A stretch of 64,000 nucleotides of DNA, taken from NCBI RefSeq assembly GCF_901538265.1, contig NZ_LR593886.1:2712843-2776842 (forward strand). The letters are read 5' to 3'. A program made the translations under genes and the position numbers. Source of the stretch: Gemmata massiliana. GTDB lineage: Bacteria > Planctomycetota > Planctomycetia > Gemmatales > Gemmataceae. The notes under the pieces were generated by a model. The model saw only the letters and a program-made list of their open reading frames with translations. It searched no databases and was not told the origin of the DNA. Positions within the stretch are counted from its first letter, which is position 1, and each line of letters opens with the position of its first letter. Shown in pieces: positions 1-64,000 of the stretch.

Positions 1-12
1 TCCCGAGTTCCG

Positions 13-2094
13 ATGCCGAATCGATATCTCTTCGTTCTTGCCGTCTTGATGTTCTTGTCTCCGGCGCAGGTGGGTGCGGGGCCGCTTGTGGTTGACGCGC
101 GCCTGCACCACCTCCGAGCCGGTACCCAGCGCGAGTGGGCAGATTTCCCCGCCGAGTCGGAGGGTGCGACACTCACAACCAAGTTCCGGGCGAAGGCGAA
201 TGCGGGAGAACAGACGCTCCGGCTGCGCCAGCAGGACGTTAAACAGACCTGGAAGGTGCTTCTCAACGGAAAGGAATTGGGGCGCCTCGTCGCCGACGAG
301 AACGATACGGAGATCGTCTTCCCGGTGCCCGCGGGCCGGCTCGTCGACGGTGAAAACGTGCTCGTTATCGAAACCGCGGGCCGCATCTCGGACGACATCC
401 GCGTCGGCGAGATTGTGCTCGAAGACCGCCCGGTGAAAGCGTTTCTCTCCGAAGCGATCGTCGAGGTTACGGTGCGCGAAGAAGTGCGGCCCGGGGAGCG
501 GGTACCGGTGCCTTGTCGCGTCACCGTACTGAGTGCTCGTGGAGCGCTCGCACCCACGAGCGCGATTTCGACCGACCGGCTCGCTGTGCGCCCCGGGGTG
601 ATTTACACGGCCGACGGTGCGGCTACGTTCGGGTTACCCGCGGGCGAGTACACGATCCACGCCGGGCGCGGGTTCGAGTACGGACTCGATACGGTCCGCG
701 TGTCGCTGAAGCCCGGAGACCGCGTGCGCAAGGAACTCACGATCCGGCGTGAGGTTCCGACCCCCGGGTTCGTCGCGTGCGACACCCACGTTCACACGCT
801 CACGCACTCCGGCCACGGCGACGCGACCGACATCGAACGGGTCATCAGCGCTGCCGGCGAGGGGCTCGAACTGCTCGTCGCCACCGACCACAACGTGCAG
901 GTCGATCACCACGCGGTCGCGGTCAAGGCCGGTGTGCGGAAGTACCTGACCCCGGTCGTTGGAAACGAGGTCACGACGAGCGTCGGGCACTTCAACGTGT
1001 TCCCGCTCGCGGTTACGGCTCCCACACCTGACTTCAAAGTGAAGGACTGGAAGGGCGTTGCCACGGCCCTCGGCGAACCGAAAGCGCCGCGGATTGTGAT
1101 CCTGAACCACCCGCGAGACTTGCACGCGAAGTTTCGCCCGTTCGGTCCGGAGCGGCACATCGCGCTAACGGGCGAAGATCTCGACGGTTGGGTGCTGCCC
1201 GCGAACGCGCTGGAAGTGGTGAATTCCGGCGCACAGCAGACCGACGTGATGTTGCCGGTGCGCGACTGGTTCGGGGCACTCAACCGCGGCACGTTCCTCA
1301 CGCCGGTCGGGTCGAGCGATTCGCACGACGTGAGCCGGTACATCGTGGGGCAGGGGCGGACCTACATTCGTTGCGCGGACGACCGGCCGGGCGCGATCGA
1401 TGTCAACGAAGCGATCAAGAACTTCGCCGCCGGGTGCGTCACGGTGAGTTGTGGGCTTCTGACCGAGATCGCTGTGGGCGCACACGGTCCCGGTGACCTC
1501 GCGCCGGTCAAGGGAGATGTCGAAGTCTCGGTCCGCGTTCTCGGGCCGGCTTGGGTAAAGGCCGACCGCGTGGAACTGTACGCGAACGGCGTGAAAGTTC
1601 ACGAGTCCGCGATCAAAGACGGGAACAAGGCCGGCGAGAAGTGGACCGGAAAGTGGACGCTCCCGCGCCCCGCGCACGACGTTCACCTCGTTGCCGTCGC
1701 GACCGGGCCTGGTGTCGAGGGGTTGTTCTGGCCCATTGGGAAGTCGTACCAGCCGGCGTCGCTGGTGGTGCGGAAGCGCGTGATCGGGTTGTCAGGGGCG
1801 GTGTGGATCGCGGGGGACGGCGACGGGAAGCGGTCGAGTGCCCGGGATTATGCGAAGAAGGTCGTCGCGGACGCGGGTACAGACTGGCAGAAGGCGGTGA
1901 AGGCCCTCGGCACTTACGACGAAGCGGTCGCTGCGCAAGCCGCCGGGCTGTTGCGCGGCGCCGGCATTTCGCCCTCCGATAAGGACGTGCGCGCATCAGC
2001 GCGAGGTGCCGGCGCGCACGTGCTACGCGGGTTCGATGCCTTCGCCGAGGCGTGGCGCGCGAGCCAGATCGCGCGCCAGGAGGCGAAACCGTGA
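13..2094 (+). CDS. CehA/McbA-type PHP metallohydrolase, exported
   Basis: 693 residues with a hydrophobic signal peptide (about residues 1-22), so probably exported. The middle holds a PHP-type phosphoesterase fold: the metal motif DTHVH at 257-261, TDHN at 291-294, an E319/H326 pair, NHP around 365-367 and SDSHD at 435-439 supply the usual His/Asp/Glu ligands. Residues 25-250 look like beta-rich domains (a carbohydrate-binding-like or carboxypeptidase-regulatory-like region) and the C-terminus is alpha-helical. Members of this family hydrolyse carbamate, phosphate or related esters, but the substrate cannot be read from sequence. It converges on the next gene with only 6 bases between stops. 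The start ATG lies 12 bases from the window edge, so its promoter is outside. Confidence 0.8.
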   Translation: MPNRYLFVLAVLMFLSPAQVGAGPLVVDARLHHLRAGTQREWADFPAESEGATLTTKFRAKANAGEQTLRLRQQDVKQTWKVLLNGKELGRLVADENDTEIVFPVPAGRLVDGENVLVIETAGRISDDIRVGEIVLEDRPVKAFLSEAIVEVTVREEVRPGERVPVPCRVTVLSARGALAPTSAISTDRLAVRPGVIYTADGAATFGLPAGEYTIHAGRGFEYGLDTVRVSLKPGDRVRKELTIRREVPTPGFVACDTHVHTLTHSGHGDATDIERVISAAGEGLELLVATDHNVQVDHHAVAVKAGVRKYLTPVVGNEVTTSVGHFNVFPLAVTAPTPDFKVKDWKGVATALGEPKAPRIVILNHPRDLHAKFRPFGPERHIALTGEDLDGWVLPANALEVVNSGAQQTDVMLPVRDWFGALNRGTFLTPVGSSDSHDVSRYIVGQGRTYIRCADDRPGAIDVNEAIKNFAAGCVTVSCGLLTEIAVGAHGPGDLAPVKGDVEVSVRVLGPAWVKADRVELYANGVKVHESAIKDGNKAGEKWTGKWTLPRPAHDVHLVAVATGPGVEGLFWPIGKSYQPASLVVRKRVIGLSGAVWIAGDGDGKRSSARDYAKKVVADAGTDWQKAVKALGTYDEAVAAQAAGLLRGAGISPSDKDVRASARGAGAHVLRGFDAFAEAWRASQIARQEAKP

Positions 2095-2100
2095 ACCCGG

Positions 2101-3411
2101 TCACACGCCCTTCGGTACGGCCCAGTGGTTCGGGCGGTACTGGCGCCGGATCAGGGCGTTCGCGTCCGGGCTGTTGGTGACGATCTCTTTCACCGGGTCG
2201 AACTCGATCGTCTTCCGGAGCCGGGTGCTGATGTTCGCGAGGTGGCAGATGCCCGCGGAGACGTGCCCCACGCTCGCCGGGGCCGCGAGTTTCTCGCCCT
2301 TCAGACAGGCGTCGATGAAGTTCTGGTGGTGGGCCGACAGATCGGCGCGGCCCTTCATTTCTTCGAGCGGCTTGTTGCGCTCGCCGAACAGCTTCCAGCC
2401 GACCCCGTGGCCGATAATCAGCACGCCCTTCGTGCCGTAGAACGCGCAGCCGTTTTCGTAATCCTCTTGCACGTAGGGCGACCAGATGCGCTGCTCGAAG
2501 ATGAACTGGCGCGGCTTCGGCCCGCCGTTCCCGGCGTCGTACTCGCACACAACGTACTGCGTGTCGGGCCACTCCTGGTCGTCGTCGAAGAAGAACTTGC
2601 CGCCGAGCGCGGCGACCCGGTTCGGGAGCGCGCCGAACTTCATGCCCCACACGCCCACATCGATGTCGTGGACGCCGTCGTTCCCGATGTCGCCGGCCCC
2701 GTAGTCCCGGAAGAACCGCCAGGAGCCGTGGACGCGGTTGGCGTAAAACGGCGCTTCCGGCACCGGTCCCTGCCACGCCTCGTAGTCGAGGTGCTTGGGC
2801 GGATCGGTCGGCTTCACCTTACCAAGAGTGCGCCGCAACTGGCTGTTCCACGCCTTCGCGACCAGTACCTCGCCGATCGCACCGTCGTGGAGGCGCTTCA
2901 CCGCTTCGGCGCAGGTCGAAGTGCTGCGCGACTGCGTGCCCACCTGGATGTGGACCTTGTTGCGCTGCGCCGCGTCGACGAGGAGCCGGCCCTCGCGCAC
3001 GTTGTGCGAGCACGGCTTCTCGACGTACACGTGCTTGCCCGCGTCGGCCGCGAGGATCGCGCCGGGCGCGTGCCAGTGGTCCGGGGTGGCGATCCAGACC
3101 GCGCTCACGGCCTTGTCCGCGAGGACCGCGCGCAGGTCGCGCTCGGCTTTCACCGCGTGGCCCGCGTCGGTAGCGATCTTGGCCGCCGCGCTCAAACGGT
3201 TGGCGTCCACGTCACACACGTAGGCGATGTTCAGTTGCTTGTGCTTCGCGAGCAGGTTGAGGTGGTGCGTTCCCATTCCGCCGCACCCGATGAGCGCGAT
3301 GGTGAGTTTGTCGGGGCCGACCTTCCGGGCCGGTTCTTCCGCGGTACCCGTGCCGTTGGCACAAGTTATCGCGACGGCGGAGGATTTGAGAAACGTGCGG
3401 CGGGAGTTCAT
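2101..3411 (-). CDS. Gfo/Idh/MocA family oxidoreductase with Tat-like leader
   Basis: 436 residues. The N-terminus has a twin-arginine-type leader (NSRRTFLKSSA), so the enzyme is probably exported folded. A Rossmann fold follows, with the dinucleotide-binding loop GCGGMG near residues 42-47, then the family motif EKPCSHN near 130-136, where the lysine is the usual catalytic residue. The rest is the C-terminal alpha/beta substrate domain. The family performs NAD(P)-dependent oxidation or reduction of sugars and related polyols. Planctomycetes carry large numbers of exported paralogues and the substrate is not predictable. Its start is divergent from the flagellar-type gene at 3600. Confidence 0.88.
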   Translation of the reverse strand: MNSRRTFLKSSAVAITCANGTGTAEEPARKVGPDKLTIALIGCGGMGTHHLNLLAKHKQLNIAYVCDVDANRLSAAAKIATDAGHAVKAERDLRAVLADKAVSAVWIATPDHWHAPGAILAADAGKHVYVEKPCSHNVREGRLLVDAAQRNKVHIQVGTQSRSTSTCAEAVKRLHDGAIGEVLVAKAWNSQLRRTLGKVKPTDPPKHLDYEAWQGPVPEAPFYANRVHGSWRFFRDYGAGDIGNDGVHDIDVGVWGMKFGALPNRVAALGGKFFFDDDQEWPDTQYVVCEYDAGNGGPKPRQFIFEQRIWSPYVQEDYENGCAFYGTKGVLIIGHGVGWKLFGERNKPLEEMKGRADLSAHHQNFIDACLKGEKLAAPASVGHVSAGICHLANISTRLRKTIEFDPVKEIVTNSPDANALIRRQYRPNHWAVPKGV

Positions 3412-3599
3412 GGCGGGACTCCGAGAGAGAGGGTAAAATCTAACCGGCGGGTTCTAGCAGTCGGGGCAGTTGCGCGGGTCGTCGGCTCGTGACCGCCCGA
3501 GTTCGCGGGATCGAGGGACGAACGGGTTTCGCTTTAGACCGGGCGGAACCGAAACTGTCAGAAACGGGCGCCGCGGACCCCACAACACAAAGCGATACC

Positions 3600-4382
3600 A
3601 TGCTCTACAGCGCCATTTCGTCCAGCAGCACCGGCATCCAGGCCGCGTCCAGCTTCCTCGACGTGACCAGCAACAACGTCGCGAACTCGAACACACCCGG
3701 GTACAAAACGGCGCAGATCACGTTTCAGGATCTCCTTTACGTCGGGGCGCCGGCTGGGGCGAGCACGGCGGGCATCACGCCGCCCGGGGGCATCCAGGTC
3801 GGGAACGGCGTCGTGGTCGATTCGGTTAGCGGTCAGTTCACTCAGGGCGGGCTGGAGCAGTCGAAGGGCAATTTCGATATCGCGATCAACGGAGAGGGCT
3901 TCTTCTCCGTGGTTCTCCCGGACGGGACCACCGGGTACACGCGGGCGGGCGACTTCGTTGTCGACAACACCGGTCAGTTGGTCACGCCGGACGGGTTCCG
4001 GCTCGCGGGTGGCATTTTGCTCCCGGCGGGAACCGATTCGATCTCGGTGGCCCCTAACGGGGTCGTGACCGCGGTCAACGAGAGTGGCAGCACGCAGGTT
4101 GTCGGTCAACTCACGCTCACGCGGTTCCTCAATCCGGGCGGGTTGCTGCGGCTCGGGGATAACACCTTTACCGCGACCCCCGCGTCCGGGACTGGCGTGA
4201 CCGATACCCCGAGCACGAACGGGCTGGGAACTCTCACTGCGGGCTCCCTGGAACAGTCGAACGTGGACCTCACCTCGGAACTCGTGAACCTGGTCATCGC
4301 CCAACAAGCGTTCCAGTTCAACACGCAGTCGCTCCAGGTCGAGAGCCAGGTGCTCCAGACGACCGCGGATCTGATTCAGTAG
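3600..4382 (+). CDS. Flagellar rod/hook family protein (FlgE/F/G type)
   Basis: 260 residues when started at the ATG at 3600. The frame is open further upstream, but that stretch has no family similarity, while the sequence from 3600 begins with the classic rod/hook N-terminus. The N-terminal heptad-like helix ends in NVANSNTPGYKT at about 26-37, the flagellar basal-body rod signature. The last 40 residues (ELVNLVIAQQAFQFNTQSLQ) match the C-terminal basal-body/hook domain. The protein is exported by the flagellar type III apparatus and assembles in the rod or hook. Length is close to FlgG/FlgF; assignment among E, F and G is not secure. No other structural flagellar gene lies in the window. 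Confidence 0.85.
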   Translation: MLYSAISSSSTGIQAASSFLDVTSNNVANSNTPGYKTAQITFQDLLYVGAPAGASTAGITPPGGIQVGNGVVVDSVSGQFTQGGLEQSKGNFDIAINGEGFFSVVLPDGTTGYTRAGDFVVDNTGQLVTPDGFRLAGGILLPAGTDSISVAPNGVVTAVNESGSTQVVGQLTLTRFLNPGGLLRLGDNTFTATPASGTGVTDTPSTNGLGTLTAGSLEQSNVDLTSELVNLVIAQQAFQFNTQSLQVESQVLQTTADLIQ

Positions 4383-4428
4383 TGCTCGGACAGAGTCGGG
4401 GTGGTGTGATCGCCGCCCCGTACAACTC

Positions 4429-5850
4429 TCACTTCCCCAGTTTGTCCAGCACGTTCCTGGTGATGCGGACGACGTTCGCATCGTTTCCGCGCAGCCCGAA
4501 ACTCCAGTCCGTAGTGCCGACGGTTACAACCGTCCCACCGCGCGTGTAGGAGCCGACGACCGCGTTCCCGGCGCGGCCCTTCTGCCACTTCTCGTACCAC
4601 TCACAATCATCAGGGTGCCAGCGAGCGGGGGCCGTCGCGAGCACCTCGAAGTTCTTCGGCGTGCCGTCGGTGTGAGTGGGGAAGGGGAGCCCGTCTTTCC
4701 AAATGAGTTCGCACCCGTCGCACTCGTAGCCCACGACTTTGTACCCGGGCAGTTTCGCGCCGAACGTGTCACCCCGCTTGAGGTTCGTGCCCGCGAAGAG
4801 CCAGTGGTCGGGGCGGTGGGCGGTGAACGCGCCGCTGCCGTCCATGAGCTGGTCGTGGCTCCGGTGGTACCCGCCCCAGAGGAACCCGACGCCGGTGAGC
4901 TGGTTCTCCGGGCGGTTCACGAGGTAGTGGCTCCAGAGCGACGTGAGCGTTTTGTGGTCGCCCGACTTGTAGACCGGGTCATCACCGAAGGCCTGCTTCC
5001 AGCACGCGAGCGCACGTCCCTCTTCTTCCGTTCGCACCTGCCAACAACAGGTGTTCCCGCTGAAGAACGCGACGTTCCCGCCGGTGCCGATGAACGCCTC
5101 CAGGTTGTCGCGCATCGGCGCGGACCAATACTCGTCGTGCCCGACACTGAGCACGAGTTTGTAGTTCTTGAGCAACTCGGGGTGGAACTCGAGATCGAGG
5201 TTCGTGCAGTAGTCGAGTGCATAGCCGGCTTTCTCGGCCCACTTCACGAACGGCTCTTCCCACTGCGGGAATTGCGAGTGCTGGGGCCGGTCGAACGACA
5301 CGCGCCGGCCCTGGACCTTGTGTCGACCGTGGTAGGAGTAGAGGCTGTAGCCGTTCCAGTTCGTGTATGCGTTGTAGGTGTTGGTCGAGAGCTGAATGAG
5401 GATGCTGGCGTCGCGTCCCGGGTGCTTCGGTCGGAGGACGAAGAACGCGCTCGCGAGGTCGCCCGCCGGTCCTTTCGTGCTCGCGAACACTACCGAGTAG
5501 TAACCGGTTTTCCACCCCGTGGTGCGAACGGTCAAGCCGACCGGCCAGTGGCACCCGTGCGAGGAGGCGTCTTTGGGAATGTCGTGGGATTTGGGGTTCT
5601 CGACGAGGCCGCTCGCGACCTCCTCTTTCGTGGCGCCGTGGCGGTACACCTTGTACCCGATCGCGTCGCCCTGGCACGACAGCCGCACCTGCACGTCTTC
5701 CCCCGCGACGTAGCTCTGAGGCATCGCGTAGGCTTCGACGAGCGGGCGCTTCGGCGGTTGCGCGGCGCGGGCCTTTCGGGGCAGCGTGTTACCGAGTGCG
5801 ACCGCGGCGCCGGTTTGCAGCGCGGTCCGACGGGAGACGGGTTCGTTCAT
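4429..5850 (-). CDS. N,N-dimethylformamidase beta-subunit-like exported protein
   Basis: 473 residues from the ATG at 5850, which opens directly on a twin-arginine-type leader (SRRTALQTGAAVALG). An upstream in-frame start would add 15 unlikely residues. The body resembles the C-terminal domain of the N,N-dimethylformamidase large subunit, with the segment SVGHDEYWSAPMRDNLEAF followed by the GGNVAFFSGNTCCW region. These are glutamine-amidotransferase-like folds. True dimethylformamidase activity is not implied: planctomycete members are long, exported and of unknown substrate. It converges on the flagellar gene with 46 bases between stops. Confidence 0.72.
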   Translation of the reverse strand: MNEPVSRRTALQTGAAVALGNTLPRKARAAQPPKRPLVEAYAMPQSYVAGEDVQVRLSCQGDAIGYKVYRHGATKEEVASGLVENPKSHDIPKDASSHGCHWPVGLTVRTTGWKTGYYSVVFASTKGPAGDLASAFFVLRPKHPGRDASILIQLSTNTYNAYTNWNGYSLYSYHGRHKVQGRRVSFDRPQHSQFPQWEEPFVKWAEKAGYALDYCTNLDLEFHPELLKNYKLVLSVGHDEYWSAPMRDNLEAFIGTGGNVAFFSGNTCCWQVRTEEEGRALACWKQAFGDDPVYKSGDHKTLTSLWSHYLVNRPENQLTGVGFLWGGYHRSHDQLMDGSGAFTAHRPDHWLFAGTNLKRGDTFGAKLPGYKVVGYECDGCELIWKDGLPFPTHTDGTPKNFEVLATAPARWHPDDCEWYEKWQKGRAGNAVVGSYTRGGTVVTVGTTDWSFGLRGNDANVVRITRNVLDKLGK

Positions 5851-5934
5851 GGCAGCGGGTCCGGAGGGCAGCGTGGGAGAACCGCAGTGTACCAACGAGT
5901 GTGAACGCGGGGCAAAACGATTCTGGGACCGCGC

Positions 5935-6474
5935 TCATTTGCCCAGGAAGACGAGTTCCGCTACCACGGTCAGGTCCGCGCCGCTGCCGCTTTGAAGGAA
6001 CCCGGACCCGCGTGCGGTGGCGTCGAGAACGAGGATGTGATGGCTCGATGCCACCGTGCGGTGATCGGTGGTCGTGGCGTCGCGTGCGCTGGCGAGCTGA
6101 CCGCCTCCGGCGATCTTGTACGCGCTCACCGCGCCGCTCGCGCTCGACTTGCCCGCGAACGCGGCCTGCTCATCGGACCGCCAGTCCCACCCCGCAGGTA
6201 CCGTGCTCACGGCGAAGGTGACTGTGCCGTAGCGATTGGTAGCCACGACCCGGTGGCTGCGCACGTACCACCCCGGGGGCGGCGAGTAGACCGCACGTTG
6301 GGACTCGCGCCCGGTTCCACCTACGGCGAGCGACAGAGACAGTACCGGAAGCGTTTGCGTGGTACCGATTGCGGGCGCTGGGATGTGTTCATCGACGGGG
6401 TTCGCGGTTGCCGCTCCACCAAGGGAAACGGCTATCGCAACGACCGGGGCGAGCAGCGTTTGTGCCGGGGACAT
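5935..6474 (-). CDS. Small exported protein of unknown function
   Basis: 179 residues from the ATG at 6474, chosen because GGAGA lies a suitable distance upstream and the protein then starts with a clean signal peptide (MSPAQTLLAPVVAIAVSLGG). The mature part is rich in Ser, Thr, Ala and Val with alternating beta-strand character and no cysteine. I do not recognise a family. It lies 84 bases from the start of the neighbouring minus-strand dimethylformamidase-like gene and is separated by a 686-base gap from the histidine kinase. Confidence 0.6.
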   Translation of the reverse strand: MSPAQTLLAPVVAIAVSLGGAATANPVDEHIPAPAIGTTQTLPVLSLSLAVGGTGRESQRAVYSPPPGWYVRSHRVVATNRYGTVTFAVSTVPAGWDWRSDEQAAFAGKSSASGAVSAYKIAGGGQLASARDATTTDHRTVASSHHILVLDATARGSGFLQSGSGADLTVVAELVFLGK

Positions 6475-7160
6475 GATCGGTCTCCTTACCGGAACGTGAT
6501 CCGAACCGCACGACACTTCGCAACCGTCGCGCCCGCAACTGGGAAAAACGCCAGAATGTAAGATTGCCAGGGCGAGCGGGCTGCCCGGCTTGCCGGGACG
6601 TGTCCCTCTTAACACGCCGCGCACTCGGTTGCGCGATCCCGTGCGCCCCGCTGGGTACTTCACCAGCGGAGGCGAGAAAAACCGCATTTTTCGTCGGGTG
6701 AAACAATGTTCGGTAGCGGACCCGATCCATGCTGAAAAGGGGCGCAACATTTGCTCCCGTAATATCTCAAATCGCCTTGTTTTCAGCTCTCACACGCATT
6801 TCTTGTAAGAGGGTTACTATCCAGATAAGAAACTTGATACCTGGGTCTTGACAACGTTCGGCCATGAGATGAAGATGTCCGTCCAATGACTGCTGCGGGC
6901 CACCCCAGCAAACGGTCGGAAGCACTCGCGCTGTCTACAGTTGGGTCGCACCGGGGCACGAATCGCCTTCCCGGTCACATCTGGCAGGAAGCCCGTAATA
7001 CTAATTCCCGGAGAACGACGTGCGCCTTGGCGGGCGCAACGAGCGGACGGCCTTTGTACCCACAGGCGCGCGAGTGCGCACCGTAGGGCGGTTCATGCCT
7101 TCCGCCGGAGTACGTTTCCCGACGTGAACCGATTGAGCCTTTGTCACGGAGACCAGCCCC
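6475..7160. other. 686-base divergent intergenic region
   Basis: The stretch lies between the minus-strand start at 6474 and the GTG start at 7161. It is less G+C-rich at about 6680-6860. A TTGACA hexamer sits at 6848-6853, but no good -10 box lies 16-18 bases downstream. Short open frames here have no family resemblance or ribosome binding sites. It presumably holds promoters for both neighbours; I see nothing more specific. Confidence 0.4.
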
Positions 7161-8834
7161 GTGAGTACGAACACCCCTCTCTCGCCCCGCCCCCACTCCC
7201 CAGTGTCCTGGGATCAGGATGCCGATCACATTCGACTCGCCGCCGTCATCGAATCCGCGGCACTAGCCATCATCAGCACGGACCCGGACTGGAACGTTCG
7301 GTCGTGGAACACCGCGGCCGAGACCCTCTTCGGGTACCGGGCGGGGGAAATGATCGGCCGGTCCGTTCTCGAACTCGTTCCCCAGGAACAACGTAACGAC
7401 GTTCTGGCGCTCGCCGAGCGCGTGCGGGGAGGCGAGGTCGTGGCGCCGTTCGCCGCGCTCCGGCTGCACAAGGACGGCGCGCTGGTGCAGGTCACCGTCA
7501 CCATCTGGCCCGTTCGAGTGGCGGACGAGTTCCTCGGGTTGGGGATCACGTACTCCGATCGGGCCGGGCAGGGGCGCGCGGAGGCCGAGACCCGGCGCAC
7601 CCATTCCGACTTGGAGCGCCAGGTCGGTGACCGCACCCGGGAACTCGCCACCGCGTCCGAGGGCCGGCGCTCGAGCGAGGAGCGGTTCCGCCTGCTCGTC
7701 GAGGGCGTGCGGGACTACGCGATCGTGATCCTTGATCCGAAGGGGCGCGTGACGAGCTGGAACGCCGGTGCCGAGCGCATCACCGGGTTCGCGGCCGATG
7801 AGGTGATGGGCCGGCACCTGGGGATGTTCTACCTGCCCGGGGGCGCGAACGCCGCGTGGATCGAGAACGCCCCGGAGGACGCGCGATTCGAGCACGAGGG
7901 GTGGCGCGTGCGCAAGGACGGGTCGCGGTTCTGGGCCAACAGCGTCATCACGCCGATCCGGGACGCGGACGGCACGGTCCTGGGGTTCTCGTCGGTGACG
8001 CGCGACCTGACCGAGCGCGAGCGCGCGGAAGAAAGCTTGCGCCAGCGGACGGGCGAACTGGAGATCGCGAACCGGGAACTGGCCCAGAGGAACACCGAGA
8101 ACGAGATGTTCGTGTACAGCGTGTCGCACGACCTCCGGTCCCCGCTCGTGAACCTCCAGGGGTTCAGCCGGGAACTGGAGAAGGCGGCGCGCGGACTGTC
8201 CGAGTTGCTCGCCGAGGGGGACGTTCCGTCGACCGTGCAAGAACGGGCGCGGGCCATTCTGGACGGGCGCGTCACCAAGTCGATCGGGTTCATTCACTCG
8301 GCCGTCACGCGCCTGAGCAACATTATCGACGCCCTGCTGCGCCTGTCCCGCGCCGGGCGCGTGGACTACCGGTGGGAGTCGGTCGATATGGGGCAGATCG
8401 CCGCCCAGGTCGTGAAGGCCGCACAGTCCACGATCACCGAACGTGGCGCGACCGTTACTGTGGGGGCGCTGCCGGCCGCGTGGGGGGACTCCACGGCCCT
8501 CGAACAGGTGCTCGGGAACCTGGTCGGTAACGCGCTGGTGTACCTGGACCCCGCGCGCCCGGGGCTGATCGAGATCGGGAGTATGAGTTGCGGCGACGGG
8601 ATGCGCACGTACTTCGTGCGCGACAACGGATTGGGGATCGACCCCGGGCACCAGCAGAAGATCTTCCACGCCTTCCAGCGCGCGCACCCGGGGGTCGGCA
8701 GCGGGGAGGGGTTGGGGCTCGCCATCGTTTCGCGCGTGATCGAGCGCCACCGCGGGCGCGTGTGGGTCGAGTCCCGGGCCGGCACGGGCAGCACGTTTTT
8801 CTTCACGCTACCTGTTTCGACGAACGGGCACTGA
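7161..8834 (+). CDS. Soluble PAS-PAS sensor histidine kinase
   Basis: 557 residues with a GTG start preceded by GGAG. There is no membrane segment, so it is cytoplasmic. Domain order: PAS at about 25-135, a short coiled-coil, a second PAS at about 172-290, a coiled-coil, then a HisKA domain with the phospho-acceptor His323 in SVSHDLRSPL, and an ATPase with N-box NLVGNA (452-457), G1 DNGLGI (488-493) and G2 GEGLGLAI (515-522). It should autophosphorylate and pass phosphate to a receiver; the response regulator 22 bases downstream is the obvious partner. The arrangement resembles phytochrome-type kinase/Rcp1 pairs, but with PAS rather than GAF-PHY input, so the signal is unknown. Confidence 0.92.
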   Translation: MSTNTPLSPRPHSPVSWDQDADHIRLAAVIESAALAIISTDPDWNVRSWNTAAETLFGYRAGEMIGRSVLELVPQEQRNDVLALAERVRGGEVVAPFAALRLHKDGALVQVTVTIWPVRVADEFLGLGITYSDRAGQGRAEAETRRTHSDLERQVGDRTRELATASEGRRSSEERFRLLVEGVRDYAIVILDPKGRVTSWNAGAERITGFAADEVMGRHLGMFYLPGGANAAWIENAPEDARFEHEGWRVRKDGSRFWANSVITPIRDADGTVLGFSSVTRDLTERERAEESLRQRTGELEIANRELAQRNTENEMFVYSVSHDLRSPLVNLQGFSRELEKAARGLSELLAEGDVPSTVQERARAILDGRVTKSIGFIHSAVTRLSNIIDALLRLSRAGRVDYRWESVDMGQIAAQVVKAAQSTITERGATVTVGALPAAWGDSTALEQVLGNLVGNALVYLDPARPGLIEIGSMSCGDGMRTYFVRDNGLGIDPGHQQKIFHAFQRAHPGVGSGEGLGLAIVSRVIERHRGRVWVESRAGTGSTFFFTLPVSTNGH

Positions 8835-8856
8835 TTCACGAAATGAGGAGGGATCA

Positions 8857-9306
8857 ATGACCGACCGCGATCTAACGATCCTCTTGGCCGAGGACGACGA
8901 GGGGCACGCCTTTCTCGTTCAGCAGAACCTGATCGACGCCGGGCTGTCGAATCGGATCGTCCACGCGAAGGACGGGCAAGAGGCCCTCGACTACATCCAT
9001 TGCACGGGCACTTTCGCGGGGCGCTCGTGTAGCGGCCCGTTGCTGCTGCTCTTGGACATCAATATGCCGCGCGTGGACGGGGTCGAGGTGCTGCGCCGCC
9101 TCAAAGCGGACCCGAAGACCGATCAGCTACCGGTGATCGTGCTGACCACCACCGACGACCCGCGCGAGGTCAGGCGGTGTTACGAGTTGGGGTGCTCCAG
9201 TTACGTCACCAAACCGGTCGACTACGACCGGTTCGTCGAGGCGATCCGCCGGCTGGGGTTGTTCCTCTCCATCGTTCAGATTCCCGGGGAAATCCCGCCG
9301 ATGTAG
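8857..9306 (+). CDS. Single-domain response regulator, Rcp1-like
   Basis: 149 residues comprising one receiver domain and no output domain. Acidic pocket residues are Asp13/Asp14, the phospho-acceptor is Asp67 in LLDINMPRVDG, the switch Thr is in LTTTD (97-100), and the conserved Lys is 119 in TKP. The insertion between beta-3 and the active site and the LPVIVLTTTDDPREV stretch resemble the Rcp1 family that pairs with bacteriophytochromes. It lies 22 bases after the kinase with GAGGAGGGATC as ribosome binding site, and 9 bases before the hybrid kinase. The three genes look like one operon and probably form a phosphorelay. Confidence 0.92.
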   Translation: MTDRDLTILLAEDDEGHAFLVQQNLIDAGLSNRIVHAKDGQEALDYIHCTGTFAGRSCSGPLLLLLDINMPRVDGVEVLRRLKADPKTDQLPVIVLTTTDDPREVRRCYELGCSSYVTKPVDYDRFVEAIRRLGLFLSIVQIPGEIPPM

Positions 9307-9315
9307 GAGCCCACG

Positions 9316-11931
9316 ATGACCGCGACGCTCACCACCACCGTCCTGATCGTTGAAGACGACCCCGGGATCGCCGAACTCGAGCGCGTGCGCCTGGAAGAGG
9401 CCGGGTACGACGTTCAGATCGCGTACACGACGGAGGAGGCGCTGCTCACGGTCGGGCGCGGCGAGGTGGATCTCGTGCTCCTCGATTACCGCTTGCCGGG
9501 CGACCTGAACGGGCTGGAGTTCTACGCCCGCGTCAAGGAGTCCGGGTACGACCTGCCGGTGATCCTGGTGACCGGGTTCGGCAACGAGGCCACCGTGATC
9601 CAGGCCATGCGCGTCGGGATCCGGGACTTCGTCACCAAGTCCCTGGAGTACCTCGACTACCTCCCGGAGGCGGTGGCGCGGGTGCTGCGCCAGGTGGGGA
9701 CCGAGCGCCGGCTGGTCGAGTCCGAGGCGCTCCTGGCCGGGGTGATCGAGTCGGCCAAGGACGCGCTCATCGTGATCGGGGCGGACCGGCGCGTGAGCCT
9801 GTTCAACCCGGCCGCCGAGCGCATGTTCGGGTGCGCGATGGAGGACGCCCTGGGGCAACTGATTACCGACTTCATCCCCGACGAACTCCAACCGGCGTCC
9901 AGCGACGCGGACGATGCCGGCGCGGACTTCGTGAGCCGCCGGTTGCGCACCGGGGCGGAGGGGGTCCGGGCGAGCGGGGAGCGGTTCCCGCTCGAGGCGT
10001 CGGTGTCGCGCGGGCAGGCGGACGGGCGCCGGTTCTACACACTCGTGGTGCGCGACATCACCGAGCGCAAGCGCGCGGAGGACGCGCAGAAACTGTTCCG
10101 CGCGCTGATCGACCGGGCGACCGACTCGATCGAGGTGATCGACCCGCGAACGGGCCGGTTCCTCGACGTGAACGAGACCGCGTGCGCGACCTACGGGTAC
10201 ACGCGGGCCGAGTTCCTCGCGCTGAGCGCCTCTGCTACCGATACACGACCCCTGGCCGAGCTGATCGCCGACTGGCACCGGGCCGACGGGCAGATCATTG
10301 AGAGCGTCCACCGGCGCAAGAACGGCTCGACGTTCCCGGTGGAAGTGAGCCTGAACTTCGTCGACCTGGACCGCGAGTACCTCGTCGCGGTGGTGCGCGA
10401 CGTCACCGAGCGCAAGCGCGCGGGGGAGGCCCTGCGCCGGAGTGAGGCGCTGCTCCGCCGGGCCGAATCGATGGCCCACGTCGCCGGGTGGGTCTACGAA
10501 CTGGCGAGCGAGTCCTACGTCAGTTCGGAGGAGGGGGCGCTGATCTACGGGTGCGCGCCCGGCACGCACGCGGCCGGGCTCATGACCGCCCGGGCGCACC
10601 CGGACGACCGCCCGGACCTGGAGTCCGCGCTCCGCGAGGCCCGGGTCGGGGTGCCGTTCGCGATCGAGCACCGGGTCGTTGTCGAGGGGCAGGTCAAGTG
10701 GGTGAGCGTGCGCGGGGAACCGGAGATCGGGGCCGACGGGCGCGTCGTGCGGGTCATCGGGGTCACCCAGGACGTCACCGCCCGGCGGCACCTGGAGGAC
10801 CAGTTCCGCCAGGCGCAGAAGATGGAAGCGTTCGGCCAGCTCGCGGGCGGGGTCGCGCACGACTTCAACAACCTCCTCACGGTTATTAACGGGTACAGCG
10901 AACTCGCGCTGGCCCAGCTCCCGAGCGCGAACCCGATGCGCGAGGACATCGCCGCGGTCCGGGACGCGGGGGAGCGCGCCGCCGGGCTGACGAGCCAGCT
11001 CCTGTCGTTCAGCCGCCGGGCGCGCCTGGAGCCACAGGTGCTGGACCCGAACGCGGTGGTCGGCGACACAGGAAAGATGCTCCGGCGCCTGATCGGGGAG
11101 AACATCTCCCTGACGACCACTCTGGACCCGGCGGTCCACCGGGTGCGCGTGGACCCGGGGCAGATGGGCCAGATCCTGATCAACCTCGCCGTGAACGCGC
11201 GCGACGCGATGCCCGACGGCGGGCAGTTGACCATCGAGACGCAGAACGTCGAACTCGACGGCGAGTACGCCCGCGTGCACCACGGCACCACCGGTGGGCA
11301 CCACGTGATGATCGCGGTGACGGACACCGGGACCGGGATGCCCCCGGACGTGAAGGCCCGGATCTTCGAGCCGTTCTTCACCACGAAGGGCGTCGGCAAG
11401 GGGACCGGGCTGGGGCTCGCGACCGTGTACGGCATCGTGAAACAGAGCGGCGGGCACGTGGAGGTGTACAGCGAGGTCGGGGTCGGTACCTCGTTCAAGG
11501 TCTACCTGCCGGCGGTCGGCGACGTGTCCGAAGACACGAACGCGGCCCCGGCCGAGGTGCGCGGGGGAACGGAGTCGGTTCTGCTGGTCGAGGACCAGGC
11601 CGACGTGCGCAAGTTCGGCCAGCAGGTACTCCGAGGGTACGGGTACACGGTCCTCGCGGCCGCGAACGGGAAAGACGCGGCGCGCGTGCTGGAGGACCAA
11701 CCCGTCGTGGACATTCTGGTCACCGACGTGGTGATGCCGGGGGCGAACGGGCGCGAACTGGCCGAGAGCCTGAAGGTCCGGTACCCGGGACTCAAGGTTC
11801 TGTTCCTGAGCGGGTACACCGACGACGCGGTGATCCGTCACGGGATCTTGGGGACCGGCGACTCCTTCCTTCAGAAACCGTTCACCCCGAGCGCTCTGGC
11901 CCGCAAGGTGCGCGAGATCCTGGACCGGTAA
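9316..11931 (+). CDS. Hybrid histidine kinase REC-PAS-PAS-PAS-HisKA-HATPase-REC
   Basis: 871 residues, soluble. An N-terminal receiver (about 8-125) has Asp57 in VLLDYRLPG. Three PAS-like domains follow (about 135-255, 257-368 and 378-490), the last with an [22 protein letters not shown] linker. The HisKA has His515 in [14 protein letters not shown], the form typical of PAS-linked phosphorelay kinases. The ATPase has [10 protein letters not shown] (623-632), DTGTGM (670-675) and GKGTGLGLA (694-702). A C-terminal receiver has Asp804 in [12 protein letters not shown] receiver on each end suggests the kinase is itself controlled by phosphorylation, possibly by the upstream kinase, and can pass phosphate on. 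It ends 91 bases before the convergent MCP gene. Confidence 0.93.
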
Positions 11932-11971
11932 AGCCCGGTGAACCAGCGACCCGCGACGGGAGCAACAAAAA

Positions 11972-12001
11972 TGAGCGGCCGGGAGTTACCCGGCCGCTCA
12001 C
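11972..12001 (-). terminator. Intrinsic terminator of the MCP gene
   Basis: A perfect 11-bp stem (11973-11983 paired with 11989-11999, loop AGTTA) lies between convergent genes. Read on the minus strand it is followed at once by ATTTTTGTTG, so it best serves the cheW-mcp operon. The plus-strand side lacks a T run but may also stop the kinase transcript. Confidence 0.85.
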
Positions 12002-12022
12002 TGCGTTTCGTTGCACCGCGGA

Positions 12023-14347
12023 CTAGAACTCGGTGAACCCGTCGTCGCCGTTGCCGCCGAGACGGTCGAGTTCGTGGCCGCGCCCGTTGCCGTTGGAGTG
12101 CCCGTTGCTCATCGCGCGGGCCACCGCGGGCCGGGGCTTGGTCGGCGGGGCCTTTGCCCGAGCCGACCTGGAGGCCGGGCGCGAGACTGAGCGCCCTTCT
12201 TCACTGAGCTTGAACCGCGCGACGAGGTCGCGGAGCTGGGCCGCTTGGTCCGTGAGGGTCTGCGCGGTGGCCGACATCTCCTCGGTCTGAGAGGCGTTCT
12301 TCTGGGTCACCGCGTCCATCTGGGAGACGGCCTTGTTGACCTGCTCGATCCCCACCGACTGCTCCTTACCGGCCGCCGCGATCTCGGTGATGATGTCCGT
12401 CACGCGCTTCACGCTCGTCACGATCTCGCCCAGCGTGGAACCGGATTGATTGACCAGTTCGGTTCCGGCGTCGACCTTCTTGACCGAGTCCTCGATGAGG
12501 GACTTGATCTCTTTCGCGGACGTGGCCGAACGTTGAGCTAGGTTGCGAACTTCGGACGCGACCACCGCGAACCCGCGCCCCTGTTCGCCGGCTCGTGCCG
12601 CTTCGACAGCGGCGTTCAGGGCGAGCAGGTTGGTCTGGAACGCGATCTCGTCGATCGTCGTAATAATGTCGGCGATCTTCTTCGACGACTGATTGATCTC
12701 GCTCATCGCTTCGACCGCGTTGCCAACGACTTGCCCGCCCTTCTCGGCGACGTCCCGGGAACTGCTGGCGAGCTGCCGCGCTTGCTGGGCGCTGTCCGCG
12801 TTCTGGCGCACGGTCGCGGTGATTTCTTCGAGGGTGCTGGCCGTTTCTTCCAGGCTACTCGCTTGCTCTTGAGCGCCCGTCGAGATCTCGTCGCTGGCGC
12901 TGGACAATTGGCCCGAGGCGTCCGCCAGTTGCTCGGACACTTCGCGCACGCCCTCCAGGGCGGTTCGGACCGACACAACGGCCTTGTTGAGCGCCGCGGC
13001 CATCTGCCCGACTTCGTCGGTGCCCAGGTTCGGGGCCTCTTGGGTGAAGTCGCCGGCGGCGAGCGCGCTCACCGAGGTCATGATGGCGGCAACCTTCTGT
13101 TGCAGTTCGACCGCGTCTTCCTTGATCTTCTGTTCCATGTTCTTCGTGGCCGTAATGTCGGTCGCGAATTTGACGACCTTGTACGGCTTGCCGTTGAGGT
13201 CCAGGATCGGGTTGTACGAGCCCTGAATCCAGACCTCCTTTCCGCCCTTGCCGATGCGCTTGAACTCGCTCGCCACGTACTCCCCGCGGTTGAGGCGGCT
13301 CCAGAAGTCGCGGTACTCGGGGCTCGAGCCGTAGGCCGGCTCGATGAACATACTGTGGTTGCGCCCCTGGATCTCGGGCAGGCTGTACCCCATCGTGCGC
13401 AGGAAGTTCTCGTTGGCCCTGACGATCGTCCCGTCGAGCTTGAATTCGATCACCGCCTGGGCGCGATCAATGGCCGCGATTTGGCCCATGTAATCCGCGT
13501 TCTCCGCGCGCTGCTTGCCGACCGCTTCCCAGTTGACCTTGTCCTGTTGGAGCGCGGTGTGGATGCCGGTGACCGTGGCGTTGAGGGCCGTGCCCATCTG
13601 CCCGAACTCATCGGTCGAGGTCACCGCGGCCTTCTGCGTCAGGTCGCCCGAGGCCACCGCCTGGAGTACTTTCACGGTGGTGTTCAGCGGGTTCACGATC
13701 AGGTTGCGGAAGAAGATCCCGAGGCCGATGGCGACGATCACCGCGCCCCCGATCACCGCGTACATGGTGGTCTTGGACGACTCGAACTGTTCTTTGGCCT
13801 CCTTGGATTCGCGCTCGGCGATCTCGCCCTGGAGGTCGCACAATTCGTTCAACAGCGCGCTCACCTTGGTCGCGTTGGGACCGGACGCGAAACACAGTTT
13901 CTCGGCCTTTTCGATGTCGCCGGACTTGAGGGCCGCCATCGTGGACTCGTGGTCCCGGCGGAACTCTTCCAGGCGCGGCGTGTACTCGGCCCAGATCTTC
14001 TTTTCCTTGTCGATCATGGGGAACGCTTCGTAGCGCTTCTGCGCTTCCCGAGCCTTGGCCCAGGCCGCGTCTTGTGCGCCGGCGGCCTGGGACCGGCTCG
14101 CCTCGTCCTTGTTACCGGCGGCCATGAGCATGGAGCGCTCGGCCCGCTGAACCGCACTGAGGCCGCTCCGCAGGTCGGTCACCGCCCGGAGCGACGGGAG
14201 CAAGTTCCCGTTGGCGTTTTCCAGGGAATGGTTGATCTGGGTCATGGACCGAATGCCCCAGAGCCCGACGGCCGCGCACGCGACCGCGAGCACGAGGAAC
14301 CCCCCGATGAGGCGCGTACCGATCCCCAGGTTATTGAATTTCGTCAT
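12023..14347 (-). CDS. Methyl-accepting chemotaxis protein with PAS domain
   Basis: 774 residues from the ATG at 14347; longer in-frame starts overlap cheW and encode non-family sequence. TM1 is about 12-34 and TM2 about 195-216. The periplasmic segment between is helical, as in four-helix-bundle ligand domains. Then come HAMP (about 214-268), a PAS domain (about 290-400), a second HAMP-like segment (about 418-465), and the signalling hairpin whose tip covers [20 protein letters not shown] and continues through [15 protein letters not shown]. Glutamate/glutamine pairs flank the tip for methylation. A flexible, basic and Gly/Asn-rich tail ends in GFTEF, which fits a CheR/CheB tether pattern. 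It sits just downstream of cheW. Confidence 0.92.
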
Positions 14348-14447
14348 GGTCTGGTTCCACACAGAGAGAAGGCCATAAATGATATCCTCGGGCCGTACCA
14401 CTGTGCCCGGGCGAGAACTACGGGGCGAACGAATTACGTTGGGCGGC

Positions 14448-14936
14448 TCACGGCGCGAGCGGGCCGGCGCCCCCGTCCGGTGCGCCGACGAGCTTGTCGA
14501 TGTTGAGTAGGGAGACGAGTCTCTCGCCGGTGCGCGCGATCCCGTTGAGGAACGAGACGTCGACGCCCGCGCCCAGGTCCGGTGTCGGGACCATCTCTTT
14601 GGGTTCCACGTTGAGCACGTCGGACACCGCGTCCACGACGAGTCCAACGATCTTGGTGCCCACGGTGACCACGACGATGACGGTGAACACGGTGTACTCG
14701 GCCTCGCTCAGCCCGAGCCGGGTGCGCAGGTCGATGATCGGGACTACCGCGCCGCGCAGGTTCATGACCCCTTTGACTTCTCGGGGCGTGTTGGGCAGCG
14801 GGGTGATTTTCGAGTACCCCTTGATTTCCTGCACGCGCAGGATCTCCAGCCCGTACTCCTCGTCACCCAAGCAGAACGTCAGGAACTGGCTCACATCGGG
14901 GGAGCCGGTCAGGTCGCTTGTGTTAGCAGTGCTCAC
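14448..14936 (-). CDS. cheW: Chemotaxis adaptor CheW
   Basis: 162 residues from the GTG at 14936, preceded by GAGAGA; a TTG four codons upstream is an alternative. The family pattern is clear: [20 protein letters not shown] at the N-terminus, then INPLP-like [23 protein letters not shown] and a C-terminal [13 protein letters not shown]. CheW links chemoreceptors to the CheA kinase. The MCP gene follows after 100 bases on the same strand, so the two probably share a transcript. No cheA, cheR, cheB or cheY lies in the window, so this pair must plug into a kinase encoded elsewhere. Confidence 0.92.
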
Positions 14937-15319
14937 AGGATCTCTCAACAGGGGCGCGGGACAAACGAAACGTAGCGGTGCCCGCGAACCGGGCCGCGCC
15001 CCCCGATCGGCGCGCCGTCCCCGTCGTATGCGGATCTCGCCACTTGTTATTCTTATCGAATGACGATGGAGAAAATTGCTACCGGTCCGCGCGCATGGGC
15101 CGCACGGGGGCGGGTACCGCTCCCGGGACGCTTGGTAGGATAATCACCACCGGTTCGTGGGGCGTTTGGCGCGTCGTAACTCGCGCGACGCCCTCGCGGC
15201 GCAGACCGGCGCCGCTCGAGTTCGTTTCGTCGGTACCACGCCCGTTTCGTGCCCGAAGTGCTGCGACGCAGAGATGCCTGCGATCGCGAACACAATTACC
15301 CGTGCCGAGATGTACGATT
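14937..15319. other. Intergenic region between cheW and the GGCT-like gene
   Basis: About 380 bases between divergent genes. Several short frames are open on both strands, but none has a recognisable product or ribosome binding site. I see no repeat or RNA structure here. It presumably holds the cheW-mcp promoter. Confidence 0.35.
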
Positions 15320-15688
15320 GTGGCAACAACGAAAACTCTCTTATTCGTATATGGCACACTAAAACGTGGCGGGCGCAATTATCCGCGGATCGCGCACCAG
15401 GAGTTTATTGCGGAAGTGGTGACTGCGGCACGATATCGGGTGATTGATCTCGGGCCTTACCCCGGGCTGATTTGTGACGCGATCAATGGTTTCGCGGTCC
15501 ACGGGGAGCTGTTTGCTGTGGACGCACGCGGGCTTGCGGAACTGGACGAGTTCGAGGACGTCCCGAACTTGTTCGTGCGCGACCGCGTCGAGATTCCCGG
15601 GTACGAACCGGTATGGGCCTACTACACGAACGTCCCCGCTCCCGCGGGCGCGCGAACCGGTGATCGCTGGCCGCTCACGGGCGGGTAG
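15320..15688 (+). CDS. Gamma-glutamylcyclotransferase-like (AIG2/GGCT) protein
   Basis: About 122 residues from a GTG at 15320. The frame is open much further upstream, but family similarity begins exactly there with VYGTLKRGG, the nucleotide-free glycine loop of the GGCT fold. The conserved acidic residue is in LDEFED (Glu79 in this numbering), and the C-terminal [11 protein letters not shown] strand is typical. Members cyclise gamma-glutamyl peptides or amines to 5-oxoproline, but many small bacterial members are uncharacterised. The start lacks a strong ribosome binding site, so it could be off by a few codons. Confidence 0.75.
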
Positions 15689-15707
15689 AGGACCGAAAAT
15701 TTGACCG

Positions 15708-15780
15708 GATCGACGGGATTAACGGGATTGAAGACGGGCTTCTTGCGGTCTTCCTGTCTATCCTGTTAATCCTGTCGAAC
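15708..15780. repeat. Imperfect 21-bp inverted repeat
   Basis: Arms 15708-15728 and 15760-15780 pair over 21 bases with three differences, two of which become G-U pairs in RNA. A shorter inner stem pairs 15730-15735 with 15748-15753. Each arm contains two direct copies of a GGGATT-like unit. The element lies between two plus-strand genes. Confidence 0.7.
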
Positions 15781-15801
15781 GTCTTCTTCGGAGGCCCGGT
15801 C

Positions 15802-18174
15802 ATGCGATCCCGCCTGTTCGCCTTCCTGCTGTGCGCGGTGTGTGCGCTCGCGTTTTCCGCTTCGGGCACTGCGCAACCCAAGGAGAAATCGAAAGAGAAG
15901 GGGAAGCCGAACAAGCTCGCGAAGGAGAGCAGCCCGTACTTACTCCAACACGCCTACAACCCGGTCGAGTGGTACCCGTGGGGGCCGGAAGCGTTCGAGC
16001 GCGCGAAGAAAGAGAAGAAGCTGATCTTCTTGTCGATCGGCTACAGCGCGTGTCACTGGTGCCACGTGATGGAGCGCGAGTCGTTCTCCAACGCCGAAAT
16101 CGCGAAGATCCTCAACACGAATTTCGTGTGCATCAAAGTCGACCGAGAAGAGCGCCCGGACGTCGACGAGATCTACATGACCGCTCTGCAAGCGAGCGAC
16201 CAGCAGGGCGGGTGGCCGCTGAGCATGTTCCTCACGCCCGAGGGCAAACCGATCTTCGGCGCGACCTACTTCCCGCCCGAAGACAAGAAGGTCGGCGAGG
16301 ACACGATTCCCGGGTTCAAGACGGTGCTCGGCAAGGTCATCGAGTTCGATAAGGACCGCGCCGACCTGGAAGCGCAAGCGGAGCGCATCGCGAAGCGCAC
16401 GATCGAAATGCTCGACGCGAACAGTCGCATCGTCGCGCTCGTGCCGATCAAGCGCGAACTGGTGACCGGGGGCGTGGATGCGTTCGACATCGACCCAGAG
16501 CACGGCGGCACCGGGAACAAGCGGCGCGACTTCCGCGGGACGAAGTTCCCGCGCCCGCCCGTGTGGGGGTTCCTGCTCGCGCAGAGCAAGAAACCGGGCA
16601 ACGAGCGGCTCGCGAAGTTGACCAACACCACGCTCGCGAAGATGCTCGAAGGGGGTATCTACGATCACCTCGGCGGCGGGTTCCACCGCTACAGCACCGA
16701 GCGCACGTGGACCGTGCCGCACTTCGAGAAGATGCTCTACGACAACGGGCAGTTGGTCGAACTGTACAGCGAGGCCCACGCGCTCGACCCGCGCCCGGAG
16801 TACAAGCGCGTGGTGGCCGAGACGCTCGGGTTCATCAAGCGCGAAATGACGGCGCCGGAGAAGGGCTTCTACTCCGCACTCGATGCGGACAGCAACGAGA
16901 AGGAAGGCGAGTTCTACGTCTGGACCGCGGACGAGATCAAAAAGGTACTCGGTGCCGATGCGGATGTCGCGCTGTTCAAGGCGGTGTACGGTGTCACGAG
17001 CCCGAACTTCGAGGAGAAGTTCCACATCCTGCGGTTGCCGAAGGCGCTCTCGGAGATCGCAAAGGAGCAGAAGCTGACCGAGGCGGAACTGCTCGCCAAA
17101 CTTGAGCCACTGAAGAAGAAACTGTTCGACGTGCGCGCGAAACGCGAGCGCCCGTTCCTGGACACAAAAATCATCACCGCCTGGAACGGGCAAATGATTG
17201 CCGGGTACGCGAAGGCCGGGGAGGTTTTCAAAGAGAAGGCGTACACACAGGCGGCAACGGACGCGGCGGATTTCGTTCTCACGCGGATGCGCGACAAGGA
17301 CGGGCGCCTGCTCCGCATCTTCGCCGCGCCGCCGGGCGAGAAACCGACCGCGAAGGGCGCCGCGTTCATTGACGATTATGCCTATTTGATTCACGGCTTG
17401 CTGAACCTGCACGACGCGACCGGCGAACAGAAGTGGCTCGACGCCGCGAAGCAGCTCACCGACCTCGCGGTGAAGCACTACGGCGACGCGGTTGGCGGCG
17501 GGTTCTTCTTCACCGCGGCGGATAGCGAGAAACTCTTTGCGCGGTCGAAGGACAGTTACGACGGCGTGCAACCGTCGGGCAACTCGCAGATGGCCCGTAA
17601 TCTGCTTCGGCTCGGGGTGAAGCTGAAGGACGACAGCTACCGCGATCGCGGGATTCGCACGGTCAAATCGTTCTCGTTGGCGCTGAGCACTAACCCCACG
17701 AGCATGCCGCTCATGCTCCGCACGCTCGACGAGTTGCTCGATGCGGCCGGCGAACCCGACAAGTCCGCGCAGAAGGACAACCCGAAGCCGAAGAAGCCGA
17801 AGGAATCGGCCGACGTCGTGACGCCCAAACTCACGCTCGACGCGCCGAAGGACGGGAAGCGAACGTTCGCGCTCGCGCTGACTGTTGAGGCCCCGTGGCA
17901 CCTGTACGCGAACCCGGTCGGTTCGGAGATGCTGATCGAATCTCAGACCGAAGTGATCGTGTACGTCGGCGGCAAAAAGGTCGAGGCCAAAGTGGAGTAC
18001 CCGAAGGGGAAAGAGTTGACCGATTCGACCGGCTCGAAATACTTCGTGTACGAGGGTTCGGCGACGATTCGGGGAACGTTCCCCACCGGGGGAGGAGAAG
18101 TCGAGGTTCGGGTGAAACTGAACGCCTGCAAGGAAGGGCTGTGCCTTCCCCCCAGCGAACTGAAACTGAAGTGA
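15802..18174 (+). CDS. DUF255 thioredoxin-domain protein fused to DsbD-alpha-like domain
   Basis: 790 residues with a signal peptide (about 1-24) and a good GGAGG site before the ATG. The N-terminal thioredoxin-like DUF255 domain has [18 protein letters not shown] and the active-site CHWC at 84-87. A large (alpha/alpha)-barrel-like region follows (about 200-620) with the [21 protein letters not shown] signature found in the YyaL/SPATA20 family. After a Lys/Pro linker (about 650-675), residues about 676-790 resemble the DsbD N-terminal domain, ending with [10 protein letters not shown], where Cys776 and Cys781 match the redox pair. The role is not established for the family; export and two thiol pairs suggest periplasmic redox work. 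Confidence 0.85.
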
Positions 18175-18220
18175 CGGGCGCGGTTAGCGCACTCACACAG
18201 TCATCGGTCGCCCGCCGACC

Positions 18221-20155
18221 TTACTTCTGTCGTTCGCGGATGTCCGCGGCCGCGAACGTGTGCCCGGTGTGGCACCCGGTGCAGTAATGGTAGCCGTTCG
18301 CGCGGATGCCGCTGTAGTGGTCACCCGCGATGGCGTAGAACGTGGGGGCGCGGCCGTTGCCGCCCTTCGTCGGCGCGGTCCATTTCGCAACTTTACCGTC
18401 CGCATTCAGCCCGACCACGACGGTCGGGGTCGAGGGATCGGCCGGAACCCAGGTGTACAACTTCCCCTCGTCGTTGAGCGGCGCGACCGTTAATTTCTCC
18501 CACGAACCGGTGATTCGCGGTTGGGTCGGATCGTCGAACCGGTCCCGGTAAGAGGCGTAGAACGCGACCGAACGTACATCGGGTGGCGGTAAGATGGCCG
18601 GCGCCCGGTAGCCCGTCGGTTTGTTGGGCGCACGCGGGTCCGGGATCGGCGAGCGAATCGGGTCCGGCGCGTCCGGCGGATCGATGTACATGGCGTCGAG
18701 AACCGAGGCGTTCTCGATGTACCCGCTCGGCCCAGTGTGTTCGCGCCCGCCGACGAGTTTGAGTTTCGCGGGGCGGGCGAACCCGGTCGCGGCTGGCTCC
18801 GCGCGAACAACCGGTTCGGGCGTCAGCGCTCGTGCATAAACGGCAACCGGCTCCGCGTCCACGAGTGCGGGGTCGTCGAACACGAGTTGTGGAGCGGAGG
18901 GCGTGCCGGCCCAGTCGTCCGAGGTGGTGTAGAGTCCGAACGCGCCCGGCGCTGCTTCGACCGGGGACGCGGCGAAGAGGACTGACCCGCCGGGGCACGC
19001 GGATGGGCACCCGGCGGACAACTCGCGCCCGTCCGCGTCCCGGCTGGGGCCGAACGAGAGTTCGCCGCCCGTGCTCGGCATTTCTGCGCTCGCGCCAAGC
19101 GAACTCGGAGCCGAGCGGAGGTGCCCCCAATCGGCCTGGGCCAGTCGCATACGCCCGGCCGGGCCTTCTGTCATGAACGCGATGCGCCCATTAAAGAGCG
19201 GGCGCGGGCGCCAGACCGGTTCCGGGCACTTGACCGCATAGCCGAAATCGGCCCCGTTGGGCGTGACCCGTGCGGCCATCCAGTGGTCCGGAGGGCGCGT
19301 CGCGAACGTGCCGCCCGTAGATACCGGGCGCACGTCCGAAAGGTCCGCCGTTATCACTTCTCGGTTCCGGCTCCACAAACTGAACACGATCATGTCCTGG
19401 GAGACGAGGACGGGCCAGCGATCGTTGTTGCGGTTCGCGGACCGCAGGGTCGGGGTTCCGCCGATCGGCATCACCCAGATTTGCATGGCGCGCCGCGCGT
19501 GGTCGCGCCCCAAGTCCGGCACCCGACTCGACGCGAATGCGATCCCGGCTGGTCCGAGGTCGGTCGGGTCCACGTCGTCGAAGTCGAGGTGTCGGCGCTC
19601 GGTGTCCGGGATTCGCGTGCCGTCGAGCGCGAATCGTAGTGGGGGAAGGGCAATGCACCCGGGATCGTCCGGTCCGCCGGTCAGCGGTTTGAGGTCACTC
19701 CCGTCGACGTTGACCTGATAGATCCGCCAGCGCCCCGCATCGGGGGCCGCCTTTCGCCCGGCAAACAGGACTCGCGTACCGTCGAGCGTGACGGACGGGC
19801 TCATCACGTCGATCAGCGTGCCGCCGTCGGGGAGCACGCGGCCCCACGTCAGTTCGTACACTTTGCCGTTCGTGTCGAGTAACCGCAGACGCCCTTCTTG
19901 TGCCGCCCACGGGATCGTTCCCGGATAGGTGAAACCCTCGGCTTCGGGGGCCGCGGCCTGGAAACTTGCCGGCTCGGAGCGAGACGTGAAGACGACCGGC
20001 ACCGGTGGGTTGGTGCGAACGAACGGGCGCAAGTCGGTGGCTTCGGGCAGTGCGTAGCGGGTGCCTTTCGCGAACAGGAAGTACCACGCGCTTCCGCCGA
20101 TCGCGAGCAACCCGAGGATGGGGAGAGCGAACTTCCAATTCGCGAAGCGACGCAT
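18221..20155 (-). CDS. Membrane-anchored beta-propeller protein with C-terminal CXXCH heme motif
   Basis: 644 residues from the ATG at 20155. An N-terminal anchor (about 9-29) is followed by a long extracytoplasmic region with repeated strands of TolB/WD40-like character (for example GTRVLFAGRK, GRIAFMTEG). The C-terminus ends with YCTGCHTGHTF, giving a single c-type heme site at Cys625, Cys628 and His629. Architecture and the C-terminal TGCHTGHTF segment recall proteins related to the hydrazine synthase alpha subunit, which are widespread in planctomycetes that do not do anammox; this link is inference. No other cytochrome gene is adjacent. It could carry electrons in a periplasmic oxidoreductase. 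Confidence 0.65.
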   Translation of the reverse strand: MRRFANWKFALPILGLLAIGGSAWYFLFAKGTRYALPEATDLRPFVRTNPPVPVVFTSRSEPASFQAAAPEAEGFTYPGTIPWAAQEGRLRLLDTNGKVYELTWGRVLPDGGTLIDVMSPSVTLDGTRVLFAGRKAAPDAGRWRIYQVNVDGSDLKPLTGGPDDPGCIALPPLRFALDGTRIPDTERRHLDFDDVDPTDLGPAGIAFASSRVPDLGRDHARRAMQIWVMPIGGTPTLRSANRNNDRWPVLVSQDMIVFSLWSRNREVITADLSDVRPVSTGGTFATRPPDHWMAARVTPNGADFGYAVKCPEPVWRPRPLFNGRIAFMTEGPAGRMRLAQADWGHLRSAPSSLGASAEMPSTGGELSFGPSRDADGRELSAGCPSACPGGSVLFAASPVEAAPGAFGLYTTSDDWAGTPSAPQLVFDDPALVDAEPVAVYARALTPEPVVRAEPAATGFARPAKLKLVGGREHTGPSGYIENASVLDAMYIDPPDAPDPIRSPIPDPRAPNKPTGYRAPAILPPPDVRSVAFYASYRDRFDDPTQPRITGSWEKLTVAPLNDEGKLYTWVPADPSTPTVVVGLNADGKVAKWTAPTKGGNGRAPTFYAIAGDHYSGIRANGYHYCTGCHTGHTFAAADIRERQK

Positions 20156-20220
20156 GGGGCACCGGTTCGATGAGCACACGGGACGTGCGATGTGGTACGA
20201 AGTGAGTGATGCGGAGAGTG

Positions 20221-20255
20221 CCCTTCCCCCACACAATGTGTGCGCGGGGGAAGGG
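20221..20255 (-). terminator. Hairpin after the DUF1559 gene
   Basis: A perfect 10-bp stem (20221-20230 with 20246-20255) starts 10 bases past the DUF1559 stop on the minus strand. An ACACA/TGTGT inner pairing extends it. No T run follows, so termination strength is uncertain. Confidence 0.5.
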
Positions 20256-20265
20256 TGTGAGGACG

Positions 20266-21312
20266 TTAGTAGTCGCCGAGAACTTCACCCCCGGCGCGGG
20301 TGCCCAGGCCGCTGTACGTGGCCGGGTCGATGCCGTCGCGGATGAACCGGACGGACCCGTCGCCCAGCATGAAGTTGGCCCCACCGGTGTGGCGGCTGCC
20401 GAAGCTGGCGATGTAGGCTTCCAGGTCGGCGGTCGGGTCCGAGATGGTCTTTTTCGGGTAGTTGAGCCGAACGCCGGTCGAGCCGAACGCCTCGTTGAAC
20501 CCGTAGTCGCAGTCGATGCTGTCGGAGCCGAACTGCCAGCACGCCTTGCGGCGCGCGGCGCCCTGGAGGTCGAGTTCCGCGTCGGTGTACGAGGTCTTGA
20601 GCGTGTACTCTTCCTCACCCACGAACACGGTGTTCGAGAGGCCGTCCGTGAAGTCCCGCATCCGCAGGCGCCCGCCCCAGGTCGTCCGGCGGATGCTCTG
20701 GAACGCGCCGTCGAGGTTCTGAACGTCGGTGTGGACGTAGAGCTGCGTCCGCGTGCCGGACGCGCACACCGCGTAGCTGATCGGGGTGCGCTTGGCGACG
20801 AACCAGTTCTCGTAGCTCGGGCTGAACGAGTGCTCGGGGATCGTGGACGACGGGCACCGGAGCCCGGGGATCAGCAGCTCGCACGCCGCGATGTTGCGCT
20901 CGTTGATGCTCGCGCCGGTGATCGAGGCGTTCGCGAGGGCCGCCCCGGACCCGCCGCCGACGGCCCAGTTCCCGTTCGAGCCCGACGGCCCGACGAGCCC
21001 GTCGTCGTTGTGCCCGCTCTCCGGGATCACCCAGATCGCCTGGTAGACGGCCGTTTGTTCGAGGTACGGCATGAGCCACGCGGACCACATGGCCCCGTTG
21101 TCCAGGGCGCCGGGCGGGAACCGTTCTTCGGTCGTGTGGATGTTGTGGAACGCCAGCCCGATCTGCTTCAAATTGTTCGTGCACTTCATGCGGGCCGCGG
21201 CCTCGCGGACCTTTTGCACGGCCGGGAGCAACAGCCCGATGAGGATCGCAATGATCGCGATCACGACCAACAGTTCGATCAGGGTGAAACCGGTGCGACG
21301 CGGAGTTGACAT
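20266..21312 (-). CDS. DUF1559 protein with type II pseudopilin N-terminus
   Basis: 348 residues. The start is a prepilin signal, [20 protein letters not shown], with the cleavable Gly before Phe. The helix continues into LLPAVQKVREAAARMKC, which is typical of the family. The C-terminal H-x9-DG signature is HTGGANFMLGDGSVRFI, and the protein ends with GTRAGGEVLGDY. These are the most expanded planctomycete paralogues and are probably exported by a type II-like or pilus-like system; their function is unknown. It sits 12 bases after the small protein gene at 21325-21858, so the two are almost surely cotranscribed. Confidence 0.92.
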   Translation of the reverse strand: MSTPRRTGFTLIELLVVIAIIAILIGLLLPAVQKVREAAARMKCTNNLKQIGLAFHNIHTTEERFPPGALDNGAMWSAWLMPYLEQTAVYQAIWVIPESGHNDDGLVGPSGSNGNWAVGGGSGAALANASITGASINERNIAACELLIPGLRCPSSTIPEHSFSPSYENWFVAKRTPISYAVCASGTRTQLYVHTDVQNLDGAFQSIRRTTWGGRLRMRDFTDGLSNTVFVGEEEYTLKTSYTDAELDLQGAARRKACWQFGSDSIDCDYGFNEAFGSTGVRLNYPKKTISDPTADLEAYIASFGSRHTGGANFMLGDGSVRFIRDGIDPATYSGLGTRAGGEVLGDY

Positions 21313-21324
21313 TGGCTCACCAAA

Positions 21325-21858
21325 TCATGGGGTGGGAAAAAGGAACGAGAACGACACAGTGCGGTTGTGGCAGCGGCGGGACGGGCGGGAGCGGGGGCAC
21401 TTCTTCGCTTTGACTTCCAGCGTGAACGTCGCCGAGTCGTGGGTGACGTTGATCGAAAGTGGGGGGTTGTTGCGGTCGCGGTAGGCCGCGGGGATGGACT
21501 CTTTGGCGGGCGTCTCCAGCGACGCTTCGGACTTTTTCCCGCTCACCTGGGCGGGCTTGCCGTGGCGATCGAGGAACCGGGACACGGTGACCTTGTACTC
21601 ACCGGGCGTGAAGCCGGTGCCCGTCTTGGCGTCCCCGCTCACGAAGTTCCCTTTGTCGTCCGTGAACACGGTCCCCGCGCCCTCGCCGTTGGGGTCACCG
21701 GGCCAGAACGTGAGCGTGGCCAGTGATCCCGGTTCGCCGTCGACCGTCAGCGAGCGGGTGATGGGAACCTTGTTCGACGGGGACGAGCCCCCGGCCAGTG
21801 CGATCAAGCACGGGGTAAAAACCGCCCCCGCCAGTGAGCGATAATAGAGACAGGACAT
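21325..21858 (-). CDS. Small exported carboxypeptidase-regulatory-like protein
   Basis: 177 residues with a GGGGGATC site upstream. It has an N-terminal hydrophobic segment and a single beta-sandwich domain carrying GTVFTDDKGNFVSGD and TPGEYKVTVSRF, the pattern of carboxypeptidase-regulatory-like domains often encoded beside DUF1559 genes. The hydrophobic segment ends in LIALAGGSS, which looks like a lipoprotein signal in which the essential Cys is Gly. The last 24 residues after EVKAKK are Arg/Ser/Phe-rich and unlike the rest, as if the original stop were lost. Function unknown; probably a partner of the adjacent DUF1559 protein. Confidence 0.65.
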   Translation of the reverse strand: MSCLYYRSLAGAVFTPCLIALAGGSSPSNKVPITRSLTVDGEPGSLATLTFWPGDPNGEGAGTVFTDDKGNFVSGDAKTGTGFTPGEYKVTVSRFLDRHGKPAQVSGKKSEASLETPAKESIPAAYRDRNNPPLSINVTHDSATFTLEVKAKKCPRSRPSRRCHNRTVSFSFLFPTP

Positions 21859-22576
21859 GGAACAGATCCCCCGTCGGGCCGACGAAGCGTTGCGCGGAAA
21901 AATCCGCGAACATTACGGTAACGGTGGGGTGACCTGTGAAGATGAAGACCGAGCGAATATTGTATCAGAATTTGAAAGTGTGCAATACAGTTTGTGTGAT
22001 TCAGTTTGTACTGCGCAAGTCACGACTTGGTAAGGAAACAGACCCTCAATCTGGTAACGTTCAGGTGTGGGCGACCACGTCTGAAGTTGACCCGTTTTGA
22101 GTCGCGCCGAAAGACCGTAACTGGTAGTTTAATCAGCACGTTGCGATTCTCTTCACACTCCGCAGGTGGAAACCTGGATTTTTTGTCGTGTGCTGCCTAT
22201 AATCTGGTTGACGTCGAACGCGAATAGCGTAGACTGCCGGTAAGTTGGGAGCCCGCACTTTACTAGCGTGGTTAGCCGAGAAGAATTACGGCTCATAACG
22301 CGTCTTGACTTCCCCCCCTGTTATTTGGCACTGTAGGTCACCTCGCCCGATGTTTTGGACGAAATGCTAAAACCGGACGATTGGCGACCGAACTGCAAAT
22401 ATACTGCTCGCCCCGTGTGGGGAAGTCTGTGCGAATCCTCTACTCGAGTTTTTGTTGATTAGCGTTACGGGGAAGTGGTCCCGCGTAACTCGTTTTTGGT
22501 GGCACCCGTGCCACGTCTGACCGGGAGGCGGTTGACCGCCACCAGTCCCCTTTTCCCTTCTGACCGAGGATCTGCT
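21859..22576. other. A+T-richer 718-base region with structured rho leader
   Basis: The stretch from about 21930 to 22460 is visibly less G+C-rich than its surroundings and contains no convincing gene. A TATAAT hexamer occurs at 22198-22203 without a matching -35 box. From 22464 to 22540 three hairpins line up just before rho: 22464-22489, 22499-22514 (GTGGCA/TGCCAC, 4-base loop) and 22527-22540 (GGCGG/CCGCC). Confidence 0.5.
22464..22497 (+). promoter_or_regulatory. Candidate attenuator in the rho leader
   Basis: GTTACGGG pairs with CCC-GC-GTAAC (two-base bulge) around an 8-base loop, then TCG and five T residues. This is the shape of a weak intrinsic terminator 80 bases before the rho start codon. 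Autoregulation of rho in its leader is known in other bacteria; its action here is inference. Confidence 0.35.
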
Positions 22577-24052
22577 ATGCCCGACGCCAAGGGCGTCGAA
22601 GGGTCGCCACTGCCGCGCCCCTCACTTCTCCGTGCCGCAGCCGCCAAGCGGCCCTTTCGTAAGCCGACCGATGGCCCCGCTGGTCCCGTGACGGGCGCCC
22701 CGCCGGCCCCGGCTCCCGTCGCTCCGCCCCCCGAACGCATCGAGCGCGAACGGCCCGAGCGCGTCGAGCGGCCGCGCCCCGTCCACACCGGCTCCCGGCT
22801 CGACGACCTCTACCGCATGCCGATGCCGGAACTCTTCGCGCTCGCGGAGAAAGAGGGCATCCGCGAGCACACCGGGATGAGCCGGGCGCAACTCATCGTC
22901 GGCGTCGTCCGCCGGCAGATCGAGCGCGGCGAAGTGGTCCGCGGGTCCGGCACCCTGGAAGTGCTGCCCGACGGCTACGGGTTCCTCCGCAGCCAGGCGC
23001 ACAACTACCTCGCCAGCCCGGAAGACATCTACGTTTCGCCGTCGCAGATCCGCCGCATGAGCCTCCGCACCGGGCTCGTGGTGGAAGGCCCGATCCGGCT
23101 CCCGATCGAGAACCAGGACAACTTCGCCCTGATGCAGATCGAGCTGGTGAACAACAAGCACCCCGACGAGGGGACGGGCGTCACCAGCTTCGAAGACCTC
23201 ACGCCGCTGCACCCGAACGAGCGGCTCCGGCTCGAGAGCGCGCCCGACGAGCTCTCGATGCGGATCGTGGACCTCATCACCCCCGTGGGCAAGGGCCAGC
23301 GCGGGCTGATCGTCGCCCCGCCGCGGACCGGGAAGACCATCCTGCTCGCGAAGATGGCCAACGCGATCATCCGCAACCACCCCGAGTCCTACGTGTTCGT
23401 GCTGCTCGTGGACGAGCGCCCGGAAGAAGTGACCGAAATGCAGCGGCTGGTGAACAGCCCGAACGCCGAGGTGGTCGCGAGCACCTTCGACGAGCCGCCG
23501 GAAGAACACATCCACGTGTCCGAGATCGTGCTGGAGAAGGCCAAGCGGATGGTGGAGATGAAGAAGGACGTCATCATCCTTCTCGACTCGATCACGCGGT
23601 TGGCCCGCGCCCACAACACCGAGGCCCCGGGCGGCGGGAAACTGCTCTCCGGTGGTCTCGACTCCAACGCGATGCAGAAACCGAAGCGGTTCTTCGGTGC
23701 CGCGCGTAACGTCGAAGAGGGCGGCTCGCTTACCATCCTGGCGACGGCGCTGGTGGACACCGGCTCGCGCATGGACGAGGTCATCTTCGAGGAGTTCAAG
23801 GGCACGGGTAACAGCGAGCTCCACCTCGACCGCCGGCTCGTCGAGAAGCGGGTCTACCCCGCCATCGACGCGGTGAAGAGCGGGACGCGGAAGGAAGAGC
23901 TCCTGATGCACCCCGAGGAGTACGACAAGGTGCGCATCCTGCGCCGCGTGCTGGCCGACATGCACCCGGTGGAAGCGATGGAAATGCTCCTGAACAAGTC
24001 GCGGAAGACGAAGTCCAACATGGAGTTCCTCCTCTCGATGAACCTGGGCTGA
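22577..24052 (+). CDS. rho: Transcription termination factor Rho
   Basis: 491 residues from the ATG at 22577, which has GAGGA six bases upstream; the open frame begins earlier, but that part is leader. A Pro/Arg/Glu-rich disordered N-terminus (about 1-75) precedes the Rho N-domain ([18 protein letters not shown]) and the RNA-binding cold-shock-like domain ([12 protein letters not shown], then [11 protein letters not shown]). The ATPase has P-loop [11 protein letters not shown]-loop and R-loop regions, and [11 protein letters not shown]. It is a hexameric RNA helicase that ends transcription. The disordered N-terminal extension is common in high-GC organisms. It is followed by its own intrinsic terminator. 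Confidence 0.97.
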
Positions 24053-24096
24053 TCTCGTGAGCCCGGGCCGCAAGGCCGGCGGGTTAAAGCGTAAGG

Positions 24097-24138
24097 CACC
24101 CCGCTCGTGGTTCACCGCGAGCGGGGTGTTTGCGTTTG
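24097..24138 (+). terminator. Intrinsic terminator of rho
   Basis: A perfect 11-bp stem (24097-24107 with 24118-24128) with a 10-base loop is followed by TTTGCGTTT. It lies 45 bases after the rho stop and just before the next gene start. Confidence 0.85.
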
Positions 24139-24153
24139 GAGGCGAGATCCGCG

Positions 24154-24792
24154 ATGACAGAATCGGAATGGCTGAGATCGACGAACCCATGCCAACTGCT
24201 TCGCGAGGCGTGCCCCCAGCACGTCTTGCGTGGTGAAGACGATTCACTACCGCGGAAAGAATTGCTGTTCACTTTTGCCGCGTCCCGCCATTGGAGGTTT
24301 CAACTCCGCAAAGAGTGGGCGGCACAGATCGCGGAGAACGAGCGCGTGTTCGAGGAAACGGGGCGGGGATTAACGCGGAGCGAGCAAGACGCGCTGGATT
24401 TTGACATCGATATGGCCCGCGACGATTCGCGGACGAGAGGGGCACAGGAACATTATTCGTTCCTGCGAGTAATCGCCTTCGGTGTCTGGGATTTTGATCC
24501 CGGTGAGACTGTTGATTATTTCCTTCTGTCCGCACTATCCGATTACGCTCGCGATATTTTTGCCACCCCGTTCCGCCCCGTTTCTTTCTCCCCTTCGTGG
24601 CGCACTTCCACGGCCGTGGCCATCGCGCAGCAGATGTACGAGTCGCGGGACTTCAGCGCGATGCCGATCCTGGCGGATGCGCTTCAAGACGCCGGGTGCG
24701 ACAGTAACGCTGTCCTGAATCACTGTCGCGACCCGAAGCAAGTTCACGTCCGCGGGTGCTGGGTAACAGACCTCGTTTTGGGCAAGACCTGA
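24154..24792 (+). CDS. Conserved hypothetical protein of a Gemmata-type family
   Basis: 212 residues from the ATG at 24154 with GGAGGCGAG upstream. It begins MTESEWLRSTNP and ends with a helical segment (AIAQQMYESRDFSAMPILAD) and a closing GCWVTDLVLGKT. From memory of the group, this pattern, with a DPxxLL-like start and a C-terminal ALxDAGC...ILxHC...HVRGCWVxD segment, recurs in many Gemmata paralogues of unknown function, often linked to SMI1/KNR4-like contexts. There is no signal peptide or membrane segment. It follows rho, but the terminator between suggests independent expression. Confidence 0.7.
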   Translation: MTESEWLRSTNPCQLLREACPQHVLRGEDDSLPRKELLFTFAASRHWRFQLRKEWAAQIAENERVFEETGRGLTRSEQDALDFDIDMARDDSRTRGAQEHYSFLRVIAFGVWDFDPGETVDYFLLSALSDYARDIFATPFRPVSFSPSWRTSTAVAIAQQMYESRDFSAMPILADALQDAGCDSNAVLNHCRDPKQVHVRGCWVTDLVLGKT

Positions 24793-24793
24793 C

Positions 24794-24822
24794 CCCGATC
24801 CCTTCTCTGACAGAGGATCGGG
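24794..24822. terminator. Hairpin between convergent genes
   Basis: An 8-bp perfect stem (24794-24801 with 24815-24822) lies directly after the stop at 24792 and 9 bases from the opposing stop at 24831. No T run follows, so it is a weak candidate. Confidence 0.35.
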
Positions 24823-24830
24823 CGGAACGG

Positions 24831-26696
24831 TCACCGCCAGTCGATCGTGCCGAAGATCATGTTGGTGGCGAACGGTCCCTTGTCCGAGGTGATCGTTTTG
24901 GGGTTCTTCCCGTTCGCGTCGGCGACGACCAGGAACGCTTCCGTCTCGATCGCGGCGTCGTTCGCGGAGATTTGATCTTTCTTTAACAGTTCGTCGTGCA
25001 ACTGTTGCCACGCATACGCGATGCGCCGGCCGTCCGGTGCCCACGCGATCCCGGTCACCCGGCCGTTCTCCGGGAACTCCGGCACCGGTTCGGCTTTCTT
25101 GGTCTTCACGTCGAGCAGGTACGGACGGTGGCTGAGTCCCCATTTGTGGGCATTTTTCCGTTCCGGATCAGCGGCCGAGAACAGCACCTTCGTTCCGTCC
25201 GGCGACAGTCGGCCGGTTACTCCACCTGGGGGCCAGTCCGGAACTTCGACCAGTTCGCGCACGGTCGCGTCGCCGAGTACGGCCAGCCCGATTTTTTTCT
25301 TCTTCTCCTCCGCGAACGTGACCAAGAACGTCTTCCCGTCCTTCCCGCAATCGAGCACTTGAACTCCGGCCGGAAGGTCGAGCGTACTCGTCTTGCCGGT
25401 TTCCGGGTCGAGCAACAGGTTCTCGACGTTCTTGCCGTGTTCGACGTCGGGGTGCTTGACCACGACGAGCCGTTTTCCGTCGGCGGTCCAGTTGAGGTTC
25501 AGGTTCTGAGCGGGCAGATCCCAGGTCTTCTCCGAATCGAGTTTGCCCAGCGTTCGCACGACGACCTTGAACGGCCACGTTTCTGGTGGGGTGGCTCGCG
25601 GGGGGCCGTCTTCGACGACCACGACGGCGACCCGCGTGCCGTCCGGCGAGAGGCGCCCGCTCCCGGAGCCGTGCGTTTTCTCAGGGGCGGAGAACTCGGA
25701 CACCTTCTTGCCGTCCGGCGTCAGCACGTGGAACGGGCCTTCGCGCGTGAGTAATAGCGTGCCAGGGCCGGCCTTCTTGGGGGCGGGTTGTGGCTTTGGC
25801 TCGTCTACTTTTTTGGTCTCGACTGCGGCTGGTCTGGGCGGTTCCTGGGCGAATCCCCCGCCGGTCAGACATTCCGCGATTACCCAGCCGAGGACGAGCA
25901 CCAGCCCACCGGCCGCGACGACGTTCAACTTGTGAAGGGACATGGTTTGGAGCACTCTCAGTGTCAGCGCGGCGACTGCCGCGGGAACGGAGTCCGGAGC
26001 GACGGCCGCAGTGACGGCCTTCGCGGACAACTCGGCCGGCACCGTGGCCCGCGCGGTCGAGGCGAGCCAGACCGACAACCCGCAAACCGGCAGAGCAACC
26101 CCGCGCTGCCGCAACCGCTCCGCCAGGAGCCGGCGCGCCGTCGCGAGCCGGCTGTACACCGTCCCGACGGGCAATTCGAGTCGGTCGGCCACCTCGACTT
26201 GAGGACGGCCCTCCAGGTCGCACAGCACCAGCAGCGCGCGGAACTTCTCGGGCAATCCCGCCAGTTCCTCGTGCAGAACGGTTCCCGTGTCGTCGGGCTG
26301 TTGTTCGGCCCGGGCGACGTCCGGGAGCCGGTCGGTCGGAACTTCGCGGGTCCGGCGCTTGCTGGCCACGGCGCGAGCCTCCCGAGCGGTGCGAACGGCG
26401 ACGCCGTAGAGCCAGACCCCGACCGCCTCGCGCGGGGACACCGAGCCCGCTTTCCGGGCCAGGACCACGAACGCCGCCTGGAAAGCGTCTTCCGCGTCCT
26501 GGTGGTGCCCGGTGAGCCGCCGACAAACCGCGAACACCATCGGTCCGAACCGAGCGACCAGTTCGGCGAAGGCGTCGCTATCGCGGTCCGCGAGGAACGC
26601 GCCGAGCAGCCCTCCGTCGGTACGGACGTTGGGGGCTGCCCCGAGCGCGGCCCGGCGCACGCGAGAGACGACGGCGGACAGGGTGTGGGTTGGCAT
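24831..26696 (-). CDS. ECF sigma factor fused through a membrane anchor to a beta-propeller
   Basis: 621 residues from the ATG at 26696. Sigma-70 region 2 covers about 30-100 (DAEDAFQAAFVVLARKAG) and region 4 about 140-195 (LPEKFRALLVLCDLEG, then VADRLELPVGTVYSRLATAR). A hydrophobic helix at about 257-275 follows, then a Pro/Lys linker and about 320 residues of WD40/TolB-like strands (SPDGTRVAVV, SPDGTKVLFSA, APDGRRIAYAW). Planctomycetes have many ECF proteins with such C-terminal extensions. The layout suggests a sigma factor held at the membrane with an outside sensor, doing without a separate anti-sigma factor. It converges on the hypothetical gene at 24154. Confidence 0.88.
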   Translation of the reverse strand: MPTHTLSAVVSRVRRAALGAAPNVRTDGGLLGAFLADRDSDAFAELVARFGPMVFAVCRRLTGHHQDAEDAFQAAFVVLARKAGSVSPREAVGVWLYGVAVRTAREARAVASKRRTREVPTDRLPDVARAEQQPDDTGTVLHEELAGLPEKFRALLVLCDLEGRPQVEVADRLELPVGTVYSRLATARRLLAERLRQRGVALPVCGLSVWLASTARATVPAELSAKAVTAAVAPDSVPAAVAALTLRVLQTMSLHKLNVVAAGGLVLVLGWVIAECLTGGGFAQEPPRPAAVETKKVDEPKPQPAPKKAGPGTLLLTREGPFHVLTPDGKKVSEFSAPEKTHGSGSGRLSPDGTRVAVVVVEDGPPRATPPETWPFKVVVRTLGKLDSEKTWDLPAQNLNLNWTADGKRLVVVKHPDVEHGKNVENLLLDPETGKTSTLDLPAGVQVLDCGKDGKTFLVTFAEEKKKKIGLAVLGDATVRELVEVPDWPPGGVTGRLSPDGTKVLFSAADPERKNAHKWGLSHRPYLLDVKTKKAEPVPEFPENGRVTGIAWAPDGRRIAYAWQQLHDELLKKDQISANDAAIETEAFLVVADANGKNPKTITSDKGPFATNMIFGTIDWR

Positions 26697-26913
26697 ATCG
26701 CAACGGTCTCCGGGACCGGCACCGTGCCGGCCCACGTGCTTATTGGGTCCGGCGCGTGCGATCCTTCGATTCTCGCCCCATTTTTTCTACTTTTGGCGGT
26801 GGCGGAAGCACAAAACCGACCGACGTTGGATAGCCACATCCAGTCAGGTCACGCTGTGTGACCTCGCGCTTTTCTAAAAAGGAAGGGGGTAAGACGGGGG
26901 AGTGGGAGGAGCC

Positions 26914-27570
26914 ATGTTCACACTATCACGCGACGAGGTGCGAGAACTGGATCGCCGGGCGATCAACGCGTTCGGCGTTCCGGGCGTGGTGCTCATGGAG
27001 AACGCCGGGCGCGGGTGCGCTGAACTCCTCATGCGCCTGAACCCGGAGCGCAAGCCGGTCGTGATTCTGTGCGGACCAGGTAACAACGGTGGCGACGGCT
27101 TCGTCATCGCGCGACACCTGGACAACCACGGGTGGCCGGTGAAGGTGTGGCTTCTGGCCGATGCAAAGAAGCTAACGGCCGACGCCGCGGTGAACTGCGG
27201 TGTGGCCAAAGCGAGCGGACTTGTCGGCGATCAGCCCAGTGTGCTCGACGGTTGGGTCGTAGACGCTCTTTTTGGAACGGGATTGAGCCGCGCGCTGGAG
27301 GAACCGCACGCGACGTGGGTAGCGGGGATTAACGCCTCCCGTTGCCCGGTCCTCGCGATCGATATTCCTTCCGGTCTCGATTGCGATACGGGCGAACCGC
27401 TCGGCCCGACCGTGAAAGCCGCACACACCGCGACCTTCGTGGCCCACAAACGCGGATTCATCAACACCGCATCGAAGTCCTGGACCGGCGAAGTTCACGT
27501 GATTGACATTGGCGCGCCGCGTGTCCTTGTGGATGAATACAGACAGAAGACCGGCGACCGACCGGCGTGA
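26914..27570 (+). CDS. nnrE: NAD(P)H-hydrate epimerase
   Basis: 218 residues from the ATG at 26914 with GGGAGGA directly upstream. It is a YjeF N-terminal domain: VPGVVLMENAGRG at about 22-34, the phosphate-binding CGPGNNGGDGFVIARHL at about 53-69, DALFGTGLSR, and AIDIPSGLDCDTG. It epimerises R- and S-NAD(P)HX so that the dehydratase can repair them. The C-terminal dehydratase domain found in fused Nnr proteins is absent, so the dehydratase must be encoded elsewhere. holA follows after 57 bases. Confidence 0.93.
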   Translation: MFTLSRDEVRELDRRAINAFGVPGVVLMENAGRGCAELLMRLNPERKPVVILCGPGNNGGDGFVIARHLDNHGWPVKVWLLADAKKLTADAAVNCGVAKASGLVGDQPSVLDGWVVDALFGTGLSRALEEPHATWVAGINASRCPVLAIDIPSGLDCDTGEPLGPTVKAAHTATFVAHKRGFINTASKSWTGEVHVIDIGAPRVLVDEYRQKTGDRPA

Positions 27571-27627
27571 GCCGGCTGGTACCGCCACACGGATCGTCAC
27601 AACGCGCCACGTGAGGGAACGCGATTC

Positions 27628-28647
27628 ATGGACGCACTGCAATTCCTCGCGACGAAGGACTCCAAGCGCCAGTCGGTATACGCCCTCGTCGGTGACGAAG
27701 ACTTCCTGAAGCGGCACGCCCGCGAGCGCATCATTTCTGTCGTGCTCGGGGAGGAAGACCCGTCGTTCGCGGTCAGCGTGTACGCGGGCGACAAGCTCGA
27801 CTTCTCCACGGCCCGTAACGAACTCGAAACGCTCCCGTTCCTCGCGCCGTGTCGCGTTGTGATCGTGGAGAATGCCGACAAGTTCGTGACCGACAACCGG
27901 CCCGCGCTGGAGGCGTACTGCGCGAAGCCGAGTCGCGTCGGGGTGCTGATTCTCGACGTCAAGACGTTCCCGGAAACCACCAAACTCGCGAAAGCGCTCC
28001 CCGACGCGGCCAAGATCGGGTGCAAGGCCCTGCCCATATACAAGCTCTCAGCGTGGTGCGTCGAATGGGCGAAGACCGCTCACAAAAAGAAGCTCGCAGC
28101 GGGCGCTGCGGATTTGCTCGTCGAACTCGTCGGCACGTCGATGGGCTTGCTCGACCAAGAGATCGGCAAACTCGCGAACGCGGTAGGTTCCAAGCCCGGC
28201 ATTGCGGCCGAAGACGTGGACGCGCTCGTGGGCCGCAGCAAAGCGGCCGACGTGTTCCGCATCATGGACGCGGTCGGCGAGGGGCGCCCCGGGGAAGCCC
28301 TGAGTATCCTTCAGGAACTGTTCGGCGAGGGCGAAGACCCGATGGCCGTTATCGGCCCACTCACGGCCCAGCTCCGCAAACTCGCCACCGTGGGGCGGCT
28401 CCATTTAGTAGAGAAAATGGCACTCGGCCCTGCGATGGATGCGGCCAACGTGCCGAAGTGGGACAAGGCACGGATCAGTTTCGATAAGCAGCTCAAGCAC
28501 CTCGGCGGGCGCCGACTGTTGAAGCTCCCCGATTGGCTGGTCGAAATCAACCACGGCTTGAAGGGCGGAAACGCATTGCCGGAGCGGGTGCAGGTTGAGC
28601 GCTTGGTTGTGACCCTCGCGCGCCCGCTCGTTCCTGCCAAGGCGTGA
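27628..28647 (+). CDS. holA: DNA polymerase III delta subunit
   Basis: 339 residues, the normal length. The N-terminal AAA+-like fold has YALVGDEDFLKRHARERI, which replaces a P-loop as in other delta subunits, and NELETLPFLAPCRVVIVENADKF, the delta hallmark. The C-terminal collar domain contains ADVFRIMDAVGEGRPGEAL and the GEDPMAVIGPLTAQLRKL segment. It opens the beta clamp for loading. It lies downstream of nnrE on the same strand and converges on csaA with 19 bases between stops. Confidence 0.9.
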   Translation: MDALQFLATKDSKRQSVYALVGDEDFLKRHARERIISVVLGEEDPSFAVSVYAGDKLDFSTARNELETLPFLAPCRVVIVENADKFVTDNRPALEAYCAKPSRVGVLILDVKTFPETTKLAKALPDAAKIGCKALPIYKLSAWCVEWAKTAHKKKLAAGAADLLVELVGTSMGLLDQEIGKLANAVGSKPGIAAEDVDALVGRSKAADVFRIMDAVGEGRPGEALSILQELFGEGEDPMAVIGPLTAQLRKLATVGRLHLVEKMALGPAMDAANVPKWDKARISFDKQLKHLGGRRLLKLPDWLVEINHGLKGGNALPERVQVERLVVTLARPLVPAKA

Positions 28648-28666
28648 TATCAACAGGCCCAGGATT

Positions 28667-28996
28667 TCAGAACATCCGGCCGCCTAGCGGGACGTCGTGG
28701 TCGGGCGCGAGCAGCACGACGTTCCCCTCCGCGTCCGGCGCGCCCAGAACGAGCACTTCCGAGTTGAACCCGTTGATTTTGCGCGTCCCCAGGTTCACCG
28801 CGGCCACGACGAGCCGACCGACGAGTGCTTCAACCGTGTAGAGTGCAACGAGTTGGGCGCTCGACTGCTTCACGCCGAGCGGCCCGAAGTCGATCCACAG
28901 CTTGAACGCGGGCTTCCGCGCGCCCGCGTTCGGTTCCGCACGCAGGACGCGCCCCACACGCACATCAACGAGACCGAACGCTTCCAGTGGTTCCAC
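28667..28996 (-). CDS. csaA: tRNA-binding-domain chaperone CsaA
   Basis: 109 residues forming one OB-fold tRNA-binding domain: DVRVGRVLRAEPN near the N-terminus, KLWIDFGPLGVKQSSAQL in the middle, and GFNSEVLVLGAPD with the closing VPLGGRMF. CsaA-type proteins form dimers and act as secretion-related chaperones or tRNA binders. The same fold is the C-terminal appendix of some methionyl-tRNA synthetases; the metG in this window lacks it, so this protein could supply that function, which is speculation. It sits 8 bases upstream of the DUF1559 gene stop region on the same strand. Confidence 0.88.
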   Translation of the reverse strand: MEPLEAFGLVDVRVGRVLRAEPNAGARKPAFKLWIDFGPLGVKQSSAQLVALYTVEALVGRLVVAAVNLGTRKINGFNSEVLVLGAPDAEGNVVLLAPDHDVPLGGRMF

Positions 28997-29004
28997 AAAA
29001 GTCC

Positions 29005-29928
29005 TTAGTATTCGGAGATCACTTGCCCGTCGTTGCGCGTCGTGAGGCGCTCAAGTAAGATCGGGTCGGTGGTTTCCGGGAGCGCCCGCACACTACCATC
29101 AGCCAAGCAGAACTGCACGACTCCGGAGTGCCGGCTCCCGAACTTCCATCCCGTATCGGTCGGGTTCGTTGTCAACGGGTTGGAGCGCGAAGCGGAGCGG
29201 CTCCAACACCGTGCGTAGTTCCCATTGTAGGTGGAACAGTCCGTCCACCCGACCCCGTGATTGCCCTTCGCAACCTGCTTTTCACCGATAAGGAGTGTGT
29301 TGGTCAGCCCGTCAGTGAAATCGGCGAACCGGAACCCGGTCTCCATCCGGAACGGGCCGTTCACGGCGTTGTTAACCTGGACCGACACCTGGCTCGCCGA
29401 GTCGCTCCCGCTCGGATCAAGGACCGCCGCGTAGTCGGACAACCCGCCGGGTTGGTGGGGGTAGTTCGCAGGAGCGATCTGCGGGACGTCCCCGGACACA
29501 CTAAAGCCGTCCTTGCTGGTTCGGCGGGACGGGCAGAAGTAACCCTTCACGTTGTACCGGGTGATAGTGCCCTGTTCGTAGTAGGTGAAATTGGGCCTCC
29601 ATTCGCGGTAAAAATTTTCCTCTTCGAGATGGGGCAGAATGAGCACCGCCCAGGTTGCGCCGCCCTCGTAGACTAGGTTGTCTGCTTGGACGGGGGGGAC
29701 GATGACGTGGATCGGGTACACGCGCGACGGGGGCAATCGCTCGAAGTTGTTGTGGTACATGTGCATGGCCAGCCCGATCTGCTTCAGGTTGTTCTGACAG
29801 CTCATGCGGGACGCCGCCTCACGCGCCTTCTGCACCGCCGGTAACAGCATCCCGATCAGAATCGAGATGATGGCGATGACGACCAGTAACTCGATCAGCG
29901 TGAACGCTCTTCTCTTGAACACGGCCAT
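29005..29928 (-). CDS. DUF1559 protein with variant prepilin signal
   Basis: 307 residues. It opens with a basic stretch and [19 protein letters not shown], then [17 protein letters not shown]. The residue before the Phe is Ala, where prepilin peptidases normally need Gly. The C-terminal signature [17 protein letters not shown] and the [13 protein letters not shown] ending identify the family. It starts right after the zinc-ribbon membrane protein gene: TAGGAGATGGCC-type spacing puts that gene's stop inside this gene's ribosome binding site, so translation is coupled. Confidence 0.9.
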
Positions 29929-29931
29929 CTC

Positions 29932-31098
29932 CTAACGGGGGGAGTCCTGTGATCCGGGGGGGCGAACCAGGAGCCCGAGCGCACCGATTCGGAACTTGAT
30001 GTCTTCGGGGTGCCCGAATGCGACCCCGGAGAGTTGCACCTGGACCGAATCGGTCTTCTTCGGCGGAGCGGGGAACAGGAACCGAACCTCTGACATATTC
30101 CCCGGCATCGCGCGGGGCGCGGGGCGCCCGCGATCCGGAGCAAACGCGCCCTCAAATTTCGCCGGGTCGAGTTGCTTACCCGATCCGTCGGTCACGCGCA
30201 CTCCGTCCGCGGTCAGGCCGGCGGCCCACCCAGAGAGTGGAACTTCGCGCTCGAAGCCGACGTTGGCGACGTGCACGGAAATTTGAAGATACGATTCCTT
30301 CGTCGTGCGCTTCGCGTTGTCCGGTCCGCGGAGCTCGACCGGCCCCACCGCGGACCGGACCGTTACGCGGACGTCCTTGAGTTGCCACGAACTGCGCCCG
30401 GCATCGAGCACCGCGCCGGGGGTGGTCATCGTCTTGATGCCGGTCCCGTGCTCGATCACAACCGGGCCTTGTGGTTCCTCGACCGGCGGGGCGTCCCACG
30501 GGTCCAGGTTGAGCCACGACGGGAGGAGCAGCACAACCACCGCGACGCCCGCGTGCAGCAGGGCCGCCAGCGCTCCCCCGATCCGGGCGCGCCCCTCCGC
30601 GCCGAGACACAGTAGCCCCCCGACGAACCCGATCGCGGCCAGCGCGAGTGCGATGAGCCGGCCGAACGGGAGCTGGGACGCCAGCACCGTCGGCCCCACG
30701 AGCGCGAGTGCCCCGAGCGCGAGCAAGAAGCCGGCATCGGCGGGCGCGGCCGGTTCGCCCGCGTCGGGAGTAAACACCGGTGCCGGTTGTGCCGCCGGAC
30801 GTGGTTGCGGGCGCGGTTCCGCGGGCAGGACGGGCGACGGCTCGGTCACGTCTAGGGCGTCCATCGCGCGGGTCTCTTCGACCGCGGGCAGCTTCAGCTT
30901 CGGCTTCTCGGCCGACGGCGCCGAGATCACGACCGCGTCCGCGCTGGCTTTCGCGACCCAATCCGGGAGGTCGTCGTCCGGAACGATCGTGAAACTGCTC
31001 TTGCACTTGGGGCACTTGGCGCTGGCGCCCAGCGCGGTGTTTTTGGCCCGAACCCCACCGGAACGGCAATACGGACAGATGGCTACGATTGTTGACAC
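29932..31098 (-). CDS. Zinc-ribbon membrane protein coupled to a DUF1559 gene
   Basis: 388 residues. An N-terminal zinc ribbon has CPYC at 8-11 and CPKC at 29-32. A charged/Pro-rich linker follows, then about three membrane helices between residues 125 and 200 (for example FLLALGALALVGPTVLAS). The C-terminal soluble domain (about 215-388) is beta-rich, with WQLKDVRVTVRSAVGPVEL and SYLQISVHVANVG resembling DUF4352-like immunoglobulin folds. The zinc ribbon would face the cytoplasm and the beta domain the outside. Coupled translation with DUF1559 suggests a joint role. Function unknown. Confidence 0.7.
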   Translation of the reverse strand: MSTIVAICPYCRSGGVRAKNTALGASAKCPKCKSSFTIVPDDDLPDWVAKASADAVVISAPSAEKPKLKLPAVEETRAMDALDVTEPSPVLPAEPRPQPRPAAQPAPVFTPDAGEPAAPADAGFLLALGALALVGPTVLASQLPFGRLIALALAAIGFVGGLLCLGAEGRARIGGALAALLHAGVAVVVLLLPSWLNLDPWDAPPVEEPQGPVVIEHGTGIKTMTTPGAVLDAGRSSWQLKDVRVTVRSAVGPVELRGPDNAKRTTKESYLQISVHVANVGFEREVPLSGWAAGLTADGVRVTDGSGKQLDPAKFEGAFAPDRGRPAPRAMPGNMSEVRFLFPAPPKKTDSVQVQLSGVAFGHPEDIKFRIGALGLLVRPPGSQDSPR

Positions 31099-31321
31099 GC
31101 AAACACCGGCATGTGAGAGAGGGCAGAGCGGAGGTGATTTCGCAACAGTTGTAACAGGTGCGACGAGTTATGCCAAGAAATTTCTAATGATTTTAGTGGT
31201 GGGTCTTGAAACATGCGACGCCCGATTCGGTGCGGAATTTGCTCGGCAGCAGGCGCGCCATCCAAATGGATGGGCTGATTCCGGTGCCGGGCTCGCTTCA
31301 CCCGCGGGCGGGATTTATGAT

Positions 31322-31354
31322 GGGCCGCGCCGGGGACGTTCCCCGGCGCGGCCC
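31322..31354 (+). promoter_or_regulatory. Very stable leader hairpin before the TIGR02996/LRR gene
   Basis: A perfect 15-bp G+C-rich stem (31322-31336 with 31340-31354) has a 3-base loop and ends 15 bases before the ATG at 31370. No plus-strand gene lies upstream for it to terminate, so it may affect translation of the downstream gene or be an unrelated repeat. Confidence 0.5.
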
Positions 31355-31369
31355 GTTGCGTGAGGCACC

Positions 31370-32461
31370 ATGTCCGACGAGAAGGCGCTGCTCGCGATCT
31401 GGGAACACCCGCACGACGACACCGTGCGCCTGATCTACGCGGACTGGCTCCAGGAAAACGGCCGACCCGCGCGCGCCGAATTCATCCGGCTCCAGTGCGA
31501 TCGCGCGCGGCTTACCTCTTGGGACGATCGGTCACGTGAGCTGGATGCAGCGGTGACGGTTCTAAATAATCGCCATTGGGAGACGTGGGGGGCTTCAATC
31601 CCTCAGCGGTACCGCGGTGGGTTCGATCGGGGATTTCCGTTTGGCAGGATGCGAGCATCTGGGCAGCGATTCGCACGCGCTGATCCCGCTTTGATTAGTC
31701 TTGCAGTTCTTTGGCGTCTTTCGTCTACTCAACTCACGCGTGGGTGGACGAAGGCTGTTGAGAGCTCCAACTTTGTCCGAGTCGCGGAGATTGACGCATC
31801 TGGTACCGCGTTTACCGCAAGCCGCGTTCAGCGCGTGGCCGATTCCCAGAACGCTTATCACCTCAAACGCGTTCAGTTTCAGTTCTGCGGCCTCAATGAT
31901 CGAGCCGGGATCGCGTTCATGCAATCCCCGCACCTCCGATACCTCGACGTGTTGGGATTGGGCGCAAACAAATTAACCGACGCGACCGTAACCGCAATGA
32001 AAGGTGCGTGTTTCGCGGCCACGTTGCGAGTATTACAATTGGGCGGAAATCAGATCGGTTCGGATGGTGCCCGAACTCTTGCGAGCGGAGCATTCGCCAA
32101 CTTGGTCGAACTGGATTTATCCGGGTGTGAGCTTGGAGATACGGGTATCCGTGAACTGACCAGAGGTTCGGGCCTCCCCCGCCTCCGTTATTTGGGGCTT
32201 CGTTACGTGGGGATGTCCGATGTGGGGCTTGCCGATTTGGTCGGCTGGTCCGGGTTGGCCGGTGTAAAATCACTTGATCTCAGCGGCAACTCGATCACCC
32301 CGGCTTCGGTGACGCCCTTGCTCGATTCACCCCATTTGGCGGGTGTGCGCCGGTGTCAGATCGATCTTTCGGAAACGCCACTCGAAACGAACCCACGAAT
32401 CCGGGCGGTACTGCGGGAACAATTTCACCACGTAGTATTCGATCCCCGGATTCGTGACTGA
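31370..32461 (+). CDS. TIGR02996 domain protein with leucine-rich repeats
   Basis: 363 residues. The first 45 residues are the TIGR02996 companion motif (ALLAIWEHPHDDTVRLIYAD then WLQENGRPARAEFIRLQ). The rest forms leucine-rich repeats of the ribonuclease-inhibitor style, for example HLRYLDVLGLGANKLTDATV, VLQLGGNQIGSDGARTLASG and LVELDLSGCELGDTGIREL. No signal peptide is present, so it should be cytosolic and bind proteins. The segment 31560-32300 uses more A and T than its neighbours. It converges on sdhB with 16 bases between stops. Family function is unknown. Confidence 0.85.
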   Translation: MSDEKALLAIWEHPHDDTVRLIYADWLQENGRPARAEFIRLQCDRARLTSWDDRSRELDAAVTVLNNRHWETWGASIPQRYRGGFDRGFPFGRMRASGQRFARADPALISLAVLWRLSSTQLTRGWTKAVESSNFVRVAEIDASGTAFTASRVQRVADSQNAYHLKRVQFQFCGLNDRAGIAFMQSPHLRYLDVLGLGANKLTDATVTAMKGACFAATLRVLQLGGNQIGSDGARTLASGAFANLVELDLSGCELGDTGIRELTRGSGLPRLRYLGLRYVGMSDVGLADLVGWSGLAGVKSLDLSGNSITPASVTPLLDSPHLAGVRRCQIDLSETPLETNPRIRAVLREQFHHVVFDPRIRD

Positions 32462-32477
32462 TCCGAACCGGATGACC

Positions 32478-33230
32478 TTACTTCACCACGGCGCTCACGG
32501 TGCTCGCGATGAAGTCGCGGTTGAGCTGCGCGATGTGCTCGACGCTGATGTCCTTCGGGCACGCGGCCTCGCACTCGTTGATGTTCGTGCAGTGCCCGAA
32601 GCCCTCGCGGTCGTGCTGGGCCACCATCGCGCGGACCCGGTCGTTGCGCTCGGGCTGGCCCTGCGGCAGTTGCGCCAGGTGGCTCACCTTCGCGCTGAGG
32701 AACAGCATGGCCGAGGCGTTCGGGCACGCGGCCACGCACGCCCCGCACCCGATGCACGCGGCCGCGTCCATCGCGCGGTCCTGGTCCTTCTTCGCGATCG
32801 GCAGCGCGTTCCCGTCCGGCGCGCCGCCGGTGTTCACGCCGACGAACCCGCCCTTTTGGATGATCCGGTCGAACGCGGAGCGGTCGCACACCAGATCCTT
32901 CACCACCGGGAACGGCCCGGCGCGCCACGGTTCGATGTACAGTTCGGCGCCGTCGGCGAAGCTGCGCATGTGCAACTGGCACGTCGTCGTGCCCTTTTCC
33001 GGGCCGTGCGCGAGCCCGTTGATCATCATGTTGCAGCTACCGCAGATCCCCTCGCGGCAGTCGTGGTCGAACGCGACGGGTTCCTCGCCCTTGCGGATCA
33101 ACTGCTCGTTGAGCGTGTCCATCATTTCGAGGAACGACATGTCCGGGCTGACGCCGTCGAGGGTATAGGGCACCATTTGGCCCGCGGTCGTGCGCGATTT
33201 CTGCCGCCAGACGTGGAGCGTGAGTTTCAT
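32478..33230 (-). CDS. sdhB: Succinate dehydrogenase/fumarate reductase iron-sulfur subunit
   Basis: 250 residues from the ATG at 33230; the frame is open upstream, but family similarity starts with [10 protein letters not shown]. The 2Fe-2S ligands are Cys58, Cys63, Cys66 and Cys84 ([11 protein letters not shown]). The 4Fe-4S motif is [12 protein letters not shown] from Cys159, and the 3Fe-4S site uses Cys214, Cys220 and Cys224 ([15 protein letters not shown]). Electrons pass through these from the flavoprotein to the quinone-binding membrane subunit. Neither sdhA nor sdhC is adjacent within the window: the next minus-strand genes are a diacylglycerol kinase and an LptD-like gene, which is unusual. 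Confidence 0.95.
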
Positions 33231-33292
33231 CGTCGGTCCCGTGGGGTGGTCTCGGGAGTATTTTACGCGCGGGACCGCGGCGCGTCTCGCGG

Positions 33293-33718
33293 TTACGCCG
33301 GGAGCCAGTGGAACAGCAGGAGGATTTTGCGGCCGAAGATGACGGCCCCGACGGTCGCGGCGCACAGCCCGGCGACGAGCACCGCCCCGGCCGCGATGTC
33401 CAAACAGCCGTACACGCGGTCCCGGGCCTCCTGGTCCAGCCCGCGGAACAGCGTCTCGATGGAACTGTTGAACAGCTCCGCGGTGACGACCAGCCCGATG
33501 CACCCGATCACGAGGCACCACTCCCGGTAGTCGCACTCCAGCGCGACGGCCGCCGCGACCGCCACGACCGCACAGAAGAAGTGAACGGAGAAACTGGAGT
33601 GCCCGCGCACCCCGCGCTTCACGCCGCGGACCGCCTCACGGAACTTGTCGCGCCACAACCGCGGCTTCTTCCGCGTCGGCTCGTCGTCGTTGGGCGCGCT
33701 CCACACGTTCGCGGACAT
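33293..33718 (-). CDS. Diacylglycerol/undecaprenol kinase family protein
   Basis: 141 residues from the ATG at 33718. A basic N-terminus with [22 protein letters not shown] is followed by three membrane helices (about 44-62, 67-82 and 107-127). The family signature is [12 protein letters not shown] at 79-90, carrying the metal/catalytic Glu, Asn and Glu. At the next conserved site, where most members read KD, this protein has [11 protein letters not shown], so a Leu replaces the Lys. It would phosphorylate diacylglycerol or undecaprenol at the inner membrane. It lies 62 bases upstream of sdhB on the same strand. Confidence 0.85.
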
Positions 33719-33732
33719 GCGTACCCCGCTTT

Positions 33733-33836
33733 CAGAGTTCCAGAGTTCCAGGTTCCAGAGTTCCACGTTCCAAGCGGAAGAGCTGGGGCGGTTCCTTGTC
33801 CGCTAGTTCTCAACCTGGAACCCCGGAACTCTTCCG
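33733..33836. repeat. TTCCAGAG-type tandem units with an inverted copy
   Basis: Bases 33736-33770 hold short tandem units of the form GAGTTCCAG/GGTTCCAG. A related inverted copy (CAACCTGGAACC then GGAACTC) lies at about 33810-33832. The copies could fold together. It sits between the kinase and LptD-like genes. Confidence 0.5.
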
Positions 33837-36599
33837 TTACCGCCGACTGTTGAGCTGCTGGTTGCTGATCGGCGTGCCCGCGAACCGGCCGCCCAGGGCC
33901 GAGGCCAGGTTCGGTATCACGAGGAACTGGAACCCGAAGTTGTTCACGAAAGCGTTGTAGGTGAACCCGACCGTGACCGTCAGGTCGGCGCCCGTGCGCG
34001 TCAGGGTGAACGTGTTCGAGAGGGCCTGCTGGAGCCCGAAGTCGTAACTCGCGCCCAGGTTCATGTAGTACCGGGGGCTCATCTGGTAGCCCATCGTCAG
34101 CACCACCGCCTTGCTGTTGATCGGGTCCGTTTGGCGGTACCCGAGGTACACGTTGGTGCGGTCCGTGCGGTTCACGTACACGCCCGCGTTCCAGTACCGG
34201 CTCCCGCCCTCATACGGCTCGAACCACCCGTTCGATACCACCGAGGTGCGGTCCCCGACGTTCCACACGGTGCCGTACTCGAGGAACGAGAACGGGTTCC
34301 CGAAGTTGTCGCGCTTGGCGTCCGGGTAGTACGACGCGGACACGTCGAACGTGAGGAAGTCGACCGTGTGCTCCATCCCCGGGTACCCGCGCTTCGTCTG
34401 GAACCGCTGCCGCACGTCCATCTGGAGCACGTTCATGTTGTCGAGCGTGTCGGTGCGGTTCTCCACGAGGCGCCGGATCGCGTACAGTTGCGGGTTGAAG
34501 ATCGGCGAGTTCATGAGCGCCAGCCCGTCCGCCCCGGGCACGAGCTGCGACTGGATCGGGCGGATGTTGCGGTACGCCTGGTCCACCGCGTCGTCGTTGA
34601 GCCGGTCGAGCATCGGGAACCGCGTGTACGGCTCGTTCGAGCGCGCGTACAGGTAGTTCCCGCCGAACACGATCTTGTGGTTCAGCCCGCGCAGGTTCAG
34701 CAGCTCGCTGCTCACGTCGCCGTAGACCCGCGAGAACGGCAGGCTCGCCCGCGTACCGCCCCCGCCGTACACGCGCCCGACCTCGTTGCCGTTGACGTCG
34801 CTGGTGTACTCGGTGAGGTCGAGGACGCCGTAGGGCGCCAGTTTCACCGGGCCGAGGGCGAACGGGACGCTCAGCTCCTGCCACAAGTCGAACCGGCCCG
34901 TGTCGACCCGCCGGTCCGTGGGCAGGAGCGCGAACGGGGGGATCTCGGTGGGGCGCGCCTGGGCGTAGCCCGCGCTCGCCCGCGCGCTGTACACGAACAG
35001 GTCGTCCAGGAACGTCTGCCCGAGCAGGTGCCCGTCGACGCGCGGGAGCCAGTTCGTCGTGCTCGCCCACTCGCGGTTGAGCCGGTCCTGGACCAGCGCG
35101 GACGCCCCGAAGTTGCGGCGCTGCCAGGTGAGGTACGCGAACGTCTCCTGGTTCGGCCCCATGTCGAATTCGTTCTTGTAGTACTGCTCCAGGAAGTTCT
35201 TGTCGCTCAGGTACGCGAACTGCCCCTGGAAGTACGTCCCCTCCATGACCTCTTGCTGGTGCCGCCACAGGGCGCGCCCGCGGAACGACGGCTGCTCCGG
35301 CTCGGTCCCGCGCGGGCCGCCGAGGATGTCCAGCCCGTCGTCCTGGAGGCCGTACAGTTTGATGAGGCCGGCGGCCGGGTACTCGCCCGGTTCCGTGGAC
35401 GGGATGCGGTACGTGTAGTCGGTGCCGCCCGCGAGCCCGCGCCGGCTCAAGTAGTCCAGGTTGAGGCGCCAACTGTGGCCCGGGGGCGGGCGCAGCGCGA
35501 GCAACTCGTAGATGTCGAACGACGAGTAGAACTGCGACCCGAAGATGCGGTTCTGGCTGAACCCCAGCCCGGTGACCGGGCCGAGCGGGTCGGTCGCGTC
35601 GAACCGCATCTTGGGCAGGTAGAACACCGGGAGGCCGCCGAGCCGGGTCACCACGTTCGTGCCCGTAACGATCTGCTCCTGGCCCTCGATCGGCTCGCCG
35701 GTCCGAACGTCGCGGATCGGGAACCCGAAAATGTTCCGCAGCACGATCCGGCGCTGGCTCAACGTGAAGCGCTGCGAATCGAGCCGCAACCCGGGGTCAC
35801 TGGGCAACTTGCTCGCGTTCGACGTGCCGGTCAGGATCTCCCAGTTCTCCAGGTCGAGCCGGCGCACCTCCTCGCCCCTCAAGTGGAAGGCGTCGGGGAT
35901 GTTCGAGAGCGCCATTTCGAGGTCGGCCTTGAGCGCGACCGCGCGGTTCTGTGTTGCGTCGTAGTACACCTGGGCGGCCCGGAGTGTCCGCGTCACGGAG
36001 CCCAGCTTGTTTTTGCCCCCCTGCATCGTGCGAACGATCACGTTGCCCGACAGGTAAACCTCGACCTCGGTTTTGCTGTCCCCGCTGGTGACGAACCCGT
36101 CTTTTTCGTCCTGGGTTTTGTTCCGGACCCACATTACCGCTTCGTCGGTCGCGAACTCGGTCGCCTGGTCCCCGTCCTCGCTGGCGACGCTGATGATGAT
36201 CCCGCCGGTGAACAGGATGCGCTCGGTCCCGTCCTTTAATTTGATCGTGTCCTGGGAGTAGGTCGTCGTCGCGTACCGCGGTATGTACTTGACGTACCGC
36301 TTCCGCGATTGCGGGGTGGGGATCACCGTGCCACTGGGGAGCGGGTCCGGCTCGTAGGACGCGCCGGGGTCGCGAGCCGGTTGGTACGCGGTGCGCGGGG
36401 GCACCGGCTGGACCGGGGACATTAGTCCGTCGGTCGGTAGCGAAAACGCGCCCGTCGACGGGTCGTCCGGGAACCGCACCGTGGGGCGCACGGGCGGAAC
36501 CGGCTGCGCACGGGTCGCCGGTGCGCTCGCCAGGAGCGCGGAAATTACCAGGCCGGCCCAAATTATCGCTCGCCCGCTGAACACGCGGTGTCCCTTCAT
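33837..36599 (-). CDS. LptD-like outer-membrane LPS transport protein
   Basis: 920 residues, with a signal peptide (about 1-31) and a Pro-rich linker to about 95. Then comes an OstA/LptA-like beta-jellyroll (LFTGGIIISVASEDGDQATE, VEVYLSGNVIVRT, RAAQVYYDATQNRAVAL). The region NIFGFPIRDVRTGEP to LGGLPVFYLPKMRFDATDPL is the LptD signature just before the barrel, and SRRGLAGGTDYTYR also fits. The C-terminal half alternates aromatic strands to form the barrel. LptD inserts lipopolysaccharide into the outer leaflet. I find no cysteine in the protein, and it ends NSRR rather than with an aromatic residue. The assignment is good, but whether it exports LPS is inference. Confidence 0.82.
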   Translation of the reverse strand: MKGHRVFSGRAIIWAGLVISALLASAPATRAQPVPPVRPTVRFPDDPSTGAFSLPTDGLMSPVQPVPPRTAYQPARDPGASYEPDPLPSGTVIPTPQSRKRYVKYIPRYATTTYSQDTIKLKDGTERILFTGGIIISVASEDGDQATEFATDEAVMWVRNKTQDEKDGFVTSGDSKTEVEVYLSGNVIVRTMQGGKNKLGSVTRTLRAAQVYYDATQNRAVALKADLEMALSNIPDAFHLRGEEVRRLDLENWEILTGTSNASKLPSDPGLRLDSQRFTLSQRRIVLRNIFGFPIRDVRTGEPIEGQEQIVTGTNVVTRLGGLPVFYLPKMRFDATDPLGPVTGLGFSQNRIFGSQFYSSFDIYELLALRPPPGHSWRLNLDYLSRRGLAGGTDYTYRIPSTEPGEYPAAGLIKLYGLQDDGLDILGGPRGTEPEQPSFRGRALWRHQQEVMEGTYFQGQFAYLSDKNFLEQYYKNEFDMGPNQETFAYLTWQRRNFGASALVQDRLNREWASTTNWLPRVDGHLLGQTFLDDLFVYSARASAGYAQARPTEIPPFALLPTDRRVDTGRFDLWQELSVPFALGPVKLAPYGVLDLTEYTSDVNGNEVGRVYGGGGTRASLPFSRVYGDVSSELLNLRGLNHKIVFGGNYLYARSNEPYTRFPMLDRLNDDAVDQAYRNIRPIQSQLVPGADGLALMNSPIFNPQLYAIRRLVENRTDTLDNMNVLQMDVRQRFQTKRGYPGMEHTVDFLTFDVSASYYPDAKRDNFGNPFSFLEYGTVWNVGDRTSVVSNGWFEPYEGGSRYWNAGVYVNRTDRTNVYLGYRQTDPINSKAVVLTMGYQMSPRYYMNLGASYDFGLQQALSNTFTLTRTGADLTVTVGFTYNAFVNNFGFQFLVIPNLASALGGRFAGTPISNQQLNSRR

Positions 36600-36736
36600 C
36601 GGCGCACGGCGAAAACAGTGGTTCGCCGCGCGAAGCGGTCACGCCGAAACGGTTCTATCTGCACTGAAAGAGCGGGGACTTATAGGCGGGGCGCCGGGCG
36701 AATCAAGGCGGACTGTGCGGCGCGGACGAGCGCACC

Positions 36737-36750
36737 TGCGAACGTTCGCA
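36737..36750. promoter_or_regulatory. 14-bp perfect palindrome, possible operator
   Basis: TGCGAACGTTCGCA lies in the 206-base gap between the divergent LptD-like gene and the beta-CASP nuclease. It is perfectly symmetric. No regulator can be named; the site may bind a dimeric repressor. Confidence 0.35.
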
Positions 36751-36805
36751 ACGTCACATCGGCCATCGGGTTTGTGCTCGTCGCCCCGCGGGTTAGAATG
36801 GGTGA

Positions 36806-38233
36806 ATGAAACCCACCAGCACACCATCGCCGAACGCCGATCCCACGCTCACGTTCTGGGGCGCGGCCGGCGGCGTCACCGGGTCGATGCACCTCATTGA
36901 GGCCGGGAACCACAAGATCCTGCTCGACTGCGGGTTGCACCAGGGCCGGCGCGAGGAGGCGCGCCAGCGGAACGGGCACTTCCCGTTCCACCCCACCCAG
37001 ATCGACGCGGTCATCGTCAGCCACGCCCACATCGACCACTGCGGTAACCTGCCCACGCTCATCCGGCAGGGGTTCGACGGCCCCATTTACTGCACCCCGC
37101 CGACGCGCGACCTGCTCCGGGTCATGCTCGCGGATTCCGCGAAGATCCAGGAAGAGGACGCGGCCCACATCAACATCGCCCGCAACTATGCGGAGCCGTG
37201 GGTCCAGCCGCTGTACACGGTCATTGATGTGGAGAAGGTGTTCGGTCGGCTCGTTTCGGTCCCCTACGGGCGCGACACGGACGTCACGAAGACCGTGCGC
37301 TTCCGGTTCATCGAAGCGGGGCACGTGCTCGGGTCCGCGATGGTGTACGTCACCGTGGCCGCGCCCGACCGCGACCGGACGCTCACGTTCAGCGGGGACA
37401 TGGGGCGCCGGGGGTTACCCATTTTGAAACCGACCGGGACGGTCCCGCCGGCCGACGTGCTGGTGTGCGAGAGCACCTACGGGAACCGCACGCACCGCTC
37501 GTTCGCGGAAACGGTCGAGAGGCTCTACGCCACGATCCGTGACACCGTGGACCGCGGCGGAAAAGTGCTCATCCCGGCGTTCAGTTTGGGGCGCACGCAG
37601 CTCATCATCCACATCCTGCAACAAGGATTGCGCGAGCGGAAGCTCCCGGAGATCCCGGTTTACGTCGACAGCCCGCTCGCGTCGGAAGTCGCGGCGGTGT
37701 ACCGGGCGCACCCGAACAGCTTGTCCGACGAGATCGCCCAGGCGCTGCGCGAGGGGCACGGCTTACTCGGCGGGGACGGCGTGACTTACGTGCGCGACTT
37801 CGAGCAGAGCACGATTCTCGCCACGCGCCCGGGACCGAGCGTCATCATCGCGTCGAGCGGCATGTGCGACGCGGGGCGCATCCAGCAGCACCTGAAGCAG
37901 CTCGTGGACGACCCGCGCTGCACGATCATCCTCGTGAGCTACCAGGCGTCGGGTACGGTGGGGCGCAGGCTCCTCGACCCGAAGCCGACGGTGCGGTTCC
38001 AGGGGCGCGACTGGAACAAGTGGATCGACGTGGTCCACCTGGACGGCTTCAGCGGGCACGCGGACAAGAACGACTTCCTCGCGTACTTGGAACCGCTCGC
38101 GGGTAAAGTCGGGAAGGTGCGATTAATTCACGGCGAGCACGAACAGGCCGACGCACTGGCCGCCACGCTCCGCGACGCGGGTTTCGACGACGTGGGCGTT
38201 CCCGCACCCGGTGACCGCGTCGCGATCGGGTGA
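36806..38233 (+). CDS. Metallo-beta-lactamase/beta-CASP RNA-processing nuclease
   Basis: 475 residues. The metal motif SHAHIDHCG has His73, His75, Asp77 and His78, and the aspartate-rich LDCGLHQG motif lies upstream. The beta-CASP insert has DSPLASEVAAVYR and later SSGMCDAGRIQQHLKQL. The C-terminal motif GFSGHADKNDF closes the active site. This is the YSH1/CPSF-73-like branch of RNA nucleases and exonucleases, as found in bacteria and archaea. It probably processes or degrades RNA in the cytosol. It starts divergently from the LptD-like gene and stands 55 bases before the TIGR02996 array. Confidence 0.93.
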   Translation: MKPTSTPSPNADPTLTFWGAAGGVTGSMHLIEAGNHKILLDCGLHQGRREEARQRNGHFPFHPTQIDAVIVSHAHIDHCGNLPTLIRQGFDGPIYCTPPTRDLLRVMLADSAKIQEEDAAHINIARNYAEPWVQPLYTVIDVEKVFGRLVSVPYGRDTDVTKTVRFRFIEAGHVLGSAMVYVTVAAPDRDRTLTFSGDMGRRGLPILKPTGTVPPADVLVCESTYGNRTHRSFAETVERLYATIRDTVDRGGKVLIPAFSLGRTQLIIHILQQGLRERKLPEIPVYVDSPLASEVAAVYRAHPNSLSDEIAQALREGHGLLGGDGVTYVRDFEQSTILATRPGPSVIIASSGMCDAGRIQQHLKQLVDDPRCTIILVSYQASGTVGRRLLDPKPTVRFQGRDWNKWIDVVHLDGFSGHADKNDFLAYLEPLAGKVGKVRLIHGEHEQADALAATLRDAGFDDVGVPAPGDRVAIG

Positions 38234-38288
38234 GCGCCGGGCTTCGCGCCAAGTGAACCCGAACCGGGTGCGCAACTGACACTCCGCC

Positions 38289-38891
38289 ATGACACCGGAC
38301 AATCCGTTCTTGCGCGCGCTGCTCGCAGATCCGGAGGACGACACGCTCCGGCTCGCGATGGCCGATTGGTTCGACGAAAACGACCAGCCGGCGCGGGCCG
38401 AGTTCGTGCGCGTCCAGGTCGAACTGGCGCACGGGGCGGTCGACGGCGCCCGGCTCCGGTACCTCGAACGGCGCCAGCGGGACTTACTGATCGCTCACGA
38501 CACCGAATGGGTGGCCCCGCTCGCGAAGGTGCTGAGGTGCAGACCGGGGCAATGGGGCGGGTGGGTGTTTCGGCGCGGGTTCGCCGAGTATTTCAATGTG
38601 CCCGCCGCAGTCATTACCAAGTACGGCGACAAACTCGCGCGGCTCACGCCGATTCGTGAGTTGTTCCTGCGCCCCGTGAACGCAACTGCCATTATGGACC
38701 TGTGCGTGCGCCCGTGGTTCGCGTCGGTCACGCACCTCTATCTCCACGATCTGCAAATAACGGACGCCGTCGCGACGGCGCTGCTCGATAGCCCCCACAC
38801 GGGGCGCCTGCGCGTGCTGCAATTCCGCGCGAGCGAGCTGTCCCCGGTCACCGAGCGGGTGTTCTGGTCGCGGTTCCCGGTGCCCTCGTGA
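38289..38891 (+). CDS. TIGR02996 domain protein (array gene 1)
   Basis: 200 residues. The N-terminal companion motif is FLRALLADPEDDTLRLAMAD then WFDENDQPARAEFVRVQ. The remaining 150 residues have weak repeat character: a WVFRRGFAEYF turn, LTPIRELFLRPV and a short strand-turn unit near VTHLYLHDLQITDAVATALL that looks like a decayed leucine-rich repeat. It lacks a signal peptide or membrane helix. First of four adjacent paralogues, it lies 22 bases from the next. Function unknown. Confidence 0.85.
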   Translation: MTPDNPFLRALLADPEDDTLRLAMADWFDENDQPARAEFVRVQVELAHGAVDGARLRYLERRQRDLLIAHDTEWVAPLAKVLRCRPGQWGGWVFRRGFAEYFNVPAAVITKYGDKLARLTPIRELFLRPVNATAIMDLCVRPWFASVTHLYLHDLQITDAVATALLDSPHTGRLRVLQFRASELSPVTERVFWSRFPVPS

Positions 38892-38913
38892 CTCATTACC
38901 ATCGGACGATCTG

Positions 38914-39675
38914 ATGAACGACCACGACGCGCTACTGCACGCGATCGGCGAGCACCCGGAAGAAGACACCCCGCGGCTCATGTTCGCCGACTGGCTCGAA
39001 GAGAACGGGCAGCCCGAACGCGCCGACTTCGCGCGCAACCAGATCGAGTTAACCCGGTCCGAACTGACGCCCGCGGAGCGCCACCCACTCGTCAAGAAGA
39101 ACGTCTATTACCTCAATAACTGGGTTCCGCACTGGAAAGCGCAGCTCCCACGAATCGATGGCATCGAGTGGGGCGACTTCAACCGCGGGCTGATCGAGGA
39201 GGTGCAAACCAGTTCGATCGAGCGGTTGATCGATCGGGCCGCAGATGTCTTTACGGTTCCCGGGATTCACATCCTGCGCGTCGGGTGGTTGGGGAACTAT
39301 CCGACGCGCCTATCGGAACTGGCGCGCGTTTCGGAACTGTCCCGGCTCCGGGCGCTGCGACTCGTTGCGTCCCGAGCCAATGCCGAAGACCTGAGCGTGA
39401 TCCTGAGTTCGGGCCACTTGCGGCGGTTGAATGCGCTCGACCTGCACGGGAACTACGCCAACGATGCAGTAGCCGGTGACATTGCGGACGGGCGGTTCGG
39501 GAACCTCACAGAGCTGTGGCTCGGATCGAACCAGATCGGCGCCCGTGGCGCACGGGCGCTGGCCGCGTCGCCGCACTTGGCGGAACTTCGGTTCCTCGAT
39601 CTCCGCAACAATACGATTGACCACGCGGGGCGTTCTACACTCCGGAGCCGGTTCGGGTCCAAAGTGAAGCTGTAA
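38914..39675 (+). CDS. TIGR02996/LRR protein (array gene 2)
   Basis: 253 residues. The companion motif is ALLHAIGEHPEEDTPRLMFAD then WLEENGQPERADFARNQ. Leucine-rich repeats fill the rest, for example LSRLRALRLVASRANAEDLS, LRRLNALDLHGNYANDAVAG, LTELWLGSNQIGARGARALA and LAELRFLDLRNNTIDH. The DFNRGLIEEV turn after the motif is shared with the other copies. It overlaps no gene and lies 11 bases before the next copy, so the array is likely cotranscribed. Function unknown. Confidence 0.87.
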   Translation: MNDHDALLHAIGEHPEEDTPRLMFADWLEENGQPERADFARNQIELTRSELTPAERHPLVKKNVYYLNNWVPHWKAQLPRIDGIEWGDFNRGLIEEVQTSSIERLIDRAADVFTVPGIHILRVGWLGNYPTRLSELARVSELSRLRALRLVASRANAEDLSVILSSGHLRRLNALDLHGNYANDAVAGDIADGRFGNLTELWLGSNQIGARGARALAASPHLAELRFLDLRNNTIDHAGRSTLRSRFGSKVKL

Positions 39676-39686
39676 CCGGGCACCCA

Positions 39687-40439
39687 ATGACCGACACGGA
39701 AGCCGCCCTCTTGCGGGCCATAGTCGCGAACCCGGACGAGGACACGCCGCGGCTCGTCTACGCGGACTACCTCGACGAATCGGGGGAGCCGTCGCGCGCC
39801 GCTCGCGCGGAGTTCATCCGCCTGCATGTCCGCACGAACCCGCTCCCGCTCGACCACCCGGACCGGAAAGTCGCGGGCCAGCGCATCGACCAGTTGCTCT
39901 CCGCGTGGGACACGGTGTGGCAGTACGAAATGCCGCCGGGGTATAAGGCGTTCGCCCCTCAGCGGCGCGGGTTCGCGTACCGCGGGATGCTCACCGCGTC
40001 GCAGGCGGGAGAATCGGACGATCCGCGTGCGCACCTGCTCGAGTACCTGGAACTGGTGCCCGACGTGTCCGGGCGCCGGTTGCTCGAAATCGTGAAACAG
40101 CCGGCCTTCACGCGGGTGAAAACGCTCATTGTGCGCGGGGACCGGTTGCTCGGCTGGGCCGGGGCCTACGCGCTCGCCGGCGGTTCGTACCCGCGACTGG
40201 AGCGCCTCGTTCTCACGCGGCAGGGAATCGGGAACATCGGGCTGCGTGCGCTGTGCGAATCGTGGGGCTTCCCCCAATTGCGCGAGCTCGATCTGCGCAA
40301 CAACGACATTACCGACGACGGCGCGGCCGCGCTGTCCGGATCTGGGCTTCACGTCAAAGTGCGCCGATTCGACCTGTCGGAGAACCCGATCAGCCGGGAA
40401 CTGTTCATTCGCATTCAGACCGGGCGCTACGGTTCGTAG
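39687..40439 (+). CDS. TIGR02996/LRR protein (array gene 3)
   Basis: 250 residues. The companion motif is ALLRAIVANPDEDTPRLVYAD then YLDESGEPSRAARAEFIRLH, with four extra residues before RAEFIR relative to the other copies. After FAPQRRGFAYRG come repeat units ending in LERLVLTRQGIGNIGLRALC, LRELDLRNNDITDDGAAAL and RRFDLSENPISRELF. A GAACTG-type, not perfect, ribosome site precedes the start. It ends 144 bases before array gene 4, the largest gap inside the array. Function unknown. Confidence 0.86.
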   Translation: MTDTEAALLRAIVANPDEDTPRLVYADYLDESGEPSRAARAEFIRLHVRTNPLPLDHPDRKVAGQRIDQLLSAWDTVWQYEMPPGYKAFAPQRRGFAYRGMLTASQAGESDDPRAHLLEYLELVPDVSGRRLLEIVKQPAFTRVKTLIVRGDRLLGWAGAYALAGGSYPRLERLVLTRQGIGNIGLRALCESWGFPQLRELDLRNNDITDDGAAALSGSGLHVKVRRFDLSENPISRELFIRIQTGRYGS

Positions 40440-40583
40440 TTTGTGGGTCGGTAATTTCGGTCCGGCGCGAACTCGTTGGTACTTTCGCCGGTGCGATTGG
40501 TTCTGGAGGCGGGTGCTATCCGTTTAGAAGGTTATAGTGGAATAAGGTCTGAGCACATTTCTTGTGTAAGAACGCAGCACCCA

Positions 40584-41282
40584 ATGGACGACGAAGACGC
40601 ACTCCTGCGCGCGATCTGCGCGCACCCGGACGAAGACACTCCGCGGTTGGCGTTCGCCGACTGGCTCTCGGAGCGGGGTGGGGCTGTAAACACCGCCTGG
40701 GCAAACGGCATTCGCGCGCAGGTGTGGCTCGCGAGCGGATCGACCGATACGGCAGGCGTGCTGCAATCGCGTGTGTTCGAGTCGGCTTACGGGCTGGAAA
40801 AACTGCGCGAGCGGCTGGGGATCGACTGCGTCGGCGCGGACCAATGGGAGCGCGGGTTCCCGACGCAACTGGTCGGTGATTTTCCTGCCATGGCGAGTGT
40901 CTGGGAGCGCCTGGCCGACCGGGTTCCGTGCCGGGTGCTGCACCTGAGCAGCATGTCCGACGCCGCCGTCGCGGAGTTCGTCACGTGGCCCGCACTCGAC
41001 CGGCTGACGGAACTCGATTTGGGGGCGTGGTACAGTCCCGTGGGGACGTTTGGGGAGGTCGCGCTCCGGTGCGTGGCCGAGTGCCCGGCGCTGCGCGGGC
41101 TGAGGTCTCTGTTCATGGGGCCTCTCAATTTAACGAACGCAGGCGCGGCCGCGATCCTCAATTCGCCACACTTGTTCCGGTTGCAGCACCTCCAACTCCG
41201 GCGCACCCACGACAGCCCGAACCTTACGTGGTACACGGAGACGCGCCTCCGGGCCGGCTTCGGTGCGGACGTGGTGGTCTGA
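40584..41282 (+). CDS. TIGR02996 protein with decayed motif (array gene 4)
   Basis: 232 residues from the ATG at 40584. The companion motif begins as usual (ALLRAICAHPDEDTPRLAFAD then WLSERGG), but the second half that reads RAEFIRLQ in the others is VNTAWANGIRAQVW here, a diverged form. A DQWERGFPTQL turn and repeat-like strands follow (LDRLTELDLGAWYSPV, LRGLRSLFMGPLNLTNAGAAA, LQHLQLRR). The upstream gap to 40440 contains an A+T-richer stretch. It ends 66 bases before the metG start on the same strand. Function unknown. Confidence 0.8.
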   Translation: MDDEDALLRAICAHPDEDTPRLAFADWLSERGGAVNTAWANGIRAQVWLASGSTDTAGVLQSRVFESAYGLEKLRERLGIDCVGADQWERGFPTQLVGDFPAMASVWERLADRVPCRVLHLSSMSDAAVAEFVTWPALDRLTELDLGAWYSPVGTFGEVALRCVAECPALRGLRSLFMGPLNLTNAGAAAILNSPHLFRLQHLQLRRTHDSPNLTWYTETRLRAGFGADVVV

Positions 41283-41348
41283 ACCTGCTCCGCGCCGGTT
41301 GCGTCTGTAGAAAGGCTACATTGAGCCGTGCAGATGAAGGAGTTGACC

Positions 41349-42932
41349 GTGACGGACAAACCCCGCTGGTTCCAGACGACCGCAATCGACTACCCGAACA
41401 GCCGGCCGCACATCGGTACCGCGTTCGAGAAGCTCGGCGCCGACGTGCAGGCGCGGTACCGGCGCATGGAGGGGTTCGACGTCTTCTTCCTGATGGGCAA
41501 CGACGAGAACACGGTGAAGGTGTCGAAGCGCGCCGCCGAACTCGGCCAGGACACGCAGGCGTACTGCGACGACATGGCCCGTCAGTTCCGCGAGGTGTGG
41601 GCCGCGCTGGACATCAGCTACGACACGTTCGTGCAAACGAGCAGCGAGCGCCACAAACAGTGCTGCCGCAAGTTCATCCAGAAGGTGTACGACAACGGGC
41701 ACATCTATAAGGGGAGCTACGAGGGCTGGTACTGCGACGGGTGCGAGGAGTTCAAGAGCGACAAGGTCCGGGACGAGAACGCCGGGAACTGTCCGGTTCA
41801 CAAGCGCCCGCTTACTCGGCGGTCGGAACCGTGCTACCTGTTCCGGCTCTCCGCGTTCCAGGACCGGTTGCTGGCGCACTACAAGGAGAACCCGGACTTC
41901 ATCCAGCCGGAGAGCCGCCGGAACGAGATGATCTCGCTGATCGAGACGGAGGGGCTGCGCGACATCAACATCTCGCGGACGGGTGAAGATTGGGGTATTC
42001 GTATCCCGTTCGACCCGGAGTTCACCATCTACGTCTGGTTCGACGCGCTGCTCACGTACATCACCGGCATCGGGTACGGCGACGACGAAGCGACGTTCCG
42101 TAAGCACTGGCCGTGCGACACGCACTTTATCGGTAAGGACATTACCCGCTTCCACTGCGCGCTGTGGCCGGCGATGCTGTGGGCCGCGGGCGAGGAAGCC
42201 CCAAAGAAAGTATTCAGCCACGGGTTCGTGAACTTCGAGGGGAAGATCGGGAAATCGCGCGAGGAGGAGTTGCGAGCACGCGGGCTGGATTACCTTCTGG
42301 AACCGATGCTCATCATTCAGAGGTTTAGCGCGGAGGCGTTCCGTTACTACTTCATGAGGGAGTGCCCGTACCCGTCCGACGGTGAAATCAGCCCGGAACG
42401 GTTCATGGAGGTCTACAACTCCGAGCTAGCGAACAACCTCGGGAACCTGTTCTCCCGCGAGATGACCATCACGTGGAAGAACTTCGGCGGGGTGTTCGAC
42501 GGCACCGCGGGACAGGTGCCGGACCCGGTCGTACCCGGGTTGAATCTGGAGTTGTTTGTTGGGGAGGTGCGAGAGCACATTGAGGCGTGCCGGTACCACC
42601 TCGCGCTCCAGAAAATCGTGCAGGACTTCCTCACGCCGACGAACCAGTACCTCGAAGCGAACGCCCCGTGGAAACTGGTGAAGACGGACAAGGACGCGGC
42701 CAAGAAGGTGCTGTTCAACGCGGTGCAGTCGCTCCGCATCGCGAGCATCCTGCTGAAGCCGTTCATCCCCAAGAGCGCGGAGACGATCTACACGAGCTTC
42801 AACTTCCCGACCCCGTGGGCCGAAGTGAAGTACGCGGACGCGACCGCACTGAAGGCCCAACCCGATGACCTGCGGGTGACCGCGGAACTCGTGGACGGTA
42901 AGGTGAAGCCGCTGTTCCCGCGGATCGGCTGA
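41349..42932 (+). CDS. metG: Methionyl-tRNA synthetase
   Basis: 527 residues from the GTG at 41349. This start is chosen because AAGGAG at 41337-41342 lies 6 bases before it, while the ATG at 41334 has no such site. The HIGH motif is PHIGT at 20-24. The zinc knuckle region has YCDGCEEF and NCPVHK. The second catalytic motif, normally KMSKS, reads KIGKS at 299-303. The anticodon-binding helices follow (NNLGNLFSREM, PWKLVKTDKDAAKKVL), ending at PLFPRIG. The C-terminal tRNA-binding appendix is missing, so this is a short form. It charges tRNA-Met in the cytosol. It lies downstream of the TIGR02996 array. Confidence 0.93.
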   Translation: MTDKPRWFQTTAIDYPNSRPHIGTAFEKLGADVQARYRRMEGFDVFFLMGNDENTVKVSKRAAELGQDTQAYCDDMARQFREVWAALDISYDTFVQTSSERHKQCCRKFIQKVYDNGHIYKGSYEGWYCDGCEEFKSDKVRDENAGNCPVHKRPLTRRSEPCYLFRLSAFQDRLLAHYKENPDFIQPESRRNEMISLIETEGLRDINISRTGEDWGIRIPFDPEFTIYVWFDALLTYITGIGYGDDEATFRKHWPCDTHFIGKDITRFHCALWPAMLWAAGEEAPKKVFSHGFVNFEGKIGKSREEELRARGLDYLLEPMLIIQRFSAEAFRYYFMRECPYPSDGEISPERFMEVYNSELANNLGNLFSREMTITWKNFGGVFDGTAGQVPDPVVPGLNLELFVGEVREHIEACRYHLALQKIVQDFLTPTNQYLEANAPWKLVKTDKDAAKKVLFNAVQSLRIASILLKPFIPKSAETIYTSFNFPTPWAEVKYADATALKAQPDDLRVTAELVDGKVKPLFPRIG

Positions 42933-42949
42933 GGCGCACGTTACAAGAA

Positions 42950-43033
42950 GTCGGCCCCTCCGGGATGAAGACAGGACGTTCCTGTTCTTCGCCCCGGAGG
43001 GGCCGACTGACGTAGCACAGGGCGGAAGCCCTG
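42950..43033. terminator. Two hairpins between convergent metG and DJ-1 genes
   Basis: A perfect 15-bp stem (42950-42964 with 42993-43007) encloses a second near-perfect stem (GAAGACAGGA with TCCTGTTCTTC). A smaller hairpin CAGGGC-GGAA-GCCCTG follows at 43018-43033. They fill the gap between the two stops and probably end both transcripts, though without T runs. Confidence 0.65.
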
Positions 43034-43047
43034 TAGCCCTATTGTGG

Positions 43048-43629
43048 TCACATTTCGATCTTGGTCCCAAGCACTTTCAAGAACGCCCGCAGCCACGCGG
43101 GGTGCGCCGGCCACGCCGGAGCGGTCACGAGATTCCCGTCCACGTGCGTACCGTCGATCGGCACGTCCGCGAGCACGCCGCCACACAACCCGATGTCCGG
43201 CCCGACCGCGGGGTAGGCGCTGCACGTCCGGCCCGTCAGCACGCCGGCCGCTGCGAGGAGTTGCGGACCGTGGCAGATCGCCGCGACCGGCTTGTTCGCG
43301 CTGAAGAAGTGCCGCACCGCGTCGAGGACATCCGGGTTCAGGCGGAGGTACTCCGGTGCGCGCCCGCCGGGGATCACGAGCGCGTCGTACTGTGTCGCGT
43401 CGATTTCCGCGAAGGTCGCGTTCAGCGCGAAGTTGTGGCCGGGCTTCTCGGAATACGTCTGGTCGCCCTCGAAGTCGTGGACCGCGGTGCGGACCTTGTC
43501 GCCGGAGCGCTTGCCGGGGCAGACCGCGTGAACGGTGTGCCCGACCATCTGGAGCGCCTGGAACGGGACCATCACCTCGTAGTCTTCCACGAAGTCGCCG
43601 ACCAGCATCAGGATCCGCTTAGCGGGCAT
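43048..43629 (-). CDS. DJ-1/PfpI family protein
   Basis: 193 residues. The nucleophile is Cys119 in the elbow AICHGPQLL, followed by His120, with Glu15 in [10 protein letters not shown] completing the usual DJ-1 triad region. [14 protein letters not shown] is a further family segment. The family includes proteases, glyoxalase III enzymes, deglycase-like proteins and redox chaperones; the activity here cannot be decided. There is no signal peptide. It lies 23 bases upstream of the neighbouring three-helix protein stop. Confidence 0.88.
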
Positions 43630-43652
43630 AGCACGGTTCCGGTTTCAGAGGA

Positions 43653-44000
43653 TCAAAGGTGGCCGAGCCCAACCGCCATAACAGCGAGCCACGAAAGGGC
43701 GACGATGGCGGCCGCGAGCCCGAACGCGACGCACCCGCGACGGCGGAATAGAACGGCCCCGAGAATCGCGTAGCCGATGGAGCCGATGCAGAGGAAATCG
43801 CGTAGTTCTTCACACCGACTGATTTCCGTGTATCGTGCAGCTTGCTCCGGGGTGGGGTGTACATATTGGAATGTTACCTCGGCTCCGTAACCCCACAGTA
43901 CATCCGTGACGTACCCCGTCACTAATACCCAAATAATGCCCCCCACGACCCACGTCCCGAAAGCGAACCGGGCGAGTTGCTCTCGGGTCGTGGGGGGCAT
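43653..44000 (-). CDS. Small three-helix membrane protein downstream of yidC
   Basis: 115 residues. Three hydrophobic segments lie at about 13-32 (TWVVGGIIWVLVTGYVTDVL), 68-84 and 88-110. A Cys-containing loop (SRCEELRDFLCIG) lies between the first and second. No family is recognised. It starts 20 bases after the yidC stop on the same strand and is probably cotranscribed. Confidence 0.6.
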   Translation of the reverse strand: MPPTTREQLARFAFGTWVVGGIIWVLVTGYVTDVLWGYGAEVTFQYVHPTPEQAARYTEISRCEELRDFLCIGSIGYAILGAVLFRRRGCVAFGLAAAIVALSWLAVMAVGLGHL

Positions 44001-44020
44001 GGGAGCCTCGGGTTACGCAC

Positions 44021-46522
44021 TCACTTCTTGCGCTTCTTCTTGTTGTCGCGGCGCGGGTTGTTCGGCTTGCTGTCCGTGCCGGGCGCCGGTGGGGGCGTCG
44101 GGCCGCCGCGGTCGTTGCGGATCTGGCGCTTGGCTTGCTCGTCTGCTTGGCGCTGCATCTCCTCCATTTTGGCCTGGAGCTGTTCGCGGAGGCGCCCGAG
44201 TAGCCCCCGGCTCTTGTTCTGTGCCGCGGCGACGGCGTCCGCGGGCGACTTGCCGTTGGGCGAGCCGGTCTTGGGGTACAGGGTCGCGCCCGTGCCGTTA
44301 CCGTCGGTGTTGGGGCCGCTGATCTTCGGCTTGGGGATGAACTGGCGCTCGATGATGGCCCACCCGGTGCTCACGATGAAGTACAGCGCGAGGCCCGCCG
44401 CCACCTTGTAGAAGAACACCGCCATCATCACCATCATCATCTTCATCATCATCCGCTGCTGCTCGGCCTGCGGGTCGGTCGAGGGCGGCATCATCTTCGC
44501 CTGCTGGTAGAGCATCAGGCTCACGGCCAGGATCGGCAGCAGGTTGAAGTACGGCCCCAGGTAGATGAAGCTGCCGAGGTCTTCGGGCGTGCTGATGAAC
44601 GGGATGCCCTCGCCCCACCAGACGAGCATGTCCGGCGCGGCGAGGTTGTCGATCCACAGGGCCGCGTCGAGCCGGAAGAAGACGCTCTCCTGGAGCCCGA
44701 AGTAGAGCCCCATCATGATGGGCATCTGCGCGACGAGCAGGAGGCACCCGCCCATCATCGCGAACGGGTTGGCCCCGTTCTGCATCATCAACCGCGTCTT
44801 CTCGCGGTTGTAGGCGTGCATGTCGTCCTTGTACTTTTCTTGCAGCTTCTCGAACTCGGGCTGCAACTGCTTCTGCACCTCCATCATCTTCATGCTCATC
44901 GCGGTCTGCTTGCGGCTGGGCATCAGCAGCACGAGCCGCACGCACGCGGTGAGCAGCACGATGGACAGCGCCCAACTGTTGCACACGCTGTGGATGTAGT
45001 AGAGGAACATGTGCATCAGGTTCGTGGTCGCGATGACGATGTCGGTCCAGAAGATCGCGCTGGCGAACCGGCCGATCCACGTGTCGGAGCGGAAGTCGGT
45101 GAGCGTGGAGAGGATCAGGTCGTCCTTGTAGTGCTTCACCAGCTCCGCGCTGACCGCTTGGTCCTTCGGCATGAGTTCGAGCAGCCCGACCTTCGACGGG
45201 CCGTTGTAGAGCAGGTAGCTGTGCTCGATCTTCTCGCCGGGCTTGAGGTCGATGGTCTCGGACGCGGCCCGGACGGTGATGTCGTCGAATTGGGGCAGGT
45301 TCAGGTCTTGCTTCTTGTCGAACGGGAGCTCGGTCGTGGCGCGCGCGTAGGCCCACGGGTTCTTCCCCGCGGTGTCGACGGCCATGCCGGAGGCGAAATA
45401 CTGGTTGGCGATCACCGCGTACTTGAACGAGTTCTCGCCGCGGTTGACGACCTCGCCGCCGCGCTTGAGGCCGATGGAGGAGGCGTCCTCGTACTGGCGG
45501 CGCGGCGTGCCCTTGGTGTCGGTCCACCCGATGACCGCCACGCGGTAGGTGCTGGTGTACCACTCGCCCTCAATGGGCAGCCCGCGCGGGCCGGAGAGCT
45601 GGTACCGCAACTGCCCCTTGCCCTTCGCCGAACCGGGGGCGGACAGCTTTTCGATCTCGACCCGCAGCCCGATGTGGTAGTCCTTGGGGCCGAGCGTGTA
45701 GGTCTTCCGCAACTTCACGAAGTACGGGTCGCCGAGTTCCTTCTCGAACACGACCTTGTGATCGCCCTCGTCCGGGTGCTCTTCGGACGCGACGGTCCAG
45801 TTCGCGGTGCCGAGGAACGGGTCCGGGTTCTTGTCGTCGGGCGTGGGGTAGTGGAAGACGGTGTAGCTCGGCTCGGCGAGGCCCGACGGGTCGGCGACCT
45901 TACCCGGAACGAGGTCCGGCACGTGGTACTCCTCGCGGAGCTGTTTCGCCCGCGTGTGCGTTATGCCGGGGACCAGGTACAGCGGAACGCTTTCTTTGGT
46001 CGGGTTGCCGTTATCGTCCTTGCGCTTGACCTCGCGCCCGAGGCGGTCGGCCTGCCCGAACTTCGGCAGCACGATCTGCTGCACGCCGCCGCCCTGCGTG
46101 GTGAGCAGCGCGCGGTTGTAGAACTTGTCGGTGCCGAGGGCGATGAGCGTCGGTCGGGCGGTGTAGTCGAGGATGCTGCTCGTGATCGCCTCGCCGAGCA
46201 CCCGCGGGTCGATCCCGGCGAGTTTCGGCGCCGCCACCTTCGGCGGTTCCGGGGGCTTGGGTTTCGGCAAATCGCCCGCGACCACGAGCCCGCTCCCGGC
46301 CGCGGTGAGCGACGTCTGCGCGGCCCGCTTCTTCTCGGCGGCTTCTGTGGCGAGTTTCGCCTCCTCCTCGGCCTTCTTCTTCAGCTCCTCAACGAACTTC
46401 TCCGCCGGGTCGTCCTTCTTGGCCGGCTTCGGAACCCAGTTCTTCTCCGCGTACTGCCAAAGGAAGAACAGCCCCCCGGCGAGGAAGACGAAGGCGACGA
46501 CGTTGAGAGCGTTCTTGCGCAT
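44021..46522 (-). CDS. yidC: Membrane protein insertase YidC
   Basis: 833 residues, longer than the E. coli protein. The N-terminal helix is VVAFVFLAGGLFFLWQYA (about 8-25), then a Lys/Glu/Ala-rich linker (about 35-110) and a large beta-sandwich periplasmic domain (about 115-470). The insertase core has five-helix topology, with WALSIVLLTACVRLVLLMPSRKQT, a coiled-coil loop (MKMMEVQKQLQPEFEKLQEK), AGLALYFIVSTGWAIIERQF, and a Lys/Arg-rich tail ending NKKKRKK that likely contacts ribosomes. The core Arg in ACVRLVLLMP matches the conserved hydrophilic-groove Arg. It inserts membrane proteins. A strong terminator of the upstream gene separates it from the phosphoesterase. Confidence 0.95.
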   Translation of the reverse strand: MRKNALNVVAFVFLAGGLFFLWQYAEKNWVPKPAKKDDPAEKFVEELKKKAEEEAKLATEAAEKKRAAQTSLTAAGSGLVVAGDLPKPKPPEPPKVAAPKLAGIDPRVLGEAITSSILDYTARPTLIALGTDKFYNRALLTTQGGGVQQIVLPKFGQADRLGREVKRKDDNGNPTKESVPLYLVPGITHTRAKQLREEYHVPDLVPGKVADPSGLAEPSYTVFHYPTPDDKNPDPFLGTANWTVASEEHPDEGDHKVVFEKELGDPYFVKLRKTYTLGPKDYHIGLRVEIEKLSAPGSAKGKGQLRYQLSGPRGLPIEGEWYTSTYRVAVIGWTDTKGTPRRQYEDASSIGLKRGGEVVNRGENSFKYAVIANQYFASGMAVDTAGKNPWAYARATTELPFDKKQDLNLPQFDDITVRAASETIDLKPGEKIEHSYLLYNGPSKVGLLELMPKDQAVSAELVKHYKDDLILSTLTDFRSDTWIGRFASAIFWTDIVIATTNLMHMFLYYIHSVCNSWALSIVLLTACVRLVLLMPSRKQTAMSMKMMEVQKQLQPEFEKLQEKYKDDMHAYNREKTRLMMQNGANPFAMMGGCLLLVAQMPIMMGLYFGLQESVFFRLDAALWIDNLAAPDMLVWWGEGIPFISTPEDLGSFIYLGPYFNLLPILAVSLMLYQQAKMMPPSTDPQAEQQRMMMKMMMVMMAVFFYKVAAGLALYFIVSTGWAIIERQFIPKPKISGPNTDGNGTGATLYPKTGSPNGKSPADAVAAAQNKSRGLLGRLREQLQAKMEEMQRQADEQAKRQIRNDRGGPTPPPAPGTDSKPNNPRRDNKKKRKK

Positions 46523-46629
46523 GTGTAAAAATCAGTAGGAATCGCGAACGGCCCGGCCGGGGGCTATCTTAGAAATTCGCACCGGCTTTTCTGTAGTCCG
46601 TGCCGGGTTGGGCGTGTGCCCGGAAAAAC

Positions 46630-46680
46630 AATAACCCGAAGGCCCACGGACGAAGCTCATCCGTGGGCCTTCGGGTTATT
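46630..46680 (-). terminator. Terminator of the phosphoesterase gene
   Basis: A perfect 21-bp stem (46630-46650 with 46660-46680) has a 9-base loop. Read on the minus strand it ends in TTATTGTTTTT, a good T tract, 20 bases after the stop of the phosphoesterase. It separates that operon from yidC. Confidence 0.9.
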
Positions 46681-46700
46681 CGCGGGCCGCGCCCGGAACT

Positions 46701-47447
46701 TTAGCGCCCCTCGCCGAGCCGGTCGCCGAGGAAGTTGTCGAGGTCCGGGATCTCGTAGATCTTGTCGCGGGTCTTCTGCCAGTCGTACTCGACGCGGCGG
46801 AACTTGATGACGTCGTTATCGAGCACCACGTAGCACGCGCGCCAGTTGCCGTCCCGGGGTTGGCCCACCGAGCCGACGTTGCAGAGCGTCTTGCGGCCGT
46901 CGAGCTTGTGTGCGAAGTCGACCTCTTCCGGGCTGAGGAACTGCATGTTCTCGGTGAAGATGCCCGGGACGTGCGTGTGCCCCTGGAAGCAGTACCGGTC
47001 GACGAGGGCGAAGATGCGCTCCATCTTCCGCTGGTTGTACACGTCCTCGGGGAACACGTACTCGTTGAGCGGGTTGCGGGCCGAGCCGTGGACGAACAGG
47101 TACCCGTTCTCGCGGTGGCTCCGGGGGCGCTCGGAGAGGAACTCCCAGCGCTTCTCGCGCGCCGGGCGCGGCTCGCTGGGGGACTCCAGTTGCCCGCGGG
47201 TCCAGAAGATGGCGCGCTCGGCGGACTGGTTGAACCCGTCCGGGTCGAACATCGCGCCCTGGTCGTGGTTGCCGAGCAGGACGAGTTTGCAGTCCATGAC
47301 GAGGTCGATGCACTCGCGCGGGTTCGGCCCGTAGCCGACCACGTCGCCGAGGCAGTACACCTCGCGGATGCCCTGGCCCTTGATGTCTGCGAGCACGGCT
47401 TGGAGGGCTTCCATGTTGCCGTGGATGTCGCTAATGATCGCCTTCAC
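46701..47447 (-). CDS. Calcineurin-like metallophosphoesterase
   Basis: 248 residues. The metal motifs are DIHGNMEAL (Asp7, His9), [22 protein letters not shown] and GHTHVPGIF. The overall layout, with the ECIDLVMD helix and [12 protein letters not shown], matches the YfcE/MJ0936-like phosphodiesterase family. The substrate is uncertain and could be a cyclic nucleotide, a phosphodiester or a protein. It is the last gene of the minus-strand run beginning at 51939 and is closed by a 21-bp hairpin terminator. Confidence 0.87.
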
Positions 47448-47593
47448 GCCGGAATCTCATGAGACGCGGGCCGGGCAAGTGACCCGTGTTAACTGTAAAC
47501 TATAGCTCACGGTCCCGCGGTGGTAAACAGCGGACCACCGGGGGATTGCGGAATGCCAGTCCGGGCGCGCCGGCGAGATACCGAAACGGGCGT

Positions 47594-48523
47594 TCACACT
47601 CCGCGCGCGCCAATCACGTCGCCGAAGCCCCCGATCTCGAGATCGCGGCGGAAGTTCGCGGTCTGTTCCGGGGTGAATCCCAGGTGCGGTAACCGCACGC
47701 CGCCGAGGTCGACGCCCCGGATTCGCATTACTTCTTTGGCCGCGGGCAGGTAGCCGTGGCGCATCAGGAGCGCAACCAGTTCCGCCGCCCGGTACTGGTC
47801 GGCGCGGGCGGTCGCGAAATCGTTGGCGCGGGCGGACGCGAGTATCCGGTTGAAGTGCGGGGCGGCAAAGTTGTACCCGCTGCCGACCGCGCCCCGCGTG
47901 CCCAGAACTACCGCCGCGAGCAGTTGCTCGTCCATCCCGAACAGCACGTCGAAGCGCCCGCCGCCCGCGTGGAGCATGCGCTGGAGCGACAGCAGGTCCG
48001 GGTTGGTGAACTTCGCGCCCACCAGGGTGGGGATGCGGGCGGGCGCCTGTTCGAGGAAGTCCGGCATCGAGAACGCGACCCCGGTGAGGACCGGGATGTC
48101 GTAGAAGTAGAACGGCGTGTCGGGCGCGGCGGCCGCGAGTTCCGCGCACCACGAAATGAGCACGTCCAGCGATTTCGGCTTGAAGTAGCTCGGGGCGACG
48201 GCCGCGATCGCCGATGCGCCGAGCGCGTTCGCGTGCGCCGCGAGGTGTTTCGCGTCCGCGAGGCAGTTCGCCCCGACGTGAACGACCAACCGCGTCGGGC
48301 TGCCCTTTGTAACGGTGGCCCAGCGCGCGGTGAGCGAGAGCCGCTCTTCCAGCGTGAGGGAGCTAAATTCCCCCGTGGTGCCGCCGACGAACACGCCGGC
48401 CACGCCGTCCGCGGCGAGTAACTCGGCGTGCGGTTCGACCGCGGCGAGGTTCAGTTCGCCGGTCGAATCGAAGGGCGTGAGAACGGCCGGGACCAACCCA
48501 ACAAACGGTGTGTGCGGTCGCAT
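47594..48523 (-). CDS. Dihydrodipicolinate synthase/N-acetylneuraminate lyase family protein
   Basis: 309 residues forming a TIM barrel. The carboxylate-binding GGTTGE (47-52), the catalytic Tyr in FYFYDIPVLTG (Tyr141) and the Schiff-base Lys171 in VGAKFTNPDL are all present. These enzymes add or remove pyruvate from an aldehyde. As the Asn of the usual YNIP is Asp and substrate residues are variable, I would not call it DapA. It sits between GH3 and the phosphoesterase in the same-strand run. Confidence 0.85.
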   Translation of the reverse strand: MRPHTPFVGLVPAVLTPFDSTGELNLAAVEPHAELLAADGVAGVFVGGTTGEFSSLTLEERLSLTARWATVTKGSPTRLVVHVGANCLADAKHLAAHANALGASAIAAVAPSYFKPKSLDVLISWCAELAAAAPDTPFYFYDIPVLTGVAFSMPDFLEQAPARIPTLVGAKFTNPDLLSLQRMLHAGGGRFDVLFGMDEQLLAAVVLGTRGAVGSGYNFAAPHFNRILASARANDFATARADQYRAAELVALLMRHGYLPAAKEVMRIRGVDLGGVRLPHLGFTPEQTANFRRDLEIGGFGDVIGARGV

Positions 48524-48651
48524 GAGTTCTGCGCGCTAGTGGAGAACGCCGTGTTCTGGGATGTTCCGCTCGCTCCGCGAACGGTTTTGCTGGTGTGCGG
48601 GTGAATTTACTCTATCAACGGCGCCCCGACCGCGCCACGCGCGAACCGAGA

Positions 48652-50235
48652 TTAAATCGATCCGTGTTCCGCGAACCACGTCGTCATGTCTTTCGTGAGC
48701 GCGCCGCTGTTGTCCATGCGCGGCACCTTGTTCTGTCCGCCGTATTTTTCACGAGCCTTCATCCACGCGGCAAACCCGCCGCGCTTCACAACGCGCACTT
48801 CGGGCACCAGCATCGCCAGATCGCCGACGCGGTGCGGGCCGTAGTCTTCGTTGATGCGTGTGAGTTCTTCGTCGATTTCTTTCGCGAAACGGCTCGTGTC
48901 GGGTGTGCGGTCCGCGAACTCGATCAGGTACAGGTGGTGCCCCGGTTTACCCGGTTGCGACGGGAACACGGGACCGACGTGGAAGTCCAGCGCGTTCACC
49001 CCGCACACGGTCGCGGCGTGCGTGACGGCCTTCTCCACTTCTTCGCTGATGAGGTGCTCGCCGAACGCGGACAGGAAGTATTTCGTGCGCCCGGTGAAGC
49101 GAATGAGCGGCGGGTTACGCTTCTCGAACGCAACTGTGTCGCCCACGAGGTACGACCACACCCCCGCGCACGACGTGATAACCACCGCGTACTGCACCCC
49201 GATTTCCACGTTCGCGAGCGTGTGGCGCGTGGGATTCTGTTTCAGGTGCCCCCGCTCATCGAAGTCCTCAAACGGGATGAACTCGAAAAAGACGTCGTGG
49301 TCGGGCACGATCCGAAGTAGTTGGTACCGCGGGTCTTCGGTCGCGATGAAGCCTTCGGAGCACGGGTACACCTCGCAGAACTTCACGAGGTCGCTGCCGA
49401 TTTCCTTCTTGAACAGGTCGCGGTACGGGTCGAACTTGGTGCCGCCGTGGATCACGAGGCGCAGGTCGGGCCACACTTCGGCGACTGTTGATTTGCCGGT
49501 CACTTCTTTCAGGCGCGAGAACAGAACGTACATCCACGCGGGCACGCCGCTCAGGGCCGTGATCGGCTCTCTCGCGCTTAATTCCGCGAACCGCCGGACC
49601 TTCTCTTCCCAGTCGGCGATGAGCGTGAGTTCGGCGGGCGGGAACGTGTAGGGGCGGAGGAACTCGTACAGCTCTTTCGCCGCGATCCCGCTCAGGTCAC
49701 CCGCGAGGCTCCCGTCGGGCTGCTTCCGCAAGTCGGTGCTCCCGCCGAGGAAGAAGAACTTCCCGGTGAACAGCTTCGCGGTTGGGTTCGTGTACCGGAA
49801 CAGCGAGGTGGTGGTGAACGCGGCCTTCTTGTTCGACCGCACCATGTCCCACGACACGGGAATGTACTTGGTCGCGCCGCTCGTGGTGCCGGACGAGAGC
49901 GCGTAGTACGGGATCTTCCCCGGCCACGTCACGTCGTCGAGGTTCGGGTACGCGGACTTCCAGTACGTGTTCCAGAACCACTCGTAGTCGCGCACGTGTA
50001 CGCGGGCCTGGTAGTCCGCGACGGAACCGATGCGGGAGAAGTCGTGGTCCCGCCCGAACCGGGTGCGGCGGGCCTTGCGGACGAGGCGCATCAGGGTCGC
50101 GTGCTGCACGGCCCCGGCGTCCATCTGATCGAGCTGAACGGTGCGGTAGTGCGAGTACCGGAGGAGCGCGGCGTCGGCCGCCTTGCGGACGAGCCGGGTG
50201 TTCGCGACCGGCGCGAGAAACTTGGTGCTCGGCAT
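48652..50235 (-). CDS. GH3-family acyl-amido synthetase-like protein
   Basis: 527 residues of the GH3 type: FGRDHDFSRIGSVADYQARV, then SSGTTSGATKYIPV (the P-loop-like ATP motif), PAWMYVLFSRLKEVTG, EVYPCSEGFIATED, YAVVITSCAGVWSYLVGDTV and FTGRTKYFLSAFGEHL. Plant GH3 enzymes adenylate a carboxylic acid and join it to an amino acid; bacterial members are poorly studied. The motif set for adenylation appears intact. It is preceded by a methyltransferase and an alpha/beta hydrolase, so the unit may process acyl or carboxylate compounds, but no substrate can be named. Confidence 0.88.
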   Translation of the reverse strand: MPSTKFLAPVANTRLVRKAADAALLRYSHYRTVQLDQMDAGAVQHATLMRLVRKARRTRFGRDHDFSRIGSVADYQARVHVRDYEWFWNTYWKSAYPNLDDVTWPGKIPYYALSSGTTSGATKYIPVSWDMVRSNKKAAFTTTSLFRYTNPTAKLFTGKFFFLGGSTDLRKQPDGSLAGDLSGIAAKELYEFLRPYTFPPAELTLIADWEEKVRRFAELSAREPITALSGVPAWMYVLFSRLKEVTGKSTVAEVWPDLRLVIHGGTKFDPYRDLFKKEIGSDLVKFCEVYPCSEGFIATEDPRYQLLRIVPDHDVFFEFIPFEDFDERGHLKQNPTRHTLANVEIGVQYAVVITSCAGVWSYLVGDTVAFEKRNPPLIRFTGRTKYFLSAFGEHLISEEVEKAVTHAATVCGVNALDFHVGPVFPSQPGKPGHHLYLIEFADRTPDTSRFAKEIDEELTRINEDYGPHRVGDLAMLVPEVRVVKRGGFAAWMKAREKYGGQNKVPRMDNSGALTKDMTTWFAEHGSI

Positions 50236-50355
50236 GGGATCGGACCCTCGGTCATCGGTCAGTAGTTATTCGCCCCGGGCCGCCCGACATTGTTCGGGAC
50301 TTGCGCTCGAACCGGGGGAACCGCGACCGGGACCGAGAACCCGCGATCGGGGGAC

Positions 50356-51093
50356 TTACGGGTTCACCGCGCTCCGGAACCCGCGGCACACGTACACGCC
50401 GCCGGGCGGGAGGTTGAACGGCACGAACCGGAACCGCACGGCCTCGAAGTACCGGCGGTAGAGCTTGTAGTAGACCAGCGGCATCACGGTGAGCTGGCGG
50501 AACGTCCCGCCGGCGCCGAGGGTGCGCGCGGCCGTCGCCAGGATGCTGTCGCGGGCCTCGGCCGGGAACGACGGGAGCGGGAGCCCGGAGAGCACGTGGT
50601 CGACCTTCGGGATGCCGCGCTCGGCGAGCAGCTCGCCGAACTTCGTCGCGTCGCCGAGGATCACCTCGACGTTGGGGGAGCCGCGGAACCGCTCGCGGAG
50701 CCGGCCGCAGAGCACGGGGTCGAGTTCGATCACCACGAGCCGGGTCTTCGGGCTCGCCAGCTTGACCATCTCGGCCGTGATCGGCCCGGTGCCGGCCCCG
50801 AGCTCGACGATGGACCCCGCGGTGGCCCAGTTGATGCCGTCGAGGATCTTACGGGCCATGAACCGCGAGCTGGGCGCGAACGACGCGATCTTCTTCCCCT
50901 GCGTGAGGAAGGCCCGCATCATGAGCCACCAGTCCGGTCCCTTCGGGGTGTGCGTGGCGAGGGCCGCGGGCGGGTTCGGGTTGGTTTTGGCACTATCCGC
51001 CGCATTGGGGCCGGGCTGGGGGTGGGGAACAGTATTGGGGGGAGTTGCCGGGGGGGTATGGGCGACCGGCTGCGGCGGCACAGTTGATGGCAT
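50356..51093 (-). CDS. SAM-dependent methyltransferase, phospholipid N-methyltransferase-like
   Basis: 245 residues with a Pro/Ala-rich N-terminal 50 residues. The Rossmann methyltransferase has SIVELGAGTGPITAEMV (94-110), ELDPVLCGRLRERF, LGDATKFGELL and a GLPLPSF motif at the position of motif IV. The FAPSSRFMARKIL start is typical of the PmtA-like branch. It would use SAM to methylate a lipid head group or related acceptor. Its start overlaps the stop of the alpha/beta hydrolase in a TAAATG arrangement, so translation is coupled. GH3 follows after 120 bases. Confidence 0.8.
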   Translation of the reverse strand: MPSTVPPQPVAHTPPATPPNTVPHPQPGPNAADSAKTNPNPPAALATHTPKGPDWWLMMRAFLTQGKKIASFAPSSRFMARKILDGINWATAGSIVELGAGTGPITAEMVKLASPKTRLVVIELDPVLCGRLRERFRGSPNVEVILGDATKFGELLAERGIPKVDHVLSGLPLPSFPAEARDSILATAARTLGAGGTFRQLTVMPLVYYKLYRRYFEAVRFRFVPFNLPPGGVYVCRGFRSAVNP

Positions 51094-51939
51094 TTATTTG
51101 CTCGCTCGTGTTGGCTTCGCCAGGATGAGTTTGGTCCACGACGGGTGCGCGGTCGGTCGCGTCGAATTGAGGAAGTCTACGACCAGTCGGTTGATCAGCC
51201 AGTGCTTCTCGATCTGGGGCGCGTGGCCGCACCGCTCGATCTTACGGAAGTGGCCGTTGGGCAGCTCGCGGGCCGCTTCTTCGGCCGTGACCGGGTTGCA
51301 CACTTTGTCCTCGGTCGCGGTGACGAGCAGCGTCGGCGCCTTCACGTCCTTCATCTTCCCGCGCACGGTGTGGTCGAGGGTTCCGCGCACCGTGCGGATG
51401 AACCCCTTCTGCCACTTCCGGTTCGCGAACTTGGACCGGTAGTAGCGCTCGATCTCGCGGTCCACGAGCCGGGGGCGGTGGAACACGCTCTTGACCATCA
51501 TCTCCGCGTTCCGGCCCACCACGCCGTCGATGATCGGGAGCTGCTCCTCGTCGCCCATTCCCGAGGGGCACAGCAGGACCACGCGGTTGACCATCTCCGG
51601 GTAGCGCGCGGCGAACTCGACGGCGACCTTCCCGCCGAGGCTGCTGGCGACGAAGTGGTACGGCGGGGTCTGCACGAACTGGTCGAGGTAGATGAAGAGC
51701 TGGTTCACCAGGTACTCGACCGTGATCGGCTCCTTGGCCGCGATCAACCGGTGAATGGTCTCGCCCTCGTAGGCGAGGATGTTCGGGGTGTGGACGTCAA
51801 AGTACCGCGACCAGAACTTGCGGTTGCGGTACCAGGACTCGGCTTGCTCGGCCAGCCCGTTGATGAGCACGAGCGGGTGCCGGCGGCCGTAGTGCCGCGG
51901 CCGGAGCCGGTCGATTAGCCCCTTAATTGGGGAACGCAT
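51094..51939 (-). CDS. Alpha/beta hydrolase
   Basis: 281 residues from the ATG at 51939. The oxyanion region is VLINGLAEQAESWYRN. The nucleophile elbow is FVASSLGGKVAVEF (Ser100), with Ala instead of the usual first Gly. The acid is in TATEDKVCNPVTAEEA and the His in ERCGHAPQIEKHW. It is the first gene of the minus-strand run and its TAA stop abuts the methyltransferase ATG. Substrate unknown; it could release or transfer the acyl compound acted on by the next enzymes. Confidence 0.85.
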   Translation of the reverse strand: MRSPIKGLIDRLRPRHYGRRHPLVLINGLAEQAESWYRNRKFWSRYFDVHTPNILAYEGETIHRLIAAKEPITVEYLVNQLFIYLDQFVQTPPYHFVASSLGGKVAVEFAARYPEMVNRVVLLCPSGMGDEEQLPIIDGVVGRNAEMMVKSVFHRPRLVDREIERYYRSKFANRKWQKGFIRTVRGTLDHTVRGKMKDVKAPTLLVTATEDKVCNPVTAEEAARELPNGHFRKIERCGHAPQIEKHWLINRLVVDFLNSTRPTAHPSWTKLILAKPTRASK

Positions 51940-52291
51940 GGCGAGGGGACTCCGCGACGCCGACCCGTGGCGCGACGGGGCGGCGAATGATGTTACAGGA
52001 TAGGGCGGGCGGTTCCAGTGTGTAGAGAAAAAGTACAACCCGCGCGGGTTTCTGGACGCCGTGAGTATCCCGTTAGTACGATCGGGCGATTTTGCCCCGC
52101 TCGCCGGCCCTCACGAACCGTAACGGACGCGCGCCGGGGCGCCGCTCGCCCGCGGCCCGCGCGATTGCCCGCCGCGCACACGGATTTCACACGGTAACGG
52201 GCTCAAAAAGGCTTTGCACCGCTCGCGCCCGTGCCGCTAGTATGATACTCACACCATTTCACGCCCTCATAACGGCACGCGGGAGCGCTCC
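51940..52291. other. Divergent promoter region between hydrolase and DUF1559 genes
   Basis: 352 bases between divergent starts. The part nearer the DUF1559 gene is slightly richer in A and T (TAGTATGATACTCAC at about 52239-52253). No clear promoter pair, gene or repeat is seen. Confidence 0.35.
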
Positions 52292-55252
52292 ATGCCGAGT
52301 TTCAAGGTTCCCTGCCCCAGTTGCGAGGCGCCGGTTCTGATCAAGAACCCGGACCTCGTCGGCACCAAGGTGGAATGCCCGAAGTGCAAGTACCGTTTCA
52401 AGGTGGAAGAGCCGCCGCCGGAAGGGGGCGCGCCCGGCGCGGCGGGTGGGGCGACCGCCACGGCCACCGCCAAAGATAAGAAGACCGATAAGGCGGACAA
52501 GAAAGACAAGAAGGCCAAAGCCGCGGCCGGCGGGAAGAACAAGAAGCTCGTGCCCATTATCGTGGGCGTGGTTGCGGTTCTTGTGCTCGGCGGGGTCGGG
52601 TTCGCGGTTCTCGGTGGCAAAAAGGACACCAAGAACCCGTTCGACGTCCCCAGGGGCGGCCCCGTCGCGAACAACAACCCGGACGAACAGAACCCGGACG
52701 AGCAGAACCCGGAGAAGAAGAACGAGCCGACCAAGCCGACGATCCCGGGCAGCGACAAGATCGCGACCAACCTGCTCCCGAGTCAGTCGGTCGCGGTTTA
52801 CAACTTCAACCTGGACCGCTTGCGAACGACCCCGGTCTACGACCCGCTCGTGGACCAGGCGGTGGCCCACATGTTTCAGGGCACGCTCGGGGTCTCGACC
52901 GAGGACGTGCAGTCCTACGTTCACTGCTTCGCGGGCGACACGCGCGACCCGTTCGGGGTCATCCGGCTCAAGAACCCGGTGAAGGCGCCGGACCTGCTCG
53001 TGCGGATGCCGGTGCTGGCCAAGCCCAAGGCGGTGAAGGGGCGCGACCTGTATTCGTTCCGCACCGCGCCGTTCCTGAGCGCGGTCTCGAACGCGCTCGC
53101 GATGCGGGCGCTGTTCGGGGACATGTACTCCGCGATCCCGATGCCCCCTTCGGCGGCGCAAAAGGACAAGCCGTTCGGCGTGTGCGTGTATGACACGCAG
53201 CACGTTCTGATCGGCGATTACGTTCTGCTGGAGCGGTTCCTCGGGGACCTCGGGGCCGACGGGTACCCGCCGTTCCGGAGCGAACTGGACAACACGCCGG
53301 TCATCACCCCCGATCCGGTGGCGCCGACCGTTCCCGGGACGCCGCCGACCGAGGGAGCCGCGCCCACCACGGCCGCGCCCACCACGCAACCGGTTCCCTC
53401 GAAGCAGCCCGGCGGTCAGGGCTTCACGACGGTGAACGCGTACCGGACCCTCGAATTCAACTTGAAGCGCGCGCTCGACGAATTGGAAGTCGACCCGTCG
53501 GGGAAGCCGTTCCTGGTTTACGCCGAGAAATTCGACGGGCGGCACTACGATCCCAGCAAGTTGAAGAAAGACTATCAGGCCCTCTCGACGGCACTCAACC
53601 CGATCGCGAACCGCATGACGTACCTGAGCGGGCGCGTGTCGGCGTTCACCGACCGGCAACTGGTCGCCCAATTGCGGCTGAGGTTCGCGGACCCGAGCTA
53701 CGTGCCCGAGATCGCGAAGGACACGCTCGCCCCGGGGCTGACGACGGTCGTGGACGTGCTGAAACTCTTGCTCACGACGGAGATCGAGTTCCGCGATTAC
53801 ACGGTTCCGGGAGCCGTGCGCCCCGGGAACGGTCCGGGGTTCCCGGGCGGCCTTCCGGGGCCGGGTGGGTTCCCGGGCGGTCTCCCGGGGCCGGGCGGTC
53901 TCCCGGGGTTCCCCGGGGGCTCCCCGCCGGGAGTCGGGTCGAGCGGTGGGCCGCTTTCGCCCCCGGGCGGCGTGAACAAGGGCGGGCAACCCGGGCGGTT
54001 GCCGGGACCGGGCGGCCTTCCGGGGCCGGGCGGTCCCCCCGAGCCCGGTATGCCCGGCCCCGGTGGGTTCCCGGGCAGCCCCGGTGGGTTCCCGGGCGGT
54101 CCGGTCAGCCCCGGGGGAATGAGTGACCCGAACACGCCGCACGAGCCGGTGTCGCACGTCGATCTCGACCTGATCGACGATCAACTGAAAATCACCATCG
54201 ACCTCACCTGGACGGAGGAGATGTTCCGGACCGTGATCCGCCCGCGCATGATGGGCGTGGTGAACCAGATCAAGGGGAAGATGGCCGTGTTCTCGGCCGA
54301 GTCCGGCCCCCACGTGCTCGCGCAAGTCGGGCCGCGGGCACTGGCGACCCCCCAGGGCACCCCGCGCGGGACGTGGGACCGTGCGAAGACCGATTCCAAC
54401 CGCCAGGGGTTAGAGTACCCCCCGGGCCAGCGCGTCAGCTTCTTCGTGGACCTGCTCCCGCACCTCGGGCGCGGGTCGCTCGGCTCGCAGGTGAACAAGA
54501 ACGCCGCGTGGTACGCCGATAGGAGCATCCCCACCGAGCGGAGCAACCAGGAAGCGGGCGGGGCGTGGGTGCCCGAGCTGCTCGTGCCGACCTACCCGCC
54601 GTCCGCGTGGCGGGCGACCACCCCCTACGCCCCCGACGCCGTGTTCGGCGCGACCAACTACGTCGGGATCTCCGGGGTCGGACTCGATTCCGCCCGGTAC
54701 GACCCGAAGAACCCGGCCCTGAAGACGAAGCTGGGGATGACCGGGTACGGGTGGGGCTCGAAGGCCGAAGAGGTGACCGACGGGCTGGCGAACACGATCT
54801 ACCTGATGCAGACCCCGCCGGGCTTGCAGCAGCCGTGGATCGCGGGCGGCGGCGCGACGGTGCGCGGGCTCGACGAGAACGACCCGATGGCCGGGTTCAG
54901 CTACAACCAGGGCGGCAAGCCGGGCACCTTCGCCCTGATGGGCGACGGCTCGGTGCGGTTCATCCCCGCGACCATCGACAAGAAGGTGCTGCTCGGGATG
55001 AGCACCCGCGCCGGGGGAGAGGTGCTCGCCGACATCGACGTGCGCGCCCCGCGCGTTGACGCGCCGAAGTCCACGACGACCGACCTGAAGAGCGACCCCG
55101 TTACGCCGATCATTCCCGCGCCGGTCGTCACTCCCAAAGCGGACGACAAGAAACCGGACGAGAAGAAGCCCGATGACAAGAAGGGCGACGACAAGAAGCC
55201 CGCGGAACCGATGCCGAAGGCTGACGACAAGAAGCCCGATGAGAAGAAGTAG
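52292..55252 (+). CDS. Zinc-ribbon, collagen-like DUF1559 protein
   Basis: 986 residues. An N-terminal zinc ribbon has CPSC at 8-11 and CPKC at 29-32. Lys/Asp/Ala-rich linker, then one membrane helix (about 86-108). A large extracytoplasmic domain (about 150-510) leads to a Gly/Pro-rich stretch of about 100 residues (511-608), with repeated FPGGLPGPGG-type units resembling collagen. The C-terminal DUF1559 part is recognised by FALMGDGSVRFIPATIDKKV and STRAGGEVLADI. The tail is a Lys/Asp-rich repeat of DDKKPDEKK type. There is no prepilin signal, unlike the other DUF1559 proteins here. A strong terminator follows. Confidence 0.88.
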   Translation: MPSFKVPCPSCEAPVLIKNPDLVGTKVECPKCKYRFKVEEPPPEGGAPGAAGGATATATAKDKKTDKADKKDKKAKAAAGGKNKKLVPIIVGVVAVLVLGGVGFAVLGGKKDTKNPFDVPRGGPVANNNPDEQNPDEQNPEKKNEPTKPTIPGSDKIATNLLPSQSVAVYNFNLDRLRTTPVYDPLVDQAVAHMFQGTLGVSTEDVQSYVHCFAGDTRDPFGVIRLKNPVKAPDLLVRMPVLAKPKAVKGRDLYSFRTAPFLSAVSNALAMRALFGDMYSAIPMPPSAAQKDKPFGVCVYDTQHVLIGDYVLLERFLGDLGADGYPPFRSELDNTPVITPDPVAPTVPGTPPTEGAAPTTAAPTTQPVPSKQPGGQGFTTVNAYRTLEFNLKRALDELEVDPSGKPFLVYAEKFDGRHYDPSKLKKDYQALSTALNPIANRMTYLSGRVSAFTDRQLVAQLRLRFADPSYVPEIAKDTLAPGLTTVVDVLKLLLTTEIEFRDYTVPGAVRPGNGPGFPGGLPGPGGFPGGLPGPGGLPGFPGGSPPGVGSSGGPLSPPGGVNKGGQPGRLPGPGGLPGPGGPPEPGMPGPGGFPGSPGGFPGGPVSPGGMSDPNTPHEPVSHVDLDLIDDQLKITIDLTWTEEMFRTVIRPRMMGVVNQIKGKMAVFSAESGPHVLAQVGPRALATPQGTPRGTWDRAKTDSNRQGLEYPPGQRVSFFVDLLPHLGRGSLGSQVNKNAAWYADRSIPTERSNQEAGGAWVPELLVPTYPPSAWRATTPYAPDAVFGATNYVGISGVGLDSARYDPKNPALKTKLGMTGYGWGSKAEEVTDGLANTIYLMQTPPGLQQPWIAGGGATVRGLDENDPMAGFSYNQGGKPGTFALMGDGSVRFIPATIDKKVLLGMSTRAGGEVLADIDVRAPRVDAPKSTTTDLKSDPVTPIIPAPVVTPKADDKKPDEKKPDDKKGDDKKPAEPMPKADDKKPDEKK

Positions 55253-55283
55253 TCTCGGTTCGGAAGAGTAAGTTTCCGACGAA

Positions 55284-55334
55284 GCGAGGGCGGCGGTTGC
55301 GGGCTTCACCCACAACCGCCGCCCTCGCTTTTGT
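55284..55334 (+). terminator. Intrinsic terminator of the zinc-ribbon DUF1559 gene
   Basis: A perfect 16-bp stem (55284-55299 with 55313-55328) with a 13-base loop is followed by TTTTGTTT. It lies 31 bases after the stop. Confidence 0.9.
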
Positions 55335-55383
55335 TTCCGATCTGCGCTATCTGCGCTGATCTGCGGTTCCGGTCGGTTTCACA

Positions 55384-56514
55384 TCACCACATCGGGATCT
55401 TCACCCGGTCGCCGCTCAGCGCGCTTTCGTGGGCGCAGATACCGACGAGGGTCCAGTTCGCGCTCGTGGGGGCGTCCGGGAACGCGGGCTGGTTACCGAG
55501 CACGGCCATCAGGAAGTTGTGCGCGAGGTGCGGGTGGCTGCCGCCGTGCCCGCCGCCCTGCACGAAGCTCAGGTGCGTCGCGTCGTGGATCGCCCCAGTA
55601 AACTTGCGGATCGGGTCCGGCAGGCGTCCGGCGAAGTCCGGCACCTTCACGCGGCGCGGGATCTGGTGCTCGGGCAGCCCGCGCATGTGCAGCACCGGGT
55701 CTTCGCCCTCCAGTTGCTGCCACTCGAAGCTCGCGTTGCTCGCGGTCACGTCGAAGCTCTCGCGGTACTGGCGGGCCGTGTCGTACAGGCTGCGCGTCAC
55801 CTCCGCGCACACGTCCGAGTCCTTGATCTTGAACGTCGCGGTCTCGATCGCGAACGGCGAGCCGTAGATCGGGATGAACTCCTCGCGGATGCGCCCCGAG
55901 CCGTGGCACACCACGCTCTCGGCGAGCGCGAGCTTGCCCTTGGCCGGGTCCGAGAGGATCGCGAGGCACGGGCTGACGCAGTGGGTCGCGTACCACATCG
56001 GGGGCAGGCCCGGCCAGTAGCCCGGCCACCCGTCCATGTCCTGCTGGTGGCTCCCGCGGAGGAACTGGATGCGCCCGAGCACGCCGCGGTCGTACAGATC
56101 CTTAGCGAACAGGTACTCGCGGGCGTACACGACGGTTTCCATCATCATGTACACTTTGCCCGTCTTGCGCTGCAGCTCGATGATCTCCTGGATTTCTTCC
56201 TTCTTGGTCGCCATCGGCACGGTACAGGCGACGTGCTTGCCGGCCTTGAGCGCCGCGATGGTCTGCGGGCCGTGGTCCGGGATCGGGCTGTTGATGTGGA
56301 CCGCGTCGATGTTCGGGTCTTTGAGCATCGCCTCGAAGTCGGTGTACCGGCGCTCCTTCGGGATGCCGAACTTCGCGCCGCACGCCTCCAGCTCGGCCTT
56401 GTTGCGCCGGCAGATGGCGTACATCTCGGCGTCCGGGTGCGCCTGGTAGATGGGGATGAACTCGGACCCGAACCCGAGGCCCACGATGGCGACGTTCACG
56501 CGCTTGTGGCTCAT
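55384..56514 (-). CDS. Gfo/Idh/MocA family oxidoreductase, cytosolic
   Basis: 376 residues with no leader, so cytosolic. The Rossmann loop is IVGLGFGSEF (residues 9-18). The typical EKP motif is replaced by CTVPMATKKEE, so the catalytic Lys may be shifted. The C-terminal domain contains GSHQQDMDGWPGYWPGLPP and CVSPCLAIL, with aromatic and His residues lining the likely substrate pocket. The family works on sugars or inositols with NAD(P). It converges on the preceding terminator and is separated by 274 bases from the AlkB-like gene. Confidence 0.86.
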   Translation of the reverse strand: MSHKRVNVAIVGLGFGSEFIPIYQAHPDAEMYAICRRNKAELEACGAKFGIPKERRYTDFEAMLKDPNIDAVHINSPIPDHGPQTIAALKAGKHVACTVPMATKKEEIQEIIELQRKTGKVYMMMETVVYAREYLFAKDLYDRGVLGRIQFLRGSHQQDMDGWPGYWPGLPPMWYATHCVSPCLAILSDPAKGKLALAESVVCHGSGRIREEFIPIYGSPFAIETATFKIKDSDVCAEVTRSLYDTARQYRESFDVTASNASFEWQQLEGEDPVLHMRGLPEHQIPRRVKVPDFAGRLPDPIRKFTGAIHDATHLSFVQGGGHGGSHPHLAHNFLMAVLGNQPAFPDAPTSANWTLVGICAHESALSGDRVKIPMW

Positions 56515-56788
56515 GGAAAGAGACTCGTCGAGTGAGAGAGTGGAACTGCCCTGAGATTACGAGTGGGCCGAATCGCGGGCAACACCGAAAGGACGCGGTA
56601 TGCGCGGGCGCCCGCGCCGGGTCGCCAACGCGCACGGCCCGCGCCCGTTATTACGGTAACCCGGAGGGCAGCGATGAACTCAAGTGGAGCGAGGGTGTAA
56701 AGCGGGCAGGCGCCACGGGTATCCTCTCGCGGTGAGGTTGCCCCGGTCGTTCCCTCGTGAACGGCGTTCCTCGTCACCGGTTCGTACC

Positions 56789-57505
56789 ATGCCTCGGCAG
56801 CAATTCCGCCACATCCCGGGACTGTTCCTCGACACCGATTACTTCGCGCTGGACCAGTGCTCGCGCCTCGTGCTCCAGTCGCTCGCGCTGTACGAGCGAC
56901 TGGAAGCCGCTGTCGGTGGGGCTGATGGCTCGTTGGAGACGGCCCACATCCCGCAACCGGCTTACGTGCGTAGTGCGGAACACAACCTCAAGAGCGAGGA
57001 GCATTTCGCGCGCGTCGCCTTGACCGAAGAGAGCCAGCGCACGATCCGCTGTGAATACTTCCCGCGGTACGGTGAAGACGGGCACGCGCTCGCGTACTTC
57101 CAGCGCAACGCGAACCTCCCGGATTTCGTCGCACGCGACCTCGTGCCCGGCGTTCACGGGCTGGTCGCGAGCGAGGGGTTCGTGCCGCCCGATCAGGAAT
57201 TGGTGTGGAAGCTCACGATGAACTTCTACCAGCGCGTGAACGGCAAGGTCGCGGGGTTCCCGTTCCATGTCGACATCCCGGCGAACGGTGTCGTCACGAT
57301 GATCATCAACGTCCAGCGCGAGGTGCTGTTTCAAATCGCGAAGGGCGACGCGGTGACCGACATCCCGCTGCCGGTCGGCGCGCTGCTCCTGCTCAGCGGC
57401 GAGAGCCGGTACGTGTGGAAGCACCGCGTGCTCCCCGCGGACGCGCCCGCGAGCGGCGGGGCGGGGGCGATCGAGCGCGTCTCGCTCGTACTGGGGTTCC
57501 AGTAA
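56789..57505 (+). CDS. AlkB-like 2-oxoglutarate/Fe(II) dioxygenase
   Basis: 238 residues from the ATG at 56789. The fold signature is NFYQRVNGKVAGFPFHVD, with iron ligands His160 and Asp162 and the 2-oxoglutarate-contacting Asn145/Tyr147. Next is PVGALLLLSGESRYVWKHRV, with the second ligand His212. The terminal IERVSLVLGFQ holds the Arg230 that binds 2-oxoglutarate. AlkB-type enzymes remove methyl groups from nucleic acids or proteins by oxidation. Residues 1-130 are unlike E. coli AlkB, so the substrate is unclear; ALKBH4/7-like protein or lipid targets are possible. Confidence 0.75.
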   Translation: MPRQQFRHIPGLFLDTDYFALDQCSRLVLQSLALYERLEAAVGGADGSLETAHIPQPAYVRSAEHNLKSEEHFARVALTEESQRTIRCEYFPRYGEDGHALAYFQRNANLPDFVARDLVPGVHGLVASEGFVPPDQELVWKLTMNFYQRVNGKVAGFPFHVDIPANGVVTMIINVQREVLFQIAKGDAVTDIPLPVGALLLLSGESRYVWKHRVLPADAPASGGAGAIERVSLVLGFQ

Positions 57506-57646
57506 CGCGGCCCGCGTATCGGCAATTTTCTTTCGCGTATCGCGCGAACCAAGTGTTATCCGACGCCTCTATCCGGGTGAACGTCCAATTCTGCGGCTCG
57601 ATCCGGGTTTGCACGTCGCGGACGCACAACACCAAGGAAGAACACC

Positions 57647-58231
57647 ATGAAGAAGCTGATTGCGCTCACGGGCGCGGGCGTCGGCGCCGCCGTTGGTACG
57701 GTCTGCGCGGTGGAACCGGTCGCGGTCGCGCGGTTCCTCGATCAAACGATGAAAGCAGTCGCGCGTGCGGCCGACGGGATCGAAGCCAACCCGGTCCCGG
57801 TGTCGGTCGCGCTGGGCACGTTCCTGTTGACGGTCGTGTACCACAAGGCGCGCGGAAAATCGTTCCGCGAGTCGGTGGAAGTGGCCGCGACGCGGGTGCA
57901 GGTGGTCGCGGTGCCGGCCCCGGTTGGTGAGCCCGAGAACCAAGTCGTGAAACGCGCTCAGGCACGGGCCACGCGCACACAACTGATCGCCGACCAGATC
58001 GCGCTGGAGAACCAGATTCGCAAGCTCCCGGCCGATGTGAAACAGGCGGAGAAGGACGTGTGTTACACTGAGCAGGCGGTGATCGAGACCGAGAAGTCAC
58101 TCACAGCGCGGCGCCAGGCGCACACGGAAGCGGTCGAGAAGCTGGACGTGCTCCGCAAGGAGCTGACCGTCGGCCGGTCGGAACTGTCCGCGATCGCCGT
58201 GGAACTCAAGAAGCTCGCCGAAGTCGTGTAA
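57647..58231 (+). CDS. Membrane-anchored coiled-coil protein of unknown function
   Basis: 194 residues. Two hydrophobic segments lie at about 4-24 (LIALTGAGVGAAVGTVCAV) and about 52-66. From about residue 103 to the end the sequence is a long Glu/Lys/Gln-rich helix with heptad character (IADQIALENQIRKLPADVKQ, VEKLDVLRKELTVGRSEL). There is no recognised family. It may tether a complex at the membrane. A strong terminator follows. Confidence 0.6.
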   Translation: MKKLIALTGAGVGAAVGTVCAVEPVAVARFLDQTMKAVARAADGIEANPVPVSVALGTFLLTVVYHKARGKSFRESVEVAATRVQVVAVPAPVGEPENQVVKRAQARATRTQLIADQIALENQIRKLPADVKQAEKDVCYTEQAVIETEKSLTARRQAHTEAVEKLDVLRKELTVGRSELSAIAVELKKLAEVV

Positions 58232-58240
58232 ACCGCAATG

Positions 58241-58286
58241 GTCGGGCCAGCGCACCCAATGTTGCGCTGGCCCGATCGTTTTTGTT
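58241..58286 (+). terminator. Intrinsic terminator of the coiled-coil protein gene
   Basis: A perfect 12-bp stem (58243-58254 with 58263-58274), extendable by one or two pairs, has an 8-base loop and is followed by TCGTTTTTGTT. It starts 10 bases after the stop. Confidence 0.9.
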
Positions 58287-58331
58287 ATTGCTGGCTCGTT
58301 GAGATCGAGTGAACTCGTGGAGGGTTCTGCG

Positions 58332-58781
58332 ATGGGCTTTATTCCGAAAGATGCCTGCTGGTACCTGGCTGATGTGGTGATGGAGCACCGGATCGAAGGG
58401 GACGAGCGGAACATCGTCCACGTCAATACGCACTTGATCGAAGCCGGCTCTCCCGATGAGGCTTACGAGAAAGCTCAGGCACTCGGGCGAGATGGAGAGA
58501 GCGACTACGAGAACACCGACGGACAGCGGGTTCGCGTATTGTTCCGCGGGCTGCGTGAACTGAACGTCATCCACGAGCCGCTGGAGGACGGGGCCGAGTT
58601 GATGTACACGGAGGACGTCGGGGTACCAGAAGAGAAGCTGCAAACGTGGAACCGATCGCGGGAGAAGTTGGCCGTGTTTGCCCCGATCCGCGGTCTGCGC
58701 AACGGGCCGAACTACCTGCCGGGTGTATTCAAGCCACTGGTCGATGGGGCTTCTGAGAATGAATCACCCGACGACCGCTGA
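58332..58781 (+). CDS. DUF4288 domain protein
   Basis: 149 residues from the ATG at 58332. The DUF4288 pattern is visible: WYLADVVMEHRIEGD, then VHVNTHLIEAGSPDEAYEKA and LGRDGESDYENTDGQRV. The protein is small, acidic and cytosolic. Function of the family is unknown; it is often linked to polymorphic-toxin immunity-like neighbourhoods, but no toxin is near here. It converges on bpt with 9 bases between stops. Confidence 0.7.
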   Translation: MGFIPKDACWYLADVVMEHRIEGDERNIVHVNTHLIEAGSPDEAYEKAQALGRDGESDYENTDGQRVRVLFRGLRELNVIHEPLEDGAELMYTEDVGVPEEKLQTWNRSREKLAVFAPIRGLRNGPNYLPGVFKPLVDGASENESPDDR

Positions 58782-58790
58782 TTTGCTTTA

Positions 58791-59507
58791 TTACCCCTCC
58801 CGGAACGCTTCCCACTCACCCTCCGTACTCAGTGCTTCGTTCGGGCGGAACCGCGCCTTGTATTCGAGTGACCGGCACCCCTCGACGAAGTAGCCCAGGT
58901 ACACGTGTGGTAGGTTCCACTGCGCCGCGGCGCGGATGATCGAGAGCACGTTGAACGTGCCCAGCGACCGGTTCCGCTCGGCCGGGTCGTGGAAGAAGTA
59001 GATCGCCGACAAGCCCTCCGGGAAGTTGTCCACGTACCCCACGCCGACCAGTTTTTCGCCCAGGTAGTAGCACCACTCCTGCGTGACGAACGGGTTGTCG
59101 ACGAACGATTCCGCGAAGTCGCTCGCGTCCTTCGGGCCGTGGTCGGACCAGCCGACGTGTTCGTGCTGGTACGAGTGAAACCGGTCGTAGAGGTCGAGTT
59201 TTTCGTCCGTCACCTCGGGCAGCCCGATCACCAGTTTCACGTCGCCGTCGTTCGCGGCCAGGCACCGGCGCTGGGACCGGTCCGGCTTGAACGTCGCCAC
59301 CGGCACGCGGAGCGACCGGCACGCGGTACACGCCGGGCACGTTGGCCTGAAGAGCGAGAACCCGAACCGGCGCCAGCCCGCTTTCAATCGCTCCTGGTAC
59401 TCAAGGGGGGTGAGCCGCGACACCATCTGGTACGTGAGTGACCACTGCTGGTCCGGCAAGTAGCTGCACGTGCTCGGCGGGGACGTGAAGACGAACAATG
59501 ATTCCAT
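58791..59507 (-). CDS. bpt: Aspartate/glutamate leucyltransferase (Bpt)
   Basis: 238 residues from the ATG at 59507, which has GGGGTGAG upstream; a GTG two codons earlier is possible. The N-terminal domain shows SYLPDQQWSLTYQMVS, LKAGWRRFGFSLFRPTCPAC then TACRSLRVPV, with the Cys residues of the bacterial transferase. The C-terminal GNAT-like domain has GVGYVDNFPEGLSAIYFFHD and LGYFVEGCRSLEYKARFRP. It transfers Leu from leucyl-tRNA to N-terminal Asp or Glu and so marks proteins for ClpS-ClpAP degradation. It is divergent from the large fusion gene at 59765. Confidence 0.93.
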   Translation of the reverse strand: MESLFVFTSPPSTCSYLPDQQWSLTYQMVSRLTPLEYQERLKAGWRRFGFSLFRPTCPACTACRSLRVPVATFKPDRSQRRCLAANDGDVKLVIGLPEVTDEKLDLYDRFHSYQHEHVGWSDHGPKDASDFAESFVDNPFVTQEWCYYLGEKLVGVGYVDNFPEGLSAIYFFHDPAERNRSLGTFNVLSIIRAAAQWNLPHVYLGYFVEGCRSLEYKARFRPNEALSTEGEWEAFREG

Positions 59508-59764
59508 GCTCACCCCGGTTGGTGATCGCGTTTCGGGTGCGCTGCGTGTTGGGTAACCGAGCCGTTAACGGAACTCGCATCTGCGGACGGGAGAGCACTC
59601 GACCAACATTGTATCCGCGCAATTGCCGTTCAATCACCGGAGTCCAAGAGCGAAATCCGATTGTCGGGAACCTCACCTGCTGTCCCGGTGCGAACGGGCG
59701 GGTGGACTGCACCGGTGCTCCGACGCATACTACCCGCACACGTTCATCATAACGAGGGCGGCTC

Positions 59765-62002
59765 ATGTCGTTCGATCCGCAACTCTCTGTGCGTGCCGCG
59801 ACCCTTGCGTATTTCGCGGACCGCGCAGAGCGGTTCCCCGGGCTCGTTGCGCGGATCGAAGAGTTCTTCTCGCGTCCAACACTCGATACCGGCCGGCAGG
59901 TGCTCCGCACGTACTTTCGCAATCACACCACGGGTGACGTGGAGTCGCTCCGGACGATCACGGCGAGTTTCGCGGACAAGCGCGTGGTGCGCGCGATCGT
60001 GGCGTCGATCCTGGCGGACGAAGAGGCACTCGCGGCCATTGCCGCGCGATCGTACCCGCACCCCATCGGGTTCGACAAACTGGTGCTCGACGACGACCGG
60101 GCGACCGGCTTCAAGTTCCGGCTCCACGTGTACTGGCGCGGGGCGAACTTCGCGTCCCTCGAACGGCTCCACCTGCACCGGTTCGAGATGGCGTCGGCGA
60201 TCGTGACCGGCGAACTCACGAACCACATCTGGCGCGTGGTCGAATTCGTGCCCGCGAACGAACTGGTGCGCGGCATGGACCTCTCCCCAACGGTCGGGGA
60301 ACAGGCCCACACTCGACGCACCATGCCCGCCTACGCGGGCTACCGGCGCGACGCGAACGGCGACCTGCGCAAGACCCACTTGGGAACCGCGGTCCTCGAA
60401 CGCGGCGCGTCGGAAACGTTCACTTCCGGCGACGCTTACGCACAGGTGCTGGAAGACGCGCACTTCGTGGAAACGAACGCGGAGACGGGCTTCGCCAACG
60501 GGGATTTTTGTTCCACGGTGTACATTCACGGCCCGTCGCTGGTGGACGGGGCCGGGCGCTCGCTCCCGATCCTGTTCGAGGAAACGCTCCTCCCGGACGA
60601 CAACAAACTCGTCCCGACGATACCCGCGATCCCGGTGGAAACGCTCCGGGCGTGTCTGAACCGCTACCGCGACACGCTCGACGAAATCCTGAAATTCTAC
60701 GACTGGCTGTACCACCCCAAGCACGGGCGGAATCTCTCGGTCGGGATGATCGCGGGGTACTTGCTGTGCGAGGCGTTCAAGACCCCGCACGCGATCGACG
60801 CCTTCGAGCGCCGGTACGACGAGTGCAAGGACGTGCTGGAACGGTCCGAGCGCGCGGTGCGGGATCTAATTGAGGGCCGCACGAACCCGGCACACCTCAA
60901 CGACGACGACCGGAACACGCGGTACGTTCGCTTGCTGCTCGCGAAAGCGAACGCACACCCGAAGGGGCCGCACGCATGGGCCGAGGATTACGGCGCGCTG
61001 ACGAAGGAGATGTGGCGCTACTTCGGGGCGATTCGCGGCGAAATGAACTCACGCATCACCGTGCTCAAGCCCGTCTGGGACGGCGTGGTGAAGCGGAAGC
61101 TGCCGGGCGGGATGCACTACGGGCACGTCGGGGCGATGATCGAGGCCGCGTTCGAGGCCAACGGGATCGCGATGAAACACTTCGAGGCACATTGGGCCGG
61201 TGGCGGACTGGTCGCAACTCACAAGGACGAGCACAACATCGCGAGCGTTGTAGATGACGAGATCGAGGGGCGCATTAGCGAAGTGCTGAAGGGGCACTTC
61301 CCATCGCACCGGTTCTACGGCGAAGAACACGGCGACCCGAACCGCGCGTTACCCGCGGTCGGTGAGCGCCGGTTCCTGGTCGACCCGCTCGACGGCACGC
61401 GCAACTTTCTGTGCCGGCGGGAGGAGTTTTGTATCGCCATCGCGTGCCAGGAGTGGAACGGCGTGGGGTGGGTGACGACGGACGGCGTGGTCGCGCACCC
61501 CGCGTCCGGGCGCATCTTCTGGGCGGAGCGAGGGCAGGGGGCGTTCGTCATCGAGCGCACCGACCTCGAGCGCCGCGCGACCGTGTTCGTGTCCGCGGTC
61601 GACCCCGCGAACCCGCTCAAGCACCAGCTCATCGATTATTCCGCACGCGGACTGGATTTGGCCGCGCAGACAGACACATTTAGCGAACTTGCACGCAGCG
61701 GATCAGCACTACGCAACAGTGGATCGGTCGCGCTGATTCTGGCGCACATGGCCGGGCGCGGGGGAACGGGCGCGATCATCACGGCCAACGACTACGACGT
61801 GGAGGCCGGTCGGCTGATCGCACACGAGGCCGGCGCGTGGATCACGCAAATCGTGTTCGTATCCGGCGAAGACGAACGCACCTGTACCATCGTGGGCGCG
61901 GAGGAGCGCATTCACAACGCGCTCGTCGTGCTCGTGCGCGAGCAGATCCAGAAGCACGGCGGCCGGCTCTTGGACGAAACGCTCACCCCGCCGGGGCTGT
62001 GA
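59765..62002 (+). CDS. Cupin-like domain fused to an inositol monophosphatase
   Basis: 745 residues. Residues about 105-260 have cupin-like features: LHLHRFEMASAIVTGELTNHI (His136, His138, Glu141, His154) and HFVETNAETGF then TVYIHGPSL (His233, His255), a possible metal-binding pair. A mainly helical region (about 300-450) has YDWLYHPKHGRNLSVGM. From about 455 to 745 the sequence is an inositol monophosphatase: YGEEHGD (Glu520, Glu521), DPLDGTRNF (Asp540, Asp543), TTDGVVAHPASGRIFWAERG and NDYDVEAG (675-682), which supply the metal and catalytic residues. It may act on a phosphorylated small molecule made or sensed by the N-terminal part. It is divergent from bpt. Confidence 0.82.
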   Translation: MSFDPQLSVRAATLAYFADRAERFPGLVARIEEFFSRPTLDTGRQVLRTYFRNHTTGDVESLRTITASFADKRVVRAIVASILADEEALAAIAARSYPHPIGFDKLVLDDDRATGFKFRLHVYWRGANFASLERLHLHRFEMASAIVTGELTNHIWRVVEFVPANELVRGMDLSPTVGEQAHTRRTMPAYAGYRRDANGDLRKTHLGTAVLERGASETFTSGDAYAQVLEDAHFVETNAETGFANGDFCSTVYIHGPSLVDGAGRSLPILFEETLLPDDNKLVPTIPAIPVETLRACLNRYRDTLDEILKFYDWLYHPKHGRNLSVGMIAGYLLCEAFKTPHAIDAFERRYDECKDVLERSERAVRDLIEGRTNPAHLNDDDRNTRYVRLLLAKANAHPKGPHAWAEDYGALTKEMWRYFGAIRGEMNSRITVLKPVWDGVVKRKLPGGMHYGHVGAMIEAAFEANGIAMKHFEAHWAGGGLVATHKDEHNIASVVDDEIEGRISEVLKGHFPSHRFYGEEHGDPNRALPAVGERRFLVDPLDGTRNFLCRREEFCIAIACQEWNGVGWVTTDGVVAHPASGRIFWAERGQGAFVIERTDLERRATVFVSAVDPANPLKHQLIDYSARGLDLAAQTDTFSELARSGSALRNSGSVALILAHMAGRGGTGAIITANDYDVEAGRLIAHEAGAWITQIVFVSGEDERTCTIVGAEERIHNALVVLVREQIQKHGGRLLDETLTPPGL

Positions 62003-62158
62003 TGTGAGGCGCGTATCTGCCATCAAGAGCGGCCAGTCGTGCTTCTGATTCGATGGTATATTGATCGATTGGGTATTAATAAATCTAGCGCGAAGTGTGG
62101 AAATGTATCACTCTTAACATTGTGGATAAGCGTGGTAATTTGTCGAGGTGAGCTGGTC

Positions 62159-62881
62159 ATGGCCTCTAGTGTAAATCCCGAGCTTGCTCAAAAAGCTGCT
62201 GCAGTTTTGTCTCAACACTTGTCTGGACAATCCATTAAGAACGCCATGTTGGAATTGGCTGGGCTTGCGCGCAGCTATCTTCCAGAATTAGCAGATGGAA
62301 TTGACAGCTTTTGTACCAAAGGCGAGGTTGATGGCTCTCAATATCTTTATGGGCCACGCTTAGTGAATTTAATTGGAATCCAGCACATTGTGGTTCACTT
62401 GCTCCCTAAGATAGAATCAGTTCGTTTTACCGTTGCCTGCGCAAAAAATATTCTTCCGCATTTCGAGAATCGTTACCCGCAATTAGAGATTCCATCACGC
62501 CTCTTGGCAATAGTCGGCAAGTCGATTAATGCCACTGTAAGTCGCGATAAAATATTATTGCGATACGACAAGGCAGTATCGCTTGCCAAGAAATTGCGAA
62601 TGCGATTAGACACTAAGCGAGCGAGAGATGCCTTTGAATCGAGACGAGATGATGCGTTGGAGCTTCGTCCTTTGCTCGTTGTAAATGTGATAGTAGGGGC
62701 GGCATGGAGTGCCCTCGTAGATTCTGCAAGCCAATTTTATTGCTGCGTTGATGAGGTGGCGGCGGACCATCTCGAAATATGTGAAATCGAAAGCAATGAT
62801 GCTTCTCGTGAACGCGGTCGCATTTGGCAGATTCGTACACTAGAGTCGATTTTATCAAATCTATCACGGCCTGTATCTTAG
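62159..62881 (+). CDS. Orphan A+T-rich hypothetical protein
   Basis: 240 residues from the ATG at 62159 with GAGGTGAGC upstream. The protein is helical with no obvious signal peptide or membrane segment; features include SGQSIKNAMLELAGLARSYL, a positively charged LAKKLRMRLDTKRARDAF segment and a Trp/Arg-rich end. Codon use favours A and T at third positions (Ala GCT/GCA, Leu TTG/CTT) in strong contrast to all neighbours. I do not recognise the family. Base composition and isolation suggest recent acquisition. Confidence 0.6.
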   Translation: MASSVNPELAQKAAAVLSQHLSGQSIKNAMLELAGLARSYLPELADGIDSFCTKGEVDGSQYLYGPRLVNLIGIQHIVVHLLPKIESVRFTVACAKNILPHFENRYPQLEIPSRLLAIVGKSINATVSRDKILLRYDKAVSLAKKLRMRLDTKRARDAFESRRDDALELRPLLVVNVIVGAAWSALVDSASQFYCCVDEVAADHLEICEIESNDASRERGRIWQIRTLESILSNLSRPVS

Positions 62882-63155
62882 GACCATTGAATAGTGTATC
62901 GCGATATTAATATACGAATTGATACCTGGCGCTACCAAGTGGTGGCATCAGGAAAGTGGCTGTCCCTGCCTCTGCATCCAAGACGAGAACACTATGTAAA
63001 TTCTTAATCCGTAGAGAATTACGGAATCTGAAAGCTGAAGTTGAGGCTGTTTTCGGCCCTCGTTTTCTGCAGCACTTTGTTGCCCAGACGTTTAGATAGT
63101 GCGCCGCCCTGGTATGGCCCGTGAGGATGGTCCTCACGGGCCAAAGTCATTGGAG
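62882..63155. other. Gap after the A+T-rich gene with a 12-bp hairpin
   Basis: The composition is mixed. A perfect 12-bp stem (63116-63127 with 63131-63142, loop TGG) lies 14 bases past the minus-strand stop at 63156 and may stop that gene, although no T run follows. No other structure or gene seen. Confidence 0.4.
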
Positions 63156-63446
63156 TTACGCTTGTGGAGAAGCGGTAGGAGGGTTTTGATTCTCCGGTGC
63201 ATTCGGTATCGAGCCCGCAACACTGCTTTGCAAAAATGTGATGAGAGCAGCCAATTGTGCGGGGTCGTGAATGACAAGGTCAAGGTGCCAGACACATCCT
63301 TCCGCTTTTCCCCCTTCAATATGAAACGGGGCGTCCCTCAGAACAAAAGTGCACCTTGCGAAGTTACATTCAACGTAAGCATTACCCGAGAGATAAACGG
63401 TCTGATCTTCAAAAGTCACTCCCTTATGGAGAAGTAGAGTCGCCAT
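63156..63446 (-). CDS. Small hypothetical protein with Cys-rich beta pattern
   Basis: 96 residues. The middle (YVECNFARCTFVLRDAPFHI) is like one or two turns of a pentapeptide-repeat or right-handed beta-helix, followed by GCVWHLDLVIHDPAQLAALI and a Pro/Asn/Gln-rich tail. No signal peptide. GAGGCAAGAG lies just upstream of the ATG. It is short and unrecognised, so the call rests on composition. Confidence 0.45.
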   Translation of the reverse strand: MATLLLHKGVTFEDQTVYLSGNAYVECNFARCTFVLRDAPFHIEGGKAEGCVWHLDLVIHDPAQLAALITFLQSSVAGSIPNAPENQNPPTASPQA

Positions 63447-63488
63447 TTTCGCTCTTGCCTCTGTAAAAGTAGGGTCCGTTGGTATCGG

Positions 63489-63572
63489 TCAGTCGTCGAA
63501 CTCCGACTCGATCGCGACCGGGTTCGAGTGGTACCGCGCGCCCCTCTCATACCGAATCGTGCTGATGAGTTA
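63489..63572 (-). pseudogene. Possible C-terminal gene remnant
   Basis: Reading the minus strand, 27 codons run from just after a stop (63570-63572) to TGA at 63489-63491. They encode a protein-like tail, IRYERGARYHSNPVAIESEF then DD. No start codon or ribosome site is visible, and the frame is broken exactly at the edge of the inverted repeat at 63573. It may be the end of a gene cut by that repeat; this rests on composition only. Confidence 0.3.
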
Positions 63573-63652
63573 TCTTCTGTAGCCGGCCTCTGTGAGGCCG
63601 GGGAGCCACAAGCTGTGGAGGTTCCGGCCTCACAGAGGCCGGCTACAGAAGA
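63573..63652. repeat. 80-base nested inverted repeat (cruciform)
   Basis: Two perfect 29-base arms (63573-63601 and 63624-63652) flank a 22-base loop which itself can pair CCACA with TGTGG. Each arm also carries a small self-complementary unit (CCGGCCTC/GAGGCCGG). The element is non-coding and sits between two minus-strand frames. It looks like a dispersed repeat of the REP/MITE type. Confidence 0.85.
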
Positions 63653-63671
63653 CCATCAAAACGAGACGGTA

Positions 63672-64000
63672 TCACGGAGCCGGTGGCTGCATGGGCGGCA
63701 TGGTGCGGAGCCGGAGGCCGCCGCGTGCGTAGTTGCCGTCGCACGGGCTGAGGGCCGGCGGAATGTACATCCAGCTCGGCCCGGACTGCCCGTCGTTCAG
63801 CCCCTCCTGGTACAGTTGCGTCATCACTTTGCGATCGAAGCTGACGGCGGTATCGACCTGGATTTCGGTGTCCTGCCGGAGCGCGATCATGTGGTACCGC
63901 ATCCCCGCGAGTTGCGACTGCCAGTACGTGTTCGCCAGTTCCGCGCGGCAGTGGGCGAACAGCATCGCCCCCGTACTCGCGCCGAGCACGGGCAGGATGC
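63672..64000 (-). CDS. Partial hypothetical protein (C-terminal end)
   Basis: At least 109 residues are visible; the frame stays open to the window edge, so the N-terminus is missing. The visible part has AELANTYWQSQLAGMRYHMI, a helical stretch, then FDRKVMTQLYQEGLNDGQSG and a Pro/Met-rich end (TMPPMQPPAP). No domain recognised. It ends 19 bases after the inverted repeat, read on the minus strand. Confidence 0.5.
   Translation of the reverse strand, partial: ILPVLGASTGAMLFAHCRAELANTYWQSQLAGMRYHMIALRQDTEIQVDTAVSFDRKVMTQLYQEGLNDGQSGPSWMYIPPALSPCDGNYARGGLRLRTMPPMQPPAP

Follow-up and report, generated by a model that had tools for sequence, protein, structure and literature searches.

Proteins of the TIGR02996 family in Gemmata massiliana combine a conserved head with tails that appear to be replaced at a minority of loci

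The question raised by this locus of Gemmata massiliana is why several neighbouring genes should begin with the same short module and continue so differently after it. In the window (the whole stretch of 64,000 nucleotides that was analysed), the second to fifth TIGR02996 genes lie head to tail on the plus strand at 38289..38891 (200 aa, with a short tail that aligns with leucine-rich repeat (LRR) tails), 38914..39675 (253 aa, LRR tail), 39687..40439 (250 aa, LRR tail) and 40584..41282 (232 aa). The array is bordered upstream by the gene of a beta-CASP metallo-hydrolase (36806..38233, +) and downstream by metG, encoding methionyl-tRNA synthetase (41328..42932, +), and the first gene of the family is located apart from it at 31370..32461 (+; 363 aa, head in residues 3-46, LRR tail). 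The original prediction that these four genes and 31370 share one head was confirmed, as all five proteins scored 59.3-76.2 bits with the TIGR02996 profile at a cut-off of 29.05 bits, and the ORFs of the array, their starts and stops and the gaps of 22, 11 and 144 bp were found as predicted. The motif of the fourth array gene had been regarded as decayed. However, 40584 and its six orthologs all have WAxxIRxQ instead of the usual RAxFIRxQ, which makes it a conserved variant. Pfam LRR matches were obtained for 31370, 38914 and 39687, whereas 38289 and 40584 had none at E ≤ 1; even so, the tails of these two aligned with the other window tails above shuffled sequence (Z 2.9-7.2). The cut-off of the STM4015 family (NF038076), 275 bits, was not reached by the four window proteins that matched it at all (18.6-41.1 bits). 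A scan of positions 36700-43000 returned one promoter-like element versus 0.7 expected and eight terminator-like elements versus 4.2 expected, to which we gave no weight.

The array had been attributed to duplication in place. Such duplication is not recent, because the heads of the five window proteins are 44-60% and their tails 22-32% identical to one another, and because orthologs of each array gene are present in other species. The ortholog group of 38289 extends to eight other genomes of the genus and that of 38914 to four; orthologs of 39687 occur in G009 and G012, along with a 35-residue head remnant in G001, and those of 40584 in G009, G016, G010, G006, G001 and G012. About 283 bp of 38289 are missing in G009, and no ortholog of 38914 was found in G012. 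The place beside the beta-CASP gene and/or metG was inspected in 14 other genomes of the genus, a set outside which G003, G007, G015 and G018 fall. In 11 of them (G009, G012, G001, G014, G016, G002, G013, G005, G006, G010 and G004) heads were located directly there or no more than about 3 kb away, so the array is not restricted to G. massiliana, as it would have been if close relatives lacked it. G017 and G011, in which the two flanking genes lie near each other, had no heads at the site, and there were none on the metG side of G008. Since each window gene has a separate ortholog group, the copies are old and were unevenly lost, and the array is a set of four old, separate ortholog groups kept between the beta-CASP gene and metG.

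Genome-wide, 92 TIGR02996 matches were detected in 90 ORFs, 91 of them over the cut-off and one just under it; gene calls and starts were our own mechanical calls. Of the 90 genes, 17 are arranged in head-to-tail runs with no more than 144 bp between neighbours, forming two groups of four, a group of three and three pairs; the second group of four occupies 8563109-8568292. Two proteins carry the head twice each, and in five ORFs, with starts called mechanically, the head sits behind an N-terminal extension, which in one case contains a SWIM finger. The count of loci in the genus, proposed as a check in the original prediction, gave matches in all 18 genus-mates, from 14 to 96 per genome. Outside the genus, 18 genomes of the family contained 0 to 48 matches each, seven genomes from another family of the order were without a match, and across the phylum matches occurred in 31 of the 393 genomes sampled. 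The NCBIfam entry for TIGR02996 (rpt_mate_G_obs), as returned, names no function, a full-text literature search found no paper on TIGR02996 or the 'repeat-companion domain', and the words leucine, LRR and TIGR are absent from the accessible part of PMC8567305. The tail exchange proposed below and the modelled fold are additions to the knowledge of this family.

The AF2 models of 38914 (pLDDT 95.9, pTM 0.90) and 31370 (pLDDT 89.4, pTM 0.88) both contained three head helices (residues 3-13, 19-30 and 34-46 in 38914), a longer helix, strands around an RGF motif and an LRR solenoid. Residues 93-253 of the 38914 model could be superimposed on the ribonuclease inhibitor 2bex_A (Z 16.6, rmsd 2.5, 159 residues aligned), and the best structural matches of its LRR part were ribonuclease inhibitor, NOD2 and NLRP3 (Z 16.6, 16.1 and 16.1). 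In the model, the tail of 38914 folds as an LRR solenoid resembling that of ribonuclease inhibitor, of either the RI or the CC subclass. As the rows of the structural alignments cover mainly model residues 78-253, no claim about the head fold was drawn from them. With a limit of E ≤ 1, the TPR_15 profile was matched by 8 of 28 heads (lowest E 5.7e-4), and the TPR protein PA4667 from the PDB matched the head at E 0.007, which weakly suggests that the modelled helical head is TPR-like. The RGF-type motif was found 75-125 residues from the head start in 45 of the 49 members of the largest (LRR) tail cluster versus 8 of the 41 others, and one member of this large cluster has an N-terminal SWIM finger. 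Among the 37 of those 41 other members that were scanned, SMI1_KNR4 (SUKH-1) was detected in two and DUF1963 in one, most being unmatched; HEAT repeats were present in one more non-LRR member. Behind their common head the proteins of the family end in different domains, most of them of a binding type.

To what extent heads and tails differ in their evolution was assessed against the sister genome G009, and the main statistic therefore rests on one close species pair. In this comparison 57 of the 90 genes lay in syntenic blocks, 54 had a partner and 51 pairs had at least 100 aligned tail codons. The heads were at least 0.84 identical in all 54 syntenic pairs, with a maximal head dS of 0.67, and tail identity was below head identity in 40 of the 51 pairs and in all 62 ortholog pairs of the four array groups. 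Thus, the prediction of a conserved head and a more variable tail was supported. That tails evolve faster than heads was true for identity but not for dN/dS: 42 of the 51 tails were ordinary (identity at least 0.7, median 0.93), which we counted against an exchange of adaptor tails, and the heads and tails of these 42 pairs had median dN/dS values of 0.15 and 0.14, respectively, with none of the tails above 1. In the 41 pairs with tail identity of at least 0.75, exposed positions on the concave LRR face had changed at 27 of 585 sites and convex ones at 92 of 1170 (P = 0.012). For the diversifying recognition surface originally envisaged, diversification by point changes was not supported; we rejected positive selection on the concave face because the trend was opposite, and point diversification of tails because of the median dN/dS of 0.14. 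Most tails seem to be under ordinary purifying selection. Where tails are conserved the concave face is the quieter one, so a given tail probably retains its ligand up to the time of its replacement.

In a separate comparison of paralogs, head dS was below 0.5 in 36 of 3741 head pairs, some of them with unrelated tails (in the pair 213047/7095110, head dS was 0.19 and tail identity 0.27). As codon bias lowers dS, this is only suggestive of head homogenisation.

The remaining nine of the 51 tails had an amino acid identity below 0.7 together with a dS above 0.8. They belong to the loci 394014, 1463689, 1993049, 2285188, 2744212 (31370 in the window), 2751756 (38914 in the window), 4385099, 7376325 and 9307448, and the blocks flanking them are 90-95% identical to G009 at the nucleotide level, a figure that for 2751756 and 4385099 includes the gene, because the block runs through it. 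Five of the nine tails come from the LRR cluster and four are of other types, so replacement is not peculiar to LRR tails; in the pair at 1993049, SUKH-1 is present in both tails. In 31370, whose tail is unlike that of the syntenic G009 gene, the segment 31505..32461 (+), from the head end to the stop codon, has no nucleotide similarity to G009, and the adjoining blocks are 87.0% and 96.7% identical. The tail of 38914 is hyperdivergent, with a dS of 1.19 from residue 101 onwards versus 0.16 in the head.

For comparison, 209 other syntenic ORFs were taken as controls, of which 75 were dropped (no partner of 84% identity for the first 44 codons) and 134 kept. Such tails occurred in 9 of 51 family genes versus 1 of 134 control ORFs (P = 4e-5), and when alignment coverage was tested on a less strictly chosen gene set, the counts were 8 of 52 versus 2 of 196 (P = 7.5e-5), the eight cases including the truncated 8438528 and excluding 2751756 and 4385099. 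The G009 copies of 1463689 and 9307448 are much shorter (192 and 170 aa versus 326 and 324 aa). The seven full-length cases alone gave P = 0.0006, and the coverage test with five cases P = 0.005. The overall difference was mild, with 14.0% of bases unaligned in tails, 5.2% in heads and 9.2% in other syntenic DNA. Clear nucleotide junctions were seen in eight genes, namely seven of the nine and 8438528. In five of the eight, similarity stopped where the head ends on its 3' side (+126 to +142); the other three junctions are at +235, +253 and +390. In four of the eight, 31370 among them, similarity resumed no more than 25 bp from the stop codon. For the 31370 tail no near donor was detected in 19 genomes of the genus, the best match outside its own genome being 29% identical at the amino acid level. 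Among the loci compared, the best match for the tails of 394014, 2285188, 2751756, 4385099 and 7376325 was the syntenic counterpart (33-65% identity), and these five look as hyperdivergent alleles would. No replaced tail was present in the 12 comparable pairs of the distant genomes G017 and G011 (about 71-81% nucleotide identity over genes; L190/L196, with a partner ORF of 36 aa, left out and L208 without a match), which are too distant to serve as a replicate. Overall, a minority of the loci compared, roughly one in six, had a tail segment that looks as if it had been exchanged after the two close relatives diverged.

The gene at 7376325, for which synteny was established with G009, has a match in all 19 genomes of the genus. 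In the other 18 (a second G003 row, representing the same ORF, was dropped) the heads were 0.70-0.98, the C-termini 0.64-0.91 and the middles 0.26-0.52 identical to our copy, which is nearer to those of G002, G018, G003 and G004 (66-70%) than to that of the sister G009 (60%). The middles fall into the classes G. massiliana/G002/G004/G018/G003, G016/G011/G012/G001/G017 and G013/G008/G005 and six singletons, including G009. In the AU test, the middle rejected a clade of G. massiliana and G009 (P = 0.0002), whereas the ends did not reject it (P = 0.415). The middle tree had stars on only 3 of its 16 inner branches and placed G009 on a long branch, and the tree of the ends resolves little. From these alignments and trees, the head and the C-terminus of this protein appear to be conserved and the middle hypervariable, its allele classes not respecting the sister relationship of G. 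massiliana and G009. For the 38914 tail the AU test gave P = 0.188, and its branches to G. massiliana and G009 were 0.02-0.03 long for head plus spacer versus 0.39-0.46 for the tail.

A search for a conserved partner gene near arrays had been suggested; clustering of 306 neighbours revealed none that was recurrent, the largest groups having eight and six members. In the group of eight, the four proteins that were inspected had prepilin-like N-termini by eye. When 27 members, including the five window genes, were searched with the PADLOC anti-phage profiles (E ≤ 0.001), no family was matched, and a function in anti-phage defence was rejected for lack of such a match.

We observed a head family, a modelled fold, orthologous genes, and tails that differ while the head and the flanks are conserved. 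The explanation to which we give slightly better than an even chance is that TIGR02996 proteins are modular adaptors found throughout the genus, with a constant head and a specificity tail, the tails being exchanged by recombination at a minority of loci. In such a protein, the head of about 45 residues with its three helices would be followed by a further helix, a strand pair with the RGF motif and a tail for ligand binding, usually an LRR solenoid of the ribonuclease-inhibitor type. The common head may dock on a shared partner and the tail would set the specificity, probably in the cytoplasm. Because of the junctions and the allele classes, we infer that recombination swaps the tail or its central part and that one of the junctions often falls at the 3' boundary of the head. 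This could lead to allele classes that cross species boundaries, and specificity would change by exchange and not by tuning through point mutations. A more far-reaching version, tentative and in our opinion rather unlikely, is that of a dispersed diversification system, in which the head DNA serves as a homology anchor at dozens of loci and tail cassettes are exchanged between strains, species and perhaps loci, giving rise to intracellular recognition proteins that come in allele classes and act in self/non-self discrimination or conflict.

Other explanations address either the role of the head and tail or the origin of the replaced segments. As to the role, the head could be just an N-terminal structural cap with no partner of its own and the family a collection of unrelated scaffolds. 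The direct continuation of the head helices into the spacer helix and the LRR in both models and the lack of a recurrent partner gene fit this proposal. Nevertheless, it is unlikely, as the identical type of head also precedes SUKH-1 and HEAT tails, is doubled in two proteins and, according to our start calls, follows N-terminal extensions in five ORFs. Alternatively, the genes could be an orphan immunity repertoire, whose tails (LRR, SUKH and others) neutralise the polymorphic toxins of neighbours, the arrays being polyimmunity loci and the exchange tracking toxin alleles. The SUKH-1 tails mentioned above, including both in the replaced pair at 1993049, and the DUF1963 tail, presumably linked to immunity, are in line with this, as is one TIGR02996 LRR gene located 327 bp behind an Rhs gene. 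The available part of PMC3482391 places LRR among immunity folds and in polyimmunity loci and describes SUKH as a major immunity superfamily. However, a scan of the genus limited to the Rhs-core class found a head gene in reach at one of 30 loci, with at least 700 bases past the Rhs stop at 17 of the 30 and fewer at 13; the 82% complete genome G007 has 96 heads and no Rhs-core match, and the window genes are flanked by the beta-CASP gene and metG. Because a head gene lies behind one of 30 Rhs-core loci, we rejected Rhs immunity as the general role, and since SUKH and DUF1963 tails are also rare, an immunity role for the family is a possible but weak, and altogether improbable, explanation.

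The replaced segments could also have arisen without any import, by differential loss from ancestral tandem copies, if a head-to-head deletion in one genome were accompanied by the loss of the other copy in its sister, so that one and the same head came to be followed by different tails. The relatives do differ in array content, and heads of different array genes are 75-87% identical at the DNA level over 85-126 bp. But seven of the nine replaced genes (all except 1463689 and 2751756) are outside head-to-tail runs in G. massiliana, 7376325 has a replaced middle followed by a conserved C-terminus, and its classes vary among 19 genomes, which makes this route quite doubtful. The least probable explanation, which we hold to be very unlikely, is that these are ordinary fast-evolving paralogs with no special exchange and that the nine cases reflect decay, mis-pairing or chance. 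Although the 42 ordinary tails and the short G009 copies agree with it, both control tests and the result with the seven full-length cases argue against it, and selection alone is not expected to saturate dS in the tail next to a head and a flank whose dS is at background level.

The adaptor explanation may be set beside known systems. The LRR of RipG4, which we take to be a GALA protein, was the second-ranking Foldseek match of the 38914 model. In GALA and GALA-like F-box + LRR proteins a short N-terminal module likewise precedes the LRR, but, unlike in GALA, the 14 Pfam families to which sequence profiles linked 28 heads (E ≤ 1) did not include an F-box. The part of PMC2244805 that was available names proteins of Gemmata sp. 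Wa1-1 as having GALA-type LRRs and reports selection on the convex side of GALA LRRs, the side that is also more prone to change in TIGR02996 LRR tails. Loci of polymorphic toxin immunity, as portrayed in the accessible text of PMC3482391, likewise consist of consecutive small genes whose products have LRR or SUKH folds. In contrast to them, the TIGR02996 family has one shared head and many dispersed copies and rarely lies behind Rhs-core genes. Exchangeable specificity segments between constant segments are known from Type I restriction HsdS and from myxobacterial TraA. TIGR02996 proteins are unrelated to these, and in their case about 90 paralogs share one constant module.

These results make a family whose model names no function testable. 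The gene at 7376325, whose middle falls into discrete classes, lends itself readily to experiments. The roughly 90 loci in one genome, together with a sister genome, allow replaced and unreplaced loci to be compared and thus provide a natural system for studying the diversification of recognition proteins. If the tails are indeed exchanged as cassettes, the family would be a bacterial parallel to the exchange of specificity in HsdS, in allorecognition and in immune-receptor families.

The β-CASP hydrolase gene that flanks the four-gene TIGR02996 array upstream (window 36806-38233) had its top NCBIfam matches to type VII CRISPR Cas14 (379 bits) and aCPSF1 (331 bits), both of which scored far below their respective cut-offs. 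A further TIGR02996 gene with leucine-rich repeats (LRR; locus L099, G000:C1:2711683-2712711, in contig positions of the G. massiliana genome G000) ends about 130 bp ahead of window position 1, and its tail is 97% identical to that in the sister genome G009.

Elsewhere in G000, a unit comprising a 137-aa ORF and a TIGR02996 gene, which overlap by 4 bp, was found in two copies, at L081 (G000:C1:8202221-8203436) and L089 (G000:C1:8978978-8979725). The dS between the heads of these copies was 0.03, indicating that the unit represents a recent long-distance duplication.

In L090 (G000:C1:9094000-9107000), a TIGR02996 LRR gene (G000:C1:9099085-9100089) lies 327 bp downstream of an Rhs gene (core at G000:C1:9101185-9101442). 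Both are on the minus strand, and the gap between them contains a repeat that, judged by eye, is hairpin-like. Immunity genes are expected to occupy this position behind Rhs.

At L058 the head is divided between two frames, with 29 aa in one (G000:C1:994400-994489, minus strand; overlapped by an ORF at G000:C1:993622-994410) and the RAEFIRAQ half in the other. The first half is likewise 29 aa long in G009. The split could reflect either a recoding site or an old frameshift common to both genomes.

The L064 protein (G000:C1:1927074-1928945, minus strand) carries an N-terminal SWIM zinc finger and an internal head. Two proteins, in L109 (G000:C1:4492979-4494010) and L089 (G000:C1:8981309-8982088), each contain two tandem head matches spaced 36 residues apart, which is consistent with the head serving as a repeat unit.
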